Shown here one piece after another: positions 1-64,000 of a DNA stretch of 64,000 nt (positions within the stretch are counted from its first letter, which is position 1; each line of letters opens with the position of its first letter). The DNA comes from Pseudobdellovibrionaceae bacterium (GTDB lineage Bacteria; Bdellovibrionota; Bdellovibrionia; Bdellovibrionales; UBA1609): assembly GCA_947444305.1 (NCBI GenBank), contig CANEZP010000004.1:124001-188000 (forward strand), written 5' to 3'. Under the pieces are notes generated by a model. It was not told the DNA's origin. It did no database searches and was given only the letters and a program-made list of their open reading frames with translations. The translations under genes and the position numbers were made by a program.

Positions 1-1
1 C

Positions 2-886
2 CACGGCGGGCACTTGACCCACGGTTCCCCCGTCAACTTCAGCGGGATTTTGTTCAAGGCAGAAGCCTACGGCCTCGATCCCAAAACCGGCCGTTTAAAT
101 TACGACATGATTCGCGACATCGCGAAAAAGACTAAACCTAAATTATTGATCGCCGGTTACAGTGCGTATCCGCGAGCACTTGATTTCTCGTTGTTCCGCC
201 AAATCGCGGACGAAGTCGGCGCGGCGCTTTTGGTCGACATGGCGCACTTCGCCGGTCTCGTTGCGGGTGGCGAACATACAAGCCCGGTGGGCATCGCCGA
301 CTACGTCACGTCGACCACTCACAAAACTTTGCGCGGCCCGCGCGGCGGAATCATTTTGTGCAGCAACGAACGCGCGAAAGCTCTGAACTCCAAGATCTTC
401 CCCGGCATCCAAGGTGGCCCGCTAGAACACGTAATCGCCGCCAAAGCCGTGGCGTTCGGCGAAGCCTTGAAGCCCGAGTTCAAAACGTACACCAAACAAG
501 TCGTCGCGAACTCGAAAGCCTTAGCCAAAGCGATGCTCGAGCAAGGTTTCGACTTGGTCACGGGCGGCACCGACAATCACTTGATCTTGGTCGATCTTTC
601 TAGCCGTGAGATCACCGGCAAAGACGCCGAGCTCGCCCTCGACCACGCGGGCATCACGGTAAACAAAAACACCGTACCAAACGAGAAGCGCTCGCCTTTC
701 GTCACGAGCGGTGTCCGCATCGGCACGCCGGCGCTCACCACGCGCGGTATGAAAGAAGAGGAAATGAAAGTGATCGCCGGCTGGATCAGCGAAGTCTTGC
801 AAGACCACACTAACGAGACCTTGATCAAAAAGATCAAAGGCCAGGCGCGGGAGCTGTGCTTGCGGTTTCCCATCTATCGCCAATAA
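2..886 (+). CDS. glyA: Serine hydroxymethyltransferase, C-terminal part
   Basis: The reading frame is open from the first base of the window, so the N-terminal third is missing. The enzyme moves a one-carbon unit between serine and tetrahydrofolate and uses PLP. The PLP-lysine motif [12 protein letters not shown] is visible about 100 residues into the visible part, preceded by the [14 protein letters not shown] stretch typical of the family, and [15 protein letters not shown] near the C-terminus is also diagnostic. The stop is TAA at 884-886. The next gene starts 10 bp downstream in the same direction, so the two are probably co-transcribed. The identification is secure; only the 5' end is unseen. 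Confidence 0.97.
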
Positions 887-896
887 AATAGAGGGA

Positions 897-1511
897 ATGG
901 AAAAATCAATTCGCGCAAACTTCTCTAAGGCCGCCGCACTTTGCGCGGCCTTAATATTTTTCACCGCTTGCGGAACTTACCGCAGCGGCAACAAGGGTTT
1001 CCAAACTCCGAGCGCGGGCTACAAAACGCCCAGTGATTACGCGCCCAAGCCCGACGGCGGCTACTACATGTCCGAAAAAATTCCGCGTGGCGGAAATTAC
1101 GTTCCGAAAGGTGACTTCAAACTTTTCTGGCCGGTTAAGTCGGTTAAATTGAACCGTGGGTATCGCCCGGGCAATGACCGCAATCACCAAGGCGTTGACC
1201 TCGGCGGCCCGAAGGGCGCGCCTATCTTGGCGGCGCACGAAGGTGTGGTCGTGTACACGGGCCGTGATTTTCGCGGCTACGGAAATATGGTTTTGATCGA
1301 GTACAACAATGAGTGGGCCACTTTGTACGGACACTTAAACGAAATCGTCGTCGACGAAGGCCGCATCGTAAAACCCGGCGATCCGATCGGCTCGATGGGC
1401 CGCACGGGCCGCGCTTCGGGAGTTCACTTACATTTTGAACTCATCCGCGAGAAAAATCCGGTCGACCCATTACCGTACCTCACCCGATCCAGCCACATGG
1501 CGTCTCGCTAA
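897..1511 (+). CDS. M23-family peptidase lipoprotein
   Basis: The product is 204 residues. It begins with a short signal peptide ending in a lipobox (FFTACG), so it is probably a lipoprotein. A C-terminal LytM/M23 zinc endopeptidase domain follows, with the metal ligands in NHQGVDLG and the catalytic HLHFE motif. Both ligand motifs are intact, so it may be an active murein hydrolase rather than a NlpD-type activator; no LysM domain is seen. The ATG at 897 has a GAGGG stretch unusually close upstream (spacing about 1-2 bases). It follows glyA by 10 bp. Role in cell separation or wall remodelling is inferred from the family. Confidence 0.85.
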   Translation: MEKSIRANFSKAAALCAALIFFTACGTYRSGNKGFQTPSAGYKTPSDYAPKPDGGYYMSEKIPRGGNYVPKGDFKLFWPVKSVKLNRGYRPGNDRNHQGVDLGGPKGAPILAAHEGVVVYTGRDFRGYGNMVLIEYNNEWATLYGHLNEIVVDEGRIVKPGDPIGSMGRTGRASGVHLHFELIREKNPVDPLPYLTRSSHMASR

Positions 1512-1633
1512 ATCACGCACCATTCGAAATCGCGAGCGCGATCGAGAACCTCCCAAAAAATTGCAGCCTCGCCAACGGCCGTACTTGGCCACACTTGGCG
1601 GGATCAACGCTTGCCGAGACACCGCATTTCACG

Positions 1634-1732
1634 AAGGCGTCGAAATGAACAAATTTGGTTCGTTCGCGAATGTGAGCTATATGACAAAAAGCCTATTGCT
1701 TGCCGGGCATGATTTGTTCATCTCGACGCCTT
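1634..1732 (+). repeat. 99-bp element with 21-bp terminal inverted repeats, copy 1
   Basis: Bases 1634-1654 (AAGGCGTCGAAATGAACAAA plus T) recur as the reverse complement at 1712-1732 with one mismatch, enclosing 57 bp. The whole 99 bp is repeated in the opposite orientation at 1928-2026 with about three-quarters identity and no gaps. The size and ends look like a MITE or a large palindromic intergenic element. A frame through the element would encode a similar short peptide in both copies (GVEMNK ... ISTP), but base differences are not concentrated at third codon positions, so I favour a non-coding element. Confidence 0.75.
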
Positions 1733-1927
1733 TCCAAAATACGCCACGCAACCCAATCAAAGAGCCGCTCTCCAAGCTTTCTCTTGAATACTACTTCTGT
1801 TGAACAAGACTTCTCTCGGAGACACTCCTCTCAAATAAATTTTTCTCAAATGAGGTTTCACCCCCCCACGCGCCCGCATAACGCGGACTTTGTCGAGATA
1901 CGACGGAGCTAGAGACCGCAAATCGCA

Positions 1928-2026
1928 GAGGCGTCGAAATGAGCAAATTGAGCTCGAGGAGGAATAGGTTTCTTCTCAAATAGTGCAGCTTTGCGGACGA
2001 GCCTGATTTGTTCATTTCGACGCCTT
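1928..2026 (-). repeat. 99-bp element with terminal inverted repeats, copy 2
   Basis: Read on the minus strand this copy aligns without gaps to 1634-1732: the first 21 bases are identical and about 54 of the remaining 77 match by hand count. Its own ends are inverted repeats (GAGGCGTCGAAATGAGCAAAT against ATTTGTTCATTTCGACGCCTT) with a few changes. The internal 57 bp is much more diverged than the ends, as expected if the ends are under constraint or recognised by an enzyme. Confidence 0.75.
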
Positions 2027-2190
2027 CGGAGGTTACGCCGCTCAACCCAGCCCTTCGTCGTGTTTGGATGTCTTTTAGCTACGGCGTACTCGCCGTTTCC
2101 GCCTGGTTGTTTGCGCGTGATCGTGATTCGAGCGCGTCAGTGAATTGGAACACAAAGTATTATGTTACGCTCCCACGCCCCAAAAGAAAG

Positions 2191-2529
2191 CTAGACCGGT
2201 TGGTGGAATCTCGCCGATCGCAAAGTTGCGCCGGTTTGGAAGCTTAGAAATGCGGTCACGAACGCGAGGATGAAAACCACCACGAAGATCAGTCCCGGCG
2301 ACGGCAGACTAAGGAGCGCCGAGAGCTTTTGCGAGATAACGCCCGCGGAGCGTCCGTCTTTTATGAAGGCCAAGGCCGGCCAGATCAGTGCCGCGCCAAA
2401 TGCGAATGACCAAGTCGCGCGCGGCACGCCGCCGCTCAGCGCGCCGGCTAAGACGGAAAATAAAACGAAACACCACCACGGCAAAAACCAAACGACGGGC
2501 AACATCAGCGCCATCCCGAAAAAAATCAT
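2191..2529 (-). CDS. Small membrane protein of unknown function
   Basis: The 112-residue product is strongly hydrophobic, with about four likely membrane segments: two in the first half (around MALMLPVVWFLPWWCFVLF and the following glycine-rich stretch), one around FAFGAALIWPALAF, and one near the C-terminus (GLIFVVVFILAFVTAFL). I do not recognise the family. Its ATG overlaps the stop of the acylase gene upstream by four bases (ATGA), which indicates translational coupling and a shared transcript. Confidence 0.7.
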   Translation of the reverse strand: MIFFGMALMLPVVWFLPWWCFVLFSVLAGALSGGVPRATWSFAFGAALIWPALAFIKDGRSAGVISQKLSALLSLPSPGLIFVVVFILAFVTAFLSFQTGATLRSARFHQPV

Positions 2530-4922
2530 GGCCCACTCCCGGGCTGAAGATGAATAACCCGAACGGCTTTCTGCAGAGCCTCTTCGCGGTTTCGGTAAAA
2601 CTCAACCTTCCGCATTTTGCCGGCGGCCCAATCGTTGACGAAGCGCCCGAAATCTTTTGCGAAAGGATCGCCTTCGTTTCCGCCCGGCACTTGCATCCAC
2701 GCTTCGGGCCAATCGCCCGTCGCGATCACCGCCTTGTAGACGGCGCCGTGCCCTCCGCTTTGTCCGCGCACGGTTTCGCTGCTGCCGTCCATGTCGAGCA
2801 CCGGCGAACCGAATCCCGGCAAGCGCCCGGCGTGCATGAAGCGTGTTTGGTTGAACATCTTCCACGACCACCGGCTTTCATCCTGACCTTGCGTTTCGTT
2901 CATACGCCGCAAAGCTTTGGCGAAGGCGCCGGTGACGATTTCGTTTAATGTTTCCTTATGGTCAGGCGTGTGAACGTTATCGACCCAGTGGACATCCGTA
3001 TCTTGCGGATTTGCGTGGAGCCGATCAAAAAGCCAAGCGACGCGCGCATCTTTCGGGAGCAAGGTTTTCGACTCATCGCCGACCTCTCGCTGAAGTTCAT
3101 CGGCGAAAAGATCTTCTTTGACGAACTGCCACCAAGTTTTGAAGACCGCACCTTCCGCCTGCGCCGCACGAATCTTGTAATCCCAGTCACGCAAACGTTT
3201 AACCCAAGGACCGTCGTCGTCGAGGTGTCGCAGCAAAGCGGGCAAAAGCATTTCGGCCTGGAGATCTAGATTTTCATTCTGCAGCGCGATCATATCTTCG
3301 GGACTCAGCTTCGGCTTGCCGTTCAACGCGCGGCGGATCGTCATCGCGCGAAAAGGCGGCTCGTAATCCCAACCGAGATAATCGGGATAGTCCGCGGGTA
3401 CGATCTTTTGGTTCGCCGACAAGAGATACCCTGCCTTCGGATTAAAACTTTGCGGAACTTGATCCACCGGCGTCGTTAAGCGCGCCGCATCCGCGCGCCC
3501 GTCCGTGATAAAGCGTCCCGCCCCGCTCGCCCGCTTGGGCACGAAGCCGGCGTGCACAAAGCCGATGTTGTCTTTATCCGCGCACAAAAAGTTTTGGATG
3601 GGTGACAACCAATCCGAAAATTCCGCCATGCACTCACGCGCGGTTTTTACCGAGGCATGCTTTAAAATGGCGCGCAGTTCGTTGCCCGGCCGGTAGCCCG
3701 TCCAATCGGCGACGAGCCCAAGTTTGCCTTCGCGGTGAAGAACGGGACCTAACTTCGTTTCGACGATATCCAAAGTCACCGTACCCGAACCTTTAACGGC
3801 GATCTGTTCCTTGCGCACGAGAGCTTGTTCCCAGCCGTCCCCGGATTTGTAGCGCGTTGAGCTTTCATTCTCGAATTCAACTTCAAAAAAATCCAGCACG
3901 TCGGTCGTGCCGTTGGTCGGACCCCACGCGACATCTTTATTGAAGCCCGCGACGACGCCGGGAATGGCCGCCAAGCTTACGCCGTAAACGTTAAACTCCG
4001 GGCAGGAAAGCTGGTTCTCGTACCAAGTGCTCGGCAGAGTGATCGACAAATGCGTATCGTTCGCCAGGATGCTCCGGCCCGTGGTGGATTTTGCGGGACC
4101 AACGACCCAGTTGTTACTGCCGCGCCCGGGATTAGCTAAGGGAAACTTAGGTATGTCCGTAAGGCCGCTAACAAAAGCAAACTGCGCGGCGTTTTCTTTT
4201 TCGTGTGGCCGGCCCAACCGATCGGGGAACACGTAATCTTCGTATTTATCCGGTAAATACTCGGGGAAAAGATCGAGCGTCTTCCCGGCGCCGAGCCGCC
4301 GCAAGTAACCGGTCAACTGCAGATCGAAACTGCGACCCGACAAGGACCAAGTCAGCGCCCGGCCCATGTTCACGACTTTCACCGGATCAAATTTCTCCGG
4401 CCGCACGCCGAAAATTTTGTACTCCGGCGCAAGCTCGGGCATTTGGTCGATCCAAGAATTGATGCCGCCGACGTAACTTTCGACCATTTCTTTTACGGAA
4501 GGATCTTGCGAATACTTCGTCCACGCGTCAACGGCCGATTTACGGAGTCCAAAGCGCGTGAAGAACTCATCGTAGTACAAAGCTTTCGGGCCGAAGATCG
4601 CGCTAAGGTTGCCGGCCGTCTGCCTTGTATTTACGTCGAGCTGGAATAAACGTTGGCTTGCCGTTACGAAACCCTGCGCGCGAAAAAGATCGCCCGCCGA
4701 TTCGGCGAACAAATGCGGAACGCCCGAAGCATCGATCGTAACTAAAACCGGTTTACGTAAGCCCGGCAGATCACGACTCGTTAGCGGTGAGGACTCATGT
4801 TGCCAGATCCCACCGCGAACTTCGAAAAGCGGCCCGAGCGCGGGCACGGGCCCGGCGCCGAAGGCCAAGAATAAAATCCAGATCAGCGTGACGAAAATTG
4901 TAAGGTAAGCGGTTCTGCGCAA
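2526..4922 (-). CDS. Penicillin acylase family Ntn-hydrolase
   Basis: The 798-residue protein has an N-terminal membrane or signal segment (residues about 5-23) and the layout of penicillin/acyl-homoserine-lactone acylases: an alpha region, a spacer, then the autocatalytic cleavage point at GRG/SNNWVVGP, where Ser269 would become the N-terminal nucleophile of the beta chain. Downstream NDTHL and GVVAGFNKDVAWGPTN match the beta-chain core of the family. The natural substrate cannot be told from sequence; amide bonds of N-acyl compounds are typical. The gene lies 13 bp after the exported protein gene at 4936-5859 and overlaps the membrane protein downstream by ATGA. Confidence 0.9.
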   Translation of the reverse strand: MRRTAYLTIFVTLIWILFLAFGAGPVPALGPLFEVRGGIWQHESSPLTSRDLPGLRKPVLVTIDASGVPHLFAESAGDLFRAQGFVTASQRLFQLDVNTRQTAGNLSAIFGPKALYYDEFFTRFGLRKSAVDAWTKYSQDPSVKEMVESYVGGINSWIDQMPELAPEYKIFGVRPEKFDPVKVVNMGRALTWSLSGRSFDLQLTGYLRRLGAGKTLDLFPEYLPDKYEDYVFPDRLGRPHEKENAAQFAFVSGLTDIPKFPLANPGRGSNNWVVGPAKSTTGRSILANDTHLSITLPSTWYENQLSCPEFNVYGVSLAAIPGVVAGFNKDVAWGPTNGTTDVLDFFEVEFENESSTRYKSGDGWEQALVRKEQIAVKGSGTVTLDIVETKLGPVLHREGKLGLVADWTGYRPGNELRAILKHASVKTARECMAEFSDWLSPIQNFLCADKDNIGFVHAGFVPKRASGAGRFITDGRADAARLTTPVDQVPQSFNPKAGYLLSANQKIVPADYPDYLGWDYEPPFRAMTIRRALNGKPKLSPEDMIALQNENLDLQAEMLLPALLRHLDDDGPWVKRLRDWDYKIRAAQAEGAVFKTWWQFVKEDLFADELQREVGDESKTLLPKDARVAWLFDRLHANPQDTDVHWVDNVHTPDHKETLNEIVTGAFAKALRRMNETQGQDESRWSWKMFNQTRFMHAGRLPGFGSPVLDMDGSSETVRGQSGGHGAVYKAVIATGDWPEAWMQVPGGNEGDPFAKDFGRFVNDWAAGKMRKVEFYRNREEALQKAVRVIHLQPGSGP

Positions 4923-4935
4923 AACGAATCTCCGC

Positions 4936-5859
4936 TCAGTGCTCCGTGGTTACGGGCTTTTCATCCGGCAGGTCGTTCGGGTGAATGATTTTACCCCCGG
5001 CGTCCTTTGCATCATCCAACGGGTCGCGCCCGTCACAAGAAAACATAGATGACTTTAGTTTATTCAACGAAGCGGGTGAAAGCTCATCGGGCCGTACTGC
5101 GTGAATTCGGCTCTGTTCATCTTGGACGAGGTACATCCCCGCCTCGGCCAACTGCCAACGCCGCGACTCGCCGGGCCGGTACGCAATGTTTTGGAAACCC
5201 TTGGGGGCATCGGCTTTGTTGACCACCTGACCTAAAAGTTTGAACGTATTTTTATTCAGCCCGAACTTACGCGTAAGTCCCATCGTGGGGAAACCGAGCC
5301 CGTATGAATTATCCTCGGGCCGCCGGGGCGCCATCGCCGCTTCTCGGTTAGACATCGCCGCGAAGACTTTGTCGCTCAAGCTTAGCCGCTCTTCACCGGC
5401 CGTTTCGCAAAGCACTTTATCTTCGGACAGGCTATTGTGTTTGCTCATTTGGTGCATCGCCTCGAAGATGCGATCACGCTTCCACTTTTCGTAATTGCCG
5501 ACCAAAGTATTAATGGCGTCGGCTTGCCCGGCCGGGCAGAATCGTTCCGAAAGAAACTGCATTCCACGCTGAGCGAACCCCGAGATCATCGAATCACCGC
5601 TGGCCAGGTGCAACCCACCGGCGGCATCGCGCACGACGTACATGCGCTCGCGATAGCGGGTTTCGGTTTTGATGAATTGCTCGACGACGAAGTCTTCGTT
5701 CTTGCTTTTTTCCGCGTCGACCCTCGGAAATAAAATGTCGGAAGTATTTTTGAAGCGAACTTTTTGTTCCGGCACGAGGCGGCAGGTCTCAACGGCCGAT
5801 GCGGAAAGCGAAATAAGAAGAAGAGTTAATGCGATGGCAACGCGAAAAAAATAGCTCAT
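4936..5859 (-). CDS. Exported protein of unknown function
   Basis: I do not recognise this family. The chosen ATG at 5859 gives 307 residues with a clear signal peptide (MSYFFRVAIALTLLLISLSA, cleaved about SASA/VE) and has a GGGGG ribosome site eight bases upstream. A longer in-frame start at 5928 would run through the tRNA gene and is rejected. The mature part is mostly soluble with few cysteines and no repeats; the C-terminus is acidic. It sits between tRNA-Val and the acylase gene, all leftward. Confidence 0.75.
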   Translation of the reverse strand: MSYFFRVAIALTLLLISLSASAVETCRLVPEQKVRFKNTSDILFPRVDAEKSKNEDFVVEQFIKTETRYRERMYVVRDAAGGLHLASGDSMISGFAQRGMQFLSERFCPAGQADAINTLVGNYEKWKRDRIFEAMHQMSKHNSLSEDKVLCETAGEERLSLSDKVFAAMSNREAAMAPRRPEDNSYGLGFPTMGLTRKFGLNKNTFKLLGQVVNKADAPKGFQNIAYRPGESRRWQLAEAGMYLVQDEQSRIHAVRPDELSPASLNKLKSSMFSCDGRDPLDDAKDAGGKIIHPNDLPDEKPVTTEH

Positions 5860-5888
5860 GATTTGAACCCCCGGCGATGAAGGGAAAA

Positions 5889-5965
5889 TGGTGCGCTTAT
5901 CCTGACTCGAACAGGAGACCCCTACCATGTCAAGGTAGTGCTCTAACCAACTGAGCTATAAGCGC
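5889..5965 (-). tRNA. tRNA-Val (anticodon GAC)
   Basis: Read on the minus strand, the sequence begins GCGCTTATAGCTCAGTTGGT and ends with TAAGCGC plus the discriminator A and an encoded CCA. It folds as a cloverleaf: acceptor arms GCGCTTA/TAAGCGC, D-stem GCTC/GAGC, anticodon stem CTACC/GGTAG around TTGACAT, T-stem TCCTG/CAGGA with TTCGAGT. The anticodon GAC reads valine codons. The 5' end overlaps the last 10 bases of lipB. Confidence 0.96.
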
Positions 5966-6651
5966 ACATCGCCTAACTTTTCGGTGCTCTCTAAACTCGT
6001 AAAATTCCGGCAAGATGTCAACCCAAGCGAGACGGCGTTTTCAAAATTATTGCTCCAGGCTGCAAAGAGAGCGGGCAAGTGCGCCGCGGAACCTACTCGG
6101 TCCACCGGCGCCGAAGTTTCGCCGCAGGGCCGGATCGCCGCGAAATCGGCAAGTTCGTTGCTTACGTTGATGGCCAACCCATGAGTTGAGATACCGTCAC
6201 GTACGCGGATCCCCACGGCGACAACTTTGCCGTGATCCGAAAATAATCCCGGCCGCCCTTTGCGACAACGCACCCCTTTGCCGAAGCCACGCAATGTTTC
6301 GCGCGTCACATCTTGCAGGAGATCGACCCACGCGCGGGCACCGAGTGCGCGAATATTTACGATCGGAAAAATCACGAGCTGCCCGGGATTATGCAGAGTC
6401 GCCTGCCCGCCGCGTTCGAGCTTGCGAATTTCAAACCCGCGCGCCGCAATTTGTTTCTTAGACCAAATTAAATCATCTTCCCCGGCGCGTACGCCGAGCG
6501 TAATCACGGGCCCCGTTTCGAAGCCGAACACCTCCGCCGAAGCGGAATCCGGCTGCGCTTCACGCACGCGCGCAAAGGCCGCGGCTTCACGTTCGAGCGC
6601 TTGTGAGAATGCAATTTGACCTAAGTAATCGTAACGAACCGTTGAACGCAT
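5956..6651 (-). CDS. lipB: Octanoyltransferase LipB
   Basis: The 231-residue protein transfers octanoyl groups from acyl carrier protein to lipoyl domains, the first step of lipoate synthesis. The family motifs are present in order: RGGQATLHNPGQL, the lysine motif GKVVAVGI, the HGLAINVS motif, and the catalytic cysteine in IRPCG. The ATG at 6651 starts MRSTVRYDYLGQI as expected. Unusually the TAG stop (5956-5958) lies inside the acceptor-stem/D-arm junction of tRNA-Val, so cutting the tRNA 5' end out of a shared transcript would remove the last codons and the stop from the lipB message. Confidence 0.95.
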   Translation of the reverse strand: MRSTVRYDYLGQIAFSQALEREAAAFARVREAQPDSASAEVFGFETGPVITLGVRAGEDDLIWSKKQIAARGFEIRKLERGGQATLHNPGQLVIFPIVNIRALGARAWVDLLQDVTRETLRGFGKGVRCRKGRPGLFSDHGKVVAVGIRVRDGISTHGLAINVSNELADFAAIRPCGETSAPVDRVGSAAHLPALFAAWSNNFENAVSLGLTSCRNFTSLESTEKLGDVRL

Positions 6652-6681
6652 GAAGCGCTCAACCTAAAGGCAAACTTTTGG

Positions 6682-7620
6682 TTAGTAAAGTTCGACGCGA
6701 TCGTTCTCTTGAAAGCCGGAGCCCGAGTGAACCACGGCGATGGCGCCGTCCTTACCGAAATAGCTTACGACTTCGATCGTGCCTTTCAGGCGCCCCGGCG
6801 CGGTCCCGATGAAGCGTCCCGTTTCGGGGTCGTAAACATCATCGCCTTCGTCGGTGACTTTCAAAACATCGCCCACCTGCAAACCTGACAGACGCCCGGC
6901 GTTAACAAAAACGCGTTCGCCCGCGATCGCGGCGACGCGACCTTCCCAGGAAAGCTTTTCGACCGCGCGAACGACCGAGGGCACCGCGCTGAGGAAGGCT
7001 TTGCGAATGGCGGTTCTCACCAATTCAGGATCATCGCTCAAGCTAGTCGCACCTTCACCGCGCTCGGCCACCCGCGTGGTTACGGCTTCGGTATCGGCGG
7101 CGCGCACTTCGTTGAGGATTTCTTTGCCGTTCTTACCCGCGTAAATCCGCAGGCGAACCTGAGTTGAAACTTGGGCTTTCGTGGATCTGATTAAACCTAA
7201 GGAATCACCGATCCGCTTCGCCTTGATCGTCAGCACTTTGCCTTCGATCACCGCGGCGACGCCCATCGCGGACGCAAGCTTCGCGATCTGCGCGAGATCG
7301 TATTCATTTTCCTCGGTCAAAAATTTCTTTGGATCCTGCGGAAAGTCTTCGGGACTAACGACCACGAATTGCCGGGTTCTCGCTAATTCGCGAATAACCG
7401 TTTGTCTCGCAACATCGGAAACTCCTTTAGATTGCTCCAGCCGCTCATCAAGAAACGGTAGAACCAATACCCGGTGCCTCGGCGCTTCTTCTTCGCTTCG
7501 GGCGACGGAAGAGACATCACGGACTTCGGGGCCCGGCGCTTGGTTTTGATTCGCGCGCAAACCCGAGAGGGCCGCGCAACCGACGGTCGAGAACAGACAC
7601 AGAACAATCAGATGTTTCAT
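6682..7620 (-). CDS. Lipoprotein with CsgG-like and FlgT C-like domains
   Basis: The 312-residue product has a lipobox (STVGC at residues 11-15). Residues about 45-200 resemble a CsgG/TolB-N type fold (RVLVLPFLDERL near the start, then VAAVIEGKVL), and residues about 230-312 (GRVAAIAGERVFVNAG ... LQVGDVLKV ... NDRVELY) resemble the C-terminal domain of the flagellar protein FlgT. FlgT helps build the H-ring of sodium-type flagellar motors. The gene upstream (7653-8834) resembles the missing N-terminal domain. The assignment is by pattern only and needs a profile search. Confidence 0.55.
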   Translation of the reverse strand: MKHLIVLCLFSTVGCAALSGLRANQNQAPGPEVRDVSSVARSEEEAPRHRVLVLPFLDERLEQSKGVSDVARQTVIRELARTRQFVVVSPEDFPQDPKKFLTEENEYDLAQIAKLASAMGVAAVIEGKVLTIKAKRIGDSLGLIRSTKAQVSTQVRLRIYAGKNGKEILNEVRAADTEAVTTRVAERGEGATSLSDDPELVRTAIRKAFLSAVPSVVRAVEKLSWEGRVAAIAGERVFVNAGRLSGLQVGDVLKVTDEGDDVYDPETGRFIGTAPGRLKGTIEVVSYFGKDGAIAVVHSGSGFQENDRVELY

Positions 7621-7652
7621 TCCCTAATTATAGGTGAAAAACGCCGGTTTCT

Positions 7653-8834
7653 CTATTGGGCCGAGGACGGGGTCAGCGCTTTCACCGAGAGGACTAGACT
7701 GTTGTCTTGGGCGCCTTCGACATCCACCTTATATTGCGGGAATTTGGTCTTCTGTACGGTTTTAGCCAGCTCGGTCCCGGAGGTGTTCGTTTCGGCTTCG
7801 AAGGTCACCCGGGTCGGCTCGAACAGCCTCTCACGTAAAATTTTGATCTCACGCAAAGTTTCGAGCTGCTTCTTGAATTCGAGCTGATTTTTGTACGGCA
7901 GCCCACCGTCGACCGCGATGCGGATAACATTCAAGTTGAGCGAACCGGCCATGATGGCCTCTTGCAATTTGCCCGAAAATTCGGCCAGCACCCGGTCGTT
8001 GGCTTGGTCGAGCGCGGTGAGCAGCGCTTTGGGTTGATCGCTCGCCGCCGGTTCGCTGCGCTGGCTTTCGCTCAAACCACGGCCGGCCTTACTTTGCCAC
8101 ATTTGCAAATCGTAATTGATTTTCGCGGCCCCGCCGTCGCCTTTGAGAATTTCGACCTTACCGCTCAAGACGACGTCGGCTTTAAGGTATTGCGCGAGCA
8201 AGATTTGATCTTCGCGGCGCAAACCTTCGCTGCGGTAAGCGGCCGGAATACCCATGCGGAAGCTCGTGTTGGTCGGATCTAAGATGTAAACGGTTTTGCC
8301 TTTAAATTTGGCACTTAAAGACGCAAAAAACTTTTTGAAAGCCTCCTGCGCAAACGTCTCATTCTTTTCGGCGCCTTTTTCGGCGACGGCGTCCGCCCAC
8401 CAGACATAGCGCGTGCCCCGAGGTTCACTGATGGAAACGAGCGGCAAAAGACGAATCGTGCCCGATCCGAGCGTGCCCATTTCCCGGAGCAGAGTCTCTA
8501 GATTATCGGTAGAGATTCGCATTTGGACTTGAATTTTGGTTTGCCCGGCGGCTTCCGAAAGTTGCGAGCCTTTGATGAACTGAACATAGCGCGAACTATT
8601 TTTTAATATCCGGGAGCGCAGCGAGGGCCAAACCTTCGTTGTCCGCTCAGGACCCAGTAATTCCTCAGTTAACCGACGTGTAGCTTCTTCCGTTGCCTGA
8701 TCAAAGGCTTCTTGTTTAGCCTCGTTACCCGTTTTGGAACTTGAGATTTCTAAGCTCATGTCCGTAAGTTCGCGGGCGTGCGAGGCGGAGTACAACAATA
8801 TTAATGGAGCTAACAATAACGCTTTAATCGACAT
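7653..8834 (-). CDS. Exported protein, FlgT N-domain-like
   Basis: The ATG at 8834 gives 393 residues with a signal peptide (MSIKALLLAPLILLYSASHA). A longer frame would need a TTG at 8870 and is less likely. The region after the signal peptide (KQEAFDQATEEATRRLTEEL) resembles the helix that opens FlgT N-domains and related envelope proteins. The remainder is alpha/beta with no catalytic motif I recognise. It is followed after 32 bp by the CsgG/FlgT-like lipoprotein gene, so the pair is likely co-expressed and may work together at the envelope. Confidence 0.55.
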   Translation of the reverse strand: MSIKALLLAPLILLYSASHARELTDMSLEISSSKTGNEAKQEAFDQATEEATRRLTEELLGPERTTKVWPSLRSRILKNSSRYVQFIKGSQLSEAAGQTKIQVQMRISTDNLETLLREMGTLGSGTIRLLPLVSISEPRGTRYVWWADAVAEKGAEKNETFAQEAFKKFFASLSAKFKGKTVYILDPTNTSFRMGIPAAYRSEGLRREDQILLAQYLKADVVLSGKVEILKGDGGAAKINYDLQMWQSKAGRGLSESQRSEPAASDQPKALLTALDQANDRVLAEFSGKLQEAIMAGSLNLNVIRIAVDGGLPYKNQLEFKKQLETLREIKILRERLFEPTRVTFEAETNTSGTELAKTVQKTKFPQYKVDVEGAQDNSLVLSVKALTPSSAQ

Positions 8835-8951
8835 GCGGAATATGGTACCCGGTATACTCTTGAGCAGCAATTTTTTCGTTCCCTGCCGTATGAGATAATG
8901 TCATACCTACGGAAACAGCTGCTCGCAAAGAACGAGACAAGGAAAACAAAA

Positions 8952-9218
8952 ATGTTAGAATATGATCGCAAGAAACTCGGTACCTTCCTGAAAGACACCC
9001 GTGAGCAAGCGGATTTCACTCAGGCAGATGTGTCGCAAAAACTCGGCTACACCAGCCCCCAATTCATTTCCAATATTGAACGCGGCATTTCGGTTGTGCC
9101 CTTAAAGACACTGGCGCGTATGGTCGGCCTTTACAAAATCAATCCCGAATCCGTCGTTAAAATCATCCTCGAAAGTCAGCGTAAACTTTTGCGTGAAAAG
9201 TTGATGCGCGGCAAATAA
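8952..9218 (+). CDS. Xre-type helix-turn-helix regulator
   Basis: The 88-residue protein contains one Cro/CI helix-turn-helix (LGTFLKDTREQADFTQADVS ... LGYTSPQFISNIERG ... PLKTLARM), filling almost the whole chain. The ATG at 8952 is chosen because an AAGGA ribosome site lies eight bases upstream; the upstream ATG at 8898 has none. There is no ligand-binding domain. It is divergent from the FlgT-like pair, so it may regulate its own promoter or that pair. Two terminator-like hairpins follow the stop. Confidence 0.85.
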   Translation: MLEYDRKKLGTFLKDTREQADFTQADVSQKLGYTSPQFISNIERGISVVPLKTLARMVGLYKINPESVVKIILESQRKLLREKLMRGK

Positions 9219-9230
9219 GGCCGGGTCCGC

Positions 9231-9250
9231 AAAAGCCCTTTAGGGTTTTT
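9231..9250 (+). terminator. Intrinsic terminator after the Xre gene
   Basis: AAAAGCCCTTTAGGGTTTTT forms a stem (CCC/GGG flanked by AAAA/TTTT with one bulged G) ending in five Ts, 13 bases after the stop. Confidence 0.6.
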
Positions 9251-9265
9251 GACCTTCGGCGTTAA

Positions 9266-9310
9266 TTTTCGCCCGTGTTGATCGCGGGCGAAAACTGATC
9301 TTTCTTTTTT
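9266..9310 (+). terminator. Second hairpin with T-rich tail
   Basis: TTTTCGCCCG (9266-9275) pairs perfectly with CGGGCGAAAA (9285-9294) around a nine-base loop; a T-rich tract (TTTCTTTTTT) follows shortly after. It lies between the Xre gene and the next rightward gene and would stop read-through. Confidence 0.65.
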
Positions 9311-9374
9311 CATCAATGTTAAGCAAAATTTAGATTCGGGTAATCTCCATAAATGTTGCGGTGGGTGGTGCGAG

Positions 9375-9911
9375 ATGAGTGAGCTGGAAGTTTTTCCTCC
9401 TGAACTGGAGGACTTAGCGAGTGAAGTTGGAGAATTCATCTGTTATTGGGGATTTAAAAAAATCCACGGTCGCATTTGGACCCATATCTATTTGGCCGAA
9501 CATGCCTTAGACGCCGGTCAGTTAATGCACCGTCTGAAGGTTTCGAAGGCCCTCATAAGTTTATCCCTCAACGATTTGCTCAAATACGACGTCATTTTAG
9601 AAGCGGGCAAATCAACCCGCGGGACGCAGACCTACCTTCCTAATCCAGACGTACTCGACGTGATTTTAAACGTCCTCCGGCGCCGTGAACGCAAAATGCT
9701 CACTAAGGCGGAGACCAGTCACAAAATGCTGTCTTCTTTAAATGAGGAGAGTCAGCGCCGCGCCCGCCTTCACAAAGAGCGAGTCGTTGCGTTGGGACGC
9801 ATGATTAACCAAGCACAAAATGCTTTAAGTAGCTTGCTTGAGCTCGCGACCGTTGACCTCACCACTTGGGAAGAGATCAACGAAAAACGCGGCGGCCAGC
9901 AAGAGTCTTAA
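9375..9911 (+). CDS. MarR/GbsR-type winged-helix regulator
   Basis: The 178-residue protein has a winged helix at residues about 20-80 (GFKKIHGRIWTHIYLAEHAL, then LKVSKALISLSLNDLLKYDV), which matches the GbsR branch of MarR-like regulators. A long charged helix (residues about 100-160) probably forms the dimer interface. No effector pocket can be named. The gene stands alone between terminators, transcribed toward the leftward epimerase gene. Confidence 0.8.
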   Translation: MSELEVFPPELEDLASEVGEFICYWGFKKIHGRIWTHIYLAEHALDAGQLMHRLKVSKALISLSLNDLLKYDVILEAGKSTRGTQTYLPNPDVLDVILNVLRRRERKMLTKAETSHKMLSSLNEESQRRARLHKERVVALGRMINQAQNALSSLLELATVDLTTWEEINEKRGGQQES

Positions 9912-9936
9912 GACGCCGCATTCTCGGCGTCTTTTC
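9910..9936. terminator. Bidirectional terminator
   Basis: AAGACGCCG (9910-9918) pairs with CGGCGTCTT (9925-9933) around a six-base loop and overlaps the stop codon of the regulator gene. It sits between two convergent genes, with TT after the stem on the plus strand and AAG... reading as CTTAAGACT on the other, so it could serve both. Confidence 0.75.
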
Positions 9937-9944
9937 ATCAGTCA

Positions 9945-10853
9945 CTAGTCCTTCAAAATATCTTCGAGCGCGCCCCGCAATTCCGGGTGCTCGAAATGAA
10001 ATTTCAGATCTTCAAGTTTTTTAGGTACCGCTCGCTGCGAATACACCAGGGCATCGGCCAACTCGCCGTAAAGCAATCGCAGCGCGAACGTCGGCGCCGG
10101 TGGACCGGGCCATCCGCCGATCGCTACACGAATTTCTTCCGTCATGGTGGCGTTGGTGACCGCTTCGGGTGCGATCATGTTGATGGGTCCGCTTAAGCGT
10201 TCATCGGTTAACGCCATGGTAAGGCCATCGATCAAGTCGTCGATGTGAATCCACGTCATCCACTGTTTGCCGTCACCTAACCGGCTCGCGCCTAACTTTT
10301 TAAACAACGGCACAACCTTACCGAGAAAACCCCCGCCCGAACTTAAAACCACTCCGAAACGGGTTTTCACGATACGCGCGGCGGGCATGGTGTCGGCCGC
10401 GGCTTCCCACTCGACGCAAAGTTGCGCGAGAAAGTCTTTACCGGCCTGATCGGCTTCGGTTAACCGGTCGTCTTTGCGGTCACCGTAAAAACCTATGCCC
10501 GAAGCGGAAATAAATATCTTTAGTTTAACGCCGGCTTTATCCAAACCGGCCTTAAGATTCTGCGCGCTCAAAATTCGTGAATCGCGCAGCGCTTTTTTGC
10601 GGGCCTCGGTCCAACGGCTGTCGGCGATGTTTTCACCGGCGAGGTGGATCACGGCTTCGATTCGCTCGAAGGCCTCCGCCGGCGGCGGGCTTTTTTCACC
10701 GTCCCAGGGGTAGATTTTGATTTTTGAGCCGAGCTTTTTGGCGGCCGAATGCGGGTCGCGCGCTAAGACGGTGACGAAATGACCGAAGCGCAGCAATTCC
10801 GGCACAAGTTCCCGGCCGACCAGACCGGTCGCGCCGGTGATAAGAATATTCAT
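9945..10853 (-). CDS. TIGR01777-type NAD(P)-dependent epimerase (SulA-like)
   Basis: The ATG at 10853 gives 302 residues and starts with the Rossmann motif ITGATGLVGRELV. Further family marks are VIHLAGENIADSRW, the SASGIGFYG stretch and the WIHIDDL motif, which together are typical of the TIGR01777 group of extended short-chain dehydrogenases. The substrate of this group is not known to me. Its start overlaps the photolyase stop by ATGA, so it is translationally coupled to phr. Bases upstream of 10853 that stay open belong to the photolyase frame shadow. Confidence 0.9.
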   Translation of the reverse strand: MNILITGATGLVGRELVPELLRFGHFVTVLARDPHSAAKKLGSKIKIYPWDGEKSPPPAEAFERIEAVIHLAGENIADSRWTEARKKALRDSRILSAQNLKAGLDKAGVKLKIFISASGIGFYGDRKDDRLTEADQAGKDFLAQLCVEWEAAADTMPAARIVKTRFGVVLSSGGGFLGKVVPLFKKLGASRLGDGKQWMTWIHIDDLIDGLTMALTDERLSGPINMIAPEAVTNATMTEEIRVAIGGWPGPPAPTFALRLLYGELADALVYSQRAVPKKLEDLKFHFEHPELRGALEDILKD

Positions 10854-12178
10854 ATTTTCCTCGTTTTGAATTTCTCGTAAGCGACGAGCGCCCGGCGGCG
10901 GGCGGCCTCGTGATCGACCATGGGTTCGGGATAGCGGCTGGAGTCTACTTCGGGCACCCAGCGTTTGATGTATTCTTGGGCTTTGTCGAATCGTTTCGTT
11001 TGGGCTGCGGGACTGAAAATCCTGAAGTACGGCGCGGCGTCGACGCCGCAACCGGCGACCCACTGCCAATTACCCACGTTCGAAGACAAATCGAAATCGT
11101 AAAGTTTAGCGGCGAAATAACGCTCGCCTAATTTCCAATTCAGCAAAAGATGTTTACACAAAAAGCTGCCCACGATCATGCGCGCGCGGTTATGCATAAA
11201 GCCGGTCTCGTTCAGCTCGCGCATGCCGGCGTCGACGATGGGGTAACCCGTCTGGCCTTCTTGCCACCGTTTCAAATCGGCGGCGTTCTCGCGGTAAGGG
11301 AACTTTTTAAATTTTTCGTCAAACGGTTCATTCACGGTGTGCGGAAAGTGAAAGAGGATCGCGCTAAAAAACTCGCGCCATACGAGTTCCTTAAGCCAGA
11401 CCTCAGAATGCTTGTGCGCCAAGCGCGCGGCCGCGCGAACCGATTCGGTCCCGAAGCGCAGGTGCAAACCGATCTTCGTGGTCGCATCGAGGGCCATAAA
11501 ATTGCGGCGATCGGCGTACGGCGTGATGACGCTATGGTGAATCCGCAGCGCGGGCACGGGAATCGGCGAAGGCCAAAAGCCAAGTTCTTTAAGTGAGGGA
11601 ACGGGGTGCTGCGCGCCCGTGGGCTTGCCGCCGGTGCCGGAATGCTCGCGCAGCAGTTTGGCCGACGGATACGACGGCAATTTTTCGGTGGTGAATTTCG
11701 CCAGCCAACGCTTCGCGAACGGCGTGTACACCTTGTAGGGCGTGCCGTCGTCTTTCGTGATGTCCGTTTTACCGAAGATCACGTGATCTTTAAACGTGCG
11801 GAACTCGGCACCGTGGCGCTTCGCTACGGCGGCGATCTTTTCGTCACGCGTGATCGCGTAGGGTTCGTAATCTTCGTTGGCGTAGACCGCAGAAACCTTA
11901 TGTTTCTCAAAAAGCTGTTCGAAGATTTTCAACGGTTTGCCGTGAAAAACTTGAAGCTGCGAATGGTGAGTTTTGAATTCCTCGGCGAGTTTTTCAACCG
12001 CGCCGTGCAGGAACGTGACCCTCGAGTCATCCTGCTCGAGGGAATTTAGGATATCGCTGTCGAAAATAAAAATCGGTAATACTTGCGAATGAGATTTGAG
12101 CGCCTCGGCCAATCCGTGATTGTCGTCTATTCTTAAATCACGGCGAAACCAAAAAATAATCACGGGCGATGAGCTCAT
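10850..12178 (-). CDS. phr: Deoxyribodipyrimidine photolyase
   Basis: The 442-residue flavoprotein repairs UV-induced pyrimidine dimers with blue light. The N-terminal antenna domain begins WFRRDLRIDDNHGL. The FAD domain shows VWRE, TGYPIVDAGMREL, GFMHNRARM and NWQWVAGCGVDAAPYFRIF, all strongly conserved in class I CPD photolyases; a DASH-type RNA/ssDNA enzyme would differ here. It is the first gene of a two-gene operon with the epimerase. Confidence 0.94.
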   Translation of the reverse strand: MSSSPVIIFWFRRDLRIDDNHGLAEALKSHSQVLPIFIFDSDILNSLEQDDSRVTFLHGAVEKLAEEFKTHHSQLQVFHGKPLKIFEQLFEKHKVSAVYANEDYEPYAITRDEKIAAVAKRHGAEFRTFKDHVIFGKTDITKDDGTPYKVYTPFAKRWLAKFTTEKLPSYPSAKLLREHSGTGGKPTGAQHPVPSLKELGFWPSPIPVPALRIHHSVITPYADRRNFMALDATTKIGLHLRFGTESVRAAARLAHKHSEVWLKELVWREFFSAILFHFPHTVNEPFDEKFKKFPYRENAADLKRWQEGQTGYPIVDAGMRELNETGFMHNRARMIVGSFLCKHLLLNWKLGERYFAAKLYDFDLSSNVGNWQWVAGCGVDAAPYFRIFSPAAQTKRFDKAQEYIKRWVPEVDSSRYPEPMVDHEAARRRALVAYEKFKTRKI

Positions 12179-12231
12179 CGCCCATGACTATCCGGTATCG
12201 GTATGGAGTCAAGTCTGCCTTTAGACGGAGA

Positions 12232-12486
12232 TTAAAACGTCGGCGGCTGCAGGCGCTTCTCAATCTCTTGTTGCAGGTCGATGCCCAATACCTTCAACAC
12301 ATTGACGAGATCCGAGGCGCGAATCTCACTTCTTCCGCGGAAGAAACGATTCACCGAAATGCGAGAAATCTCGCAGTCCAGCGCGATGCGCGTTTGCTTC
12401 ACTTTCATGCGGTTTGCTAACTGGGCTACCCTTAACCCAATTTGCTTTTCGGTCGCTTCGTTCGTCGTGACGATTGCTTCTTCCAT
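12232..12486 (-). CDS. Small Xre-type regulator
   Basis: The 84-residue protein is mainly one helix-turn-helix (RMKVKQTRIALDCEISRISV NRFF region, residues about 25-60) with a leucine-rich tail. Two ATGs are possible; the one at 12486 has the GGGGG ribosome site eight bases away, while the ATG at 12492 is only two bases from it. A perfect 7-7-7 dyad lies 35 bp upstream and may be its operator. It is leftward, downstream of dnaE. Confidence 0.8.
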   Translation of the reverse strand: MEEAIVTTNEATEKQIGLRVAQLANRMKVKQTRIALDCEISRISVNRFFRGRSEIRASDLVNVLKVLGIDLQQEIEKRLQPPTF

Positions 12487-12520
12487 ACCCATTTCCCCCT
12501 TTGATAAAGCAACTTTTTGC

Positions 12521-12541
12521 CTGGTGTTGTCGTGACACCAG
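12521..12541. promoter_or_regulatory. Perfect dyad, candidate operator
   Basis: CTGGTGT (12521-12527) and ACACCAG (12535-12541) are exact inverted repeats separated by seven bases. The site is in the promoter-proximal region of the small Xre gene, which suggests autoregulation. No assay or second copy in this window supports it. Confidence 0.45.
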
Positions 12542-12668
12542 AACCGTTGCTGTAAAGGAAGAGGAGCAAGTCGCGTACCATGGGAAGTGGTGTTAATTAG
12601 GCTCTACATGACAGATCTTAAATTCGCGGCGAGCACCAGGAAGGTCGCCGTCTTCAGTATTAAATTCG

Positions 12669-15600
12669 TTAATGCAATCCCATAGGAATACCTAGGCGCA
12701 AAAGGCCATCAAGCGCATCGCTCGAAGCGCGAATACCTTTGAAATCCTTAATCTCCAACTCGACCGTCGCTTGCGGAAGGTGCAGTCGCAGCGTCAACGC
12801 GGCCTCTCCCGGATGTTTTTCCATCCATTGGCGCAGCGCCGCCATTTTCTCACCCATCTCCGGTTTGACGTCGAGGGTGATTTTTTTGATCTGCTTGAAA
12901 AGGTCGTCGGCGGCACGAAGTTGTTCGGTAATGATCTTGATCCCGCCGTCTTCCTTCTCGAGAATTCCGCTAACCAAGATCGGCGCGTCGGATTTGAGCA
13001 CCCGCTCGCCCGTCGCGAACGTATCCGGAAAAACGATCATCTCGAGGTTCCCGGTGCCGTCTTCGAAGCGCACGAAAGCCATGCGCGTGCCTTTCTTCGT
13101 GATGATCTCGCGGCAAGTAGCGACCATGCCGAGCAGGTGAATCTTTGCTTTGTGCTCAAGCTTATGGAGGTTCTCGATCGTTTGCGCGCCCCAAACCTTG
13201 CCCACGACTTCGAGGCCGCGGAGCGGATGATCGGTCAGGTAAAAGCCTAAGACTTCTTTTTCGAAACTGAGCGTCAGGGCGCGTGTCCAAGCTTCAAGCC
13301 GGTCCATTTTCACGCGATTGTCTTCGGCCAGGGCCTCGCCGCCGAGGTCGAACAATGAAGTTTGCCCGGCCTCTTTTTCACGGCGGGTGCCGTCGGCACG
13401 TTCGATAAATTTCGGGAAACCGGTGATCAATTCATTGCGGTTGTAACCGAAATTGTCGAACGCTCCCGCTTTTATCAAAGCTTCGATCGCCTTTTTATTC
13501 ACGCGCTTGAGATCAACTTCTTCAAAAAACTGTTCGAGATTTTTGAACTTGCCGCCGAGGCGGACGCGAGCTTCGACGATCGACTGCACGGCACCCTCAC
13601 CCACGCCCTTGATCGCGCCGAGCGAGAACAAGATCTTTTCGCCTTCAACGGCGAACTTGTATTCCGAGTGATTGACGTGCGGCGGGACAATCTCGAGCTT
13701 CGCGGTCTGCGCGTCTTTAACGTACTTAACGATCTTGTCGGTATCGCTCATCTCCGTCGAGAGCAAGGCGGCGTAGAATTCGACGGGATAGTAGTTTTTG
13801 AGCCAAGCGGTTTGCGCCTGCACCACGCAGTAGGCGGCGGCGTGCGATTTGTTGAAACCGTAATCGGCGAATTTGTACATGAGCTCGAAGACTTCTTCGG
13901 CTTTCTTTTGGTCGAAGCCTTTGACCTTCGCGCCCGCCAAGAACTTGATGCGGTGCTGGTCCATCTCGGCTTTGATCTTCTTACCCATCGCGCGACGGAG
14001 CATGTCGGCTTCACCGAGTGAATAACCCGCGATGATCGAAGAGATCCCCATAACCTGTTCTTGGTAGACGATGATCCCGTAAGTCTCGGCCAGAATCTGT
14101 TCGAGCTCTTTAAACGCGAATTCTACTTTTTGTTCGCCGTGTTTCCGCGCGGCGAATTCCGGGATCATCGCCATCGGACCCGGACGGTAAAGCGCGTTGA
14201 TCGCGGTGATGTCGGTGAAACCGGTCGGCTTGATCTGCCGCACGGCTTGCGTGTAACCCTCACCCTCGGCCTGAAATATCCCGGCCGTATTCCCTGCGCA
14301 CATGATCGAGTAGATGCCCGGATCAAAGAGCGAGATATCATGCACGGTTAATTTTTTTCCGCGATTGCGCTCGATCAAATCGAACGCTTCTTGAATATGC
14401 GTGAGCGTCTTTAAGCCTAGAAAGTCGAATTTGATCAAGCCGATCTTCTCGGCGTGCTTCATGTCGTACTGAACGACGTTCTCGCCCTCGGCCCCGCGGT
14501 AAAGCGGCGCGTGATCCATGATGTTGCCGTCGGCGATGACGACGCCCGCCGCGTGGATACCCGCGTGGCGAACGAGACCTTCGATTTTTTGCGCGAGGTC
14601 CATCAGAGTGTTGATCTTAGGATCGGTCTCCATCAGATCGCGCAGCCGCGGTTCGGTCTCGATCGCGTCTTTAAGATTGATGCCTAATTTTTCGGGCACG
14701 AGTTTCGATACGACGTCGACGTCCGCGAAGGTCATGCCCATCACGCGGCCCACGTCACGGATCGCGGCGCGCGCCTGCAGGCGACCGTAGGTGATAATCT
14801 GCGAAACGCTTTGGCGCCCGTATTTTTGCGTGACGTAATCGATCACGCGGCCGCGGTGTTCTTGGCAAAAATCGATATCGAAATCGGGCATGCTGATACG
14901 TTCGGGGTTAAGAAACCGCTCGAACAGCAAGTTGTAAGGCATGGGATCAAGATCGGTAATTCTTAAACTGAAGGCGACGAGCGAGCCCGCCCCCGAACCC
15001 CGGCCCGGCCCGACCGGAATCCCCTGCTCTTTCGCCCACCCGATAAAATCTTGGACGATCAAAAAGTAACCGTTGAAACCCATCTTACCGATGACGCCCA
15101 ACTCGAAATCGAGCCGCTCGTAGTACATGGGCTTATTCGCTTCGGGCACGGCTTCGTTCCGGTTCGCGGCCTCTTCGAACCGGTGCGCGAGCCCGTCCAA
15201 GCTCAAGCGGCGGATCTCTTGCTCGACGGTCAAACCTTCGGTCGTCGGGTACGAAGGCAAGTGGTAGATCGGCGCGCCCTTCGCGTCCTTCAGATTGAAC
15301 TTAACGTCGCAGCGTTCGGCCACTTCGAGCGTGTTGTCGCAGGCTTGCGGCAAATCACGGAAGAGCTTTCGCATCTCGTCCGGGCCTTTAAAATAAAACT
15401 GATCGCTGCCCAGGCGGAAGCGCTGCTCGTCCTGCAAAGTTTTGTTCGTGCCGATGCAGATCAAAACTTCCTGCGCGAGCTGATCTTCTTTCGAAATATA
15501 ATGGATGTCGTTCGACGCGATGAGCTTCACGCCGGATTTCTCGCTCGCTTCGAGCAAGAATTGGTTTACGCCGTCCCAAGCTTTCACGCCGGGCCGGTTC

Positions 15601-16151
15601 AACTCAAGGTAGAATCGGTCGCCGTAGATTTTTTTGAAGACTTCGATTTTTTCCAGCGCCGCTTCGGGACCTTTGTTTTGGAGCGTCCACGGAATTTCGC
15701 CCATGAGACCACCGCTCATGGCCAAAATATTTTCGCTGTTCGCGGCCAAAGTTTCGTAATCGATGCGCGGGCGGTAGTAGAAACCCTCTTGGTAACCGAT
15801 CGAACTCAAACGGCAGAGCGTTTGGTAGCCGGCATAATTTTGCGCGAGCAAAACCAAACGGCGGGTCGGTTGGCTGGCGGCCTCTTTGTCTTCGCCCTTG
15901 ACGAGTCTTGATTTGGGCGCGATGAAAACTTCGAGGCCCACGAGCGGTTTCACGCCCGCATCTTTGCACGCGAAATAAAATTCGATCGCGCCGAACATAT
16001 TGCCGTAATCCGTTAGCGCAACCGCGGGCATCCCGAAGGCGGCGGCTTTTTTAGCGATGTCTTTGGCGCGGCAAGTGGCCTCGAGCAGCGAGTACTGCGA
16101 GTGCACGTGCAAATGAACGAATTGAGATACGGGCGTTATGATTTCCGACAT
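12669..16151 (-). CDS. dnaE: DNA polymerase III alpha subunit
   Basis: The 1160-residue replicative polymerase has the usual length and order of DnaE: an N-terminal PHP domain (HLHVHSQYSLLEA), the polymerase core with GRGSGAGSLVAF and the metal-binding aspartates in PDFDIDFCQ (around residue 420), the YQEQVM and RRAMGKK motifs, a helix-hairpin-helix region, and an OB fold (IHLLGMVATCREI) near residue 1000. It lies 48 bp downstream of guaA on the same strand, so a shared transcript is likely. Confidence 0.98.
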   Translation of the reverse strand: MSEIITPVSQFVHLHVHSQYSLLEATCRAKDIAKKAAAFGMPAVALTDYGNMFGAIEFYFACKDAGVKPLVGLEVFIAPKSRLVKGEDKEAASQPTRRLVLLAQNYAGYQTLCRLSSIGYQEGFYYRPRIDYETLAANSENILAMSGGLMGEIPWTLQNKGPEAALEKIEVFKKIYGDRFYLELNRPGVKAWDGVNQFLLEASEKSGVKLIASNDIHYISKEDQLAQEVLICIGTNKTLQDEQRFRLGSDQFYFKGPDEMRKLFRDLPQACDNTLEVAERCDVKFNLKDAKGAPIYHLPSYPTTEGLTVEQEIRRLSLDGLAHRFEEAANRNEAVPEANKPMYYERLDFELGVIGKMGFNGYFLIVQDFIGWAKEQGIPVGPGRGSGAGSLVAFSLRITDLDPMPYNLLFERFLNPERISMPDFDIDFCQEHRGRVIDYVTQKYGRQSVSQIITYGRLQARAAIRDVGRVMGMTFADVDVVSKLVPEKLGINLKDAIETEPRLRDLMETDPKINTLMDLAQKIEGLVRHAGIHAAGVVIADGNIMDHAPLYRGAEGENVVQYDMKHAEKIGLIKFDFLGLKTLTHIQEAFDLIERNRGKKLTVHDISLFDPGIYSIMCAGNTAGIFQAEGEGYTQAVRQIKPTGFTDITAINALYRPGPMAMIPEFAARKHGEQKVEFAFKELEQILAETYGIIVYQEQVMGISSIIAGYSLGEADMLRRAMGKKIKAEMDQHRIKFLAGAKVKGFDQKKAEEVFELMYKFADYGFNKSHAAAYCVVQAQTAWLKNYYPVEFYAALLSTEMSDTDKIVKYVKDAQTAKLEIVPPHVNHSEYKFAVEGEKILFSLGAIKGVGEGAVQSIVEARVRLGGKFKNLEQFFEEVDLKRVNKKAIEALIKAGAFDNFGYNRNELITGFPKFIERADGTRREKEAGQTSLFDLGGEALAEDNRVKMDRLEAWTRALTLSFEKEVLGFYLTDHPLRGLEVVGKVWGAQTIENLHKLEHKAKIHLLGMVATCREIITKKGTRMAFVRFEDGTGNLEMIVFPDTFATGERVLKSDAPILVSGILEKEDGGIKIITEQLRAADDLFKQIKKITLDVKPEMGEKMAALRQWMEKHPGEAALTLRLHLPQATVELEIKDFKGIRASSDALDGLLRLGIPMGLH

Positions 16152-16199
16152 GATTTAGAAAACTCTAGCACGGAATCCGAAACCCGCAACGCCCAACCC

Positions 16200-17723
16200 T
16201 TATTCCCATTCGATGGTGCCGGGCGGCTTACTGGTCACGTCGTAAACCACGCGGTTTACGCCCCGCACTTCGTTGGTAATCCGGTTGGAAACGTGTGCCA
16301 TAAATTGAGGATCGAAGGGATACCAATCCGCCGTCATACCGTCGGAACTGGTCACCGCCCTAAGCGCCACGACTTTATCGTAGGTACGGTTGTCACCTTG
16401 GACTCCCACCGTCTTGACCGGCAACAGCACGCAGAAGGCCTGCCAGATTTTATCGTACAGATTATTTTTCTCAAGCTCGCCGATGTAGATGGCGTCGACT
16501 TCTTTTAAGATATGAAGATCTTCTTCATTGATCGGCCCGATCAAACGGATCGCGAGACCCGGCCCAGGGAAAGGATGCCGCCACAAAAACTTCGGCGGAA
16601 TTCCGAGATCGGCGCCGATTTTACGAACCTCGTCTTTAAATAATTCGCGCAAAGGCTCGATTAATTTCAGACCCAGATCTTTCGGCAGCCCACCGACATT
16701 GTGGTGAGATTTAATCGTGACGCTGGTCCCGCGCGGCGAAACCGATTCGATCACGTCGGGATAAAGCGTGCCCTGCGCGAGCCATTGGCAATCCCCGACT
16801 TGCTTAAACGCTTTTTTGAAAACCGTGATGAACTCACGGCCGATGATTTTGCGCTTTGTTTCGGGATCTTCGACGCCGTTTAAATGCGACATAAAATCTT
16901 TGCGCGCATCAACGCCGAGCACGTTCAAATTCAATTCTTTATAAAGCGTCTGCACATTTTCGAATTCGTTTTTGCGCAGCAATCCGTTGTCGACGAAAAC
17001 GCACTTCACCTGATCGGGCCCGAGCGCCCGGGTGAGCAACGTGGCGGTGACGGTCGAATCCACGCCGCCGCTGAGCGCGCACAACACCTGCTCGTTGCCG
17101 ACGCGCGTTTTGATGTCGTGCAAGAGATGCTCGGTGATCAAATGCGGTGACCAATTTTCTTTGGCTTTACAGAAATCAAAAAGAAAGCTGCGCACGAAAT
17201 CAACGCCGCCTTCGGTGTGCGCCACCTCGGGGTGAAACTGCACCGCCCAAAATCTTTCGCCCGCCATTGCCGCCGGATGATCGCTGCCGCTGGTCGCGAC
17301 GATCCGCGCGCCCGGGGGTGCCTTCGTGATCACGTCGCCGTGACTCATCCATACCTTTTGCGACTGGGGCCAAGGACCTAGATTCTCGCTCCAATTCACT
17401 TGGTTAAATCCGTATTCACGCTTCGCCGCTCGCTCTACTTTGCCGCCGAGTTTTTCGGCGAGGAGCTGCATGCCGTAGCAAATACCGAGCACCGGCGCTA
17501 ACTCCATCAGCTCTTTCACGTCACGAAGGGGTGCCTGCGGATCGTCCACGCTGTTCGGGCCGCCGGACAAAATGATGGCGACGGGTTTACGTTTTTTAAT
17601 CTCCGTAAGCGGCGTATCGAACAGCATGAGCTCGGAAAATACGCCGAGCTCGCGGCAACGCCGGGCGATCAATTGAGTGTACTGGGACCCGAAATCGAGA
17701 ATTACTACGCCATTTTCAACCAT
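16200..17723 (-). CDS. guaA: GMP synthase (glutamine-hydrolysing)
   Basis: The 507-residue enzyme converts XMP to GMP with glutamine and ATP, the last step of guanine nucleotide synthesis. The N-terminal class I amidotransferase domain shows ILDFGSQYTQLIARR, the nucleophile cysteine in GICYGMQ, and HPEVAHTE. The synthetase domain has the P-loop SGGVDSTV, and the protein ends with DVTSKPPGTIEWE as in the family. The partner enzyme guaB lies 1.1 kb away on the same strand, upstream but separated by an opposing regulator gene. Confidence 0.98.
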   Translation of the reverse strand: MVENGVVILDFGSQYTQLIARRCRELGVFSELMLFDTPLTEIKKRKPVAIILSGGPNSVDDPQAPLRDVKELMELAPVLGICYGMQLLAEKLGGKVERAAKREYGFNQVNWSENLGPWPQSQKVWMSHGDVITKAPPGARIVATSGSDHPAAMAGERFWAVQFHPEVAHTEGGVDFVRSFLFDFCKAKENWSPHLITEHLLHDIKTRVGNEQVLCALSGGVDSTVTATLLTRALGPDQVKCVFVDNGLLRKNEFENVQTLYKELNLNVLGVDARKDFMSHLNGVEDPETKRKIIGREFITVFKKAFKQVGDCQWLAQGTLYPDVIESVSPRGTSVTIKSHHNVGGLPKDLGLKLIEPLRELFKDEVRKIGADLGIPPKFLWRHPFPGPGLAIRLIGPINEEDLHILKEVDAIYIGELEKNNLYDKIWQAFCVLLPVKTVGVQGDNRTYDKVVALRAVTSSDGMTADWYPFDPQFMAHVSNRITNEVRGVNRVVYDVTSKPPGTIEWE

Positions 17724-17758
17724 GCGCGGACCTTACGAAATCAGGGCCGGAGAGTCCA

Positions 17759-17822
17759 TAAAAACGTCGGCGAAAAGCCGTTAAAGGGCACCGCTCCCCT
17801 CGTAAAATCGAGGGCGCGGTGG
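17759..17822 (-). promoter_or_regulatory. Structured guaA leader with terminator-like hairpin
   Basis: On the minus strand a 12-bp stem (17789-17802 with 17809-17821, a small internal bulge) is followed by a short CGGC/GCCG hairpin (17768-17780) and then ACGTTTTT, the form of a weak intrinsic terminator about 40 bp before the guaA ATG. This would suit attenuation of guaA. It may equally belong to the leader of the rightward regulator at 17873. No known riboswitch core is evident to me. Confidence 0.4.
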
Positions 17823-17872
17823 TCCCGGCCTTGCTCTAGTCAGCTCTCGCACAAGAAAAATCGGAGAACGGA

Positions 17873-18505
17873 ATGGCTTTAAACGCACGGTCCATTGGCT
17901 TGAAAATTCAGCAAGCTCGAGTGGCAAAGGGTATGACACAGGGAGAGCTCGCCAAGGCTCTAGGTATCGACCGTGGCTCAGTAGGTCGGTGGGAGACCGG
18001 CCGTTCCGTTCCCCGACAAGTAGGCATCCCGAAAGTCGCCCAAATCTTGGGCCAAACCGCCGAGTGGTTACTCGCGGGCTCGGGTGATTACAACGCCGCT
18101 AACGAAACGGTCGAAGTTTTGCGGGCCGAACGCCGCACCCTTAAAGAAATTCGCGAAGAAGTGAAGAAGCTCGCCGACGCGAAACGTGAATCGAAAAAAG
18201 CTTATGTTACATCGTCGGTTCGCGCGCCGGTTTCGCCGGCCGGATTGAAAGCCGCGAAAAGCCTAAAAGCGCCCGCCGCCGGCGTGCCCGAGGCAACGGC
18301 AAACGCCCAGGCTCCGGCACACGTGAAGCTCGATAAAAAAGCGCTCGAAGATCTGATGGCGGCCTGGGATTCCGCTAAACCCGAAGCCCGTCTGATTGCC
18401 GCACTTATCATCACGGGCGATTGGTCTTATAAACTAAAGTTGATGAATCGCGAAATCTCGGTGGACGAAGAAGTTTTATCCATCCTCGGTTCCGTCACCG
18501 CGTAA
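17873..18505 (+). CDS. Xre-type regulator with long C-terminal region
   Basis: The 210-residue protein begins with a Cro/CI helix-turn-helix (residues about 8-65: LKIQQARVAKGMTQGELAKA, RGSVGRWETG). A charged helical linker and an alanine/proline-rich segment (residues about 110-145) lead to a C-terminal helical part ending around EEVLSILGSV. The ATG at 17873 is preceded by GGAG at suitable spacing. It diverges from guaA by 149 bp and converges on guaB, so a role in purine gene control is possible but unproven. Confidence 0.8.
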   Translation: MALNARSIGLKIQQARVAKGMTQGELAKALGIDRGSVGRWETGRSVPRQVGIPKVAQILGQTAEWLLAGSGDYNAANETVEVLRAERRTLKEIREEVKKLADAKRESKKAYVTSSVRAPVSPAGLKAAKSLKAPAAGVPEATANAQAPAHVKLDKKALEDLMAAWDSAKPEARLIAALIITGDWSYKLKLMNREISVDEEVLSILGSVTA

Positions 18506-18533
18506 CGCAGCTTTTCTTTTCTGGAATTTAAAC

Positions 18534-18626
18534 GGTGCGGTAAAATTGGTTTCGAAAGCCCAATCTGTTTCGGGCAGAGTCTGAGCATCCTGACAGTGGC
18601 CTTCTGCAGCCATCCCGGCTGCAGAA
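18534..18626 (+). repeat. REP-like element, orphan copy G
   Basis: The element has a conserved head (GCATCCTGACAGTGGC at 18585-18600) followed by a hairpin: TTCTGCAGCC (18602-18611), loop ATCCC, GGCTGCAGAA (18617-18626). Weaker similarity to the other two copies extends about 50 bases upstream (GGTG, AAGCCCAATCTGT, GGCAGAGT). Its stem bases differ from those of the copies at 29707-29798 and 49470-49565 in both arms, so pairing is kept. The GTGG directly before the hairpin recalls the tetranucleotide of classic REPs. No RAYT gene is adjacent. Confidence 0.8.
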
Positions 18627-18759
18627 CCAAAAAGAATAAATCGATTTAAATTTTTGTCGAAACGCCAGGACGGCGGCTTGAAAAGTATTTCCAAGGATGG
18701 ATGAGCCGGAAGCATTCCTTACCACTGTGTTCGCTCGCGGCTACAATCCGCCACTGTCT

Positions 18760-18783
18760 ACTATGTCCAAAATCCGACATAGT
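18760..18783. repeat. ACTATGTC/GACATAGT palindrome
   Basis: Eight-base perfect arms are separated by eight bases, 66 bp downstream of the guaB stop. On the minus strand it is flanked by CAGCGT and GACAGTGGCGG, which resemble the two halves of the REP head, so this may be a decayed or altered fourth REP copy. It could also act as a guaB terminator stem, but there is no T-run. Confidence 0.4.
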
Positions 18784-18848
18784 ACGCTGAGGGTTTAGCA
18801 TGCCTCGCCACACCCCAAGGCCATTATCTAATCCGCGCGATCCCAACG

Positions 18849-20315
18849 CTACTCGAGGCGGTAGTTCGGCGCTTCTTTCGTAATGCTGACGTCATGGACG
18901 TGGCTCTCGCGCAAGCCTTGCGGTGAAACGCGGATAAAACGTGCGCGCTTTTGCAACTCATCGATGTTTTTCGCACCGACGTAGCCCATGCCGCTTTTCA
19001 AACCGCCGACCAATTGGTGCAGAATCCCGCGCGCGCTGCCGCGGTAAGGAACCCGGCCTTCGATGCCTTCGGGCACGAGCTTGTCGTTCTCGGTAACATC
19101 GGCTTGCCCGTAGCGGTCCTTCGAGCCTTTTTGCATGGCGCCGAGCGAACCCATCCCGCGATAAAGTTTGTACGTGCGGCCTTGATACAAAATGGTTTCA
19201 CCGGGCGATTCGTCGGCACCGGCCAAAAGATTTCCGATCATGACGGTGTTCGCGCCGAGCGCGAGCGCTTTCGAGATATCGCCCGAGAACTTAATGCCGC
19301 CGTCGGCGATGATGGTCTTGCCTTTTTTCTTCGCGGCTTTTGAACATTCCATCACGGCCGTAAGTTGCGGCATTCCCACGCCGGAGACGATGCGCGTAGT
19401 ACAAATCGATCCGGGACCGACGCCGACTTTAACGACGTCGCAACCGGCGTCGAGTAAAGCCGAAGTCCCGTCGGCCGTGACGACGTTACCGCCGACGATG
19501 ACGACATCCTTCGATTGCGAAGCCACCCACTTCACCATCTCTAAAACATTTTTCGAGTGCCCGTGCGCCGTATCGACGCAAATGACGTCGGCCCCCGCGG
19601 CGATCAACGCACTCGCGCGGTCGCGCGAAGTTGCGTCAACGCCGATGGCGGCGCCCGCGAGCAAACGCCCGTGACGATCTTTGGTCGCCTGCGGAAAGGT
19701 CTGCGCTTTTTCGATATCTTTGATCGTGATCAAACCTTTAAGCATCCCTTTGTCGTCAACGATGGGGAGCTTCTCGATCCGATGCTTTTGCAAGATCACC
19801 TTCGCTTGCGCGAGCGTCGTGCCCACGGGCGCGGTGGCGAGCTTCTCGAGCTTAGTCATCGCGCTCGAGATGGGTTGCGAGGTGTTTGTTTCGAAGCGTA
19901 AATCGCGGTTGGTCAAAATACCGACCAACTTACCGCTCTCGGTAATGGGCACGCCACTGATCGAGTACCGGCGCATTAGATCGAGCGCCGCGGAAACGGG
20001 CTTGTCGGGCGAGAGCGTGATCGGCTCAAGGATCATGCCGCTTTCGTATTTTTTAACGCGTTCAACTTCGAAAGCCTGCGCTTCGATATCGAGGTTTTTG
20101 TGGATGATGCCGAGGCCACCCATTTGCGCCATGATTTGCGCGATCTTGTGTTCGGTCACGGTGTCCATTGCCGCCGACATCACGGGCATCTTCAGCAAGA
20201 TGTCGCGTGCAAAAAAACTTTCGGTCGAAACTTCCGTAGGGATGATCTCGGAAAACTGCGGGATCAATAAAATATCGTCGAAGGTAAAGGCCATCGGAAT
20301 TTGCGTGTCTTCCAT
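18849..20315 (-). CDS. guaB: IMP dehydrogenase
   Basis: The 488-residue enzyme oxidises IMP to XMP with NAD, the committed step to guanine nucleotides. The TIM barrel is interrupted by two CBS domains (residues about 95-210; ISGVPITESGKLVGILTNRD is in the first). The active loop GPGSICTTRIVSGVG carries the catalytic cysteine, and the C-terminal flap has RYGQ and EGIEGRVPYRG. Length is typical. The gene for the carbonic-anhydrase-like protein ends one base before its start, so the two are one operon. A 44-bp copy of its 3' end is found at 29957-30000. Confidence 0.98.
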   Translation of the reverse strand: MEDTQIPMAFTFDDILLIPQFSEIIPTEVSTESFFARDILLKMPVMSAAMDTVTEHKIAQIMAQMGGLGIIHKNLDIEAQAFEVERVKKYESGMILEPITLSPDKPVSAALDLMRRYSISGVPITESGKLVGILTNRDLRFETNTSQPISSAMTKLEKLATAPVGTTLAQAKVILQKHRIEKLPIVDDKGMLKGLITIKDIEKAQTFPQATKDRHGRLLAGAAIGVDATSRDRASALIAAGADVICVDTAHGHSKNVLEMVKWVASQSKDVVIVGGNVVTADGTSALLDAGCDVVKVGVGPGSICTTRIVSGVGMPQLTAVMECSKAAKKKGKTIIADGGIKFSGDISKALALGANTVMIGNLLAGADESPGETILYQGRTYKLYRGMGSLGAMQKGSKDRYGQADVTENDKLVPEGIEGRVPYRGSARGILHQLVGGLKSGMGYVGAKNIDELQKRARFIRVSPQGLRESHVHDVSITKEAPNYRLE

Positions 20316-20316
20316 C

Positions 20317-20832
20317 TTAAACTCCCTTGTTCGAATACCAGGTCATGTATTCGAGATAGTTATTTGCGGACTTCGGCAAGAAAGCCAATTCTTTCTCGTT
20401 GAGCGGGCGAACCACTTTCGCCGGGCGGCCCATGATGAGCGAACCGGGTGTGAAGCGCGCATTCTCGGTGATGAGCGAGCCGGCGCCGACGATGCAATTG
20501 TCGGGTATCTCAGCCTGGTCCATGATAATGCTGCCCATGCCGATCAGGATCAGATCGCCGATCTTGCAACCGTGCATGATGACGGAATGCCCGACCGTCA
20601 CTTTTGATCCGAGCACGGCTCCGCACTTTTTGTAGGTGCCGTGAATGACCGAGTTGTCTTGGATATTGGTCTCGTCGCCGATCACGATCGGCATAACGTC
20701 ACCCCGCAAGGTGGTGTTAAACCATATGGAACATTTGCGGCCGATCGAGACGTCCCCAATCAGCTCGGCACTCGGCGCGAGGAAACTCCCTTCGCCGATT
20801 TTTGGAGTTTTGCCTTGCAGAGAGTGAATCAT
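20317..20832 (-). CDS. Gamma-carbonic-anhydrase-like hexapeptide protein
   Basis: The 171-residue protein is a left-handed beta-helix of hexapeptide repeats (IGEGSFLAPSAELIGDVSIG and onward), as in the YrdA/PaaY group. The zinc-ligand histidine motifs VIHGT and TVGHSVIMHGCKIG are present, so metal binding is likely; whether it hydrates carbon dioxide is uncertain in this group. The C-terminal helix (LNEKELAFLPKSANNYLEYM) is typical. It is tightly packed between the DUF151 gene and guaB. Confidence 0.88.
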   Translation of the reverse strand: MIHSLQGKTPKIGEGSFLAPSAELIGDVSIGRKCSIWFNTTLRGDVMPIVIGDETNIQDNSVIHGTYKKCGAVLGSKVTVGHSVIMHGCKIGDLILIGMGSIIMDQAEIPDNCIVGAGSLITENARFTPGSLIMGRPAKVVRPLNEKELAFLPKSANNYLEYMTWYSNKGV

Positions 20833-20842
20833 TTCGTCGTCC

Positions 20843-21349
20843 TTAATTCATGTAATGTTGCCTGTTACGCTTGAAATCCGAACGCCTCGCACCCGGAGGT
20901 GGCTGGCTGATCGTCGCGTTCACTTGGCGGCACTCTTCCAAATATTGGCGCGTGCAATAAAACCGCACGCCGGCCTGTAAACAAAATGAGATGGCATGGT
21001 CGGCGCGCACTTTCATATTCTTCACTTTACGCGAGCCTGAGAAAATCAGCTCGACGTACTGTTGATTGCCCTTCACTTCGCGGAAGTGGCAAACCTCGAG
21101 TTTCATGCCGAGCTTTGAAAGCAGGTTCAGCGTAACGTCATGGGGCGAAAGCATAAAGGCCTGCGGCTGGTGCTGGGTCAAAGCGATCCCGGCGTCGAGC
21201 GGCGAAAGCCAGACGGGCAAGGTTGCCTCGCCGCCTTTTTCGCGAAAAAGCATAACCGGGCGAACGTTGTCCATCCCGGTAGTGAGACCGAAAGCTTCGA
21301 GTTCGATTTCATTCGCGGGGGTTAATTTAGCGTCGACGATTCTTTTCAT
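20843..21349 (-). CDS. DUF151 / bifunctional-nuclease family protein
   Basis: The 168-residue protein matches the DUF151 (BFN) fold: VMLFREKGGEATLPVWLSPL, the SPHDVTLNLLSKLG motif and the RADHAISFCLQAGV motif are in order. Plant and bacterial members have been described as nucleases, but the function in bacteria of this kind is not settled. A 30-residue basic tail (GARRSDFKRNRQHYMN) could bind nucleic acid. The ATG overlaps the miaB stop by four bases, which places it in the miaB operon. Confidence 0.85.
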   Translation of the reverse strand: MKRIVDAKLTPANEIELEAFGLTTGMDNVRPVMLFREKGGEATLPVWLSPLDAGIALTQHQPQAFMLSPHDVTLNLLSKLGMKLEVCHFREVKGNQQYVELIFSGSRKVKNMKVRADHAISFCLQAGVRFYCTRQYLEECRQVNATISQPPPGARRSDFKRNRQHYMN

Positions 21350-22719
21350 TGCAGTAAATCTCCCTTAAGCGTGAGGGGCCGGCTTTCGTTAATCCGTACG
21401 TCGACGATCTGCCCGATGAGTGCGGCGTCGCCCGTAATGTAAACGGATTTATTTTGGGTCGACCGGCCTTGGATGCGGCCGTCGTCCACGGCTTTTTCGA
21501 CCAGAACTTTTAAAACCTGGCCGTCGTATTTTTTAACGAGATCAAAAGCGATCTCGCGGTGGCGATCGAGCACCCGGGTCAAACGCGCGCTTTTCACCAA
21601 ATCGGGAACTTGGTCGGTGAACTTTGCGGCCTTAGTCATCGGGCGCGGACTATAGTTGAAAGCAAAAATATTTTCGTAAGGCACTTCTTCGAGAAGCGAC
21701 ATCGTGTCTTCGAATTGCGCGTCGGTTTCACCGGGAAAGCCGGTGATCAAATCCGTGCTCAACACCGCGTTAGGCATCGCTTTAAAAATCGCCTGCGCTT
21801 TCGCGACGTACTCTTCACGGGTGTAGCCGCGGTTCATTCGCGCGAGCACTTCGGAGTTTCCGCTTTGTACGGGAAGATGGATATACTCCATGATTTTATC
21901 TTGGTTTTCGGCCATGACGCCGATCAACTCGTCGGTGAAATCTTTCGGGTGACTTGTCGTGTAGCGGATGCGGCTGATGCCCGTCTCACGCGCGAGACGT
22001 TTCAACAATTGCGCGAAATTGACCCCGCAGTCGGAGGTATATGAATTCACGTTTTGCCCGAGCAACGTTACTTCGCGAACGCCGCGGTCCACCAGTTTGT
22101 TCACGTCGTCGATCAAGTGTTTGAAAGGCCGCGAACGCTCGCGCCCGCGCGTGAACGGCACCACGCAGAAGGTGCAGAAATTATCGCAACCCTTGGTGAT
22201 GTTCACGAAGGTGCTGACGCCGGGATTTCGCACCATGGTTTCGATGTGGTACGGCTGCGAATGTTCGAAGCGCGCCGAGATGATGCCTTCGCCCTGACGT
22301 ACTTTCGCAATCACTTCGGGTAATTTATCGATGGCGTCGGTGCCGATCACGAAGTCGATGAGCGGAATGTCGCGCTTCAACTTATCTTTTTCTTGGCTCG
22401 CGACGCAGCCGGCGACGCCGATTTTTAATTTCGGATTGAGCGCCTTCATTTTGCGATAGCGCCCGACCTCGGAATGCACTTTGTGCACGGGTTTCTCGCG
22501 GATCGAGCACGAATTGATAATGATGATCGACGCTTGATCGGGCGAAGTGACCGGACGAAAATTCATCATCTCGAGCAACGTCATCATGCGCTCGGAATCA
22601 TTTTCATTCATCTGGCAGCCGTAGGTTGAAATGTACACACCATCTCCCTGGCCGATGTCGGTCGGGGAAATTGTGGTTGTCAGGCCGGAGGTTTGCATGG
22701 AATCCTTAAGATAATTCAT
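21346..22719 (-). CDS. miaB: tRNA-2-methylthio-N6-dimethylallyladenosine synthase
   Basis: The 457-residue radical-SAM methylthiotransferase modifies A37 of tRNAs that read UNN codons. The N-terminal cluster domain has cysteines in STYGCQMNENDSE, NSCSIREKP and AGCVASQEKDKL; the radical-SAM cluster is CDNFCTFCVVPFTRGRERSR; a TRAM domain ends the protein (VYITGDAALIGQIVDVRI). The first 30 residues precede the conserved domain, so the true start may be the internal Met8. It is first in a run of leftward genes reaching guaB. Confidence 0.96.
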   Translation of the reverse strand: MNYLKDSMQTSGLTTTISPTDIGQGDGVYISTYGCQMNENDSERMMTLLEMMNFRPVTSPDQASIIIINSCSIREKPVHKVHSEVGRYRKMKALNPKLKIGVAGCVASQEKDKLKRDIPLIDFVIGTDAIDKLPEVIAKVRQGEGIISARFEHSQPYHIETMVRNPGVSTFVNITKGCDNFCTFCVVPFTRGRERSRPFKHLIDDVNKLVDRGVREVTLLGQNVNSYTSDCGVNFAQLLKRLARETGISRIRYTTSHPKDFTDELIGVMAENQDKIMEYIHLPVQSGNSEVLARMNRGYTREEYVAKAQAIFKAMPNAVLSTDLITGFPGETDAQFEDTMSLLEEVPYENIFAFNYSPRPMTKAAKFTDQVPDLVKSARLTRVLDRHREIAFDLVKKYDGQVLKVLVEKAVDDGRIQGRSTQNKSVYITGDAALIGQIVDVRINESRPLTLKGDLLQ

Positions 22720-22750
22720 CTATATAATTGCAAATAAACGAACGGGTCAA

Positions 22751-23368
22751 ATGAGTATGCATCCAAGACTGAAAACTTCGAAAAAATGGTCACCTCTTCC
22801 CAAAGAGTTCCTCAAGCAAGTTGAGTCTGTATTCAAACAGACCTTCAAGGCGCAAGTCGGCACGGGCAAAATCGTCACCGAAGGCCGCATTTACCCCGAA
22901 GAAATTCTGGTGAGCGTCGGTTATCACCCGGGTAAAGGACTGCGCCAGAGCAACTTCGAAGTGTCGATCGCGTATAAAAAAGACAAAGACAACGTCATCC
23001 AGCTTCTCAATCTCTCGGTCGACGTGGCCGCGTCCCTCTTCGAACAATTTTTCGCGGCGGAAAATGACCAAGAGTTCCCCCGTTTGTGGCAAGAGTTCGA
23101 CGTCGACAACCGTCCGGTCTATGTTCAGTTCTCGGGCACCAATACGGAATTAGAAAAAGCGGCGAACAAACTTTTAGGCGAGCATGCCGACGAAGGCTTA
23201 ACCGGCGGCGATTGGGATGACGTGGGTTCTCCCGCCGAAGCAAAGGCGCGCTTGGGTATTGACCCCGACGAAGCCTTTGCGGATTCGATTTTTAATCCGG
23301 AAGAGGGCGACCTCGATGAGCCGGAAGAATCCGACGACGAACCGCCTAAGAAATCAAAAAAACATTAA
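22751..23368 (+). CDS. Conserved-looking cytosolic protein, acidic tail
   Basis: I do not recognise this family. The 205-residue product has no signal peptide or membrane segment. Residues 1-140 look like an alpha/beta domain (PLPKEFLKQVESVFKQTF, then PEEILVSVGYHPGKGLRQSN); the rest is strongly acidic and ends in a short lysine cluster (PPKKSKKH). Such tails often mediate contacts with basic proteins, and the convergent neighbour at 23458-24339 has a lysine-rich tail; a functional link is only a guess. It diverges from miaB by 31 bp. Confidence 0.7.
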   Translation: MSMHPRLKTSKKWSPLPKEFLKQVESVFKQTFKAQVGTGKIVTEGRIYPEEILVSVGYHPGKGLRQSNFEVSIAYKKDKDNVIQLLNLSVDVAASLFEQFFAAENDQEFPRLWQEFDVDNRPVYVQFSGTNTELEKAANKLLGEHADEGLTGGDWDDVGSPAEAKARLGIDPDEAFADSIFNPEEGDLDEPEESDDEPPKKSKKH

Positions 23369-23428
23369 GTGAATTCGAAGGTCAGCTGAGCCGCGAAGCG
23401 TTGCCGACGCGGCAGCGCCTTGCGTTGA

Positions 23429-23450
23429 GGCCCGATGCTTCGGGCCCGTT
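23429..23450. terminator. Bidirectional hairpin between convergent genes
   Basis: GGCCCGA (23429-23435) pairs with TCGGGCC (23440-23446) around TGCT and is followed by CGTTT. It lies between convergent stops and probably ends both transcripts. Confidence 0.6.
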
Positions 23451-23457
23451 TGGCGGA

Positions 23458-24339
23458 CTAGAAATCTTCGTCGTCGCGGGCCGCGGGTTCCATTCCGCGA
23501 ACTTCGTCGATGTAATTCTGCGCTTCGTCTTCAAACTCGTTGTCGACCGCATTTTCGTCGATCTCAAGTTCTTGGATGGCCGCGAGGAATTCTTTTTCAC
23601 TACGCAGATCTTTACGCAGCATTTCGAGAAACTTGTCCGGGTAACGCGCAGTGAGCTCTTCGATGTAACGTTCGAGCTTTCCTTCGGAAAGAATCTTTTT
23701 ACGAACTTGGATCTTTTTCCACAAAGCGAGGTAGTGGTAACGGCAGTAACCGTCGACGGCCGACAGCTGGTCGCAATCTTTAACGCGGCAGTAACGGCGG
23801 CCTTCGGCATCCGTTAAGACGATTTCTTCATCAACGAGCTCTTCGTCTTCTTCCTCGACGTCGACTTCGGGTTCTTCAACTTCGGGAGCGGGAGTTTTTG
23901 CCTTGGCTTCGGTCTTCGGTGCTTTGGCTTCGACTTTCGGCGCCTTGGGCTCGGCCGTCGCTTTCGCGGCCTTTGCGGCCGGCTTGCCGGCTTCCTTTTC
24001 GGAGTCGTCGTCGGAATCTTTTTCGGTCGCCTTTTTGGTGACGGATGCGATCACTTTACCGACGGCTTTCAGCAAACCTTTACCGGCCGACGCCTTCGGC
24101 GCGGGCGGCGTTTTAGGCGCTACGGGGGCCTTCGCGGGCGCGGCCTTAGGAGCGGCTTTCGCGGGGACGGCTTTTTTTACCGGCGCGGCCGCTTTTGGCG
24201 CAACCTTTTTGGCGGGCGCCGCTTTTTTAACGGGTTTAGCCGCTGCTTTTTTAGGCGCAGCTTTTACCGTCTTAGCCGCGGGGGCCTTTTTAACGGGCTT
24301 CTTCTTATCTTTACCGGGTTTCGCAGTCTTTTTTGCCAT
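23458..24339 (-). CDS. Histone-H1-like tail fused to a Cys/His domain
   Basis: The 293-residue protein has three parts. Residues 1-100 are lysine, alanine and proline repeats (KKAP, KKAA, AAPAKK) like bacterial H1-type DNA-binding tails. Residues about 100-185 are acidic. Residues about 185-293 form a folded-looking domain beginning RRYCRVKDCDQLSAVDGYCR with YHYLALWKK, where Cys, Cys, Cys and His could bind one zinc, followed by a helical LERYIEEL region. The likely role is binding nucleic acid, but the domain family is not one I can name. Low-complexity composition means the frame is nevertheless convincing because the C-terminal domain is well ordered. Confidence 0.8.
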   Translation of the reverse strand: MAKKTAKPGKDKKKPVKKAPAAKTVKAAPKKAAAKPVKKAAPAKKVAPKAAAPVKKAVPAKAAPKAAPAKAPVAPKTPPAPKASAGKGLLKAVGKVIASVTKKATEKDSDDDSEKEAGKPAAKAAKATAEPKAPKVEAKAPKTEAKAKTPAPEVEEPEVDVEEEDEELVDEEIVLTDAEGRRYCRVKDCDQLSAVDGYCRYHYLALWKKIQVRKKILSEGKLERYIEELTARYPDKFLEMLRKDLRSEKEFLAAIQELEIDENAVDNEFEDEAQNYIDEVRGMEPAARDDEDF

Positions 24340-24378
24340 GCGGGAACGTTGATGGATTTTGCCTAACCGGTCAAGAGA

Positions 24379-25341
24379 TTATTGCCAGGAGATCCGGCCC
24401 GATTGCGTCCGCACGAACACCTGACCGGCGCCGTTTTTTCGCCCTCTTTTTGCCGTCGAAGCTTCAACCACTTTCAAACCCTCGCGCATTTCGACCGCGA
24501 AAGGTTTCGGAACTTGGATCGCACCCGTCGATGACGTAAGAAACATTTTTGCGCCGCCGCCCCAACGAATTTTCACCGGGCCGGAATCGGTAGTCACTTC
24601 CAGGTCGCTCGGTGCATTGGCTTGCAAATCCCATTCTGAAGTTCCGCCGTTCGCTTTCACTTTGCCGCTCAAGTTTTTTAATTGAGCATTCCCGCCCGGC
24701 ATTTCGAAATTCATAGCGCCCTTGATTCTTTCGCCGCGCAAAACTCCGTGCACCCAATTCAAATCTACGGCGCCGTTTATACCGGCCAATTCGACGCGGC
24801 CCTTCTCACCTTTTAGATTCAACGCTCCAGCGTGCGTGGCGATGTTGATTTGCGCATCCACCGCTTGCAGTTTTAAATCACCGCGCATGCCGGTAGCCGT
24901 AAAATTTCCGTAGAGGAACGCGGCCTCAACGTCCGACTTCCACGCCTTGATATACAGATCACCTTCGCGCCACGAGATGAGTGCGGGCACCGATGGGCCT
25001 TCGATCTCGATGTCAAACTCGGGCCACAACTCCGCACGAACTAAATGACGCCACTGCGGACCCATGGCCACGTTGAAGACTTCAAGAACGAGTGCCTCAC
25101 CCTGGCGGTCAACCGAAAGGCTCCAGTCCTCGAAGCGTTTATTTTTTGAATGTGAAACTTTAATTGTATAGCTTTTCGCGCTGTTGCCTTTAAGTACCAA
25201 GCGCCCTTTGACTCCGCTCACTTGGATTTCATGAATGCCCGAGGCCGAAACTTTTTGTGCGGGATAAACCGACTTATCGCCGGCCGCGAAGGCCACCGGC
25301 AGCGTTAAGAATAAGAGCAACGTGAGTGGGACAAAGCGCAT
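24379..25341 (-). CDS. Exported DUF4097-like beta-strand protein
   Basis: The 320-residue product has a signal peptide (MRFVPLTLLLFLTLPVAFA). The mature chain is a ladder of short beta repeats (LVLKGNSAKSYTIKV, GALNLKGEKGRVELAGINGA, AVDLNWVHG) as in DUF4097 putative adhesin-type beta-solenoids. No enzyme motif is seen. It diverges from the thiolase gene, with 92 bp between starts that must contain both promoters. Confidence 0.75.
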   Translation of the reverse strand: MRFVPLTLLLFLTLPVAFAAGDKSVYPAQKVSASGIHEIQVSGVKGRLVLKGNSAKSYTIKVSHSKNKRFEDWSLSVDRQGEALVLEVFNVAMGPQWRHLVRAELWPEFDIEIEGPSVPALISWREGDLYIKAWKSDVEAAFLYGNFTATGMRGDLKLQAVDAQINIATHAGALNLKGEKGRVELAGINGAVDLNWVHGVLRGERIKGAMNFEMPGGNAQLKNLSGKVKANGGTSEWDLQANAPSDLEVTTDSGPVKIRWGGGAKMFLTSSTGAIQVPKPFAVEMREGLKVVEASTAKRGRKNGAGQVFVRTQSGRISWQ

Positions 25342-25433
25342 ACATTAAGTGTAGCATGACACGACGCTGCCTTGACAAGATCGAGCCCGATTTTGAAAAT
25401 CGCAAGCCTCGACTACCGCAAAGGAAAACAACG

Positions 25434-26609
25434 ATGTCATCCGCTTATATCCTCAGTGCCCGCCGGACCGCGATCGGAAGCTTTCAAGGAATCTTCGCCA
25501 ACACGCCCGCCCCGCGCCTAGGCGCCACCGCAATCTCCGCCGCGCTAAAAGATGCGAAGCTCCAACCCGGCGACATTCAAGAATGCACGATGGGCCAAGT
25601 TCTCACCGCCGGCGCCGGTCAGGCCCCCGCGCGCCAAGCCGCGATCTACGCAGGGCTGCCCGTTTCGGTCCCGTGCATGACGATCAATAAAGTTTGCGGC
25701 TCTGGACTAAAGGCGATCATGCTCGCTTCGGACAGTATTCGTTTAGGCGCGGCCGACTTCGCTATCGCCGGCGGCCAAGAAAATATGACCCTCGCGCCCC
25801 ACCTTATGGAGAACTCCCGCGCGGGCTATCGAATGGGCCCCGTCACGATGACGGACTCCATGGTCAAAGACGGTTTGTGGGATCCCTACTCAAACTTTCA
25901 CATGGGGAGTGCAGCGGAACTCTGCGTAAAGGAACACAATTTCACGCGCGCGCAGCAAGATGAATACGCGATCGAGTCGTATAAAAAAGCGCAGACCGCG
26001 ATCAAAGAAGGTCTGTTCAAAAACGAAATCGTCGGCGTCGAAGTTGCCTCGAAAGCCGGTACGCAGAACCTCGATACGGACGAAGAGCCCGGCAAAGCAC
26101 GGTTCGATAAGATGCCTGAACTTCGCCCCGCCTTTGATAAAGAAGGAACGATCACCGCGGCCAACGCTTCGAAAATTAACGACGGCGCGGCTGCCCTCGT
26201 GATTGCTTCTGAAAAGGGCTACAAAGACAAGGGCTTGAAACCGATCGCTCGCGTGGTGGCTTATTACTCATTCGCGCATGAACCGAAATGGTTTACGACC
26301 GCGCCGATCACCGCGATCAAACGCGTGACCGAACTCGCAAAGATGAAGGTCAGTGATATCGATCTCTTCGAAATCAACGAAGCCTTCAGCGTCGTCGCGA
26401 TGGTCACGATGAAGGAGCTCTCGATTCCGGCCGACAAAGTTAACGTTAACGGCGGCGCGGTGGCCATGGGCCATCCGATCGGCGCGAGCGGCGCGCGCTT
26501 GATGACGACTTTGGTACACGCGCTCGGCGCACGCAAAAAACAATTCGGTCTCGCTACCCTTTGCGTAGGCGGCGGCGAAGGCGTCGCCATGATCGTGGAA
26601 CGTCTGTGA
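25434..26609 (+). CDS. Acetyl-CoA C-acetyltransferase (thiolase)
   Basis: The 391-residue length is normal for thiolases. The acylated cysteine is in [10 protein letters not shown], the [10 protein letters not shown] motif carries the histidine, and the second catalytic cysteine is in [11 protein letters not shown]. With the CoA-transferase genes that follow it would convert acetoacetyl-CoA to two acetyl-CoA. The ATG at 25434 is preceded by AAGGA; the longer frame from 25326 lacks support. The TGA overlaps the GTG start of the next gene. Confidence 0.95.
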
Positions 26610-27304
26610 ACAAGATCTATCCCGACGCTAAGGCGGCCGTCGCGGGCGTGAAAGACGGCATGACCCTGCTCTTCGGCGGTTTCGGGCTTTGCGGAATCCC
26701 GGAGAACTCAATCGCGGCGATTCGCGATACCGGAATCAAAAACCTCACCTGCGTGTCCAACAACGCCGGCGTGGACGGTTTCGGACTCGGGCAACTGCTC
26801 GAAAAACGGATGATTAAAAAAATGGTGTCGTCTTACGTCGGCGAAAATGAATTGTTTGAGAAACTTTATTTAAGCGGTGAACTCGAAGTTGAGTTCACGC
26901 CCCAAGGCACGCTGGCCGAAAAACTACGCGCCGGCGGCGCCGGTATTCCCGCGTTCTTCACGCCCACCGGGGTAGGCACCAAGGTCGCCGAAGGCAAAGA
27001 AGTACGTGAGATCAACGGGCGTAAGTACGTGCTTGAGCACGCCATTACCGGCGACTTCGCCTTCGTTAAAGCGTGGAAGGCGGATAAATTCGGCAACCTC
27101 ATTTTCAGGAAGACGTCGCGCAACTTTAGCCCGAATACCGCAACCGCGGGTAAAATCACCGTGGCCGAAGTGGAAGAGATCGTTGAGATCGGCGAACTCG
27201 ACCCGGAGAACATCCACGTTCCCGGAGCTTACGTTCAGCGTATTTACGCCGCAAAGTTTGAGAAACGCATCGAGAATCTTACCCTCTCACCTGACCCGGC
27301 TTAA
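26606..27304 (+). CDS. scoA: 3-oxoacid CoA-transferase subunit A
   Basis: The GTG at 26606 gives 232 residues, the usual length, and overlaps the thiolase stop (GTGA). The CoA-binding glycine motif is [11 protein letters not shown], followed by [15 protein letters not shown] and the FTPTGVGT stretch typical of the alpha subunit. It forms with the next gene a heteromeric transferase that activates acetoacetate with succinyl-CoA or a similar donor; the exact donor cannot be told from sequence. Confidence 0.93.
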
Positions 27305-27312
27305 GGGGAATA

Positions 27313-27972
27313 ATGGCATTACTAAATCGCGACCAACTGGCCAAACGTATCGCGCAAGAAATCAAAGACGGCTTCGTCGTGAACTTGGGCATCGGCATCC
27401 CGACGCTGGTGGCGAACCATATTCCTAAAGGTATGTTCGTCATGCTTCAAAGTGAAAATGGTTTACTCGGCCTCGGTCCGTTTCCGACTAAAGATCAGGT
27501 CGATGCCGATCTAATCAACGCCGGAAAACAAACGGTGACGACCGTCCCCGGCGCGAGCTTTTTTTCGAGCGCCGATTCCTTCGCGATGATTCGCGGCGGC
27601 CACGTCGACCTCACCGTTCTGGGCGCGATGGAAGTCGACCAAAAGGGTTCGATCGCGAACTGGATGGTCCCCGGCAAACTCGTGAAGGGCATGGGCGGCG
27701 CGATGGATTTGGTTGCCGGCGCGAGGCGCGTGATCGTGGCGATGCAACACCGGGATAAAGCCGGCAACTCTAAGATCTTGAAAAAGTGTACGCTGCCGTT
27801 GACGGGGCAAGCGTGTGTCCACCGCGTAGTTACGGACATGGCCGTGCTCGATTTATCGCCCGAAGGTTTCGTGCTTAAAGAATTTGCGCCGGGACTTTCC
27901 ATCGACGAAGTCAAAGCCGCGACCGATGCACCACTTCATATCGACCCGAACGTGCGCGAGATTCAGCTCTAG
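27313..27972 (+). CDS. scoB: 3-oxoacid CoA-transferase subunit B
   Basis: The 219-residue beta subunit has [12 protein letters not shown] near its start and the catalytic glutamate in [26 protein letters not shown] and [12 protein letters not shown] are also diagnostic. It begins eight bases after scoA with a GGGG ribosome site. Together with the thiolase it makes an acetoacetate/ketone-body utilisation operon, plausible for a cell that eats lipid or polyhydroxybutyrate-rich prey. Confidence 0.94.
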
Positions 27973-28015
27973 CTCATTGTTAGTCCAGCTCTCACGCAAC
28001 TAGACCTAGGCAAGG

Positions 28016-28045
28016 TTGAGCGACGGGGCATTCTCACGTCATAAT
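28016..28045 (+). promoter_or_regulatory. Promoter of the cNMP-binding protein gene
   Basis: TTGAGC (28016-28021) and CATAAT (28040-28045) are 18 bases apart, a housekeeping sigma-type arrangement about 40 bp before the gene. TAGACCTAGG lies just upstream at 28001-28010. Confidence 0.55.
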
Positions 28046-28086
28046 AGAACTGTACGTATACACCTGTGTTTTAAGGAATTTGCAGC

Positions 28087-29082
28087 ATGGCCGGCGGCAT
28101 TAAGAAGCTCGGGAAGAACGACATTTTATTTCGCGAAGGCGACGAGAGTGACGCAATGTACGTCATCAAATCGGGCCGCATCGCGATCACCAAATCCAAA
28201 GGCAGCGGCGAAATCATCTTAGCCGAAAAAACCGGCGGCGAAATGCTCGGCGAAATGGCTTTCTTCGACAACAAACCGCGCTCGGCCGGCGCGAAAGCGA
28301 TGGGCGACACCGAAGTTATCTCGCTCCCATTCGCTTCGCTCCACGCGCAGTTCAAAACTTTTCCCGAGTGGCTAAAGGCGATGGTCAAAACGATCAACGG
28401 CCAGCTGCGTGATGCGAACACGCGGATTAAAAATCTCGAGGCCGTCACCGCGGGCGACGCCGAGATGTTTCCGCCGCACCTGACCACCCGTTTGACGGCG
28501 ATCATCAGCCTCATTGGTTTCAAGTGCGGAGAGCCTACGCCCGAGGGGGGCCTCGTCGTTCCTTATTCTGTCTTGCGTGAGTACTGCATTCAGATTTTTC
28601 AGCAGCCGACCAACAAGCTCGATAAATTGATGGACGTACTGCAAGCGCTTCAGCTCATGAAGGTTGAGGATTTAGGCGAAGGCCGAAAACGCATCACCAT
28701 CGTGAACCATAAGGTCATCACCGGCTTTACCGACTGGTACAATCGCTACATTTTCACCGAAAAATCGAAGCAGATCACGATCGAAGAAAAAGAACTACAG
28801 ACTCTGCGGGCCCTCGTCTTCTACGGCCGAAAACTGACCGCCGACGACAAGGGATTCGTGAAGGTATCCCTCACCGACATGCAGAATAATTCCATGCGCG
28901 ATCTCAATTTTCTATTCAGCGTGAACGAAGCCGATACCTTAGCCGAAAAGGGTTTGGTCCAAGAGAAATCCTCCGAACAAGGCGGCGCTTTGTCGATGCG
29001 TTTTAAAATGTCTGATCTCGAATCGATTTTGCCGTACTGGGAAATCGTCTACACGCTCAAAAAAGTCCCCGCGCGCGGCTAA
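28087..29082 (+). CDS. Cyclic-nucleotide-binding domain protein
   Basis: The 331-residue protein starts with a CAP-like sensor domain (residues about 5-115) with FREGDESDAMYVIKSG and the phosphate-cassette region GEMLGEMAFFDNKPRSAGAK. The remaining 200 residues are helical with a possible winged helix (around residues 150-225), but I cannot name the output domain and no clear Crp helix-turn-helix is seen. It is a candidate target of the CHASE2 adenylate cyclase at 44232-46940. Its TAA overlaps the TAG of the convergent RAYT gene. Confidence 0.85.
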   Translation: MAGGIKKLGKNDILFREGDESDAMYVIKSGRIAITKSKGSGEIILAEKTGGEMLGEMAFFDNKPRSAGAKAMGDTEVISLPFASLHAQFKTFPEWLKAMVKTINGQLRDANTRIKNLEAVTAGDAEMFPPHLTTRLTAIISLIGFKCGEPTPEGGLVVPYSVLREYCIQIFQQPTNKLDKLMDVLQALQLMKVEDLGEGRKRITIVNHKVITGFTDWYNRYIFTEKSKQITIEEKELQTLRALVFYGRKLTADDKGFVKVSLTDMQNNSMRDLNFLFSVNEADTLAEKGLVQEKSSEQGGALSMRFKMSDLESILPYWEIVYTLKKVPARG

Positions 29083-29660
29083 GTTCCGCAAGGGTGCCGC
29101 GCTCCGTTTGAAATCTCATCGTAAAAATCACGCAAGTCTTTCAGCGTTTTAAAATCCTTGCGCGAAAGAAACCCGGCGGCTTCCAACTGATTCAACTTCA
29201 CATACTCTAGCAGAGTTTGAAACGCCTTCTTCCACCCACGAACAATGCGAGTGTGCGGACGAAATAACCAAAGTTTTTCGCCCGCCATTACGCCCTTCAG
29301 AGCCAAACCCAACCGTCCCGTCAACTCACGAATAAAAGCTGCCCACCGCCGTACGTGCGAAATTTGAATCGCAAGGTGCAGATGGTTCCCGACGTTCGCG
29401 CGCTTGAAGATCTTCACACCATGCTTCTTCGCGACCGTCGAAATTAATTTCTCCACCACTGCGAAGTATTTCGGCGTACGCAAGACACTCTTCGTCGCGC
29501 GCATAGTGAGATGTATGGGCCACTTTAAATCCAACGGACGCGCCCGCTTGGCGTTTCCTTTAAGTAAAGCTCCACCGAACGCATCGGATGGCTTTTGGAA
29601 TCCCTCACCCTTAAATTCTTGTTGGTTCTTCGTTCTCGACATCCGTTGTTTATAGACCAT
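29079..29660 (-). CDS. REP-associated tyrosine transposase (RAYT), intact
   Basis: The ATG at 29660 has GGGAG just upstream and gives 193 residues. Longer open sequence upstream (to 29903) runs through the REP element and a pentanucleotide repeat and is rejected as coding. The HUH-type single-strand transposase motif is NHLHLAIQ, and the catalytic tyrosine is in LEYVKLNQ. The N-terminal block DAFGGALLKGNAKRARPL aligns with the second RAYT in the window. RAYTs nick and join single strands at REP hairpins; here a REP-like element lies 47 bp upstream. The stop shares bases with the convergent cNMP gene stop. Confidence 0.9.
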   Translation of the reverse strand: MVYKQRMSRTKNQQEFKGEGFQKPSDAFGGALLKGNAKRARPLDLKWPIHLTMRATKSVLRTPKYFAVVEKLISTVAKKHGVKIFKRANVGNHLHLAIQISHVRRWAAFIRELTGRLGLALKGVMAGEKLWLFRPHTRIVRGWKKAFQTLLEYVKLNQLEAAGFLSRKDFKTLKDLRDFYDEISNGARHPCGT

Positions 29661-29706
29661 CGCTCCCTTTACGCAAACAAATATTATGTATCTATTGGTC
29701 TTTGGC

Positions 29707-29798
29707 GGTGCATAAACTTTGCTTGAAGGCCCCATTGTGGAGGTGCAGAGATTTAGCGTCCTGACAGTGGCGTTCCGACGCCGTCCGCGGCGTCGGAA
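29707..29798 (+). repeat. REP-like element, copy R
   Basis: The head TTAGCGTCCTGACAGTGGC (29753-29771 region) is followed by the hairpin TTCCGACGCCG (29773-29783), loop TCCG, CGGCGTCGGAA (29788-29798). Homology to the other copies starts at GGTG (29707) and includes TTGAAGGCCCC and TGCAGAG. It is 47 bp upstream of the RAYT start, with the head nearer to the gene than the hairpin. Confidence 0.85.
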
Positions 29799-29850
29799 AT
29801 TGATTATTGGGGAGAGTTTTTCTTTTTGCGGGAGGAACAAGGTCGTTTTT

Positions 29851-29890
29851 GAACTGAGTTGAACTGAGTTGAGTTGAGTTGAGTTGAGTT
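29851..29890 (+). repeat. GAGTT pentanucleotide repeat tract
   Basis: Two GAACTGAGTT units are followed by four GAGTT units, 40 bp in all. The tract is non-coding here and would be prone to slippage. Confidence 0.9.
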
Positions 29891-29956
29891 CGGACTGACG
29901 CACCTTTTCCTGTCTAGACAGAAAATCATGCGTTATCCGAACTGTGCTGTTTGAAA

Positions 29957-30000
29957 CGTTATTCGAGACGGTAGTTCGGGTTTCTTTGGTGATGCTCTCG
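29957..30000 (-). pseudogene. Relic of the guaB 3' end
   Basis: These 44 bases align with 18846-18890, the last codons of guaB plus five bases beyond its stop, with one missing base and about nine mismatches. On the minus strand the frame reads SITKE then shifts, where guaB reads SITKEAPNYRLE-stop. It is too short to do anything as a protein. It suggests that DNA from the guaB 3' flank was once copied here, or that an older guaB copy was lost. Confidence 0.6.
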
Positions 30001-30032
30001 CTATTTTAGATCGATCGCGTGGAGAGCGTTTT

Positions 30033-30422
30033 TTACTGGCACTTTTTTAGTAAATCGTGGAGTTGTTGGTATTCGCGTCGGTTGTAGGAGGCGGTTTTGT
30101 TGATTAGGCCGCGTAGGCATTTTCCCGTTCCGTTGCCCTCGCAAGCGCGGATAAGTTTTAGAAATTCTTTGGCGCTGGTGCCGTCGCTTGGGTGTAGAGA
30201 TTGTCCGAGTTCCGAAACGCAATCGGCTTCCACGTCTTTGCATGCGGCAAGGACTTGCGACTCATTTTCTCCGTGATAATCGGAGGAACTCAGGAAGCGT
30301 TTCGCTTGCTCGAAGCAGGCCGCGGTATTTTCGTTTTCTAATCTTGGGTCGCTCGCGAAGGCTCCCGATGCCACGGATGTACAAATAAGTAAGACAGAAA
30401 TTTTGAGCGACTTCACGACCAT
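30033..30422 (-). CDS. Small exported cysteine-containing protein
   Basis: The 129-residue product has a signal peptide (about MVVKSLKISVLLICTSVASG AFA). The mature chain is about 105 residues, helical, with seven cysteines (for example AACFEQAK, AACKDVEADCVSEL and GKCLRGL), so disulphides are likely. The ATG has GGAG upstream. I do not recognise the family. Confidence 0.7.
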   Translation of the reverse strand: MVVKSLKISVLLICTSVASGAFASDPRLENENTAACFEQAKRFLSSSDYHGENESQVLAACKDVEADCVSELGQSLHPSDGTSAKEFLKLIRACEGNGTGKCLRGLINKTASYNRREYQQLHDLLKKCQ

Positions 30423-30447
30423 GCCTTATTCTCCGTGCGCGGCTTAA

Positions 30448-30954
30448 TTAAAAATAATAGCGGCCGCCCACGCCTAGGTCTAAGCGGCCCGCGGTGCTGG
30501 GAGTGAGCAGAAAGGTCGGGCCGATTTCGGCGAAGACGCCGAATTGGGTCGGTGCCGGATACCACTCGAAGCCGACGAGGCCGCGCACGAATACGCCCGT
30601 GCCCGATTCGGATTTACGCCGGCCGCAATCGTAGCGGCCGCATTCGTAAGAGTCGCTCCAAAAGCCGACGCCGCCCCCGCCGCCGATGTAGCCGCTGGTT
30701 TCGCGGCCGAAGCGCGTGCCGGAACCGAAGATGCCTGGAATATGCCAAAGGTAATCCGCGTAAACGGCGGTGCCGCCGCTAAATCCCAAACCGAAATCAA
30801 CCGCGCCCTGCTTGGACAACCAATACTTACCGGTCATCGCGACCATGTTGCCGACCATCAAACCGGCGCCGAACTTGTGCGTGTCGGTCGTGGCCGCGGA
30901 AGATGTCAGCGGAAGCGCGAGACATAGAACGCAGAAAAAACGCAGCAGCTTCAT
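30448..30954 (-). CDS. Small outer-membrane beta-barrel-like protein
   Basis: The 168-residue product has a signal peptide (MKLLRFFCVLCLALPLTSSA) and alternating glycine/aromatic strands ending in VGGRYYF, with the C-terminal phenylalanine expected for insertion by the BAM machinery. Size suggests an eight-strand barrel. A cysteine pair (YECGRYDCG) lies in a predicted loop. It sits two bases before the pyk stop, so it may be on the pyk transcript. Confidence 0.7.
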   Translation of the reverse strand: MKLLRFFCVLCLALPLTSSAATTDTHKFGAGLMVGNMVAMTGKYWLSKQGAVDFGLGFSGGTAVYADYLWHIPGIFGSGTRFGRETSGYIGGGGGVGFWSDSYECGRYDCGRRKSESGTGVFVRGLVGFEWYPAPTQFGVFAEIGPTFLLTPSTAGRLDLGVGGRYYF

Positions 30955-30956
30955 GA

Positions 30957-32456
30957 CTAGAATCCTTTGTTGAGATTCAAAATATCTTTTCGAACCCGTA
31001 ATGGAAGATCGTTGTCGGGCACGTCGACCCGGTCACGGGTCACCGTGTACACGCGAATGTTATTTGTCTTCGCGTTTTGGCGCACGGGTGAACCCATCGT
31101 GATGACGACTTTATCGCCCTTCTCGACGATGCCGATTTTCAATAGGAGTTCTTCGATCTGCTTCAAGGCTTCTTCGCTATTTTGATAAGCGTCGATTTTG
31201 AAGGTCTGAATACCCCAAACCAATTCTAACCGGTTGAGTGGATCAATCGTGTGCGTGATCGCCAAGATCGGACACGCGGGGCGTGAACCGGCGATGAGCG
31301 TGGCCGTCTTCCCGCTGGTGGTCAAACAGACCAACGCTTTCGCTTTTACTTTCAGCGCGGTGAGCGAAGCGGAGGCCGCGATCGCGTCGGGAACGTCGAG
31401 CACGTCGTCTTCGAGTGAGATGTCCCAGTACAAGTCCGAGGATTTTTGCACCTCGCAAATAATCTCGTGCATGGTCTTGATACATTTAAACGGATACTTC
31501 CCGCTCGCGCTTTCGGCGGACAACATCAACGCGTCGGAACCGTCGATGACGGCATTGGCGACGTCGGTGATCTCGGCCCGAGTCGGGCGCGGATTTTCGA
31601 CCATGCTGTCGAGCATCTGAGTTGCCGTGATAACGGGTTTGTTCATCATGTTGCACATGCGAATGATTCGCTTTTGAATACCCGGCAATTGGCTTTGGCC
31701 CGTTTCGATCGCCAAGTCGCCGCGCGCCACCATGATGGCGTCGCTGAGCTGAATGATTTCTTCGAGGTTGTCGAGGGCTTCGACCATTTCGATCTTCGCG
31801 ATGATTCGCGTGGCGGGACGGGTCGCGTTCACCAATTCACGAAGCTTTACGATATCGCTGCCTTGGCGGACAAAACTTAAAGCCACGTAGTCGACGTTTT
31901 TTTCGAGCCCGAACTGAAGATCGCGCAAGTCTTTCTCGGTCATGGCTTCGATCGGCAAGTTCGCGCCGGGCACGTTCATGCCTTTGCGATCTTTGAGCAG
32001 ACCACCGTAGATGACTTCGCACTCGATAATCTTTTTACCGTCGGTCGACAGAACCTTTAAATCGATCAGCCCGTCGTCGAATAAAATGCGTTGGCCTTCC
32101 GAAACGGTGGTGGGCAGCGCCTTAAAATCCGTCGGGATGACCCCGGGCGTGCCGAGGATATCTTCGTTGGTGATGATGACCCGTTCGCCGTCGGCCAGAC
32201 GAACCGAACCGCCCTCAAATTTTCCGCAGCGAATTTTAGGACCCTGAAGATCCTGCAGGATAGAAACGGGAGCGTTCCATTTACGCGCGATTTCCCGCAC
32301 GTTTTCGATAACGCCCGCGTGCATCTCATGAGTGCCGTGCGAGAAGTTGAGGCGGGCAACGTTCATGCCCGACAGGATGGCTTTTTCGAGCGCCTCTTTG
32401 GTAAGGGTGCTCGGACCTATGGTAGCGACGATTTTTACTCTACGTTCAGAAAGCAT
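30957..32456 (-). CDS. pyk: Pyruvate kinase
   Basis: The 499-residue enzyme makes ATP and pyruvate from phosphoenolpyruvate and ADP. IVATIGPSTLTKEAL opens the barrel; the active-site signature is IIAKIEMVEALDNLEEI, with MVARGDLAIE and MNKPVITATQMLDSM after it. The C-terminal allosteric domain is present. It is the first gene before the two small envelope proteins, and follows a coiled-coil protein gene by 12 bp. Confidence 0.97.
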   Translation of the reverse strand: MLSERRVKIVATIGPSTLTKEALEKAILSGMNVARLNFSHGTHEMHAGVIENVREIARKWNAPVSILQDLQGPKIRCGKFEGGSVRLADGERVIITNEDILGTPGVIPTDFKALPTTVSEGQRILFDDGLIDLKVLSTDGKKIIECEVIYGGLLKDRKGMNVPGANLPIEAMTEKDLRDLQFGLEKNVDYVALSFVRQGSDIVKLRELVNATRPATRIIAKIEMVEALDNLEEIIQLSDAIMVARGDLAIETGQSQLPGIQKRIIRMCNMMNKPVITATQMLDSMVENPRPTRAEITDVANAVIDGSDALMLSAESASGKYPFKCIKTMHEIICEVQKSSDLYWDISLEDDVLDVPDAIAASASLTALKVKAKALVCLTTSGKTATLIAGSRPACPILAITHTIDPLNRLELVWGIQTFKIDAYQNSEEALKQIEELLLKIGIVEKGDKVVITMGSPVRQNAKTNNIRVYTVTRDRVDVPDNDLPLRVRKDILNLNKGF

Positions 32457-32468
32457 CCTTAATCATTG

Positions 32469-34136
32469 TCAGGTCTTCTTCACTTCGGCAAGGACGGTGT
32501 CGAGTTTTTCTTCGTGCCGTTTGTTCACGTTCCGTAATTCTTCGGTTTGCATTGTGCTCAATTGCCGAACCTGTTCGCGATTTTTGGAGTCTAGTTGATC
32601 GACGCTCACTTTGTGGGCGCGCTGCAGCTCGTCTACCGTGCGGCGCAAGTTGTCTTCGCCGCTCTTACGTTCCTTCAAAACCTGGTCTTTCAGGCCTTGG
32701 AGCTGCTTCTCATATTTGTTTACCATCTGGGCCATACGGTCGCCGTGCTGAAGTTCCTGCTTGCGCATCTGCTCTTGCATGGTGCGGATCGCAATCTGTT
32801 TTTCGTTATCGGCCTGGTTACGGGCTTCGCGAACCTGATCCCGCATCTGCAATTGTGAGGCACTGTGATTCTCACTCTGCATCTGGATCATGCGCTGCTT
32901 CTCTTCTTCGGTCTTGTCGTAGATCGTCTTCACGCGCTGATCGGTGGTCATCTTCGTGGCTTCGATTTGGCTATCGAAGTTTCCGACCAGGTTGTCGTAG
33001 GCTGTCTTTTGAATGCGACCCTGTTCTTCCATGCGGCCGCGGTAAAAACGGCCGTTCTCGGTAAGCTGCTTCCCTAATTCGTCGCGGACCTCGGAAACGT
33101 CTTTGGCCGAACGATCGTTACTCGCGCGTACCGCTTCATTTCGCTGTTCCATCGCGTTCTCGATATTTTTGCCGAAGGACTCCCTGACGTTCGCGAGTTC
33201 GCGGCTATTCTGCCGCTTGAGTAACATCGCGTCCCGGTTGCGTGACTCTTTCAAATCCATGTTTTCGTGTTCAAGACGGCTGATCTGGTTGTCGATCCGA
33301 TTGCCGACGGTGGATTTTAAGTCCGACGAGCTCATTTGCAAAGCTTCGCGCTCGCGTTTCATTGCTTTCTCGTAGCGGCCTTTTTGCGTCTCGAGCCCGT
33401 CTTCGAAACCATCACGGAGCATCTCGGAATTGTCCTGACCCACCTGGCGTTCTTTAGTGACCGCGCGCATAAGATGATTTGAGTCCTTCATCTTGTCCTT
33501 CATGTGGCGGATTTCTTGCTCCTTCAGACGGCCCTCCGCGTTCTCGCGGTAGCTGCCCAAATTATTCTGCAGATTTTTGACCTTCTCGTTTCGCTCTTCA
33601 CGGATGGCGTCGGTCTGCTGCTGATAAGCCTTCTCAAGCTTCTCGCGGTTTCCGGCTATCGCTTCACCTTGCGCTTCGCGGCCCTCGGCCGCGAGTTCGC
33701 GATGGGACTCTTCTGATTTTTGCAGATTTTTTCGATAATCCTGATTCAATTTCTCGAAGCGGGCATCGTTTTGCGCCTTTTGCTGATTTTGATCGCCCGA
33801 AGTTGCGCGGCGAAGCGCGTCTTCCTTCTTCTGGCTTTCTTCGGCGGTCGCTTTAAGCTGCTTCACGTGCATGCCGCGGATATCGTCCATCGACTTTTGG
33901 TATTTATGATCACGCTCGGTGATGCTGTCGGTGGATTGTTTTTGAACCGAAGCCATCTGTTCCGCGTGAGAACTTTTTAAGTTCTCGATTTCCTCGTAAT
34001 GCTGTTCGGAAATACGGCGCAGCTCTTGTTTATGCTTCTTGACCATCTCGCCCTCGTTATTGCGATAGTCTTCGCGATTACGGCGAACAACTTCGTCCTG
34101 GCGGTTGGATCCATCCGAACTACCAACTGAAGACAT
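32469..34136 (-). CDS. Long coiled-coil protein
   Basis: The 555-residue protein has no signal peptide or membrane segment and is almost wholly charged alpha-helical heptads (ESHRELAAEGREAQGEA, EKAYQQQTDAIREERNEK are typical), with few aliphatic breaks and high Q, E, K and R content. It may be a cytoskeletal or scaffold element; intermediate-filament-like proteins of this kind occur in Bdellovibrio, but composition makes homology claims unsafe. The strong ribosome site AGGAGGAG lies before the ATG, so expression is probably high. Confidence 0.8.
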   Translation of the reverse strand: MSSVGSSDGSNRQDEVVRRNREDYRNNEGEMVKKHKQELRRISEQHYEEIENLKSSHAEQMASVQKQSTDSITERDHKYQKSMDDIRGMHVKQLKATAEESQKKEDALRRATSGDQNQQKAQNDARFEKLNQDYRKNLQKSEESHRELAAEGREAQGEAIAGNREKLEKAYQQQTDAIREERNEKVKNLQNNLGSYRENAEGRLKEQEIRHMKDKMKDSNHLMRAVTKERQVGQDNSEMLRDGFEDGLETQKGRYEKAMKREREALQMSSSDLKSTVGNRIDNQISRLEHENMDLKESRNRDAMLLKRQNSRELANVRESFGKNIENAMEQRNEAVRASNDRSAKDVSEVRDELGKQLTENGRFYRGRMEEQGRIQKTAYDNLVGNFDSQIEATKMTTDQRVKTIYDKTEEEKQRMIQMQSENHSASQLQMRDQVREARNQADNEKQIAIRTMQEQMRKQELQHGDRMAQMVNKYEKQLQGLKDQVLKERKSGEDNLRRTVDELQRAHKVSVDQLDSKNREQVRQLSTMQTEELRNVNKRHEEKLDTVLAEVKKT

Positions 34137-34245
34137 GAATCTCCTCCTGAGATCTAGAGCAAAGTAACGGCTAAAATCACGTACTGTGAATACCTAAATC
34201 TTAGCATATCTCTAGGGAGGAGTAGTTATCCGGGCAAAACACTGG

Positions 34246-34983
34246 TCAAGGGTCGATATTGTTTTTACGACGGAACAACTCGCGCATGGCGGCTTCTTCT
34301 TTGGCGACGGACTTTCGTCTAGCTTCTTCCTTCGCTAAGCCCGCTTCGTAGCTGGCGATGGCGCGCGAAGCGGCTTGCTCGTGGACTTGCGAAGCGCTTT
34401 CGACGGCTTCTTTCCAATCGAGACGAAAGCGGGCGACATCTGATTTGAAGAGTTCAACCGTGCCCGGAAATAATTTCGACCATTCCATCACCGTAGGGGC
34501 GAACGGCAAACTTTGCGGAAAATCCATTTGCGCCACGCCGCTCGTTTCAACTTCACCGATCGACAACTGAAGACCGCTCGAGAGCGAATAGTTTTTCTTT
34601 TCGCCGAGACGCTGAATATTCCACTCGCCGGCGAGCGATTTTACGGTAACGCCGGTTAACGCTCGGGTAATGAGCGCCGTGCAAACCGACTCGCAAGATA
34701 TAGAAGCGTAAGGAGTTTTGAAAATTACGGGCTTATCGATTTCTACGTAAAACTTGCCTTCGACGAGCTGAATTGTCTTTTCGTCACGCTGCTGCGCGAT
34801 CGAACCGGCGCCCAAAACGAGGACGAAGTCCCCGTTCCTGTACTCACGCTTGTGTTCGGTCGCCTGAATAGCGCACGGGATGCGCTTACCCCAGCAACTC
34901 GCTTCCTTATGGGAATCTTCCGCGCGCACACGAACGTCGATAAAAAACATCGCCGCGATTAAAATGAATCGGCCCGGTTTCAT
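34246..34983 (-). CDS. Exported protein with FecR-like segment
   Basis: The 245-residue product has a short signal peptide (MKPGRFILIAAMFFIDVRVRA). Residues about 45-130 (NGDFVLVLGAGSIAQQRDEK then LVEGKFYVEIDKPVIFKTPY) resemble the beta-sandwich of periplasmic FecR domains. The C-terminal third is a charged helix. No anti-sigma membrane segment is present, so a FecR-type signalling role is doubtful. Its ATG overlaps the TPR gene stop by four bases. Confidence 0.6.
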   Translation of the reverse strand: MKPGRFILIAAMFFIDVRVRAEDSHKEASCWGKRIPCAIQATEHKREYRNGDFVLVLGAGSIAQQRDEKTIQLVEGKFYVEIDKPVIFKTPYASISCESVCTALITRALTGVTVKSLAGEWNIQRLGEKKNYSLSSGLQLSIGEVETSGVAQMDFPQSLPFAPTVMEWSKLFPGTVELFKSDVARFRLDWKEAVESASQVHEQAASRAIASYEAGLAKEEARRKSVAKEEAAMRELFRRKNNIDP

Positions 34984-35666
34984 CGGTCGAGGCCCCGCAT
35001 CGAGGCTTTCGCCTGCGAGGCAACGTCGCGTTGCGGGTATGAGCGCATAACCGTGCGGTAGATGTCGACGGCTTCCTCGTTGCGGTTTTGAACTTCGTAA
35101 ATTCGGCCCAAACGGATAAGGGAAAACCCGGTCAACTCATGCTGGGGAAAGAGCTCGACCATTTGCTGAATCGTCGTCGTGCATTCTTCAAGTTCATTCA
35201 CTTGAAAATAAGATTCGGCCATCAAAAAGTAGGATTCGGCCACGTAGGTGCTGAAACCGAAACGGTCCACAACTTGCTTAAAAATCTTTATCGCTTTCGC
35301 GTATTCTTTGCCGCGGAAATAAGATTTGCCGCGTTCAAAAAGCGTCTTAGCGATCGCCTTCTTCACGTCCATCGCTTCCGAGCGCGTGATCGTACTGGCG
35401 AGCGAGCGAAAGGGATAGCCTTCGTCGCCGAGGCCTTTTTCTTTCAAAACTTCGGGCATCAACGCCGCGACGTTTTGGCGGAACTCTAAAAACTGCTCGC
35501 GGTCTAACGCGATTTCCACTTCACGCTCATCCGAGTGGCGCTGAATAGCGGCGACTTCATTCTTCAATTCATGCACGCCGTTGAAACGTTCACGGACTAC
35601 GGAATAGAATTGCATCCATCCGAGGGTCAGAACCAAAATGAAAGATAAAAAAGTTGTTAGCTTCAT
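34980..35666 (-). CDS. Membrane-anchored TPR protein
   Basis: The 228-residue product has one N-terminal membrane anchor (LSFILVLTLGWMQFYSV) and a short coiled coil. TPR-like helices follow from residue about 110 (FERGKSYFRGKEYAKAIKIF, YFLMAESYFQVNELEECTTT, LIRLGRIYEVQNRNEEAVDI), a layout like YbgF/CpoB and BamD-type proteins. It is coupled to the FecR-like gene downstream and probably acts as an envelope adaptor. Confidence 0.78.
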   Translation of the reverse strand: MKLTTFLSFILVLTLGWMQFYSVVRERFNGVHELKNEVAAIQRHSDEREVEIALDREQFLEFRQNVAALMPEVLKEKGLGDEGYPFRSLASTITRSEAMDVKKAIAKTLFERGKSYFRGKEYAKAIKIFKQVVDRFGFSTYVAESYFLMAESYFQVNELEECTTTIQQMVELFPQHELTGFSLIRLGRIYEVQNRNEEAVDIYRTVMRSYPQRDVASQAKASMRGLDR

Positions 35667-35720
35667 ACCGCTAATCTCTTAACGGTATTTTGCAGAATAA
35701 TATTGAGCCGAAACGGGAGC

Positions 35721-37421
35721 TTACATCGCCTCGGGCAGCTCTATACTCAACGTACGCAGGCCCTCTTCCAAAATGACGTGTACCATCTGGACTAAAGTCA
35801 TGCGCGCCGCTTGAATTTCGTCACTTTCGCCCAGGATCCGGCATTTGTTATAAAACTGCCCGAACCGGTGGCAAACCTCGATGAGATAGCCGGCTAAGAT
35901 GTGCGGCTTGAAATTCTCGAAGGCGTTGCGAAGGGTATCTTGGTAATTGAGCAGGCTGCGCATAAGTTCTTGTTCTTCGGGCGTAGTGAGGTCGAGCTGG
36001 AAAGTCTCGGCGACGGGTTTACCGTAACGGCGCACGAGACTCGCGCAGCGCACGCCGCAGTATTGAACGTACGGGCCGCTGTCGCCCTCGAAATCGAGCG
36101 CGCGATCCCAATCGAAATCGACGTTCTTCACCCGGTCGTTCACCAGATCGTTAAAAACGATCGCACCGATCCCAACTTGCTTAGCGACCTCATCGGGATT
36201 TGCGAGATCAGGATTTTTCTTCGCGATGATTTCTTTGACCAATTCAATCGCGCGAGAAAAAACGTCTTCCAAAAAAATGGTGTGGCCCTTGCGGGTCGAA
36301 AGTTTCGCATCCTTGAAGCGGTACATTCCGAAAGCGATATGGTGAAGCTTATTGACCCAAGGATAGCCCATCAACTCGAGCACTTTGAACACCTGGCGGA
36401 AGTGCAACGTTTGATCGACGCCGACGACGTACAGATTTAGATCGGCCTTTAGTTCGTTCATCCGGTAGAGTGCCGAAGCCAGATCCCGCGTGGCGTAGAG
36501 TGAGGCGCCGTCGGCCTTACGGATCAAACAAGGCGCCATGTCGTCGCCCAAGCGCACGATCATCGCGCCGTCGCTCTCTTCGAGCAAACCTTTTGCTTTA
36601 AGTTCTTGTTCCACCGGTTTCATGCGATCGTTGTAAAACGATTCACCGCGCACGAGATCGTGCTTTATCCCAAGCATATCCCAAATGCGCTGGTAGTCTT
36701 TAAGCGAAATTTCGACGAACATTTTCCAAAGCTTTTCGATCTCGGCGTCACCCTCTTCGAGCTTCTTGAACATTTTCGAACCTTCGGCTTCGAGTTCGGG
36801 ATTTTTCTCGGCCTCGTCGTGAAAGCGTACGTACAGCTGAAATAGAGATTCGAAGGGCTTTTCTTTAAACGGATACTCGCTGCCCCATTTTGTGTAGGCC
36901 CAAGCTAACTTTCCGAACTGTACGCCCCAGTCGCCGAGGTGATTTAAACCCGTGACCTCGTAACCTTGCGAGCGCGCTAAGTTCACCAAGCATTGCCCGA
37001 TGACCGAGGCCCGTAAATGGCCCACGTGCATGGGCTTCGCCACGTTTGGTGAAGCGAAGTCTATGACTAATTTTTTACCTTTGCCGGTCTCGGCATAGCC
37101 GACGTGTCCCCGCTTTTTTAATATCTCGGCGCTGAGCAGGTCTTGCACGAAGCGGTTTTCGAAAGTGAAATTGACGAAGCCGCTTACGGCCTGAATTTTT
37201 TCGAGCCCTGCGGGTTTACGCACCGACAACTGCGCCGCGATTTCTTGCGCGAGCACGGGCGGCGCTTTGCGGTGTTCTTTAGCCCAGGCGAACACCGGCA
37301 GCGAAAGGTGACCGTGACCGGCCTGCTTCGGGCTTTCTAGAAGTTTAAAAAGCGCGTCGGCCTGTTTATTGAGGTCGGTCGCGTAGTGGCGGCTGATAAT
37401 ATCTTTTAATAGGGGAAGCAT
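35721..37421 (-). CDS. argS: Arginyl-tRNA synthetase
   Basis: The 566-residue class I synthetase has the N-terminal Add1 domain, the HIGH-type motif in NVAKPMHVGHLRAS, LNHLGDWGVQFG, and the ArgRS-type second signature region KLSTRKGHT. A DALR anticodon-binding domain ends the protein. Length and order are normal. Confidence 0.97.
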   Translation of the reverse strand: MLPLLKDIISRHYATDLNKQADALFKLLESPKQAGHGHLSLPVFAWAKEHRKAPPVLAQEIAAQLSVRKPAGLEKIQAVSGFVNFTFENRFVQDLLSAEILKKRGHVGYAETGKGKKLVIDFASPNVAKPMHVGHLRASVIGQCLVNLARSQGYEVTGLNHLGDWGVQFGKLAWAYTKWGSEYPFKEKPFESLFQLYVRFHDEAEKNPELEAEGSKMFKKLEEGDAEIEKLWKMFVEISLKDYQRIWDMLGIKHDLVRGESFYNDRMKPVEQELKAKGLLEESDGAMIVRLGDDMAPCLIRKADGASLYATRDLASALYRMNELKADLNLYVVGVDQTLHFRQVFKVLELMGYPWVNKLHHIAFGMYRFKDAKLSTRKGHTIFLEDVFSRAIELVKEIIAKKNPDLANPDEVAKQVGIGAIVFNDLVNDRVKNVDFDWDRALDFEGDSGPYVQYCGVRCASLVRRYGKPVAETFQLDLTTPEEQELMRSLLNYQDTLRNAFENFKPHILAGYLIEVCHRFGQFYNKCRILGESDEIQAARMTLVQMVHVILEEGLRTLSIELPEAM

Positions 37422-37460
37422 GCGCCGACATTAGCACCGCGCCGGCTCAATGAAAACCAC

Positions 37461-39044
37461 TCATTTCCAAACCGAGAACGTCGCGAGCTTCTCGCGCAAT
37501 TGTTTTAAGCGGCCGAGCAAGGCCACCGAAGGGGCGGTCTTCGCGAGGGTCAAAATCTCTTTCATTTCAAACCATTGATCAAAGAGAATGTAGGCCGCTC
37601 CGTTTGAACGCTTCACGGCGTTAAGGGCGTCGAGCCCCTTGGCGCTGAACTTCTTGCCGCCGGCGGCCTCCGTAAGCTGCTTCTCCAGCAATTGGCTTAA
37701 GCGAAAAAGCTCTAACCGTTCTTTCCAGATGGCGTGCGCGTAGCTCTTGCGCAACCGTGAAACCGTTTGCTTGAACGATGCCTCCCCGACCCCGACGCTT
37801 ACTTTCGCTTCTTTCTTTAAGCTCCCCGCTTCGGCGCGAAAAATAAAACGTCCTTGCGGAAGATTCAGGCCCGTCAGATCGAGCGGTTCTTTTCGATTAC
37901 CTTTCGCACTCACCTTCATGAATTTGTAGAACGATGCGCCCTCGGCAACCTGTCCCGGCAAACCGACGATCTGCAGGTACACCGGGTACTCATCGCCGTA
38001 CGCGTCGGTGCGAAGCTCAATTTTTACTTGGTTCGCTCCCACCGTTTGCACGCTTAAAACAAGCTCGGTCGGATCAACGCTTTTCGTGGGGATCGGTTCA
38101 CTTTCGGCCGCGACGCCCGGCTCTGGCGGGACTTCGGGCGGAGGTTCGGTCGGGATTTCGGGCGCAGGCTCCGGCGCCGCGGCGACTTCATTCACCGGCG
38201 GCACGTCGGGCGCGCTCGGCACCGGTGCCGGTTCGATGATGGCCGTTTCCTGTGACGATTGTTTTTGCAAATAATGCGACAGAGTTAAAACAACCCCGCA
38301 AAGCACAAGTGCCAGCGCGATAACGACGGCCCAATCGGCCCAGGCAGAATTGCGGCGGCGGCGGGACGCGCGGCGCTTATCGGGCGCGTCGGCCATCGGT
38401 TTTCCACGCGAGGATTTTCGGCGCTCCCGTTCGGGTGGTTTATCGATGATCGCCGGTGCCATCTCGGTAAGGTCGGGCGTCTTCGCCTCGGGCGGAGGCG
38501 GCGGTGGCGGCGGCACCGCGGGAACTCCGGGCCGTTTCATCTCAACGACGTTTTTCAATGCGACCGCGGCCGGGACTTCCGGTACCTCGGGTAAAGGCGG
38601 CGCAACTTGCCGTTCGCTTCCGCGCCGCTCTTTTCGTTCACGCTCTTCCGTCAATCGCCGGTTGAAATCTTCAAGCGAACCGATGCGCCGCCATTCGCCG
38701 AAGCCGTCGCGCCATACGTAATCGTTGTACGAGATAACACCTTCGCGCAAAGATAACCGGATATCCTCGGTGCTGAACGGACCGGAAGTACCGAATTCAA
38801 ATCCTTCGTCGGACTTACGCTGCAGGCAAACCCAGGGGCGGTCGACTAATGTTTTTACGGTGGAAGTTTTGAACTCACCCTTTATGTCGGGATGCTCAAG
38901 CGCCATGCGCCAACCCGGCTCACCTTCGCGGTAAACAAGATCGAAGAGACGAATGCGACCCGCGCGAACCCGTGCTTTCATTTCATCGAGAGAGACGGGT
39001 CCGAGCGTATTGCCTTTTTCTTGATGGAAGAAATATTTTTTCAT
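37461..39044 (-). CDS. Membrane protein with two GYF_2 domains
   Basis: The 527-residue protein begins with two GYF_2/DUF4339 modules (residues about 1-50: YFFHQEKGNTLGPVSLDEM; residues about 70-125: GPFSTEDIRLSLREGVIS, YVWRDGFGEWRRI). A proline-rich linker (VPPPPPPPPEAK) leads to one membrane segment (WAVVIALALVLCGVVLTLSH, residue about 240) and an acidic proline-rich periplasmic linker, then a folded C-terminal part. GYF modules usually bind proline-rich peptides, including perhaps its own linker. It overlaps the ChaN-like gene by ATGA. Confidence 0.82.
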   Translation of the reverse strand: MKKYFFHQEKGNTLGPVSLDEMKARVRAGRIRLFDLVYREGEPGWRMALEHPDIKGEFKTSTVKTLVDRPWVCLQRKSDEGFEFGTSGPFSTEDIRLSLREGVISYNDYVWRDGFGEWRRIGSLEDFNRRLTEERERKERRGSERQVAPPLPEVPEVPAAVALKNVVEMKRPGVPAVPPPPPPPPEAKTPDLTEMAPAIIDKPPERERRKSSRGKPMADAPDKRRASRRRRNSAWADWAVVIALALVLCGVVLTLSHYLQKQSSQETAIIEPAPVPSAPDVPPVNEVAAAPEPAPEIPTEPPPEVPPEPGVAAESEPIPTKSVDPTELVLSVQTVGANQVKIELRTDAYGDEYPVYLQIVGLPGQVAEGASFYKFMKVSAKGNRKEPLDLTGLNLPQGRFIFRAEAGSLKKEAKVSVGVGEASFKQTVSRLRKSYAHAIWKERLELFRLSQLLEKQLTEAAGGKKFSAKGLDALNAVKRSNGAAYILFDQWFEMKEILTLAKTAPSVALLGRLKQLREKLATFSVWK

Positions 39045-40612
39045 TTAGGCGCCCGCGGATTCTCGATCTGGCGAATCAGATCCCAGTAAAATTTTGCGAA
39101 GTGTTTATCTTCGACATTCACTTTCAAGTAAGACATGAGTTGCCGTAAACTGATAGTCCTGGACCTGACTTTTTGGAAAAGCCGCTCGCCCAGCATGCTG
39201 CCGACGATCCGGGAAGCTTCAAGGTAAGCATCCAACTCACGCGGTTTATATCGCCTGGCGCGCAAGCGACCCGTCTGCACGTAAACGACCTCACTCAAGC
39301 GGTGATCGAGCGAAAGTAAAAGCGCGCGGCGTCCCTCGTCCTTCGGGCTGCGTGCGCTAAGCTGTAGACGAATACTTTCGAGCGTCTCGGCCTTACGCTT
39401 GGGATTAATCCATTTGCTAAAGAAAAATCCGACGGCTTCGATCCAAATCAAGGGCAGAAAGTCTTGCGGTAAATCCCAAAGCGTTCGCCGCCGGTCACTG
39501 AACGAGGCATGAACGAATTGCCCGGCCAGCGCCGAAGCGTGATTGATCGTCGCGCGCGACAGATAAAGCCACTCACGTTCGGGCAGGTAAAAGCTAAGAT
39601 CATGCTCGAGATGGTAGCGTAAAGCCTTCGCGAAGCGTTTGGGCAACGAAACCTTTAGCCGCGAAAGGGAAGTCTTCGAACTTGGGCAGTAAACTTGTAT
39701 GCGTGCTTTGTTATGAACGACCGTTTTTAAGTCGGCTTCCAATAACTCGATTAACGACGCCACGTGATCCGTGTAGTCGATCGCAAGCTCTTCTTGCAGA
39801 TCTTGATCGTAAGCGTGCTCCAGGTACATGAGATAGCTTTGCCACTTCATCCACGGCGGCGAAACCATCAAGCAAAATCTTTGGCCCGCCGACTTCATGT
39901 AATCTACGTTGCCTTCGCGTTTCTTCTGCGCGAGCTGAAAGTAAAGTTTTTCGACGTCCTGGAATAACACGGCGATTTGATCTTTGAATTGCGCCCGAAG
40001 TTTTAGCGGCAAATGTTTCGCGGCGACGTGCCACTCGCCGATGACGACGTAAATCAAACTATCGGGACTAGCCTTGGCCAAACCGCTAAGCTTGCGAGCG
40101 GTCCAGGTATCCCTGGCCGCGAGACTCCCCTGCTTGGGTAAGTTAAGGCCCTTAACTTCGAAGCCGCGATCGCGCGCTAACTCAAAGAGCGGACGGTAAT
40201 GCTCCCAGGGGAAACCCCAATTCTTTTCCCAATCACAAGCCTCAAGAAAACGGGTTTCCGAGATTTTGCCGGCTAAGAACTCCGCGGCGACGTCTTCTTT
40301 ATTGTGCGCGAGGCACTCGAGCGCCAGGATCACGCGGGGCCGGTGAACGACGTCGCGCAAAATCCGCACGTGAGCCCGTTGCGATTGCGCGTAAGCATGA
40401 AAGTCGGCCCCTAAAACAATGCGGGCCTTATTCAACGCCGTCGTCAGTTCTTTTTCGGAACAAGGTTTCCAGACCCGGTTAAAATCAACGTCCAGATTTT
40501 TTGCGTAACGTTTTAGCGCCGGCGCCATCGGTCCGAGCCGCACTTGAACTTGGGATTTAACTTCGTCAAGCAGGTTTTTGCGCGTGCGCAACCACTCATT
40601 GGGATTGATCAT
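39041..40612 (-). CDS. ChaN-like domain protein with long C-terminal part
   Basis: The ATG at 40612 gives 523 residues. Residues about 35-220 match the ChaN/Tiki-like fold: IVLGADFHAYAQSQRAHVRI, RPRVILALECLA, WGFPWEHYRPLFELARD and VVIGEWHVAAKHLP are in order. ChaN-type proteins have been tied to haem-iron uptake and the fold also includes metalloproteases; no lipobox is seen here, so this one may be cytosolic. The 300-residue C-terminal part has no name I can give. Its start is 32 bp from the divergent VKOR-DsbA gene. Confidence 0.75.
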   Translation of the reverse strand: MINPNEWLRTRKNLLDEVKSQVQVRLGPMAPALKRYAKNLDVDFNRVWKPCSEKELTTALNKARIVLGADFHAYAQSQRAHVRILRDVVHRPRVILALECLAHNKEDVAAEFLAGKISETRFLEACDWEKNWGFPWEHYRPLFELARDRGFEVKGLNLPKQGSLAARDTWTARKLSGLAKASPDSLIYVVIGEWHVAAKHLPLKLRAQFKDQIAVLFQDVEKLYFQLAQKKREGNVDYMKSAGQRFCLMVSPPWMKWQSYLMYLEHAYDQDLQEELAIDYTDHVASLIELLEADLKTVVHNKARIQVYCPSSKTSLSRLKVSLPKRFAKALRYHLEHDLSFYLPEREWLYLSRATINHASALAGQFVHASFSDRRRTLWDLPQDFLPLIWIEAVGFFFSKWINPKRKAETLESIRLQLSARSPKDEGRRALLLSLDHRLSEVVYVQTGRLRARRYKPRELDAYLEASRIVGSMLGERLFQKVRSRTISLRQLMSYLKVNVEDKHFAKFYWDLIRQIENPRAPK

Positions 40613-40644
40613 TGTTCTTAAAAGTGTATTTAATAGAATTTGTG

Positions 40645-41847
40645 ATGAAAAGAAGAATCCAACTCGCATTGATGGGTTGCGTGCTTTCCGTAAGCGCGCA
40701 TCTTTACTTAGCACTCCACTACTATCCGTTGAAATTCGGATTCGCGACGGGCCAATCGCTTTGCAATCTCAACGCAAAGTTTGATTGCGATGCCGTTTCG
40801 GCTTCGAGCTTCTCCGCCTTACTGGGCATACCGCTCGCGGCTTGGGGTGCGGTCTTTTACCTCATACTCTTCATGTTAATACTGATGAGTTGGCTCGAAT
40901 GGACGGACTATCCCGAGCGCCTTAAACGCTGGACGGTGCTCCTTGCCGGCGGTGGTTTTGCGGCGTCGGTCGTCATGGGCGGCATTTCCGTCACCATGAT
41001 GCACAACTACTGCATCGTTTGCATGGGTCTTTATGCCTTAAGTTTAATCATATTCATCGCGGTACTCGGATTACTTCGTGAACCCTTCGCGGCAGGACTG
41101 AAAAGCGACTTACCCGCCATGTGGAGTGAATCGCGCGGTCTGTTGGTTTCTATCGCGTTGATACCCGTATTGGCTTTCTTCGTGCACAAGATCTTTTCGC
41201 AAAATTTAGGTGAAGACGATATCGTTCGAAAGGTGAACGAGAGCGTTTCCGAATGGCAACGGGCTAAGAAGAACGAATTCGTCGCGAAGCCTTCGCTCGT
41301 CATGGGCCCGCCCGCCGAACAAGCCGTTATGGTCTTGTCTGAATTTGCCGATTTCCGCTGCGGCCACTGCAAACACGCCAGCTACACTTTACACGCATTT
41401 ATCAAAGCTCATCCCGACGTGCGTTTCGAATTCTATTCGTTCCCGTTGGACGGTGCTTGCAACGAAAAAATCCAAAGCTCGTCCGGTCTTTCTTGTCGCT
41501 TGGCCGCCGCCGTTTACTGCGCGGAGAAAGACGGCAAAGGCTGGCCGATGCACGACCTCATCTTCAACAAACAGGATACGATCAACGGCTTCGATAAGGC
41601 CGAACAGATCGACGGCCTGCTCGCCAACGAAGTTTCACCTATGGGTTTAAACTGGGACACCGTGCAACGTTGCATCGGTCAACCGGAAACCTCCGACGCC
41701 GTCAAAGCGCAGGCTAAGCAAGGTCATTTAGTTGAAGTCGGTGGAACGCCCACGATTTTTGCCAACGGTAAAATGCTCGGCCGCGGCCACGTGTTGCCCG
41801 TTCTTCAGGCCGTTTATGATTTGGCAAAAAAGACGCCTAAAAATTAA
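40645..41847 (+). CDS. VKOR-DsbA fusion, disulphide-forming protein
   Basis: The 400-residue protein joins a vitamin-K-epoxide-reductase domain to a DsbA-like thioredoxin. The VKOR part (residues about 1-150) has several membrane segments, the loop cysteines Cys40 and Cys48, and the quinone-side CIVC motif near residue 122. After a further membrane segment (about residues 175-190) comes the thioredoxin with CGHC near residue 238 and the cis-proline in GGTPTIF. It would catalyse and re-oxidise envelope disulphides as a DsbB-DsbA substitute. Start at 40645 is preferred over an upstream TTG. Confidence 0.9.
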   Translation: MKRRIQLALMGCVLSVSAHLYLALHYYPLKFGFATGQSLCNLNAKFDCDAVSASSFSALLGIPLAAWGAVFYLILFMLILMSWLEWTDYPERLKRWTVLLAGGGFAASVVMGGISVTMMHNYCIVCMGLYALSLIIFIAVLGLLREPFAAGLKSDLPAMWSESRGLLVSIALIPVLAFFVHKIFSQNLGEDDIVRKVNESVSEWQRAKKNEFVAKPSLVMGPPAEQAVMVLSEFADFRCGHCKHASYTLHAFIKAHPDVRFEFYSFPLDGACNEKIQSSSGLSCRLAAAVYCAEKDGKGWPMHDLIFNKQDTINGFDKAEQIDGLLANEVSPMGLNWDTVQRCIGQPETSDAVKAQAKQGHLVEVGGTPTIFANGKMLGRGHVLPVLQAVYDLAKKTPKN

Positions 41848-42427
41848 TTAAACCGACGAGCCAGGTGCTGGCTTCGTCGACGGAAGCGTCGATGACGGTT
41901 AAGAATGACGAGAACAAGCCGGCACGTACGTCGATGAACAACCACACGCCGATGATCGCCACCACCACCTGACAAGCCGCGCGCATGACCCAAACGGTTG
42001 AACGCAAATCGTTCACCTTACTCTCGCGCTCTACCTTTTCAATCTGCTTAAGATTCTGTTTAAGCTCTTCGAAGTGTTCGAGCACCTTCTCGTGAATCTC
42101 TTGCTGCTTCGCCAAGGACAAAGACGCGAGCCCGGGAAAGTTTCGTTTTACCTGGATGGCCTGGATCAAATCGCAGCAATGCTCAACGTAGCGCTCGGCA
42201 CGGACTTGAAAGGCCGGGTAAGAAGACTTGTAACCTATGTAGGTCGTAAGCTCGTCTTTGGCATTTTCGTAATTTTCGGCAACAACCGCGCCCATGACCG
42301 TCGCGCGAATCGAGTCGATCCGTTCGCCGATTTCTTTGCGATGCGACTCTTGAAGCTTACGCTTCAAATTTTCGTGCATCTCGGAGATGTGATTATGCTC
42401 GGTTAACGATACGATTTCAGCAGCCAT
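41837..42427 (-). CDS. Helical protein with C-terminal membrane segments
   Basis: The 196-residue product has a helical, charged N-terminal 140 residues (a coiled coil around EKVLEHFEELKQNLKQIEKV) and one clear membrane segment (VVVAIIGVWLFIDV) followed by a hydrophobic tail. The family is not recognised. Its 3' end overlaps the convergent VKOR-DsbA gene by 11 bp. AGACCTAGGTCT lies about 25 bp upstream of its start. Confidence 0.72.
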   Translation of the reverse strand: MAAEIVSLTEHNHISEMHENLKRKLQESHRKEIGERIDSIRATVMGAVVAENYENAKDELTTYIGYKSSYPAFQVRAERYVEHCCDLIQAIQVKRNFPGLASLSLAKQQEIHEKVLEHFEELKQNLKQIEKVERESKVNDLRSTVWVMRAACQVVVAIIGVWLFIDVRAGLFSSFLTVIDASVDEASTWLVGLINF

Positions 42428-42512
42428 AGTGATTAACTCTTCGGCCCCGAAGACCTAGGTCTAGAGTCTAGTCCTGCGTCGGTCCGGACTTTCATCCTGG
42501 AAGACCTGAATT

Positions 42513-42608
42513 TTGACAAACCTCGCCTTTTTTTGAGACAATAAAGTAGTCGAGTCCGTAGCCTTTAGGCCTACGGCCGCCGCAACGTAAGGCCAAGGCC
42601 GGCCTTAT
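42513..42608 (+). promoter_or_regulatory. Promoter and structured leader of the coiled-coil gene
   Basis: TTGACA (42513-42518) and GACAAT (42537-42542) are 18 bases apart. The leader has two hairpins: CCGTAGCCT/AGGCCTACGG (about 42557-42578, one bulge) and TAAGGCC/GGCCTTA (about 42591-42608), the second just before the GAGGAG ribosome site, so it could affect translation. Confidence 0.5.
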
Positions 42609-42621
42609 CACGAGGAGTTCC

Positions 42622-43749
42622 ATGATGGAAAAAAGCTCTTTCTACATCACCGTTCCGCCCCAGGAGAATCTTGAGTCCGCGGTTCGTAAAGTCCCCCTCC
42701 CCAACCAGCTTCCGAAGGGGATAGATTTTTCCGACATCCCGGTCGGCCAACTAAAGTCGGCAACGCTCGATAGCCTAATCAATCAAAACGAAGATTTGAT
42801 GGCACGCCTCAGCGTTTCGCTACGCCGGAACAATGAGTTTGAAGAGAAGGTTCAAAGATTCGAGGCCGAGAACGCAAGCCTACGTTCACGCTTCGAAACG
42901 ATCAAAGAGCAGTACATGCTGACTCAAGAGAAAGACCGGATTTCGACTACCCGATCGCTGCAAGTTTTCGAAGAGAACGTAAACACCAAGCGTCAGCTCG
43001 AAAAGCTCGAAAAAGTTTATTCGGAATTGTTCGTGCAGGCGCAAGCTTTTCAACAAAGAATGATCCGCCTTGAGCGTCACCAGGCTCGTTTGCGTAAAGC
43101 CGCGCGCAATCTTCAAAAGCAGAATCGCTTATTGCCCTCGTTGCAAAGTGAGCTCACGGAGCGCGCCGAAAACCAAGCCGCCGCGGCCCTCACCCACCAA
43201 CAAAGTGTTCAAAGCTACGAAGCGAAACTTGCGGGTGTCCGTCACGAAATCGAAGCGATGCGGGCGAAACTGACCGAACGCGACGGCCTTTACGCCGACA
43301 AAGTAAAACTAGAAAACCAATTGGTTAAAACCCAACGCCAGTCGGATATTCAGCGTGAGGAAGGCCAGGCGTTAAGCGAGCGTTTAGCCGGTGAAAATAC
43401 GTCGATGCGCGTGCAACTTAAAGAAGCTTTAATCGCGGCCGAAGCCGCTAAGCAAGAAGTGGCGAGGCTTAGCTCCGACTTGCCTTCGCTGAAGGCCGAA
43501 AAGCAAAACTTAACCGAGCAGGTTGAGTCGCTCCAGGCGCTCTGGTCACATAAGCAAAACGAGCTCGAAGCGAGCGAGCAAAAGATCAAAGCGCTACAGA
43601 AGTTAAACCAATCGATCAGCTTAACTCTGAATCAGCAGCGCAAGCAAATCCACGGCCTCGAACAAGAACTCGAAAAAGAGCGCTTCACGTCGGCCGAAAA
43701 GATTAAACCTATGCTCGCCGAGATTCAGCTTCTTAGAACGAAACTTTGA
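42622..43749 (+). CDS. Coiled-coil protein
   Basis: The 375-residue cytosolic protein has a short non-helical head (YITVPPQENLESAVRKVPLP) and then near-continuous heptads (residues about 60-370, for example FEAENASLRSRFETIKEQYM, YADKVKLENQLVKTQRQ). It may be another filament or scaffold protein like the one at 32469-34136. Its last 25 bases overlap the convergent STAS gene. No homology can be claimed from composition alone. Confidence 0.8.
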   Translation: MMEKSSFYITVPPQENLESAVRKVPLPNQLPKGIDFSDIPVGQLKSATLDSLINQNEDLMARLSVSLRRNNEFEEKVQRFEAENASLRSRFETIKEQYMLTQEKDRISTTRSLQVFEENVNTKRQLEKLEKVYSELFVQAQAFQQRMIRLERHQARLRKAARNLQKQNRLLPSLQSELTERAENQAAAALTHQQSVQSYEAKLAGVRHEIEAMRAKLTERDGLYADKVKLENQLVKTQRQSDIQREEGQALSERLAGENTSMRVQLKEALIAAEAAKQEVARLSSDLPSLKAEKQNLTEQVESLQALWSHKQNELEASEQKIKALQKLNQSISLTLNQQRKQIHGLEQELEKERFTSAEKIKPMLAEIQLLRTKL

Positions 43750-44063
43750 AATGCTTTTTCTTGATTGTCGAAGATGTCCTGGGCTTCAAAACCGCTGGCT
43801 TCAAAAAGCCGGCGGAATTCGACGCCGACGCCGCAGAATTTGATTCCCGGCTGCGAGTTCTTTCTCATGTCTTCCAGCGTGCTGACGAAATCGGTAAGCC
43901 CTAACGAACCGACGAAGTTAAGATCTCTTAAATCAAAAACGACTTTTTCACTGAGAAGTTTTTCGAGGCAGGTACGGCGAAACGGCGCCTGCATCTCAAA
44001 ATCTAATTTTCCTTTTAATTCTACGATCAATACCTGACCACGCTTCGCGAACTTGGCTTCCAT
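43725..44063 (-). CDS. STAS-domain anti-anti-sigma-factor-like protein
   Basis: The ATG at 44063 gives 112 residues with GGGAG five bases upstream; a GTG at 44075 is the alternative. The single STAS domain shows VLIVELKGKLDFEMQAPF and NFVGSLGLTDFV, where the serine of GSLG sits at the usual phosphorylation position. No partner kinase or sigma factor is adjacent. The 3' end is antisense to the end of the coiled-coil gene over 25 bp. Confidence 0.85.
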   Translation of the reverse strand: MEAKFAKRGQVLIVELKGKLDFEMQAPFRRTCLEKLLSEKVVFDLRDLNFVGSLGLTDFVSTLEDMRKNSQPGIKFCGVGVEFRRLFEASGFEAQDIFDNQEKAFQSFVLRS

Positions 44064-44231
44064 CTCATCTCCCACTTTTAGCTGCTTTGGCTATATTTAG
44101 TGTAAGCGCAGGTGGGTTATTTTGTGCACGCGACGGAAGTCCGGAGTTGAGAGTTTAGATTTCCTCACCTAGGATAAATCATTCAGTAAGCTAACCGAGC
44201 GTAGAAAAACTAAACCTTAGGCTTAAGCATC

Positions 44232-46940
44232 ATGAAGGTCTTAGATCTAGCTAGATGGAAAAAGGGTCTCTTTTGGCTCGTGACTAGTCCGATGATGGTC
44301 GGCTTCGTCATTACCTTCAGCACGGTCAAATTGACCTTCGATTACTACTCAACCCGCGGAAGCAAGGGTCGAGTCCAAGGGATTTCGGGTCTGATCCAAA
44401 CCGCTCACCAAAAATCGATCGATTACCGGCTGCGCGCGCGCGGCCCAAGACCGGTCGATAAAAACTTGGCTCTGCTGACGGTCGACGAAAAAGCTTTGAA
44501 CACCATCGGACGCTGGCCATGGTCTCGCGAAATTCTCGCTCAGGCGGTCGATCGCGCTTTCGCCGGCGGCGCGCGCATTCTGGCGTTCGATATGGTATTC
44601 CCCGAGCCGCAAGAAAACCCCGTCGACAAAGTTATCGAGCAGATGCGGACCGGCGGGCGCTCCGACACCGCTACGGAAGCGCTGCTCGGCACGTACAAAG
44701 AGCGCCTCGATGCCGACAAGGTTTTGGGCGCGGCCATGACGGAACACGCCGATAAAATTATCGCGGGCTCGTTCGCCTCGGCCCAACAAGAGTGGCCCGC
44801 CGAGACCGAATTTTGCCAAGATCTCATCTTCAAAAATAGCACCGAAGCCAAACAGTGGGATAAAGAAGAAGTTCTGCTCGCGGTAAATGATTCTTATTTG
44901 CCTTACGTTCCCGTCGGCGTGAACGAGTTTTTCACCCTCGTACTAAAAGAGAAAGAAGCCTACGTCCGCGAACAGTTTGGGCCCGTACGCACGAAGGCCG
45001 CCGAGGTCGAACTCGAAGGCCGCCTCTACGAACAGCTCCATAAATTATGTTTCACGGCGTTGAACGATTTTCGTGAACCCTTAAATCAAATTTGGAAAGA
45101 TGAGGTTCTCGCCAAGGAGAACCCGAAAGAATTTAAATACGAAACTTACGATGCTTGGCTGGAAAGCTTTCGGCAACGTGCTTTCCCGAACATGGTCGTT
45201 AATCAAGAGGTGTGGAAGCTCAACACGCCGGTGATCGGTGCGGGCACCAAGCACACCGCGCACTTCAATACCGAACTTGATTCCGACGGAACGATCCGAA
45301 ATAAATCGCTCGTTGCCCGTACGGGAAACAGCTACTTCCCCGCACTCGCGCTAAAAGCCTACCTCGTCGCGAACAATTTCAATGCTTCACCGCATTTTCT
45401 GGTGAGCGCCGCGACCGGCGACAAAGAGGTTGAGGGACTTGAAATCACCAACAACGAAACGGGCGATCCGGTCGCCACGGTCCCCGTCGACCGCCAGGGC
45501 CGCTTGCTATTAAATTACGCCGGGCCGGCGCGCATGTATCCCTACCTTAGCTTCGCGGACCTGCTCGGCGATTCCGCAACGGTCGAGATTGAACAGCTCG
45601 TCTTCAATCCTGCAAATAAGAATTGGGAGATGCAAAAGCGCGCGGTGAACAAAGCGGCCTTCATCAAAGACAAAATCTTCGTCGTGGGCGCGACCGCGAC
45701 GGGCATCTACGACTTACGGGTCACGCCCTTCGAAGAGAATTACCCCGGGGCCGAAACCCACCTCAACGCGCTCGACAATTTGCTCAACCACAATTTCTTT
45801 CGCAACATTCCCGACGAACGCGCTTTGATGCCGTTGGTGCTGGCGGTCCTCGGTCTATTACTCAGCGTGGTGCTTTCTTACCTCGGCGCCGTGTCGGGCT
45901 TACTGATTACCGCGAGCGCGATGCTCGGAACCTGGCTCATCGATCAACATTATTTTTTCGGCCAGGGCGTGATCGTGACGATCATTTGGCCGATGGTGAT
46001 GATCATGGCGCTGTACGTCTCGCTCACCTTCTACCGCTACCTTACGGAGGAGCGCGGCAAAAAAGAATTACGCCAAACTTTCCAAAAGTACGTCTCACCC
46101 GCCATCGTGGAAGAAATCTTATCCGATCCCAAAAACATCGAACTCGGCGGTAAGAAAGTGCATCTCACCGTCATGTTTTCGGACGTGCGTGGCTTTACGA
46201 CCATTTCGGAAAAGCTGGATCCGCGAGCCCTTTCGGATTTGTTGAACAGTTACCTAACTCCCATGACCGAAATCGTATTCAGCAACCGGGGGACGCTCGA
46301 CAAATACATGGGCGACGCGATCATGGCTTTCTTCGGCGCGCCGATCACCTACGGAGACCACGCCAAACACGCATGCCGCTGCGCCCTACAGAGTCTTGTG
46401 AAACTCTTCGAGCTGCAAAAAGAATTCGAGCGTAAAGGACTGCCGATCATCGATCTTGGCATCGGTTTAAACACCGGTGACGTCAGCGTGGGCAACATGG
46501 GCTCGGAAACGGTCCGCAGCTACACCGTCATGGGCGACGCGGTCAACTTAGCTTCGCGCCTCGAGGGAATAAATAAGGAGTACGGCACACGAATTATTCT
46601 TAGCGAAATGACTTATTTAGAAGTCAAAGATAGCTTCTTATGTCGTGAAGTGGACTGGGTACGCGTTAAAGGAAAGATCCTCCCCGTTAAAATCTACGAA
46701 TTGATTTCGGAAGGACCGGCCCCGAATGCGCAAACCGCCGAAATGTTGAAATGGTTCAACGAAGGCTACCTCCACTATCACGCGAAGGCTTGGCAGAGCG
46801 GGCTCGATTGCTTTTCAAAAGCGCTCGATATAAATCCGACCGATCAGGTTTCGAAACTTTATATTGAACGCTGCCAGGGTTATCTAACCACCCCGCCCGA
46901 ACCGGGTTGGGACGGCGTTTTTGTGATGAAGAGCAAATGA
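44232..46940 (+). CDS. CHASE2-domain class III adenylate cyclase
   Basis: The 902-residue membrane protein has an N-terminal membrane segment, a long extracytoplasmic CHASE2 sensor (residues about 50-520; ALLTVDEKALNTIGRWPWSR, RILAFDMVFPEP), three more membrane segments (about 530-600), and a class III cyclase domain (about 640-820) with metal aspartates in FSDVRGFTTIS and KYMGDAIMAFFG and the VMGDAVNLASRLE motif. The lysine of DKYMGD and the aspartate of VMGD indicate ATP as substrate. A short TPR-like tail follows. It is coupled by ATGA to lptD. Confidence 0.93.
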   Translation: MKVLDLARWKKGLFWLVTSPMMVGFVITFSTVKLTFDYYSTRGSKGRVQGISGLIQTAHQKSIDYRLRARGPRPVDKNLALLTVDEKALNTIGRWPWSREILAQAVDRAFAGGARILAFDMVFPEPQENPVDKVIEQMRTGGRSDTATEALLGTYKERLDADKVLGAAMTEHADKIIAGSFASAQQEWPAETEFCQDLIFKNSTEAKQWDKEEVLLAVNDSYLPYVPVGVNEFFTLVLKEKEAYVREQFGPVRTKAAEVELEGRLYEQLHKLCFTALNDFREPLNQIWKDEVLAKENPKEFKYETYDAWLESFRQRAFPNMVVNQEVWKLNTPVIGAGTKHTAHFNTELDSDGTIRNKSLVARTGNSYFPALALKAYLVANNFNASPHFLVSAATGDKEVEGLEITNNETGDPVATVPVDRQGRLLLNYAGPARMYPYLSFADLLGDSATVEIEQLVFNPANKNWEMQKRAVNKAAFIKDKIFVVGATATGIYDLRVTPFEENYPGAETHLNALDNLLNHNFFRNIPDERALMPLVLAVLGLLLSVVLSYLGAVSGLLITASAMLGTWLIDQHYFFGQGVIVTIIWPMVMIMALYVSLTFYRYLTEERGKKELRQTFQKYVSPAIVEEILSDPKNIELGGKKVHLTVMFSDVRGFTTISEKLDPRALSDLLNSYLTPMTEIVFSNRGTLDKYMGDAIMAFFGAPITYGDHAKHACRCALQSLVKLFELQKEFERKGLPIIDLGIGLNTGDVSVGNMGSETVRSYTVMGDAVNLASRLEGINKEYGTRIILSEMTYLEVKDSFLCREVDWVRVKGKILPVKIYELISEGPAPNAQTAEMLKWFNEGYLHYHAKAWQSGLDCFSKALDINPTDQVSKLYIERCQGYLTTPPEPGWDGVFVMKSK

Positions 46941-49264
46941 TTTTGATTGCCCGCCTCGTACTTCTTTTTTCGCTTCTTCCCTGCCATGCCTGGGCGCAAA
47001 GCTCCGTTGCCGACGGGGTCTTGATCAACGCCGATTCAATGGATCGTGACCTCGAAAAACGCACCGTGCGGCTCGAAGGCAACGTGCAGGTCGTTTTTCA
47101 AGGCCAGCACTTGAGCTGCAAAAAAGCCGAGATCGATTTGAATAAGCAGCAAATTCGCGCCGACGGCGACGTCATCTTGTTCAACGAGCGGGTACACGCC
47201 GAAGGTGACCGCATCGTCTTTAATTACAAGCAAAACACCGGCTACATTTACAATGGCTTCGTGCAAAGCGGGCAGGTCACCTTCGAGGGTGACGTGATCC
47301 AAAAAGTAAGTGAACTCCGCTACGTCGCCAACAACGCAAGCTTCACCGCCTGCGACACCTGCCCGCCGGGCTGGAGCTTCTCCGGCCGCTCCATCGATGC
47401 GGAACTCGGCGGCTACGCCCGTATCCGCCGCCCAGTTTTTAGAATCGGCGGTTTCCCGGTGATGATTTTACCCGGCATCATCGTGCCCTTAAAAAGCGCG
47501 CGGCAAAGCGGATTACTCGTTCCGTCGCTCGAACAATCCCGCCGCGGTGGCGTTGCGTTTTCCGAAAGTTATTTCTGGGCGATCAGCCGCAGCCAGGATT
47601 TTACCTTTACGCCAAAGTATTATTCTCTCCGGGGCGCCAAGCTCATGGGTGAATACCGCTACGTGATCAGCGAAACCAGCCGCGGTAACTTACAAGGGGC
47701 CTGGATCAACGATCAAGTTTTCCGTAAAGAAGTCCAACCCGTCTTGCCGAAGTACGACCGCTGGTTTGTAACTTACAATCACATGCACGAGATGCCCGGC
47801 AACTTCACCCACCGGGCGGACATCCGGCAAGTCAGCGATCTGCGCTATCCACGCGACTTCCCGATGGAGATTCTTGGTCACGGCGATCCCGCCTTAGAAA
47901 GCAAAACTTCGCTCTCAAAAACGACCGACAACCAAGCCGCCAGCGCGGAAGTTGATATTTACACCAACCTACTACGCGCCGACCCTTTGTCGAACAACGA
48001 CACCGCCGTTCACCGCGCGCCTGAATTACGTTACTCGCTCAAAGAGACCGATCTCGCCGACAGCGGTTTTCTGTTCACGCTCGACTCGCAGTATGTGAAC
48101 TTTACCCGCAACAAGTACAACTACGATGAGATGTCCACGACCGATCTCGGCGGCGGCCGCTACTCACGCCGCTCAACCGACAATAATAAGCGCGAACTTC
48201 CTCGCGACGGCACGTTCACCCCTTACGTAAACGGCCAGCCGGGCGATCTTATGCGCACCGGCCAACGCTTCGATATACGGCCGAAGGTCAGCCGGCCGTT
48301 CAGGGTGGGCCGCGCACTCGACGTGGTGCCGGCGGTTTCTTATCGCGAGACGCAATATCGTTTTTACCCCGATGAGATGGCCACGGAGGCCGGTTACGCG
48401 CCGAGCGCCGCCCGCCGTTACCTCCAAACGGATCTCGCGATCAAAACGGAATTTTCTAAAGTCTACGGCTCGGCCGACCCCAAAGCCGATCGCCTAAAGC
48501 ACGCTTTCGAACCGGAAGTGAGCTATTCGCATATCCCGTGGTCGCGCCAACCGAATCATCCCTTCTTCGGGGATTTCCAGGGACTTCAGTATTCCCGCCA
48601 ATTCGAGCCGGTCAGCGATTTCGATTTGAACAATCCACGCACGGGCCTTCAATTCGATTACCAAGATCGTACTTTCGAAAAACAAGTCGTCAACTTTGCT
48701 ATACAAAATAGATTTACTCAAAAAACCTGGATCAACGGTGAACCCGAATACCGCACGGTCGGGATCGTGCGCCTTTCTCAGTCCTACGACATCAACGAAG
48801 CCAAATCACCGACCCCGCGCCCTTGGTCGACGGTCGATCTCCTCGCCGATATCCGCCTGGCCAAATTTGAAACTTACACGACCACCCGTTACAACGGCTA
48901 CGCCCAGGTCAGTAACGTTTCCTCGCGCGTTCGCTACAAAGTGACCGAGAAAAATTTCGTCCAGGTCAATTACACACGCAACTATATCTTCGACGAAAAC
49001 TACTACATCACGCCCGGGAGCGAGACGCGCAACTTCAGTTGGGGCTTGGGCTTCTTATTCAAATACGTCGAAGCCGTCGGTCAGTTCGATTACGAGGCTC
49101 GTAAAGTTGAACTTCAATCTTTCAGTTACGCCCTCAACTTTCGCCCGCCCGGCCGCTGCTGGCTCATCAAATTCGAACACCGCCAACCCCTCTTCGCCGA
49201 CGCCCAAATCCGCGCCTCCTTCAACTTCGACTTCGGCGGCGAAAACAAAAACGATTTGTTTTAG
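46937..49264 (+). CDS. lptD: LPS assembly protein LptD
   Basis: The ATG at 46937 overlaps the cyclase stop and gives 775 residues with a signal peptide (MILIARLVLLFSLLPCHAWA). An OstA-type N-terminal beta-jellyroll (LINADSMDRDLEKRTVRLEG) precedes the long C-terminal beta-barrel with FTACDTCPPGWSFSG and LPGIIVPLKSARQSGLLVP, which match the family. It places LPS in the outer leaflet with LptE. Cysteines are few, with one C-x-x-C near residue 136, so the E. coli disulphide pattern is not evident. Confidence 0.93.
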   Translation: MILIARLVLLFSLLPCHAWAQSSVADGVLINADSMDRDLEKRTVRLEGNVQVVFQGQHLSCKKAEIDLNKQQIRADGDVILFNERVHAEGDRIVFNYKQNTGYIYNGFVQSGQVTFEGDVIQKVSELRYVANNASFTACDTCPPGWSFSGRSIDAELGGYARIRRPVFRIGGFPVMILPGIIVPLKSARQSGLLVPSLEQSRRGGVAFSESYFWAISRSQDFTFTPKYYSLRGAKLMGEYRYVISETSRGNLQGAWINDQVFRKEVQPVLPKYDRWFVTYNHMHEMPGNFTHRADIRQVSDLRYPRDFPMEILGHGDPALESKTSLSKTTDNQAASAEVDIYTNLLRADPLSNNDTAVHRAPELRYSLKETDLADSGFLFTLDSQYVNFTRNKYNYDEMSTTDLGGGRYSRRSTDNNKRELPRDGTFTPYVNGQPGDLMRTGQRFDIRPKVSRPFRVGRALDVVPAVSYRETQYRFYPDEMATEAGYAPSAARRYLQTDLAIKTEFSKVYGSADPKADRLKHAFEPEVSYSHIPWSRQPNHPFFGDFQGLQYSRQFEPVSDFDLNNPRTGLQFDYQDRTFEKQVVNFAIQNRFTQKTWINGEPEYRTVGIVRLSQSYDINEAKSPTPRPWSTVDLLADIRLAKFETYTTTRYNGYAQVSNVSSRVRYKVTEKNFVQVNYTRNYIFDENYYITPGSETRNFSWGLGFLFKYVEAVGQFDYEARKVELQSFSYALNFRPPGRCWLIKFEHRQPLFADAQIRASFNFDFGGENKNDLF

Positions 49265-49665
49265 TTCCGGGTGGTTTCGACCAGCCCCCCGCCACCACAA
49301 TGACCCGACCGCTCGCACGGCCCCGAATTCTTAAGCCCGGCCCCGAATTCTTTAAACCGCCCGACTCTCCAGCCCGAATCCAAATCCTCAGACCGATCCC
49401 GGGCTTCCCGTCCCGACGTCAAAAAGACCTCCTCCCCAACAAAAAAACAAAACCTCCCACCTCCGCAATTTCCGACGCCGCGGACGGCGTCGGAACGCCA
49501 CTGCCAGGACGCTAAATCCCCGCGAAAAACAGATGAGGCCCTCGAAGATCAAACCCGGCAACACCGCCGACCCACTCAGCAATCAACCCGCGCCTCACGT
49601 TAAGAGACAGATTAAACCTTGACCAAAACGACGGGAAAATATACCTTCGTACACGTGAAGCAGTT
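49265..49665. other. Gene-free stretch upstream of the split RAYT
   Basis: No gene is visible. There is a 20-bp direct repeat (GGCCCCGAATTCTT at 49319 and 49339), a strongly C-rich plus strand from about 49280 to 49460, and a REP-like element at 49470-49565. A promoter-like TTGACC-N17-TACCTT ends about seven bases before the RAYT start codon. Confidence 0.6.
49470..49565 (-). repeat. REP-like element, copy I
   Basis: On the minus strand it reads as the copy at 29707-29798: GGTG, then ATTTAGCGTCCTGGCAGTGG, then a hairpin with identical 11-bp arms (49470-49480 and 49485-49495) but loop TCCG. Over the 52-base head-and-hairpin core only one base differs. It lies 90 bp upstream of the RAYT start codon, in the same orientation relative to the gene as the other copy. 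Confidence 0.85.
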
Positions 49666-50865
49666 GCCAACTTCAAGGCTCTAGCGCAACAAACACCTTC
49701 TATTTATCTCTATAAAAAGTATCCAACTTCGCTAATCATCGCTGCTTTAAAACATTCATGATCTCGAATTGCGATATGTCTCCAATAGTACGATTCAGAT
49801 TTAAATATTTTTAGCTTTTCACCATCGTGCACTTCGCTTGGAGATCTAAATCCAAGAATCTTTTTGGGTCGCGAATTTAGAGCAGTCTCCACCCCCGCGA
49901 TATCGCTTGAACTTATCGTTTTAAAGTCGGTTTTCTTAGGGTAATATTGGCGGATTAATCCATTAGTATTTTCTACGCTTCCGCGCTCCCAACTTCTGTA
50001 CGGATGACAATAATAAACCGGTGCTTTTATTAAAACTTCTAATTCGTTGCCGCGACCGAACTCCATTCCGTTGTCATTCGTCATCGATCGGACCTTTTCA
50101 CCAGCTAAACAATCTGCGGTCGCTCTACTGACATGATCAGCGTGTTTAGAGTGTATTTTTCGCAGTAGCGTTTTTCTCGTTTTTCGATCTTGCAGAACCA
50201 GCAGTGCAGGACCACCTCGACGACCTTCGACCAAATCTCTTTCCCAATGACCAACCTCAGACCTCGTATTTGCACTTTCCGCTCGCTCTGAAATCATTTT
50301 CTTCGGCATTTTAATTTCAAGTCTTCTTGGTCTTCTTGAACGCTTTTGACGTTTACGCGATTTCCACCTCAAGCAAGCGCGGAAATCTGGCGCGCAGAAG
50401 TATATCCATTTGTAGATCGTTTCGTGACTTAACCGCCACTTTGAATTCTCTAACTTTAATCTCTCACTGATTTGCATCGGGCTGAGATAAAGTTCTAAAC
50501 TTTTTTGGACCAACTCTTCAAGTGGCCCTTCAATTTTTCTTTTGTACTCATGGCGCTGTTGCTTTCTCGTGATTGTCTTCGAATGAGCACCCTTCCAATT
50601 GTACGGCGCCTTTTCAGCCTTGTTTTGCCTGATTTCTCGGCCAATTGAGCATCGGTGAAATCCAAGTTCATGAGCAATCTCAGCTTTGCTTTTTCCTTGT
50701 ATTAATCTCCGATCAATTAATATCCTGTCTTCACGGGTCAACCGACGATAGTTTTTCATAAACATCCTTTGTGTAGTGACTTAGATGTTCGTGGACTCCG
50801 TCGGTTGGCTCAACTCTTGCCTAGACTTTGGTCCACTTTGTTGCGCTGGAAATCTTGAACTCGGC
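49666..50865 (-). mobile_element. IS30-family insertion sequence, 1200 bp
   Basis: The ends are imperfect inverted repeats: both read inward as GCC, three variable bases, TTCAAG, five or six variable bases, then AGCGCAACAAA (left 49666-49693, right to 50865). Flanks are TT on each side (49664-49665, 50866-50867), a 2-bp target duplication typical of the family. The single transposase gene fills most of the element. The close match of ends and intact gene suggest a recent insertion. Confidence 0.85.
49710..50765 (-). CDS. IS30-family transposase
   Basis: The 351-residue DDE transposase begins with a helix-turn-helix typical of the family (YRRLTREDRILIDRRLIQGK, IAHELGFHRCSIGREIRQNK). The catalytic core shows GHWERDLVEG, NDNGMEFGRG and the signature PYRSWERGSVENTNGLIRQY, which carries the glutamate. 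All three acidic residues are present, so it should be active. It lies antisense to the RAYT it interrupts. Its codon use is visibly more AT-rich than the neighbours, in keeping with arrival from elsewhere. Confidence 0.95.
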   Translation of the reverse strand: MFMKNYRRLTREDRILIDRRLIQGKSKAEIAHELGFHRCSIGREIRQNKAEKAPYNWKGAHSKTITRKQQRHEYKRKIEGPLEELVQKSLELYLSPMQISERLKLENSKWRLSHETIYKWIYFCAPDFRACLRWKSRKRQKRSRRPRRLEIKMPKKMISERAESANTRSEVGHWERDLVEGRRGGPALLVLQDRKTRKTLLRKIHSKHADHVSRATADCLAGEKVRSMTNDNGMEFGRGNELEVLIKAPVYYCHPYRSWERGSVENTNGLIRQYYPKKTDFKTISSSDIAGVETALNSRPKKILGFRSPSEVHDGEKLKIFKSESYYWRHIAIRDHECFKAAMISEVGYFL

Positions 50866-51375
50866 TTTAAACAAGACGAGAAAGCCTACGGTGGATCGCT
50901 CATGAAGAGGCGGAAAGGCCGTGGGATCCGTCCTTTAGCGGTGAAAAATTCGATGCATCTTGTTTTGCGTTCGAGTCTTGCTAAAGGTGAGTGGTCGCTG
51001 CTTCGGCATTCAAGTAAGATCAGAAAAATATTGAAGCGTTTTTCGACGAAATACGGCGTAAAGATTTTGGCCGTGGGTAATGCCGGCAATCATGTTCACT
51101 TACACATCCAGCTTTCGAATCGCTTTACGTATAAGCCTTTTATCCGGGCCACTACGGCGTCGATCGCGATGGCCATCACCGGGATGAGCCGGTGGAAAAA
51201 ACTAGATATTAAATTTTGGGATCGTCGTCCGTTTACGCGGATCGTGATCGGCCGGCGCGCGTTTCTTCGACTTGCCGACTACGTTTTCATGAACGGAATG
51301 GAAGGCCAAGGCCACGCACGCGATTTTTCACGCTTAGTCGTCGAAGAATTCCGCCGTCGGGAAAGCACGGCTTAG

Positions 51376-51675
51376 TTAAAAAGATTTGTCGGCGATTCTG
51401 GTGTTAAGCAATACAACGGATTTACCATTCTTTTTCGTTCCACTAAACGTGATTGAATACGAGGGACAAGCCGTACGTTCACGATTCGCGATGCACAACT
51501 TCTTAAGGTCGACGCTTTTCGCAAATTCAACACGAAACGTCGGAGTTACTGCTCGGTACTTCTCCGTGATGAAATAGTGAGAATTTATCAAAAGCAATTG
51601 GCCTTGGAAGGTACCCGCGTCTTGCGCATTTGCTTCAATTACCAAAAGAATGAACGCAATTAGAAATCGTTTCAT
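51376..51675 (-). CDS. Small exported protein of unknown function
   Basis: The 99-residue product has a signal peptide (MKRFLIAFILLVIEANAQ) and a small beta-rich mature part with two cysteines (LKKLCIANRERTACPSYS) that could form a disulphide. The family is not recognised. Its stop directly abuts the RAYT stop, and its start overlaps the stop of the caspase-like gene by four bases, so it is coupled to that gene. Confidence 0.65.
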   Translation of the reverse strand: MKRFLIAFILLVIEANAQDAGTFQGQLLLINSHYFITEKYRAVTPTFRVEFAKSVDLKKLCIANRERTACPSYSITFSGTKKNGKSVVLLNTRIADKSF

Positions 51676-53276
51676 TTTTGTATCCTCACTGCTTCTGCAG
51701 TGGGATCAATGCGAACCGCGCCCGCTCGCAGATCCGATCCCAACGGGATTTGCGTTTGCGCCGCCAACTTTTCAAGCTTGCTCAAATCGTCGCGCGAGGC
51801 AAATTTCCAAAAACGCTCGTGACAGCGCTTTGCCTCCTGATGGCGTAAGTCTTGGCAAAGACCAACTTCCCGCTCAACTCGCCTCGCTGTCGACATAGAC
51901 ATAAATCCGCCGCGCACCGGATGCTTTTCTAATCCCGCAATCCACTTCAGGCAGGCGTCATCTCCAACGCCACGGCAAGAGTTGGGCACGGCTTCCTCCC
52001 ATGCTTCACCCGTCAAGATTTTCATTGCGTCGAAGGCTTGATCGGTACAAACAAACGGATGGCCAATCTTGCACTCAGCCGTAGACTCAAACTCGTTTAT
52101 AAGCCGTGATTTGTAGGCCTTAAAATCAGCTTCGGTTTTTACTTTTGCAAAATCACTGAATTCACCAAGCTCCGCAACGAGTTGTTCCCTTGCGAGTTGA
52201 AACCGCGCAAAGTCCACGCGCCGCAACGCTACGCCGATTTGCGCAAATGCTCTTCCCCTCGCCGCCTTCAGCGCGGGCAGCAAGTCTTTTGCTTTGTTCA
52301 ACTTATCCCGGCATCCGTTTTTAGCGGAATAGATCGCGTGCGCTTCCACTTCGAAATGCAAAGTTTGGTCGGCCGTGCGCTTACTCTCGAGAAGCACCGG
52401 GCTTAAATCGCCGGCTCGCGGCGCAGAATCGGTCGCGTGATTAGCACACCAGTTTGCTATCGCACCGTCGATGGGAGTCCAAGGGACTTCGCCCAATCCA
52501 TCCGATTCAGTTGAAAACCTGTTCCAGCGCTTTCGGGCCCGATTAAAGATTTCTATTTGCGAAGGCCTTGGGGACTCGGCATCGGCTCTCCTAGTTTCTT
52601 CACTGATAATATCTATGAATACGTATTCCTTGCCTTGATTTTTGCGCATGCCCGCGATCTCGCTGTCCCAAGTCGCGCTGTAGGCGACTATTCCTTTGTC
52701 GGCTAGGTGACGAACGGCGTTGCCGCTGAAGCATTGCTGCATTTCTACTCGTACGGAAGCGTTCGGGTTCTTCTCCTGATAAGATTTGATGTATTTCTCA
52801 AGGTCACCGGGCCCGATGCTATTGCGCAAAGCAATTTCAGATTGCCGCTCTTCGAAGTCGCTGAAGCCTTCGCGCCATTTCAGAGCGGATTCGGGATACT
52901 TACCGTTTGTAAAACTTAGGAAGCTAGTTGGCCTGGTGTCGTATTTATTCGGAGCATACTTCAAAGCTGGATACCGTGCTTTATCTGCCGGTCTTGACTG
53001 CAACAAACCATGCCCGATGGTTTGTATAACCACTTCTTCACTGGGCCCGATCGAAGCAAAGGTCTTTTCGATTTCGACCTTTATGTTGGCCGAAGGCTTG
53101 ATTGTTTTAACCTCATAACCCATTTTGGCGTAGAGCTCGGCTGCCTGATCTTGTTTAGGTCCCAGCTTATCCTCCCAATAACCACCATCATCACCGAAAT
53201 TAATGTAAATAAAGATTGGCTTAGAATGGGCGAGGTACGGGACCACAAGCGCCGTGAGAAGATACAGAAATCTCAT
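51672..53276 (-). CDS. Exported caspase-like (clan CD) protein
   Basis: The ATG at 53276 gives 534 residues with a signal peptide (MRFLYLLTALVVPYLAHS). The first 250 residues look like a clan CD cysteine peptidase: a Rossmann-type strand order, the histidine in VVIQTIGHGLLQ, and the cysteine in VRVEMQQCFSGNAV, as in caspase/legumain-type GHG and QxCxSG motifs. The C-terminal 250 residues are helical with scattered cysteines and unnamed. If active it could be a secreted protease, for instance against prey or host proteins. Transcription appears leaderless (see the promoter). Confidence 0.65.
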   Translation of the reverse strand: MRFLYLLTALVVPYLAHSKPIFIYINFGDDGGYWEDKLGPKQDQAAELYAKMGYEVKTIKPSANIKVEIEKTFASIGPSEEVVIQTIGHGLLQSRPADKARYPALKYAPNKYDTRPTSFLSFTNGKYPESALKWREGFSDFEERQSEIALRNSIGPGDLEKYIKSYQEKNPNASVRVEMQQCFSGNAVRHLADKGIVAYSATWDSEIAGMRKNQGKEYVFIDIISEETRRADAESPRPSQIEIFNRARKRWNRFSTESDGLGEVPWTPIDGAIANWCANHATDSAPRAGDLSPVLLESKRTADQTLHFEVEAHAIYSAKNGCRDKLNKAKDLLPALKAARGRAFAQIGVALRRVDFARFQLAREQLVAELGEFSDFAKVKTEADFKAYKSRLINEFESTAECKIGHPFVCTDQAFDAMKILTGEAWEEAVPNSCRGVGDDACLKWIAGLEKHPVRGGFMSMSTARRVEREVGLCQDLRHQEAKRCHERFWKFASRDDLSKLEKLAAQTQIPLGSDLRAGAVRIDPTAEAVRIQK

Positions 53277-53282
53277 ACTAGA

Positions 53283-53312
53283 ATTATACATTATCGTAGA
53301 TCGCGCCCTCAA
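53283..53312 (-). promoter_or_regulatory. Promoter for a leaderless message
   Basis: On the minus strand TTGAGG (53312-53307) and a perfect TATAAT (53288-53283) are 18 bases apart. Only six bases separate the -10 from the ATG at 53276, so transcription should begin at or next to the start codon. No ribosome site is seen before it. Confidence 0.7.
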
Positions 53313-53333
53313 CCCCGCTGGTCCTTAGACCGT

Positions 53334-53735
53334 TTAAAAACGGTAGATCCAATTCGCGGTCGCACCATCCGGCTCAGCCGATGCACCGAGTGTGGGATTA
53401 AAAATCACCGGCACGCGGTCTAAACGAGCAACCGGATCTTCATCCGAATCACCGCTGTCCAAACCGGGCACGATGTAAACCACGTAAAGCCCGAGCGCTA
53501 TCCCCGTGTACAAACCGAGTGAAGCGCCGCGCGCGATGTTGTTTAGGTTATCCCCGGGCCGGTCGGTAAAAGCCAAGCTTGCCGTACCGACGAGCGTGCC
53601 GGCAAGCACGCCGTAAGTGCAACTCGCGATGAACTCACGCGTGCTGGATTGACCAGGCGGTGGTTGGGGCTGAGCAAACGCCTGCGGCATCAATAAGATG
53701 AGGAAAAATAAAGTAATGATTCGCAACAGGCCCAT
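53334..53735 (-). CDS. Small exported or membrane protein
   Basis: The 133-residue product has a signal peptide (MGLLRIITLFFLILLMPQAFA), a proline/glutamine stretch, then two hydrophobic segments rich in glycine (YGVLAGTLVGTASLAF and GASLGLYTGIALGLYVVYIV) like a glycine-zipper hairpin. An acidic loop and a C-terminal IYRF follow. The family is not recognised. It begins 22 bp after yraN's distal neighbour and may lie at the end of that transcript. Confidence 0.65.
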   Translation of the reverse strand: MGLLRIITLFFLILLMPQAFAQPQPPPGQSSTREFIASCTYGVLAGTLVGTASLAFTDRPGDNLNNIARGASLGLYTGIALGLYVVYIVPGLDSGDSDEDPVARLDRVPVIFNPTLGASAEPDGATANWIYRF

Positions 53736-53757
53736 ACTTTAAGTGTCCCATATAACT

Positions 53758-54081
53758 TTAATCTGTCAATGCATCGACCGGTAGAACGAGAACATCATCG
53801 CCGGAGACCAGCGCAAACACCAATTGCACGCATTCGAAACCCGCCAACACTTCCGCCGCCCGCATTAAGCGTCGTTTTTGCCGCCATCCGATGTGCGTAA
53901 GCGTTCCGCGCGTTTTGACTTCCACGACGGTCAGAAGACCGCGCGGATCACGTGCGAGAAAATCGATTTGCACACGCGCGACTTTTATATTGTGGTGAAG
54001 AACACGCCAGCCCAACTTTTCGAGGTGAAGCGCGCAAGCCTGTTCAGTCCGCGAGGAGCGGAGCGTTTTCGGGGAAGGCAA
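53758..54081 (-). CDS. YraN-family (UPF0102) putative endonuclease
   Basis: The nuclease-fold signature is clear: RTEQACALHLEKLGW, then VQIDFLARDPRGLLTVVEVKTR. A TTG at 54081 is the best start in frame and overlaps rnhB by 38 bp; longer frames run through rnhB. The length of 107 residues is slightly short for the family. The rnhB-yraN neighbourhood is common in bacteria. Function is not established; DNA-processing or repair roles are suspected. Confidence 0.82.
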   Translation of the reverse strand: MPSPKTLRSSRTEQACALHLEKLGWRVLHHNIKVARVQIDFLARDPRGLLTVVEVKTRGTLTHIGWRQKRRLMRAAEVLAGFECVQLVFALVSGDDVLVLPVDALTD

Positions 54082-54781
54082 CGGCTTGGGCTTCGAGACG
54101 GGCCTCGAACGCTTCGATATCGTCGACCCCGTTGAAGGAGCGCCGGTGATGCCGGCAGGGACCAAGCCGCGCCAAAGCTTCGCGGTGGACCGAGGTGGCG
54201 TAGCCTTTGTGAATTTCGAAGCCATAGTGCGGAAATTTCTCGGCCATTTGTTTCATCAAACGGTCGCGGGTCACTTTCGCGACGATGCTCGCGGCCGAAA
54301 CCGGTTCGGCGCGCGAATCACCTTTGATCAAAGTCGTTTGCAAAAGCCCGCGCAAATATGGAATGCGAAACTTGCCGTCGACAAGAACGTGCCCGCCCGT
54401 TTTGATTCGCAAAGCATTCACCGCCCGACGCATGGCCAGATGCGAAGCGTGAAAGATATTGATGCGATCAATTTCTAATACGGATGCAAAGCCCACGGCC
54501 CACTGGTGTTCGCACTTGATGATCTCAAATAGCTCTTCACGCCGAACTTCGGTCAAAGCTTTCGAATCGAAGAATAGCCCGGACAGAGGTTTCGACAAAA
54601 CAACGGCGCCCGCAACGACGGGCCCGGCGAGGCAACCCCGGCCGACCTCATCCACGCCGACGACGGGCGCGGGCAAATAAGTCGTCCAATCGACGCGCGC
54701 GTATTTGCGCGGCGTTTTTTTCTTCGCTTTTTTCAAGGTCAGTTTTTTAGGGGGAGATTTTGTGCCCGACGACTTAGACAT
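54044..54781 (-). CDS. rnhB: Ribonuclease HII
   Basis: The 245-residue enzyme removes ribonucleotides from DNA. The catalytic core has GVDEVGRGCLAGPVVAGAVV, DSKAL, HVLVDGK and AASIVAKVTRD. A 25-residue lysine-rich N-terminal extension (SPPKKLTLKKAKKKTPRKYA) precedes it and could help bind nucleic acid. The gene follows the rplS terminator. Confidence 0.95.
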   Translation of the reverse strand: MSKSSGTKSPPKKLTLKKAKKKTPRKYARVDWTTYLPAPVVGVDEVGRGCLAGPVVAGAVVLSKPLSGLFFDSKALTEVRREELFEIIKCEHQWAVGFASVLEIDRINIFHASHLAMRRAVNALRIKTGGHVLVDGKFRIPYLRGLLQTTLIKGDSRAEPVSAASIVAKVTRDRLMKQMAEKFPHYGFEIHKGYATSVHREALARLGPCRHHRRSFNGVDDIEAFEARLEAQAVAFPENAPLLAD

Positions 54782-54864
54782 GCGCCATCGTCGGACAAAA
54801 TTTTAGATTTGAAAAGTAGAGATTAAAATTGGGGCTTCGCCCAATAAAAACCAGCGGCATCGCC

Positions 54865-54895
54865 TAAAAAATAAACCCGGGACTAAGCCCGAGAG
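54865..54895 (-). terminator. Terminator after rplS
   Basis: On the minus strand CTCGGG-CTTAGT-CCCGGG (one G-U pair) is followed by TTTATTTTTT, directly after the rplS stop. It separates the ffh-rplS operon from rnhB. Confidence 0.75.
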
Positions 54896-54897
54896 AT

Positions 54898-55473
54898 TTA
54901 TTTTTTCGCTTTAGCCTGACGAGCAGCCTTAGCTGCTTTTTTCGCTTTGCGTGCTTCTTCAGCCGCGGCGATTTGCTCGGGCGTTTGAGCTTCGGCTACT
55001 TCGTCGGCCGCGCCAACCGCGCCGTCATCGAAGTATGCTTCGGAATCCAAACGAGCCGAACGGCCTTTCAAACCACGAAGGTAGAACAAACGTGAGCGGC
55101 GAACTTTACCGCGCGCAACGATTTCAACGCGATCGATGATCGGTGAAAGCATGGGGAAAGTTCTTTCAACACCGACACCGCTCGCGATTTTGCGAACCGT
55201 GAAGGAGCGTCCGGCGCCTTTGCCTTGAACTTTTAAAACGACGCCCGCGAAGAGCTGAACGCGTTCTTTCTCACCCTCTTTAACTTTGACGTAAACGCCG
55301 ACGGTGTCGCCGGTCTGAAATTCGGGCAAAGCTTTTTTCGATTTGTTACGCTCGAGAGTGATCCGGCGGATGAGATCCGTGGACGCCCCGCTAGCAACCG
55401 CTTTCGGTTTTTTCGCTTTGACGGTGGATTTTTTTACTTCAGGTTTAGCAGCTTTGGACGTACTTTTTGCCAT
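54898..55473 (-). CDS. rplS: Ribosomal protein L19 with extensions
   Basis: The L19 core (residues about 35-140; [58 protein letters not shown]) is normal. An N-terminal lysine/alanine extension of about 30 residues ([19 protein letters not shown]) and a C-terminal extension of about 45 residues, first acidic then lysine/alanine-rich, make it 191 residues, against about 115-120 usually. It is the last gene of the trmD operon. Confidence 0.95.
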
Positions 55474-55510
55474 GACTCACGAGCTCCAATAATTTTAGGA
55501 AACCACTGAT

Positions 55511-56098
55511 TTACCAGGCACCTAGGAGGCGGTCAAGAACGATGCTCACCGCCGAACGCACCGACAAATGCCGGTAATCATCCTTCGAATCGCCCTTGAG
55601 CGGCTCGAGCAGAATGTCCGCCTGCTTCAAAACATCCTCGTGCAGGCCGAATCCGGTGCCGAAAACCAATAAAACGGGTCTACGCTCCTCCTCGCCGGCC
55701 CAGATGCGGGTGCGAAGGTCTTTGAAGCTAATTCGCGGAATACCAAGCTCGCGGGCCGAGGTCGTCACCACGAGGGGCCGTACCGGAAAAGTTTTAATCA
55801 CGTCTTCTAATGTCTCGCACAATTCGACCTCTTTCAGCGCGGTTTTGCGCGAGGGATTGTACTCGGAGCCGATGCCGAAACGCCAATGTTCAAGCACCCG
55901 GCTGACGAAGCTGAGCTGCTCTTTTAAGCGATTCACGATGAAGTATTTTTCGACGCCGTAAGAACGACTCGCCCGCGCGATGTCATGGATATCAAAGTTG
56001 GTGACGTTGGTGACGACCACATTTTTCGCGCGGTCAAACACCGGCCAATGAATCAGGGCCACGTGTAAATCAGAGCGGGTTTCGGTTTTTTTCATCAT
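55511..56098 (-). CDS. SPOUT-like RNA methyltransferase next to trmD
   Basis: The 195-residue protein has the features of the family that neighbours trmD in several deltaproteobacteria: VALIHWPVFDRAKNVVVTNV at the start, LLVFGTGFGLHEDVL (the knot and SAM-loop region) and DDYRHLSVRSAVSIVLDRLL at the C-terminus. Its target base is unknown to me. It overlaps trmD by four bases. Confidence 0.82.
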   Translation of the reverse strand: MMKKTETRSDLHVALIHWPVFDRAKNVVVTNVTNFDIHDIARASRSYGVEKYFIVNRLKEQLSFVSRVLEHWRFGIGSEYNPSRKTALKEVELCETLEDVIKTFPVRPLVVTTSARELGIPRISFKDLRTRIWAGEEERRPVLLVFGTGFGLHEDVLKQADILLEPLKGDSKDDYRHLSVRSAVSIVLDRLLGAW

Positions 56099-56880
56099 GC
56101 GAGCAGGCCTTCCAAATCTTCACGGGAGAGTCCGAGAGCGAGTATTTCGCCGTCGGTCAGGTTCAAAATCAACGCGACTTTTTTTGCCAAATCTTTGGGG
56201 GCTTCGAGCAAGTCAGGGCGTAACAAAAGGGTTCGGAGAACGCTGACCGTATTTTCAAATTCACGGATCTTCGAATGATTTCCGCTAAGCAAAGGTGAAG
56301 GCACCGGCAACCCGCCGGCTTCCCGCGGGCGGGTAAACTGCGGGCATTCGAGAAGACCGTCACTAAAACTGTCTTTGACGGCCGAGAGATCGTTGCCCAA
56401 AACATTCGGCAACAAACGTGCGACCGATTCAATCACCGCGCAGGCGGCAAGTTCGCCGCCGTTCAAAATAAAATCACCCAGAGAAATTTCATCGTCCGCG
56501 AATTTGACCGTGAAGCGATGATCGATACCGGCGTAGCGCCCGCAAACCAAAACGGTGTCTTTGCGTTCACTCGCCCACTCACGCGCCAAAGCTTGATCCC
56601 AAACGCGGCCTTGCGGCGAGAGCACCACCACGCGAACCGGTGACGCCCCTTGAGCGCGCAACTCTTCAACCGCGGCGGCGAGTGGTTCCACTTTCATCAC
56701 CATACCGTCACCACCTCCGAACGCGCGGTCATCGACCGTGTGGTGCACGTCGCTGGTGTAGCTGCGTGGATTGATCGTCTCGATATTCAAGCCGTGCTTT
56801 TCGCGCGCCTGACCGATTAAGCCGTGGGAAACCACGGACTCAATAAGGTCCGGAAACAATGTGATGACGGAGAATTTCAA
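56095..56880 (-). CDS. trmD: tRNA (guanine-N1-)-methyltransferase
   Basis: The 261-residue enzyme methylates G37 of tRNAs. SVITLFPDLIESVV, DDRAFGGGDGMVMK, and the trefoil-knot region CGRYAGIDHRF and SLGDFILNGGELAA are all diagnostic. RPREAGGLPVPSPLLSGNH is in the expected C-terminal part. It lies two bases after rimM and is coupled to the SPOUT gene downstream. Confidence 0.97.
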   Translation of the reverse strand: MKFSVITLFPDLIESVVSHGLIGQAREKHGLNIETINPRSYTSDVHHTVDDRAFGGGDGMVMKVEPLAAAVEELRAQGASPVRVVVLSPQGRVWDQALAREWASERKDTVLVCGRYAGIDHRFTVKFADDEISLGDFILNGGELAACAVIESVARLLPNVLGNDLSAVKDSFSDGLLECPQFTRPREAGGLPVPSPLLSGNHSKIREFENTVSVLRTLLLRPDLLEAPKDLAKKVALILNLTDGEILALGLSREDLEGLLA

Positions 56881-56882
56881 AA

Positions 56883-57437
56883 CTATTCCTCGAGATTAAA
56901 CAATCCCGGTGGAAGATCCATGGTGACCTGATGTTTGTCAAAATCAATGTGGACAAGAAATGCGTCCACGAGGGGAACGAGCGCTTCTTTGCCGTCGGGA
57001 GTTTGCACTTTAAGAAGATCTTGCGGGCCGTTTGAACCGAAGCCCGTAATTTTTCCGAGTGGCGTACCGTCTTTTTCGCAAACCGCAAAACCGTCGATCT
57101 GCTTAAGGAAGACGGGTTCACCCTCTCCGCTCTCGAGCAAACTCTCACTCACGTAAACGCCCGACTTCGCAATGGCTTCGGCTTGATTGCGGTCGCGAAT
57201 TTCGTCGAACTTAACGATCAAGCCGTCTTTGTGAGCGCTCATTTTATGTACGGAGAAGTTTTTGAGCGCCGTCGTACCTTTGAGTAATACACTTAAGCCT
57301 TCGGCCGCGTCTTGCCAGTCGGCCTGACCGGCGTAAAGACGAACGAAGACTTCACCACGAATTCCGTGCGCCGATTGAATCCAACCGACACATTGAAAGC
57401 TTTCGAATTTCGGGGGTGTAAAACTAGAATTACTCAA
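56883..57437 (-). CDS. rimM: 16S rRNA processing protein RimM
   Basis: The N-terminal domain shows [20 protein letters not shown] and the C-terminal PRC-barrel shows [20 protein letters not shown] and [14 protein letters not shown] at 57437 is the best start, overlapping the KH gene by eight bases and giving 184 residues; an ATG at 57482 would overlap much more. It helps mature the 30S subunit with S19. Position between the KH gene and trmD is the classical order. Confidence 0.92.
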
Positions 57438-57675
57438 CGATTTCGAGAACAGAACGCTTATGTAGCTTGGTCGATGCCGCATTCAAGATCGTGCGCATCG
57501 AACGAGCGGTGCGACCTTGTTTGCCAATGACTTTACCGAGATCTTCTTTAGCGACTTTCAATTCAACAACTGTGGTCTGCTCGCCCACAACTTCGTTCAC
57601 TTCAACCTCGTCGGGTTTGTCGACTAATGCTTTTGCCATAAATTCAACGAGATCTTTTAGAGATGCGTGGTCCAT
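57430..57675 (-). CDS. khpA: KH-domain RNA-binding protein KhpA
   Basis: The ATG at 57675 is preceded by AAGGTG at good spacing and gives 81 residues, the usual size. The type II KH core is [20 protein letters not shown], with the GKQG loop that contacts RNA. It follows rpsP in the operon, as is common. Confidence 0.92.
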
Positions 57676-57779
57676 GCGTTCACCTTCTAGATGGAACAAA
57701 TTCTATGATGCGTAACAAGCTGCGATACTAGACCGCAGTGTTTATTATAACGTAAACAGGCCCGCGAGCAAGCAGGCAA

Positions 57780-58100
57780 TTAGGCTTTTGCTTCAACTTC
57801 CGCTTTAGGCTTGGGCTTAGCCGTCGCCGATTTCTGCTTTAGCATCGCTGCGGGCAAAGAAGCGCCGGCTTTGCGAAGAAGGCTAATCACACGGTCCGAA
57901 GGTTGGGCACCTTTGCTGATCCAAGATTGGACCTTGTCCATGTCGACTGCGAACTCTTTTTCCTGACCCGACGGGCTGGGATTGTAGTGACCGAGGATTT
58001 CGATGAATTTTCCACCAAGCCAACGACGCGAATCTGCGACCGTGACTCTGTAACGAGGGCTGTGCTTTTTACCGAAACGTGCCAGTCGAATAACGACCAT
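57780..58100 (-). CDS. rpsP: Ribosomal protein S16
   Basis: MVVIRLARFGKKHSPRYRVT is diagnostic. The ATG at 58100 has AGGAG six bases upstream and is preferred over the in-frame one at 58106. The protein is 106 residues, with a lysine/alanine C-terminal tail of about 25 residues beyond the core. Confidence 0.96.
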   Translation of the reverse strand: MVVIRLARFGKKHSPRYRVTVADSRRWLGGKFIEILGHYNPSPSGQEKEFAVDMDKVQSWISKGAQPSDRVISLLRKAGASLPAAMLKQKSATAKPKPKAEVEAKA

Positions 58101-58199
58101 GATCAACTCCTATAAATGTGCAAAGGAACTAGGAAATATACCGGAAGTTCGCAGAGGGCAACTGTTTTTGCCACCCCCGTAAGGTCATAGCTACAAACA

Positions 58200-59516
58200 C
58201 TATTTCATGCGCCCCATTCCCATCTTCATCATCTGGGACATCATCTTCTGCGCCTGCGCGAATTGATTCACGAGTTTGTTAACGTCTTGAACCTCGGTAC
58301 CCGAGCCGTTCGCGATACGTAACCTCCTTGAACCATTTAAGATCTTCGGATTGTGACGCTCTTTCGAAGTCATTGAGCGAATGATCGCTTCGATCTTTTT
58401 CATCTCTTCTTCGGGAGGCTTCATATCCTTTAATTGTTTGGTCAAATTGCCCATGCCGGGGATCATCTTCATGATGCTTTCGATGCCGCCCATCTTCTTC
58501 ATCATTTGCATTTGCGCCAAAAAATCATCGAGCGTAAACGCGCCCTTACCGATTTTGCGCGCGCTCTCACGCGCCGTTTTTTCGTCGATCACTTCGTGAG
58601 CTTTTTCGACGAGCGACATGACATCGCCCATTCCCAAAATGCGGCCCGCGAGACGGTCAGGGTGGAACACTTCGAGGTTAGCGACCTTTTCGCCGACGCC
58701 CAAAAACTTGATCGGTACGCCGGTCGCCGTGCGGATCGAAAGAGCCGCGCCGCCGCGCGCATCCCCGTCCACTTTCGTGAGGATTAATCCACTGAGCCCG
58801 AGTTGTTGGTGAAAACCTTCGGCGACTTGCACACTCTGCTGGCCTAACATCGCGTCGGCGACCAACAGAATTTCGTTAGGCGGCCAGGATTCTTTAAGAT
58901 TCCTTAACTCCGCCATCAACGGTTCATCAATTTGTAAGCGGCCCGCGGTATCGACAATCACCACTTCGACCATCTCTTGTTTGGCCCAGGCTTTCGCTTG
59001 TTCAACGATCTGGCTGACGGTTTGCCCGGGCTGCGAGGCGAAGACAGGGATCTCGTTTTGTTTAGCGAGTACGGTGAGCTGCTCGATCGCGGCGGGACGG
59101 TAAATATCGGCCGGCACCAAGCCGGGCTTCTTCTTCAATTTCTGTCGCACGAAGAGCGCGAGCTTTGCCGCCGTGGTGGTCTTCCCCACACCTTGTAAAC
59201 CCACGAGCATCAACACCGCGGGTTCGCCGCGCACGTTGATTTCTTCGGCCGTGATGCCTAGGGTTTGCACCAATTCATCGTGCACGATTTTTACGAATTG
59301 CTGGCCGGCGCTTAGGCTTTGCAAAACTTCGGCGCCGAGGGCCTTTTTCTTAACCTGATCCAAGAAAGATTTAACGACGCGAAAATTAACGTCGGCTTCG
59401 AGCAAGCTGAGCCGAATTTCTTTAAGCGCTTCTTCGATGTTGGCTTCGCTGATCTTTGCTTGGCCACGAACTTTTTTGAGCGTGTTCGTTAGTTTGTCGG
59501 ATAAATTTTCAAACAT
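58200..59516 (-). CDS. ffh: Signal recognition particle protein Ffh
   Basis: The 438-residue GTPase targets membrane proteins with 4.5S RNA. The N domain leads to the G domain with P-loop GLQGVGKTTTAAKLA, DTAGRLQID, TKVDGDARGGAALS and LGVGEKVANLEVF. The C-terminal M domain is methionine-rich (MQMMKKMGGIESIMKMIPGM, ending AQKMMSQMMKMGMGRMK). It heads the run to rplS. Confidence 0.97.
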   Translation of the reverse strand: MFENLSDKLTNTLKKVRGQAKISEANIEEALKEIRLSLLEADVNFRVVKSFLDQVKKKALGAEVLQSLSAGQQFVKIVHDELVQTLGITAEEINVRGEPAVLMLVGLQGVGKTTTAAKLALFVRQKLKKKPGLVPADIYRPAAIEQLTVLAKQNEIPVFASQPGQTVSQIVEQAKAWAKQEMVEVVIVDTAGRLQIDEPLMAELRNLKESWPPNEILLVADAMLGQQSVQVAEGFHQQLGLSGLILTKVDGDARGGAALSIRTATGVPIKFLGVGEKVANLEVFHPDRLAGRILGMGDVMSLVEKAHEVIDEKTARESARKIGKGAFTLDDFLAQMQMMKKMGGIESIMKMIPGMGNLTKQLKDMKPPEEEMKKIEAIIRSMTSKERHNPKILNGSRRLRIANGSGTEVQDVNKLVNQFAQAQKMMSQMMKMGMGRMK

Positions 59517-59519
59517 AAG

Positions 59520-60320
59520 TTACCACCTTTGAAAGTTGCCGCGGCCGATCACCCGGCGGGCAAAGGCCATCGTGACGATCGTCGCCGCGATCGAAACCGG
59601 AAGCGCCCACGCGGTCGGCACGTCACTTGTTCCAAGAATGCCGAAACGTACCCCGTTGATCATATAAAGCAAGGGATTGTACATAGAAACGGTTTTCCAG
59701 AACGGCGGCAAATGATCCACCGAGAAGAAAACGCCGCCGAGGTAGATCAACGGCAGAAGGACGAAGCCGCCGACCGCGCTCATCTGATCAAAATTTTTGG
59801 CCCAGAACGCCACGCATATTCCGATCGACGCGAACGCGAGCGCGCCCAAGATCAAGTAGACGAATAAAATAAAAGGATGCGCCACCGGCAGCAACTCATG
59901 AAAGGTAAAAAGATACGCCGCTTGCCCGACCAAAAAAGTGATCGCACCGACCATGAGTCCGCGCATCAGCGCCGCGATATTGAGCGCCCAGATAATCTGG
60001 TTTAACGATAAGGGCGAAGCGCGCAGGTCTTCCAAATCGCCGCTAAATTTGGACGAAATGATCGAACTCGAACTGTTTTGAAAAGCGTTGTTCAAACAAG
60101 CCATCATCACCAAACCCGGAATCAAAAAAGCGAGGTAAGGGATATCGCCCTCGAGGTGGATTTGCTGACCCAGGCTTACGCCGAAGATCATCATGTACAA
60201 AGTGGAATTTACGATGGGAGTCACCACCGTTTGCGCGATCACCTTCATGAAACGCGCGACTTCACGGCGCAGCAACGAAAGGAAAGGCGTCCAAGTTAAG
60301 TCACGGCTGATGGCTTTCAC
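59520..60320 (-). CDS. ABC-2 type transporter permease
   Basis: The 266-residue integral membrane protein has about six membrane segments and the ABC-2 core sequences (TPIVNSTLYMMIFGVSLG, YLAFLIPGLVMMACLNNAFQ, GGVFFSVDHLPPFWK). It pairs with the ATPase gene upstream (ATGA overlap) as an exporter of NodJ/DrrB type. Substrate is unknown. It ends three bases before ffh. Confidence 0.9.
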   Translation of the reverse strand: MKAISRDLTWTPFLSLLRREVARFMKVIAQTVVTPIVNSTLYMMIFGVSLGQQIHLEGDIPYLAFLIPGLVMMACLNNAFQNSSSSIISSKFSGDLEDLRASPLSLNQIIWALNIAALMRGLMVGAITFLVGQAAYLFTFHELLPVAHPFILFVYLILGALAFASIGICVAFWAKNFDQMSAVGGFVLLPLIYLGGVFFSVDHLPPFWKTVSMYNPLLYMINGVRFGILGTSDVPTAWALPVSIAATIVTMAFARRVIGRGNFQRW

Positions 60321-61243
60321 GCCTTCACCTCATTCGAAGTAAATTTTAAGAAGACATCTTCGAGCGTGCCTTCGGCGACTTGTACGTCGCTGAGTTGATC
60401 GCTGCTGACGTTGACCTCGCGTAACAAGGCGCCGAGCGGCTTGTCCATGCCGACGAGAAAAGTCCAATCCGTGCCGGCCCCGGAGACGAGGTCCGCGTGC
60501 TGCATAGTTGAAACCGGCGATTGCAATTTGATGATGATCTTCTTGCGGCTGAATTTTTCGACGAGTTGGCGCGTCGGTCCCATTTCGCGCAAGGTGCCCT
60601 TATGGATAATGGCCACGCGGTCGCAAAGCCGTTCGGCTTCTTCGAGGTAGTGGGTCGTGAGAAGAATCGTGAGCCCCTCGCTACGGAGCAAAGAAACGAA
60701 ATCCCAAAGGCGCGTGCGTAATTCGACGTCCACGCCCGCGGTAGGTTCATCGAGTAACAAGAGCCCGGGCGAATGCACCAAAGCTTTAGCGATCATAAGC
60801 CTGCGCTTCATACCGCCGCTCAGCTGCTTCACTTTTTTTGCGCGATGTTCCCAGAGACCGAGTCCGTCGAGCAAAAATTTGATTCGAGGCTTTGGATCGC
60901 GCACGCCGTAATACCCGGCGTGGAATTCCATGATCTCTTCAACGTTGAAATAGCCGTGGTTGATAATCTCTTGCGGGACCCAACCGACGTTGGTTTTGGC
61001 TTGCCGGGGCTGCAACGCCGGATCGGACCCAAAAACCTTCACGCGCCCCGAGGTCGCCTGCTCGAGGGTCACGATGATGGAGATTAAGGAAGTTTTACCC
61101 GCGCCGTTCGGTCCGAGCAGACCGAAGACTTCGCCGGGTCTAATGTCGAAAGTGACCCCCTTCAAAGCTTCGGTGGTGCCGTACGACTTTATAACATTGT
61201 CTATGCTGAGGGCGCTTGGCGCCGTAGGATCGTTTTGAATCAT
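60317..61243 (-). CDS. ABC exporter ATPase, DrrA/NodI type
   Basis: The 308-residue ATPase has Walker A GLLGPNGAGKTSLI, the signature QLSGGMKRRLMIAKAL, Walker B LLLLDEPTAGVD and the switch histidine in LTTHYLEEAERL. A 90-residue C-terminal extension is typical of DrrA-like exporters. It starts the operon running to rplS, or has its own promoter in the 83 bp shared with the HD-GYP-like gene. Confidence 0.94.
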   Translation of the reverse strand: MIQNDPTAPSALSIDNVIKSYGTTEALKGVTFDIRPGEVFGLLGPNGAGKTSLISIIVTLEQATSGRVKVFGSDPALQPRQAKTNVGWVPQEIINHGYFNVEEIMEFHAGYYGVRDPKPRIKFLLDGLGLWEHRAKKVKQLSGGMKRRLMIAKALVHSPGLLLLDEPTAGVDVELRTRLWDFVSLLRSEGLTILLTTHYLEEAERLCDRVAIIHKGTLREMGPTRQLVEKFSRKKIIIKLQSPVSTMQHADLVSGAGTDWTFLVGMDKPLGALLREVNVSSDQLSDVQVAEGTLEDVFLKFTSNEVKA

Positions 61244-61326
61244 CGGCGCTGAAACTACACCGTTCTAAGGTCTAGGCCAAGGCTTCTTGCGCTCTTAATT
61301 TTCCATAAAAAACCGATAAGTTAGGC

Positions 61327-62301
61327 ATGGAATTGACCGCCAAAGAATTTGTCCCAATCTCCCTGACCGAATTCGTCAGCGGCGTCGCCATTCCCGTCGA
61401 CCTTTTCGTACGCCTAGGTGAAGAGAAGTTCGTGCTCGTGGCCAAAGCCGGGCAACATTCAAACGTCGATCAATTTAAAAATTACCAGAACAAAGAAGTC
61501 GCCTACCTGTGGGTACGCAAAAAAGAATATTACAAGCTCGCGCACCAATCTATTTCGCTCGCCGGGATCGCATTATCGAAACGGGAGCTGAACGACAAAC
61601 AGCGCACCTCGCTGGTCACGCACGCGGCCCGTTCGGTTTTCAAACAGATGGATCACCTCGGTTTCGACCTTGAACTTTACAATAACGCCAAGCAAATCAC
61701 TTTGGCGATCGTCGGCCTGGTTGAAAACCACAAGTCCCTCAGTGACTTGTTCGAAAGCCTCTCCGGCGTTTCGGATCAACTGCTTTCGCATTCGATCGGT
61801 GTCTCTTCGCTCAGCGTGGTTATCGGTCAGGCCTTGGGTTACGAGAAAAAGGGCACGCTCGAAAAACTGGCGATGGGCGGTTTGCTGCACGAGATCGGGC
61901 TTAAAGCGATTCCCGCCGAGCTGGCCCGCAAACCGATGTCGGCGATGAGCCACTCGGAGGTCGCACTTTGGGAAACGCATGCTTTCCGTGGCATGCAGAT
62001 GCTGCTGTCCCTCGGCATCGTGCCGGACGACGTCGTGTCGATCGTTTACGAACATCATGAAAATTCAATCGGCCAAGGTTTTCCGCAACGCTTGCGCGAC
62101 GTAAAAATGCATCCGCTCGCCAAGGTCGTGTCCTTAGCCGATAGCTACGCCGACCTGATTTTGCCGAACATCAACATCGCCGTGACCAAGAATCCCCGCG
62201 AAGCTTTGATGTACATCGAGCACACGCTCGGCATCCCGTTCAACAAAGAAGCCTTCCGCGCGCTTAAGAAAATCATCGATAACGATAAAAAAGCCGCCTA
62301 A
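61327..62301 (+). CDS. Degenerate HD-GYP-domain protein
   Basis: The 324-residue protein has an N-terminal helical/PilZ-like-sized region and a C-terminal HD-GYP fold. The usual HD is LLHEIG (residues 187-191, Glu in place of Asp), and the usual HHExxDGxGYP is HHENSIGQGFP (243-253), with Phe for Tyr. Other metal-site histidines (THAFRGM, HPLAKVVSLADSYADL) are present. A related Bdellovibrio HD-GYP protein with a non-standard site is known. It may bind rather than cleave cyclic-di-GMP, or cleave it poorly. Confidence 0.85.
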   Translation: MELTAKEFVPISLTEFVSGVAIPVDLFVRLGEEKFVLVAKAGQHSNVDQFKNYQNKEVAYLWVRKKEYYKLAHQSISLAGIALSKRELNDKQRTSLVTHAARSVFKQMDHLGFDLELYNNAKQITLAIVGLVENHKSLSDLFESLSGVSDQLLSHSIGVSSLSVVIGQALGYEKKGTLEKLAMGGLLHEIGLKAIPAELARKPMSAMSHSEVALWETHAFRGMQMLLSLGIVPDDVVSIVYEHHENSIGQGFPQRLRDVKMHPLAKVVSLADSYADLILPNINIAVTKNPREALMYIEHTLGIPFNKEAFRALKKIIDNDKKAA

Positions 62302-62374
62302 TTCTAACTGCAAAAGATATAGGCCCCTACTCCGCCTCCGTCCATCTATCCTCTATTTAACAGGGGGATTAAAG

Positions 62375-63100
62375 ATGAAGAAAACAATGACGATGCTGCT
62401 TTTAGTGATGTTCTCGGGGCCGGTGCTGGCACAAAACTACGTAGATAAAAGTAACCGCGAGTGGAAACGGATCACTCCCACTTACGGATTAACGGTCGCG
62501 GCGCTCGCGGCGGTTTGTTCACAAGATCCTTGCCGGGGTTCGGCCGGTGGAATCGACTTTACGGGTTGGACTTGGGCCAACCAAACACAAGTGGTTGAGC
62601 TGATGCGCGAATTCCAAGCGGGCGCACCGGTCGCCGACGCTTACCAAACGTATCAGCTGAGTGCCCAGGCCTTCCAACGTGCGCTCGGGACGACGCTCAG
62701 TTCGACGAATCAATACAGCTCGATGGCTTCGACGACGGCATTAACTTCGTCCGTAGACCCGATCAGCCGCAAAGCTATTCTTGGTGACGTCTACAGCGAG
62801 ACGAATAGCTTTTATTCGGTTGGCTTTCGTTTCGCGGTTGCCGAAAATTCGACGCCGTATAGCCGGAGCGCATTCATGTACCGGCGCGCTTCCTCAACCT
62901 TACCGCCGGTGCCTGTCGTCGTCGCGCCCAGAAATTGCTCAATCAATGGAAGGGTGATCTTGCACGGCAGCTCGGTCGTCGCTTACCAAAGTTCAAGACC
63001 CGCGCTAGGCCGATCGTGCGTGTCGCAAGTGCGTGTTTGCTCGAACGGCTTGCTCAGTGGATCGTACACAAGTTTGACGTGTACGGCTCCGTCCCGGTAA
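62375..63100 (+). CDS. Exported protein with cysteine-rich tail
   Basis: The 241-residue product has a signal peptide (MKKTMTMLLLVMFSGPVLAQ). The middle is serine/threonine-rich. The last 55 residues carry a regular cysteine pattern (NCSINGRVILHGSSVVAYQS, then GRSCVSQVRVCSNGLLSGSY, and a final LTC), a module seen repeated in exported predatory-bacterium proteins, to my recollection. Its function is not known. A strong terminator follows. Confidence 0.75.
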   Translation: MKKTMTMLLLVMFSGPVLAQNYVDKSNREWKRITPTYGLTVAALAAVCSQDPCRGSAGGIDFTGWTWANQTQVVELMREFQAGAPVADAYQTYQLSAQAFQRALGTTLSSTNQYSSMASTTALTSSVDPISRKAILGDVYSETNSFYSVGFRFAVAENSTPYSRSAFMYRRASSTLPPVPVVVAPRNCSINGRVILHGSSVVAYQSSRPALGRSCVSQVRVCSNGLLSGSYTSLTCTAPSR

Positions 63101-63122
63101 CCATCCGACGATAAAATCTCGT

Positions 63123-63151
63123 AGGCCAATCTGTTCGGATTGGCCTTTTTT
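63123..63151 (+). terminator. Strong intrinsic terminator
   Basis: AGGCCAATC (63123-63131) pairs perfectly with GATTGGCCT (63138-63146) around TGTTCG and is followed by TTTTTA. Confidence 0.9.
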
Positions 63152-63242
63152 ATTCGCTCAGAAGTTAGACACCGATCCCGTTCGCGATATCAGAAACGTT
63201 GTTCCCCGCGCCGTGCGAATCTTGAAGCACAGGGGGAATAAA

Positions 63243-64000
63243 ATGAAACACACTTTACTTATCCGCACGGCGCTCACTTCGGCACTGGCGATTTTGATCA
63301 CCGGTTGCAATGCCGCAAACTTCAGCGCTTCTAAAGCTGGGTCCGAAAAAATCAAAGGGTTAGAAGCCGACGGCTCGTCGACGGCGGCGTCGGTCTCCGC
63401 GAACGATCCGGGCATCCCGGCTTCGTGCAATACTCAGCTCAAACAAAAGGGTCTAAAATATTCGGGTGGGATTTGGCGTAAACGCGTGAACGTACCGTGC
63501 GGTTACTCGGGAATCGGTTACGTTGAGGGGGACGTCGAGATCGACGCGGTCGCGGATCAGACCTGCGATCGTTTGGCCGAGCTCGACGGGCGCTTGGCGG
63601 GAGGCGCACCCGAAGCCGGTTACCAACAACCGCTACGCAACGAGCCGCCGACGAACTACGGCACGCACACGGCCGCGACCGCCGCGGGTCCTTTTAAGTG
63701 GATCGAGCGTAGCCGGCATTGCGCGCAGTCGACGCGATGCCAAGCCACGCAAACTCCGAGCAACGTTCTCGGCCGCATGGCTTGGTTGAAAAAATGCGAA
63801 GCCGGCGTGCCTGAATTCAAAGCTTTCTTGGACGGCCTTCGCCGCGTGGAGGACTGCAATTCCGGAAATATTCAGAACGACGGTCAGAAAGATCCCCGTG
63901 CCTTCGCGCAGAGCAAAATCTGCGTTTTTGCTAACGGCGGGGTCGCTTACTTCCCGATCGTCAAGTTGAACGGTTCTCAGGACGACAACGCACCCGCACC
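63243..64000 (+). CDS. Cysteine-containing lipoprotein, 3' end cut off
   Basis: The ATG at 63243, with AGGGGG nine bases upstream, opens a frame that stays open to the window edge (252 codons). A signal peptide with lipobox (LITGCNAAN) marks it as a lipoprotein. The mature part has several cysteines (ASCNTQL, NVPCGYSG, RHCAQSTRCQATQ, KICVFANGG) and no family I recognise. It is not related in any obvious way to the upstream exported protein. Confidence 0.72.
   Translation, partial: MKHTLLIRTALTSALAILITGCNAANFSASKAGSEKIKGLEADGSSTAASVSANDPGIPASCNTQLKQKGLKYSGGIWRKRVNVPCGYSGIGYVEGDVEIDAVADQTCDRLAELDGRLAGGAPEAGYQQPLRNEPPTNYGTHTAATAAGPFKWIERSRHCAQSTRCQATQTPSNVLGRMAWLKKCEAGVPEFKAFLDGLRRVEDCNSGNIQNDGQKDPRAFAQSKICVFANGGVAYFPIVKLNGSQDDNAPA

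Follow-up and report, generated by a model that had tools for sequence, protein, structure and literature searches.

The question raised by this locus is how a scrap of guaB came to lie in a spacer next to a RAYT-like gene and a REP element, and whether either of these neighbors carried it there. The window (i.e., the whole stretch of DNA that was analyzed, 64,000 nucleotides in length) is part of contig C4 of a 4.17-Mb draft genome (G000). An earlier note on this DNA had described a relic of the guaB 3′ end beside a RAYT and a REP, and had proposed that a segment flanking guaB was copied together with a REP or that a RAYT moved neighboring sequence. Our analyses uphold the guaB relic and argue against both proposed routes. 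With a probability of about 0.6, we regard the relic as the scar left by a guaB end that had already diverged and that was most likely brought in from a related lineage, one closer to the congener G001.

Similarity to the guaB 3′ End

The two segments concerned are as follows:
29955-29996, minus strand: relic of the guaB 3′ end, with a 1-base deletion
18849-20315, minus strand: intact guaB (IMP dehydrogenase, 488 aa), whose 3′ end, 18845-18887, is the matching segment

Read on the plus strand, 29955-29996 aligned with 18845-18887 over 43 columns with 36 identities (83.7%) and one gap (E = 5.5e-4 in the self-comparison of the 64-kb window). Higher ranks in the self-comparison were taken by one pair of REPs, by a local repeat around 1.6-2.0 kb and by palindromes. 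The span covers the last 12 codons of guaB with the stop codon and the next 4 bases, and is translated as S I T K E (T, with the 1-base deletion) P N Y R L E stop; its frame is thus incomplete and disrupted. The match had been reported with ends that were off by a few bases, and it scored well above shuffled sequence. None of 5000 dinucleotide-preserving shuffles of 29801-30034 reached the relic score (49 vs. a maximum of 28), and the corresponding score was 47 vs. a maximum of 32 for random 60-mers of the window (up to 2000 60-mers).

As an independent and stronger test, the sequence 29880-30034 was compared with 140 genomes of the order, for which matches with E of up to 0.05 were accepted and at most six candidates per genome were scored. 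Matches were found in 24 of the 140 genomes, G000 included, and in 19 of the 23 others a match was situated at the guaB 3′ end, which was located by means of a degenerate pattern. The best match was that of the congener G001 (36 of 40 columns, E = 1.5e-7). Relatives recovered with a gene of the window were mostly metagenome-assembled Bdellovibrionales. Because the shuffles fell short of the relic score and the matches in 19 of the 23 other genomes were located at the guaB 3′ end, 29955-29996 is shown to derive from a guaB end. The same two results render a chance similarity, to which the shortness of the match would lend some weight, practically negligible. The similarity is of the coding type and above chance, as judged from the alignment, the shuffles, the other genomes and the codon-position pattern given below.

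An ungapped pattern for the guaB tail, which would miss relics with an indel such as the one at 29955-29996, found no ectopic guaB tail in the 140 genomes. Two extra tails were rejected as relics: the one in G046 results from contig ends that overlap by 141 bases, and the one in G018 belongs to a second full guaB on another contig. The guaB-guaA regions of two G018 contigs (L206 and L207) are almost the same but are flanked by different sequence, so that the assembly may contain strain variants or the region may truly be duplicated. A relic adjoining a longer piece of guaB was found in none of the genomes compared, nor was the relic found in the congeners, the guaB end of G001 excepted. A limited literature search also found no guaB-tail relic.

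Surroundings of the Relic in the cNMP-pyk Spacer

The gene for a cNMP-binding protein ends at 29082, and pyk (30957-32456) is convergent with it. The name pyk was given from the sequence read by eye, and the cNMP domain was assigned computationally. The spacer between them contains the RAYT gene, a REP, short tandem repeats, a palindrome, the relic, a terminator-like hairpin, orf129 and orf168. Apart from the RAYT gene, the REP and the palindrome, which are listed further below, its features are:
29083-30956: composite insertion of 1.9 kb between the cNMP-binding-protein gene and pyk, delimited by comparison with congeners
29849-29892, plus strand: short tandem repeats (TTGAACTGAG, then GAGTT units)
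29993-30034, plus strand: terminator-like hairpin with a T run, immediately following the relic (predicted fold, -12 kcal/mol), missed by a hairpin scan with a loop limit of 8
30033-30422, minus strand: orf129, a small predicted protein with a weak relative in G001 only (35%)
30448-30954, minus strand: orf168, a predicted protein with 65% identity to a G001 protein at another locus

The distance between the cNMP gene and pyk is ~10 bp in G003 and ~100 bp in G002, and these two congeners are without the 1.9-kb insertion. The G001 contig ends 144 bases past pyk, inside a tandem repeat that directly follows pyk (end of L213). A convergent pyk followed the cNMP gene in 23 of 32 loci (L067-L098), and by our own count the gap in these 23 loci is <200 bp in 12 and ~600-1,900 bp in 11. 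The spacer therefore varies, from <200 bp to ~1,900 bp across loci. The relic shows it to be a place that collects inserted material.

In G000 and in 14 of the 32 loci, guaB lies ~8-10 kb upstream of the cNMP gene and is encoded on the other strand; in the other 18 loci, no match to guaB was found within the locus sequence examined. Because guaB keeps its place ~8-10 kb from the cNMP gene, the proposal that the relic marks a former, ancestral site of guaB was rejected. The guaA-guaB stretch (16200-20315) differs by congener, with a helix-turn-helix gene and a REP in G000, a 388-aa gene in G003, and a peptidase-like gene and a 623-aa gene in G001.

The RAYT-Like Gene, the REP Elements and the Palindrome

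The elements to which the movement of the guaB tail had been attributed are:
29079-29660, minus strand: RAYT-like gene, 193 aa from ATG, with HLH at residue 93 and YVKLNQLEAAG at residue 153
29704-29799, plus strand: REP adjoining the RAYT-like gene, with a hairpin at 29773-29798
18533-18619, plus strand: REP downstream of guaB, 74% identical to the REP beside the RAYT-like gene

The RAYT-like protein matched Y1_Tnp weakly (E = 0.005, 17.4 bits, below the Pfam cut-off of 23). Of the HuH-type RAYT signature (H-x-H and a catalytic Tyr), HLH would be the first part, and the Tyr of the YVKLNQLEAAG stretch is the putative second. The protein has 29 matches in G000, the window copy included (loci L038-L066). 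Some 16 members of this RAYT-like family are at least 61% identical to the window copy, and 6 of the 29 matches have internal stops.

Carriage of flanking guaB sequence by the RAYT, as a HuH transposase, during its own movement would be in keeping with the multi-copy state of the family in G000, which must have spread in some way. The repeated DNA, however, stops short of the relic. The sequence common to the window RAYT and other copies runs from ~29123 to at most 29836 (as far as 29852 in the case of a single REP that belongs to a distant RAYT locus), and the RAYT-REP module ends >100 bp before the start of the relic at 29955, which places the relic outside the repeated module. Furthermore, at the score applied, a guaB tail was absent from all 28 other RAYT loci with their 1.5-kb flanks (shorter at two contig ends), and no RAYT was found near guaB in the guaB loci of the three congeners, of which that of G002 covers 3.5 kb. 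We consider such carriage very unlikely. RAYTs and REPINs were described previously (PMC2817692; PMC3116915). In PMC3116915, RAYTs are described as single-copy genes that seem to be incapable of moving on their own. The mode by which REPs spread is described as poorly understood (PMC8266576).

As the earlier note had observed, a REP and the guaB tail occur in the same order and orientation at both sites: the REP hairpin 29773-29798 ends 157 bp before the relic, and a distance of 226 bp separates the end of the REP unit 18533-18619 from the guaB match. Although this arrangement could suggest that the segment flanking guaB was copied together with its REP, the REPs and the tails are the sole aligning parts of the two sites. 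The spacers between them are unrelated (score 14 vs. a shuffle median of 15 and a 95th percentile of 20), the two REPs are only 74% alike when other REPs of G000 are up to 85% like the REP beside the RAYT over ~110 bases, and, by eye, a second part of the hairpin seems to be present at guaB and missing at the relic. Moreover, G001, the nearest genome by guaB tail, is without a REP after guaB, where another gene ends directly. Joint copying is highly improbable on these grounds. A third REP of the window (49419-49518, reverse strand) is 82% identical to 29750-29852.

With the ungapped pattern, no guaB-tail fragments were found near REPs in the related genomes, which is the absence that the earlier note had named as refuting its proposal; it counts against the part that involved the RAYT and REP. 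In view of the end of the module, the other RAYT loci, the unrelated spacers and G001, the matching arrangement of REP and tail is best read as a coincidence in a genome with many REPs. The case cautions against taking the vicinity of a RAYT as a sign that the RAYT moved the DNA.

Closer to the relic is one more element:
29887-29943: imperfect palindrome of a family dispersed in G000, 11 bases from the relic

The core of the palindrome resembles TTTCCTGTC-GACAGGAAA, and its ends resemble TAACGCA and TGCGTTA. Other copies in G000 are found at C13:92214, C2:108427, C3:101295, C10:113710, C13:95263, C9:73150, C5:30456 and C9:29607. Six of the 8 copies examined lie ≤33 bp from the stop codon that closes an open frame of 100 codons or more, and no member of the family was detected in any of the three congeners. 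It is conceivable, if very improbable, that foreign gene ends, each with a palindrome on its 3′ side, are captured at the RAYT/REP/palindrome cluster, which would serve as their landing or joining point; the guaB tail and its palindrome (29887-29996) would then be one such end. Elsewhere in the window, local direct and inverted repeats of 39-100 bases occur at 1617-2049, and a 36-base palindrome (89%) occurs at 12156-12191.

Unlikely Readings: Attachment Site or Antisense RNA

Gene 3′ ends are common as attachment sites, and the guaB-guaA stretch varies among the congeners, as would suit an integrative element that used the guaB 3′ end and left the relic as the remnant of its attachment site. 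The relic, however, is on the 5′ side of guaB, which is the wrong side for a site pair. No copy of the guaB tail beyond guaB itself was detected by the ungapped pattern in the 140 genomes, no match was found in phages, plasmids or viral contigs, and recurrent guaB-tail copies flanking integrase-bearing elements were absent from all of these collections. A limited literature search yielded no clear case; guaB appears in the name of one prophage (PMC10111431). An origin as an attachment site thus has very little probability.

RNA made from the plus strand of the relic would be antisense to guaB mRNA and could be ended by the hairpin at 29993-30034, which with its T run follows the relic. The predicted duplex with the end of the guaB mRNA is -63.1 kcal/mol vs. 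a minimum of -33.1 in 300 shuffles. Such pairing, however, follows from homology alone and falls well short of the -89.0 of a perfect duplex. The mismatches are mostly at third codon positions, no promoter-like site was seen on the plus strand just upstream, and the relic was not conserved as such in the congeners. We judge an antisense role to be just as improbable as an attachment site. A known RNA family was dropped as a candidate, as there was no Rfam match, and we take the relic to be non-functional now.

Origin of the Relic

The relic and the G000 guaB are on the same contig in the same orientation, 11 kb apart, and guaB is single in G000, where other matches to its protein are partial and ≤47% identical. 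In addition to the one deleted base, the relic differs from this guaB at 1, 0 and 5 of the first, second and third codon positions, respectively (13, 13 and 12 compared), i.e., at 5 of 12 third positions vs. 1 of 26 first and second positions (5 of the 6 differences at third positions; p ~0.008 by hand calculation). Its differences from the guaB end of G001 number 1, 0 and 2 (2 of 12 third positions), and those between the G000 and G001 tails are 0, 0 and 6 of 13 per codon position. Among 55 of the tails listed by the pattern, that of G001 is nearest to the relic (3 differences); the G000 guaB ranks joint 5th to 12th with 6 differences, a number that members of other families also show. Because 5 of 12 third positions differ and the G001 end is nearer, the relic is not a fresh copy of the G000 guaB. 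Most of the difference looks like divergence between working genes, with little decay since. Along guaB, the third-position identity between G000 and G001 is only 0.31-0.57, and a scrap that had drifted neutrally ever since these two genomes split should therefore be hard to recognize. Replacement of the 3′ end of the G000 guaB itself was dropped as a candidate, as third-position identity is not unusual at that end.

An older duplication of the G000 guaB end (e.g., a collapsed 11-kb tandem duplication), with both copies diverging since, is the leading but less probable alternative. It fits the shared contig and orientation over 11 kb, and two details favor such an own-lineage origin: AACG past the stop is common to the relic and the G000 guaB and differs in G001, and the Tyr codon TAC is common to both and absent from the three congeners. 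Neutral drift, however, should hit all codon positions alike, which is in contrast to the bias toward third positions, and G001 is nearer to the relic. A recent local copy would be near-identical and an old one changed at all positions; we rank import of a diverged guaB end ahead of local duplication. Against import, it must be said that only ~40 bases bear on the donor, that the distances of 3 and 6 are small numbers, that genomes of other families also reach 5 differences from the relic, and that no donor segment longer than the tail is apparent, as the palindrome family was not detected in the congeners.

Under the preferred import from a lineage nearer to G001, the source would be a guaB that had already diverged from the G000 copy. 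Either the imported DNA piece would have been broken inside guaB, or the rest of a guaB copy would have been lost later, and the relic would have lost one base after its arrival. The RAYT, REP and palindrome would be neighbors that gathered in the same spacer and not the vehicle of the relic. The observation is real, and its cause is most likely an ordinary one. As a gene-end scar that would record a past exchange or duplication, the relic alone matters little.

Comparison with Known Systems

The relic resembles attachment-site duplications at gene 3′ ends in being a copy of the 3′ end of a gene, and differs from them in its position on the wrong side of guaB, with no element and no second case. 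It resembles RAYT/REP (REPtron) modules in that a RAYT-like gene with a REP adjoins it, and is unlike them in lying outside the repeated module; PMC3116915 describes RAYTs as single-copy, in contrast to the 29 RAYT matches of G000. The core-gene fragments (pseudogene scars) in bacterial spacers are comparable in being truncated, frameshifted pieces of a housekeeping gene with an intact copy in the genome, although the guaB relic is only ~43 bases in length and is nearer to the gene end of a congener than to the local one.
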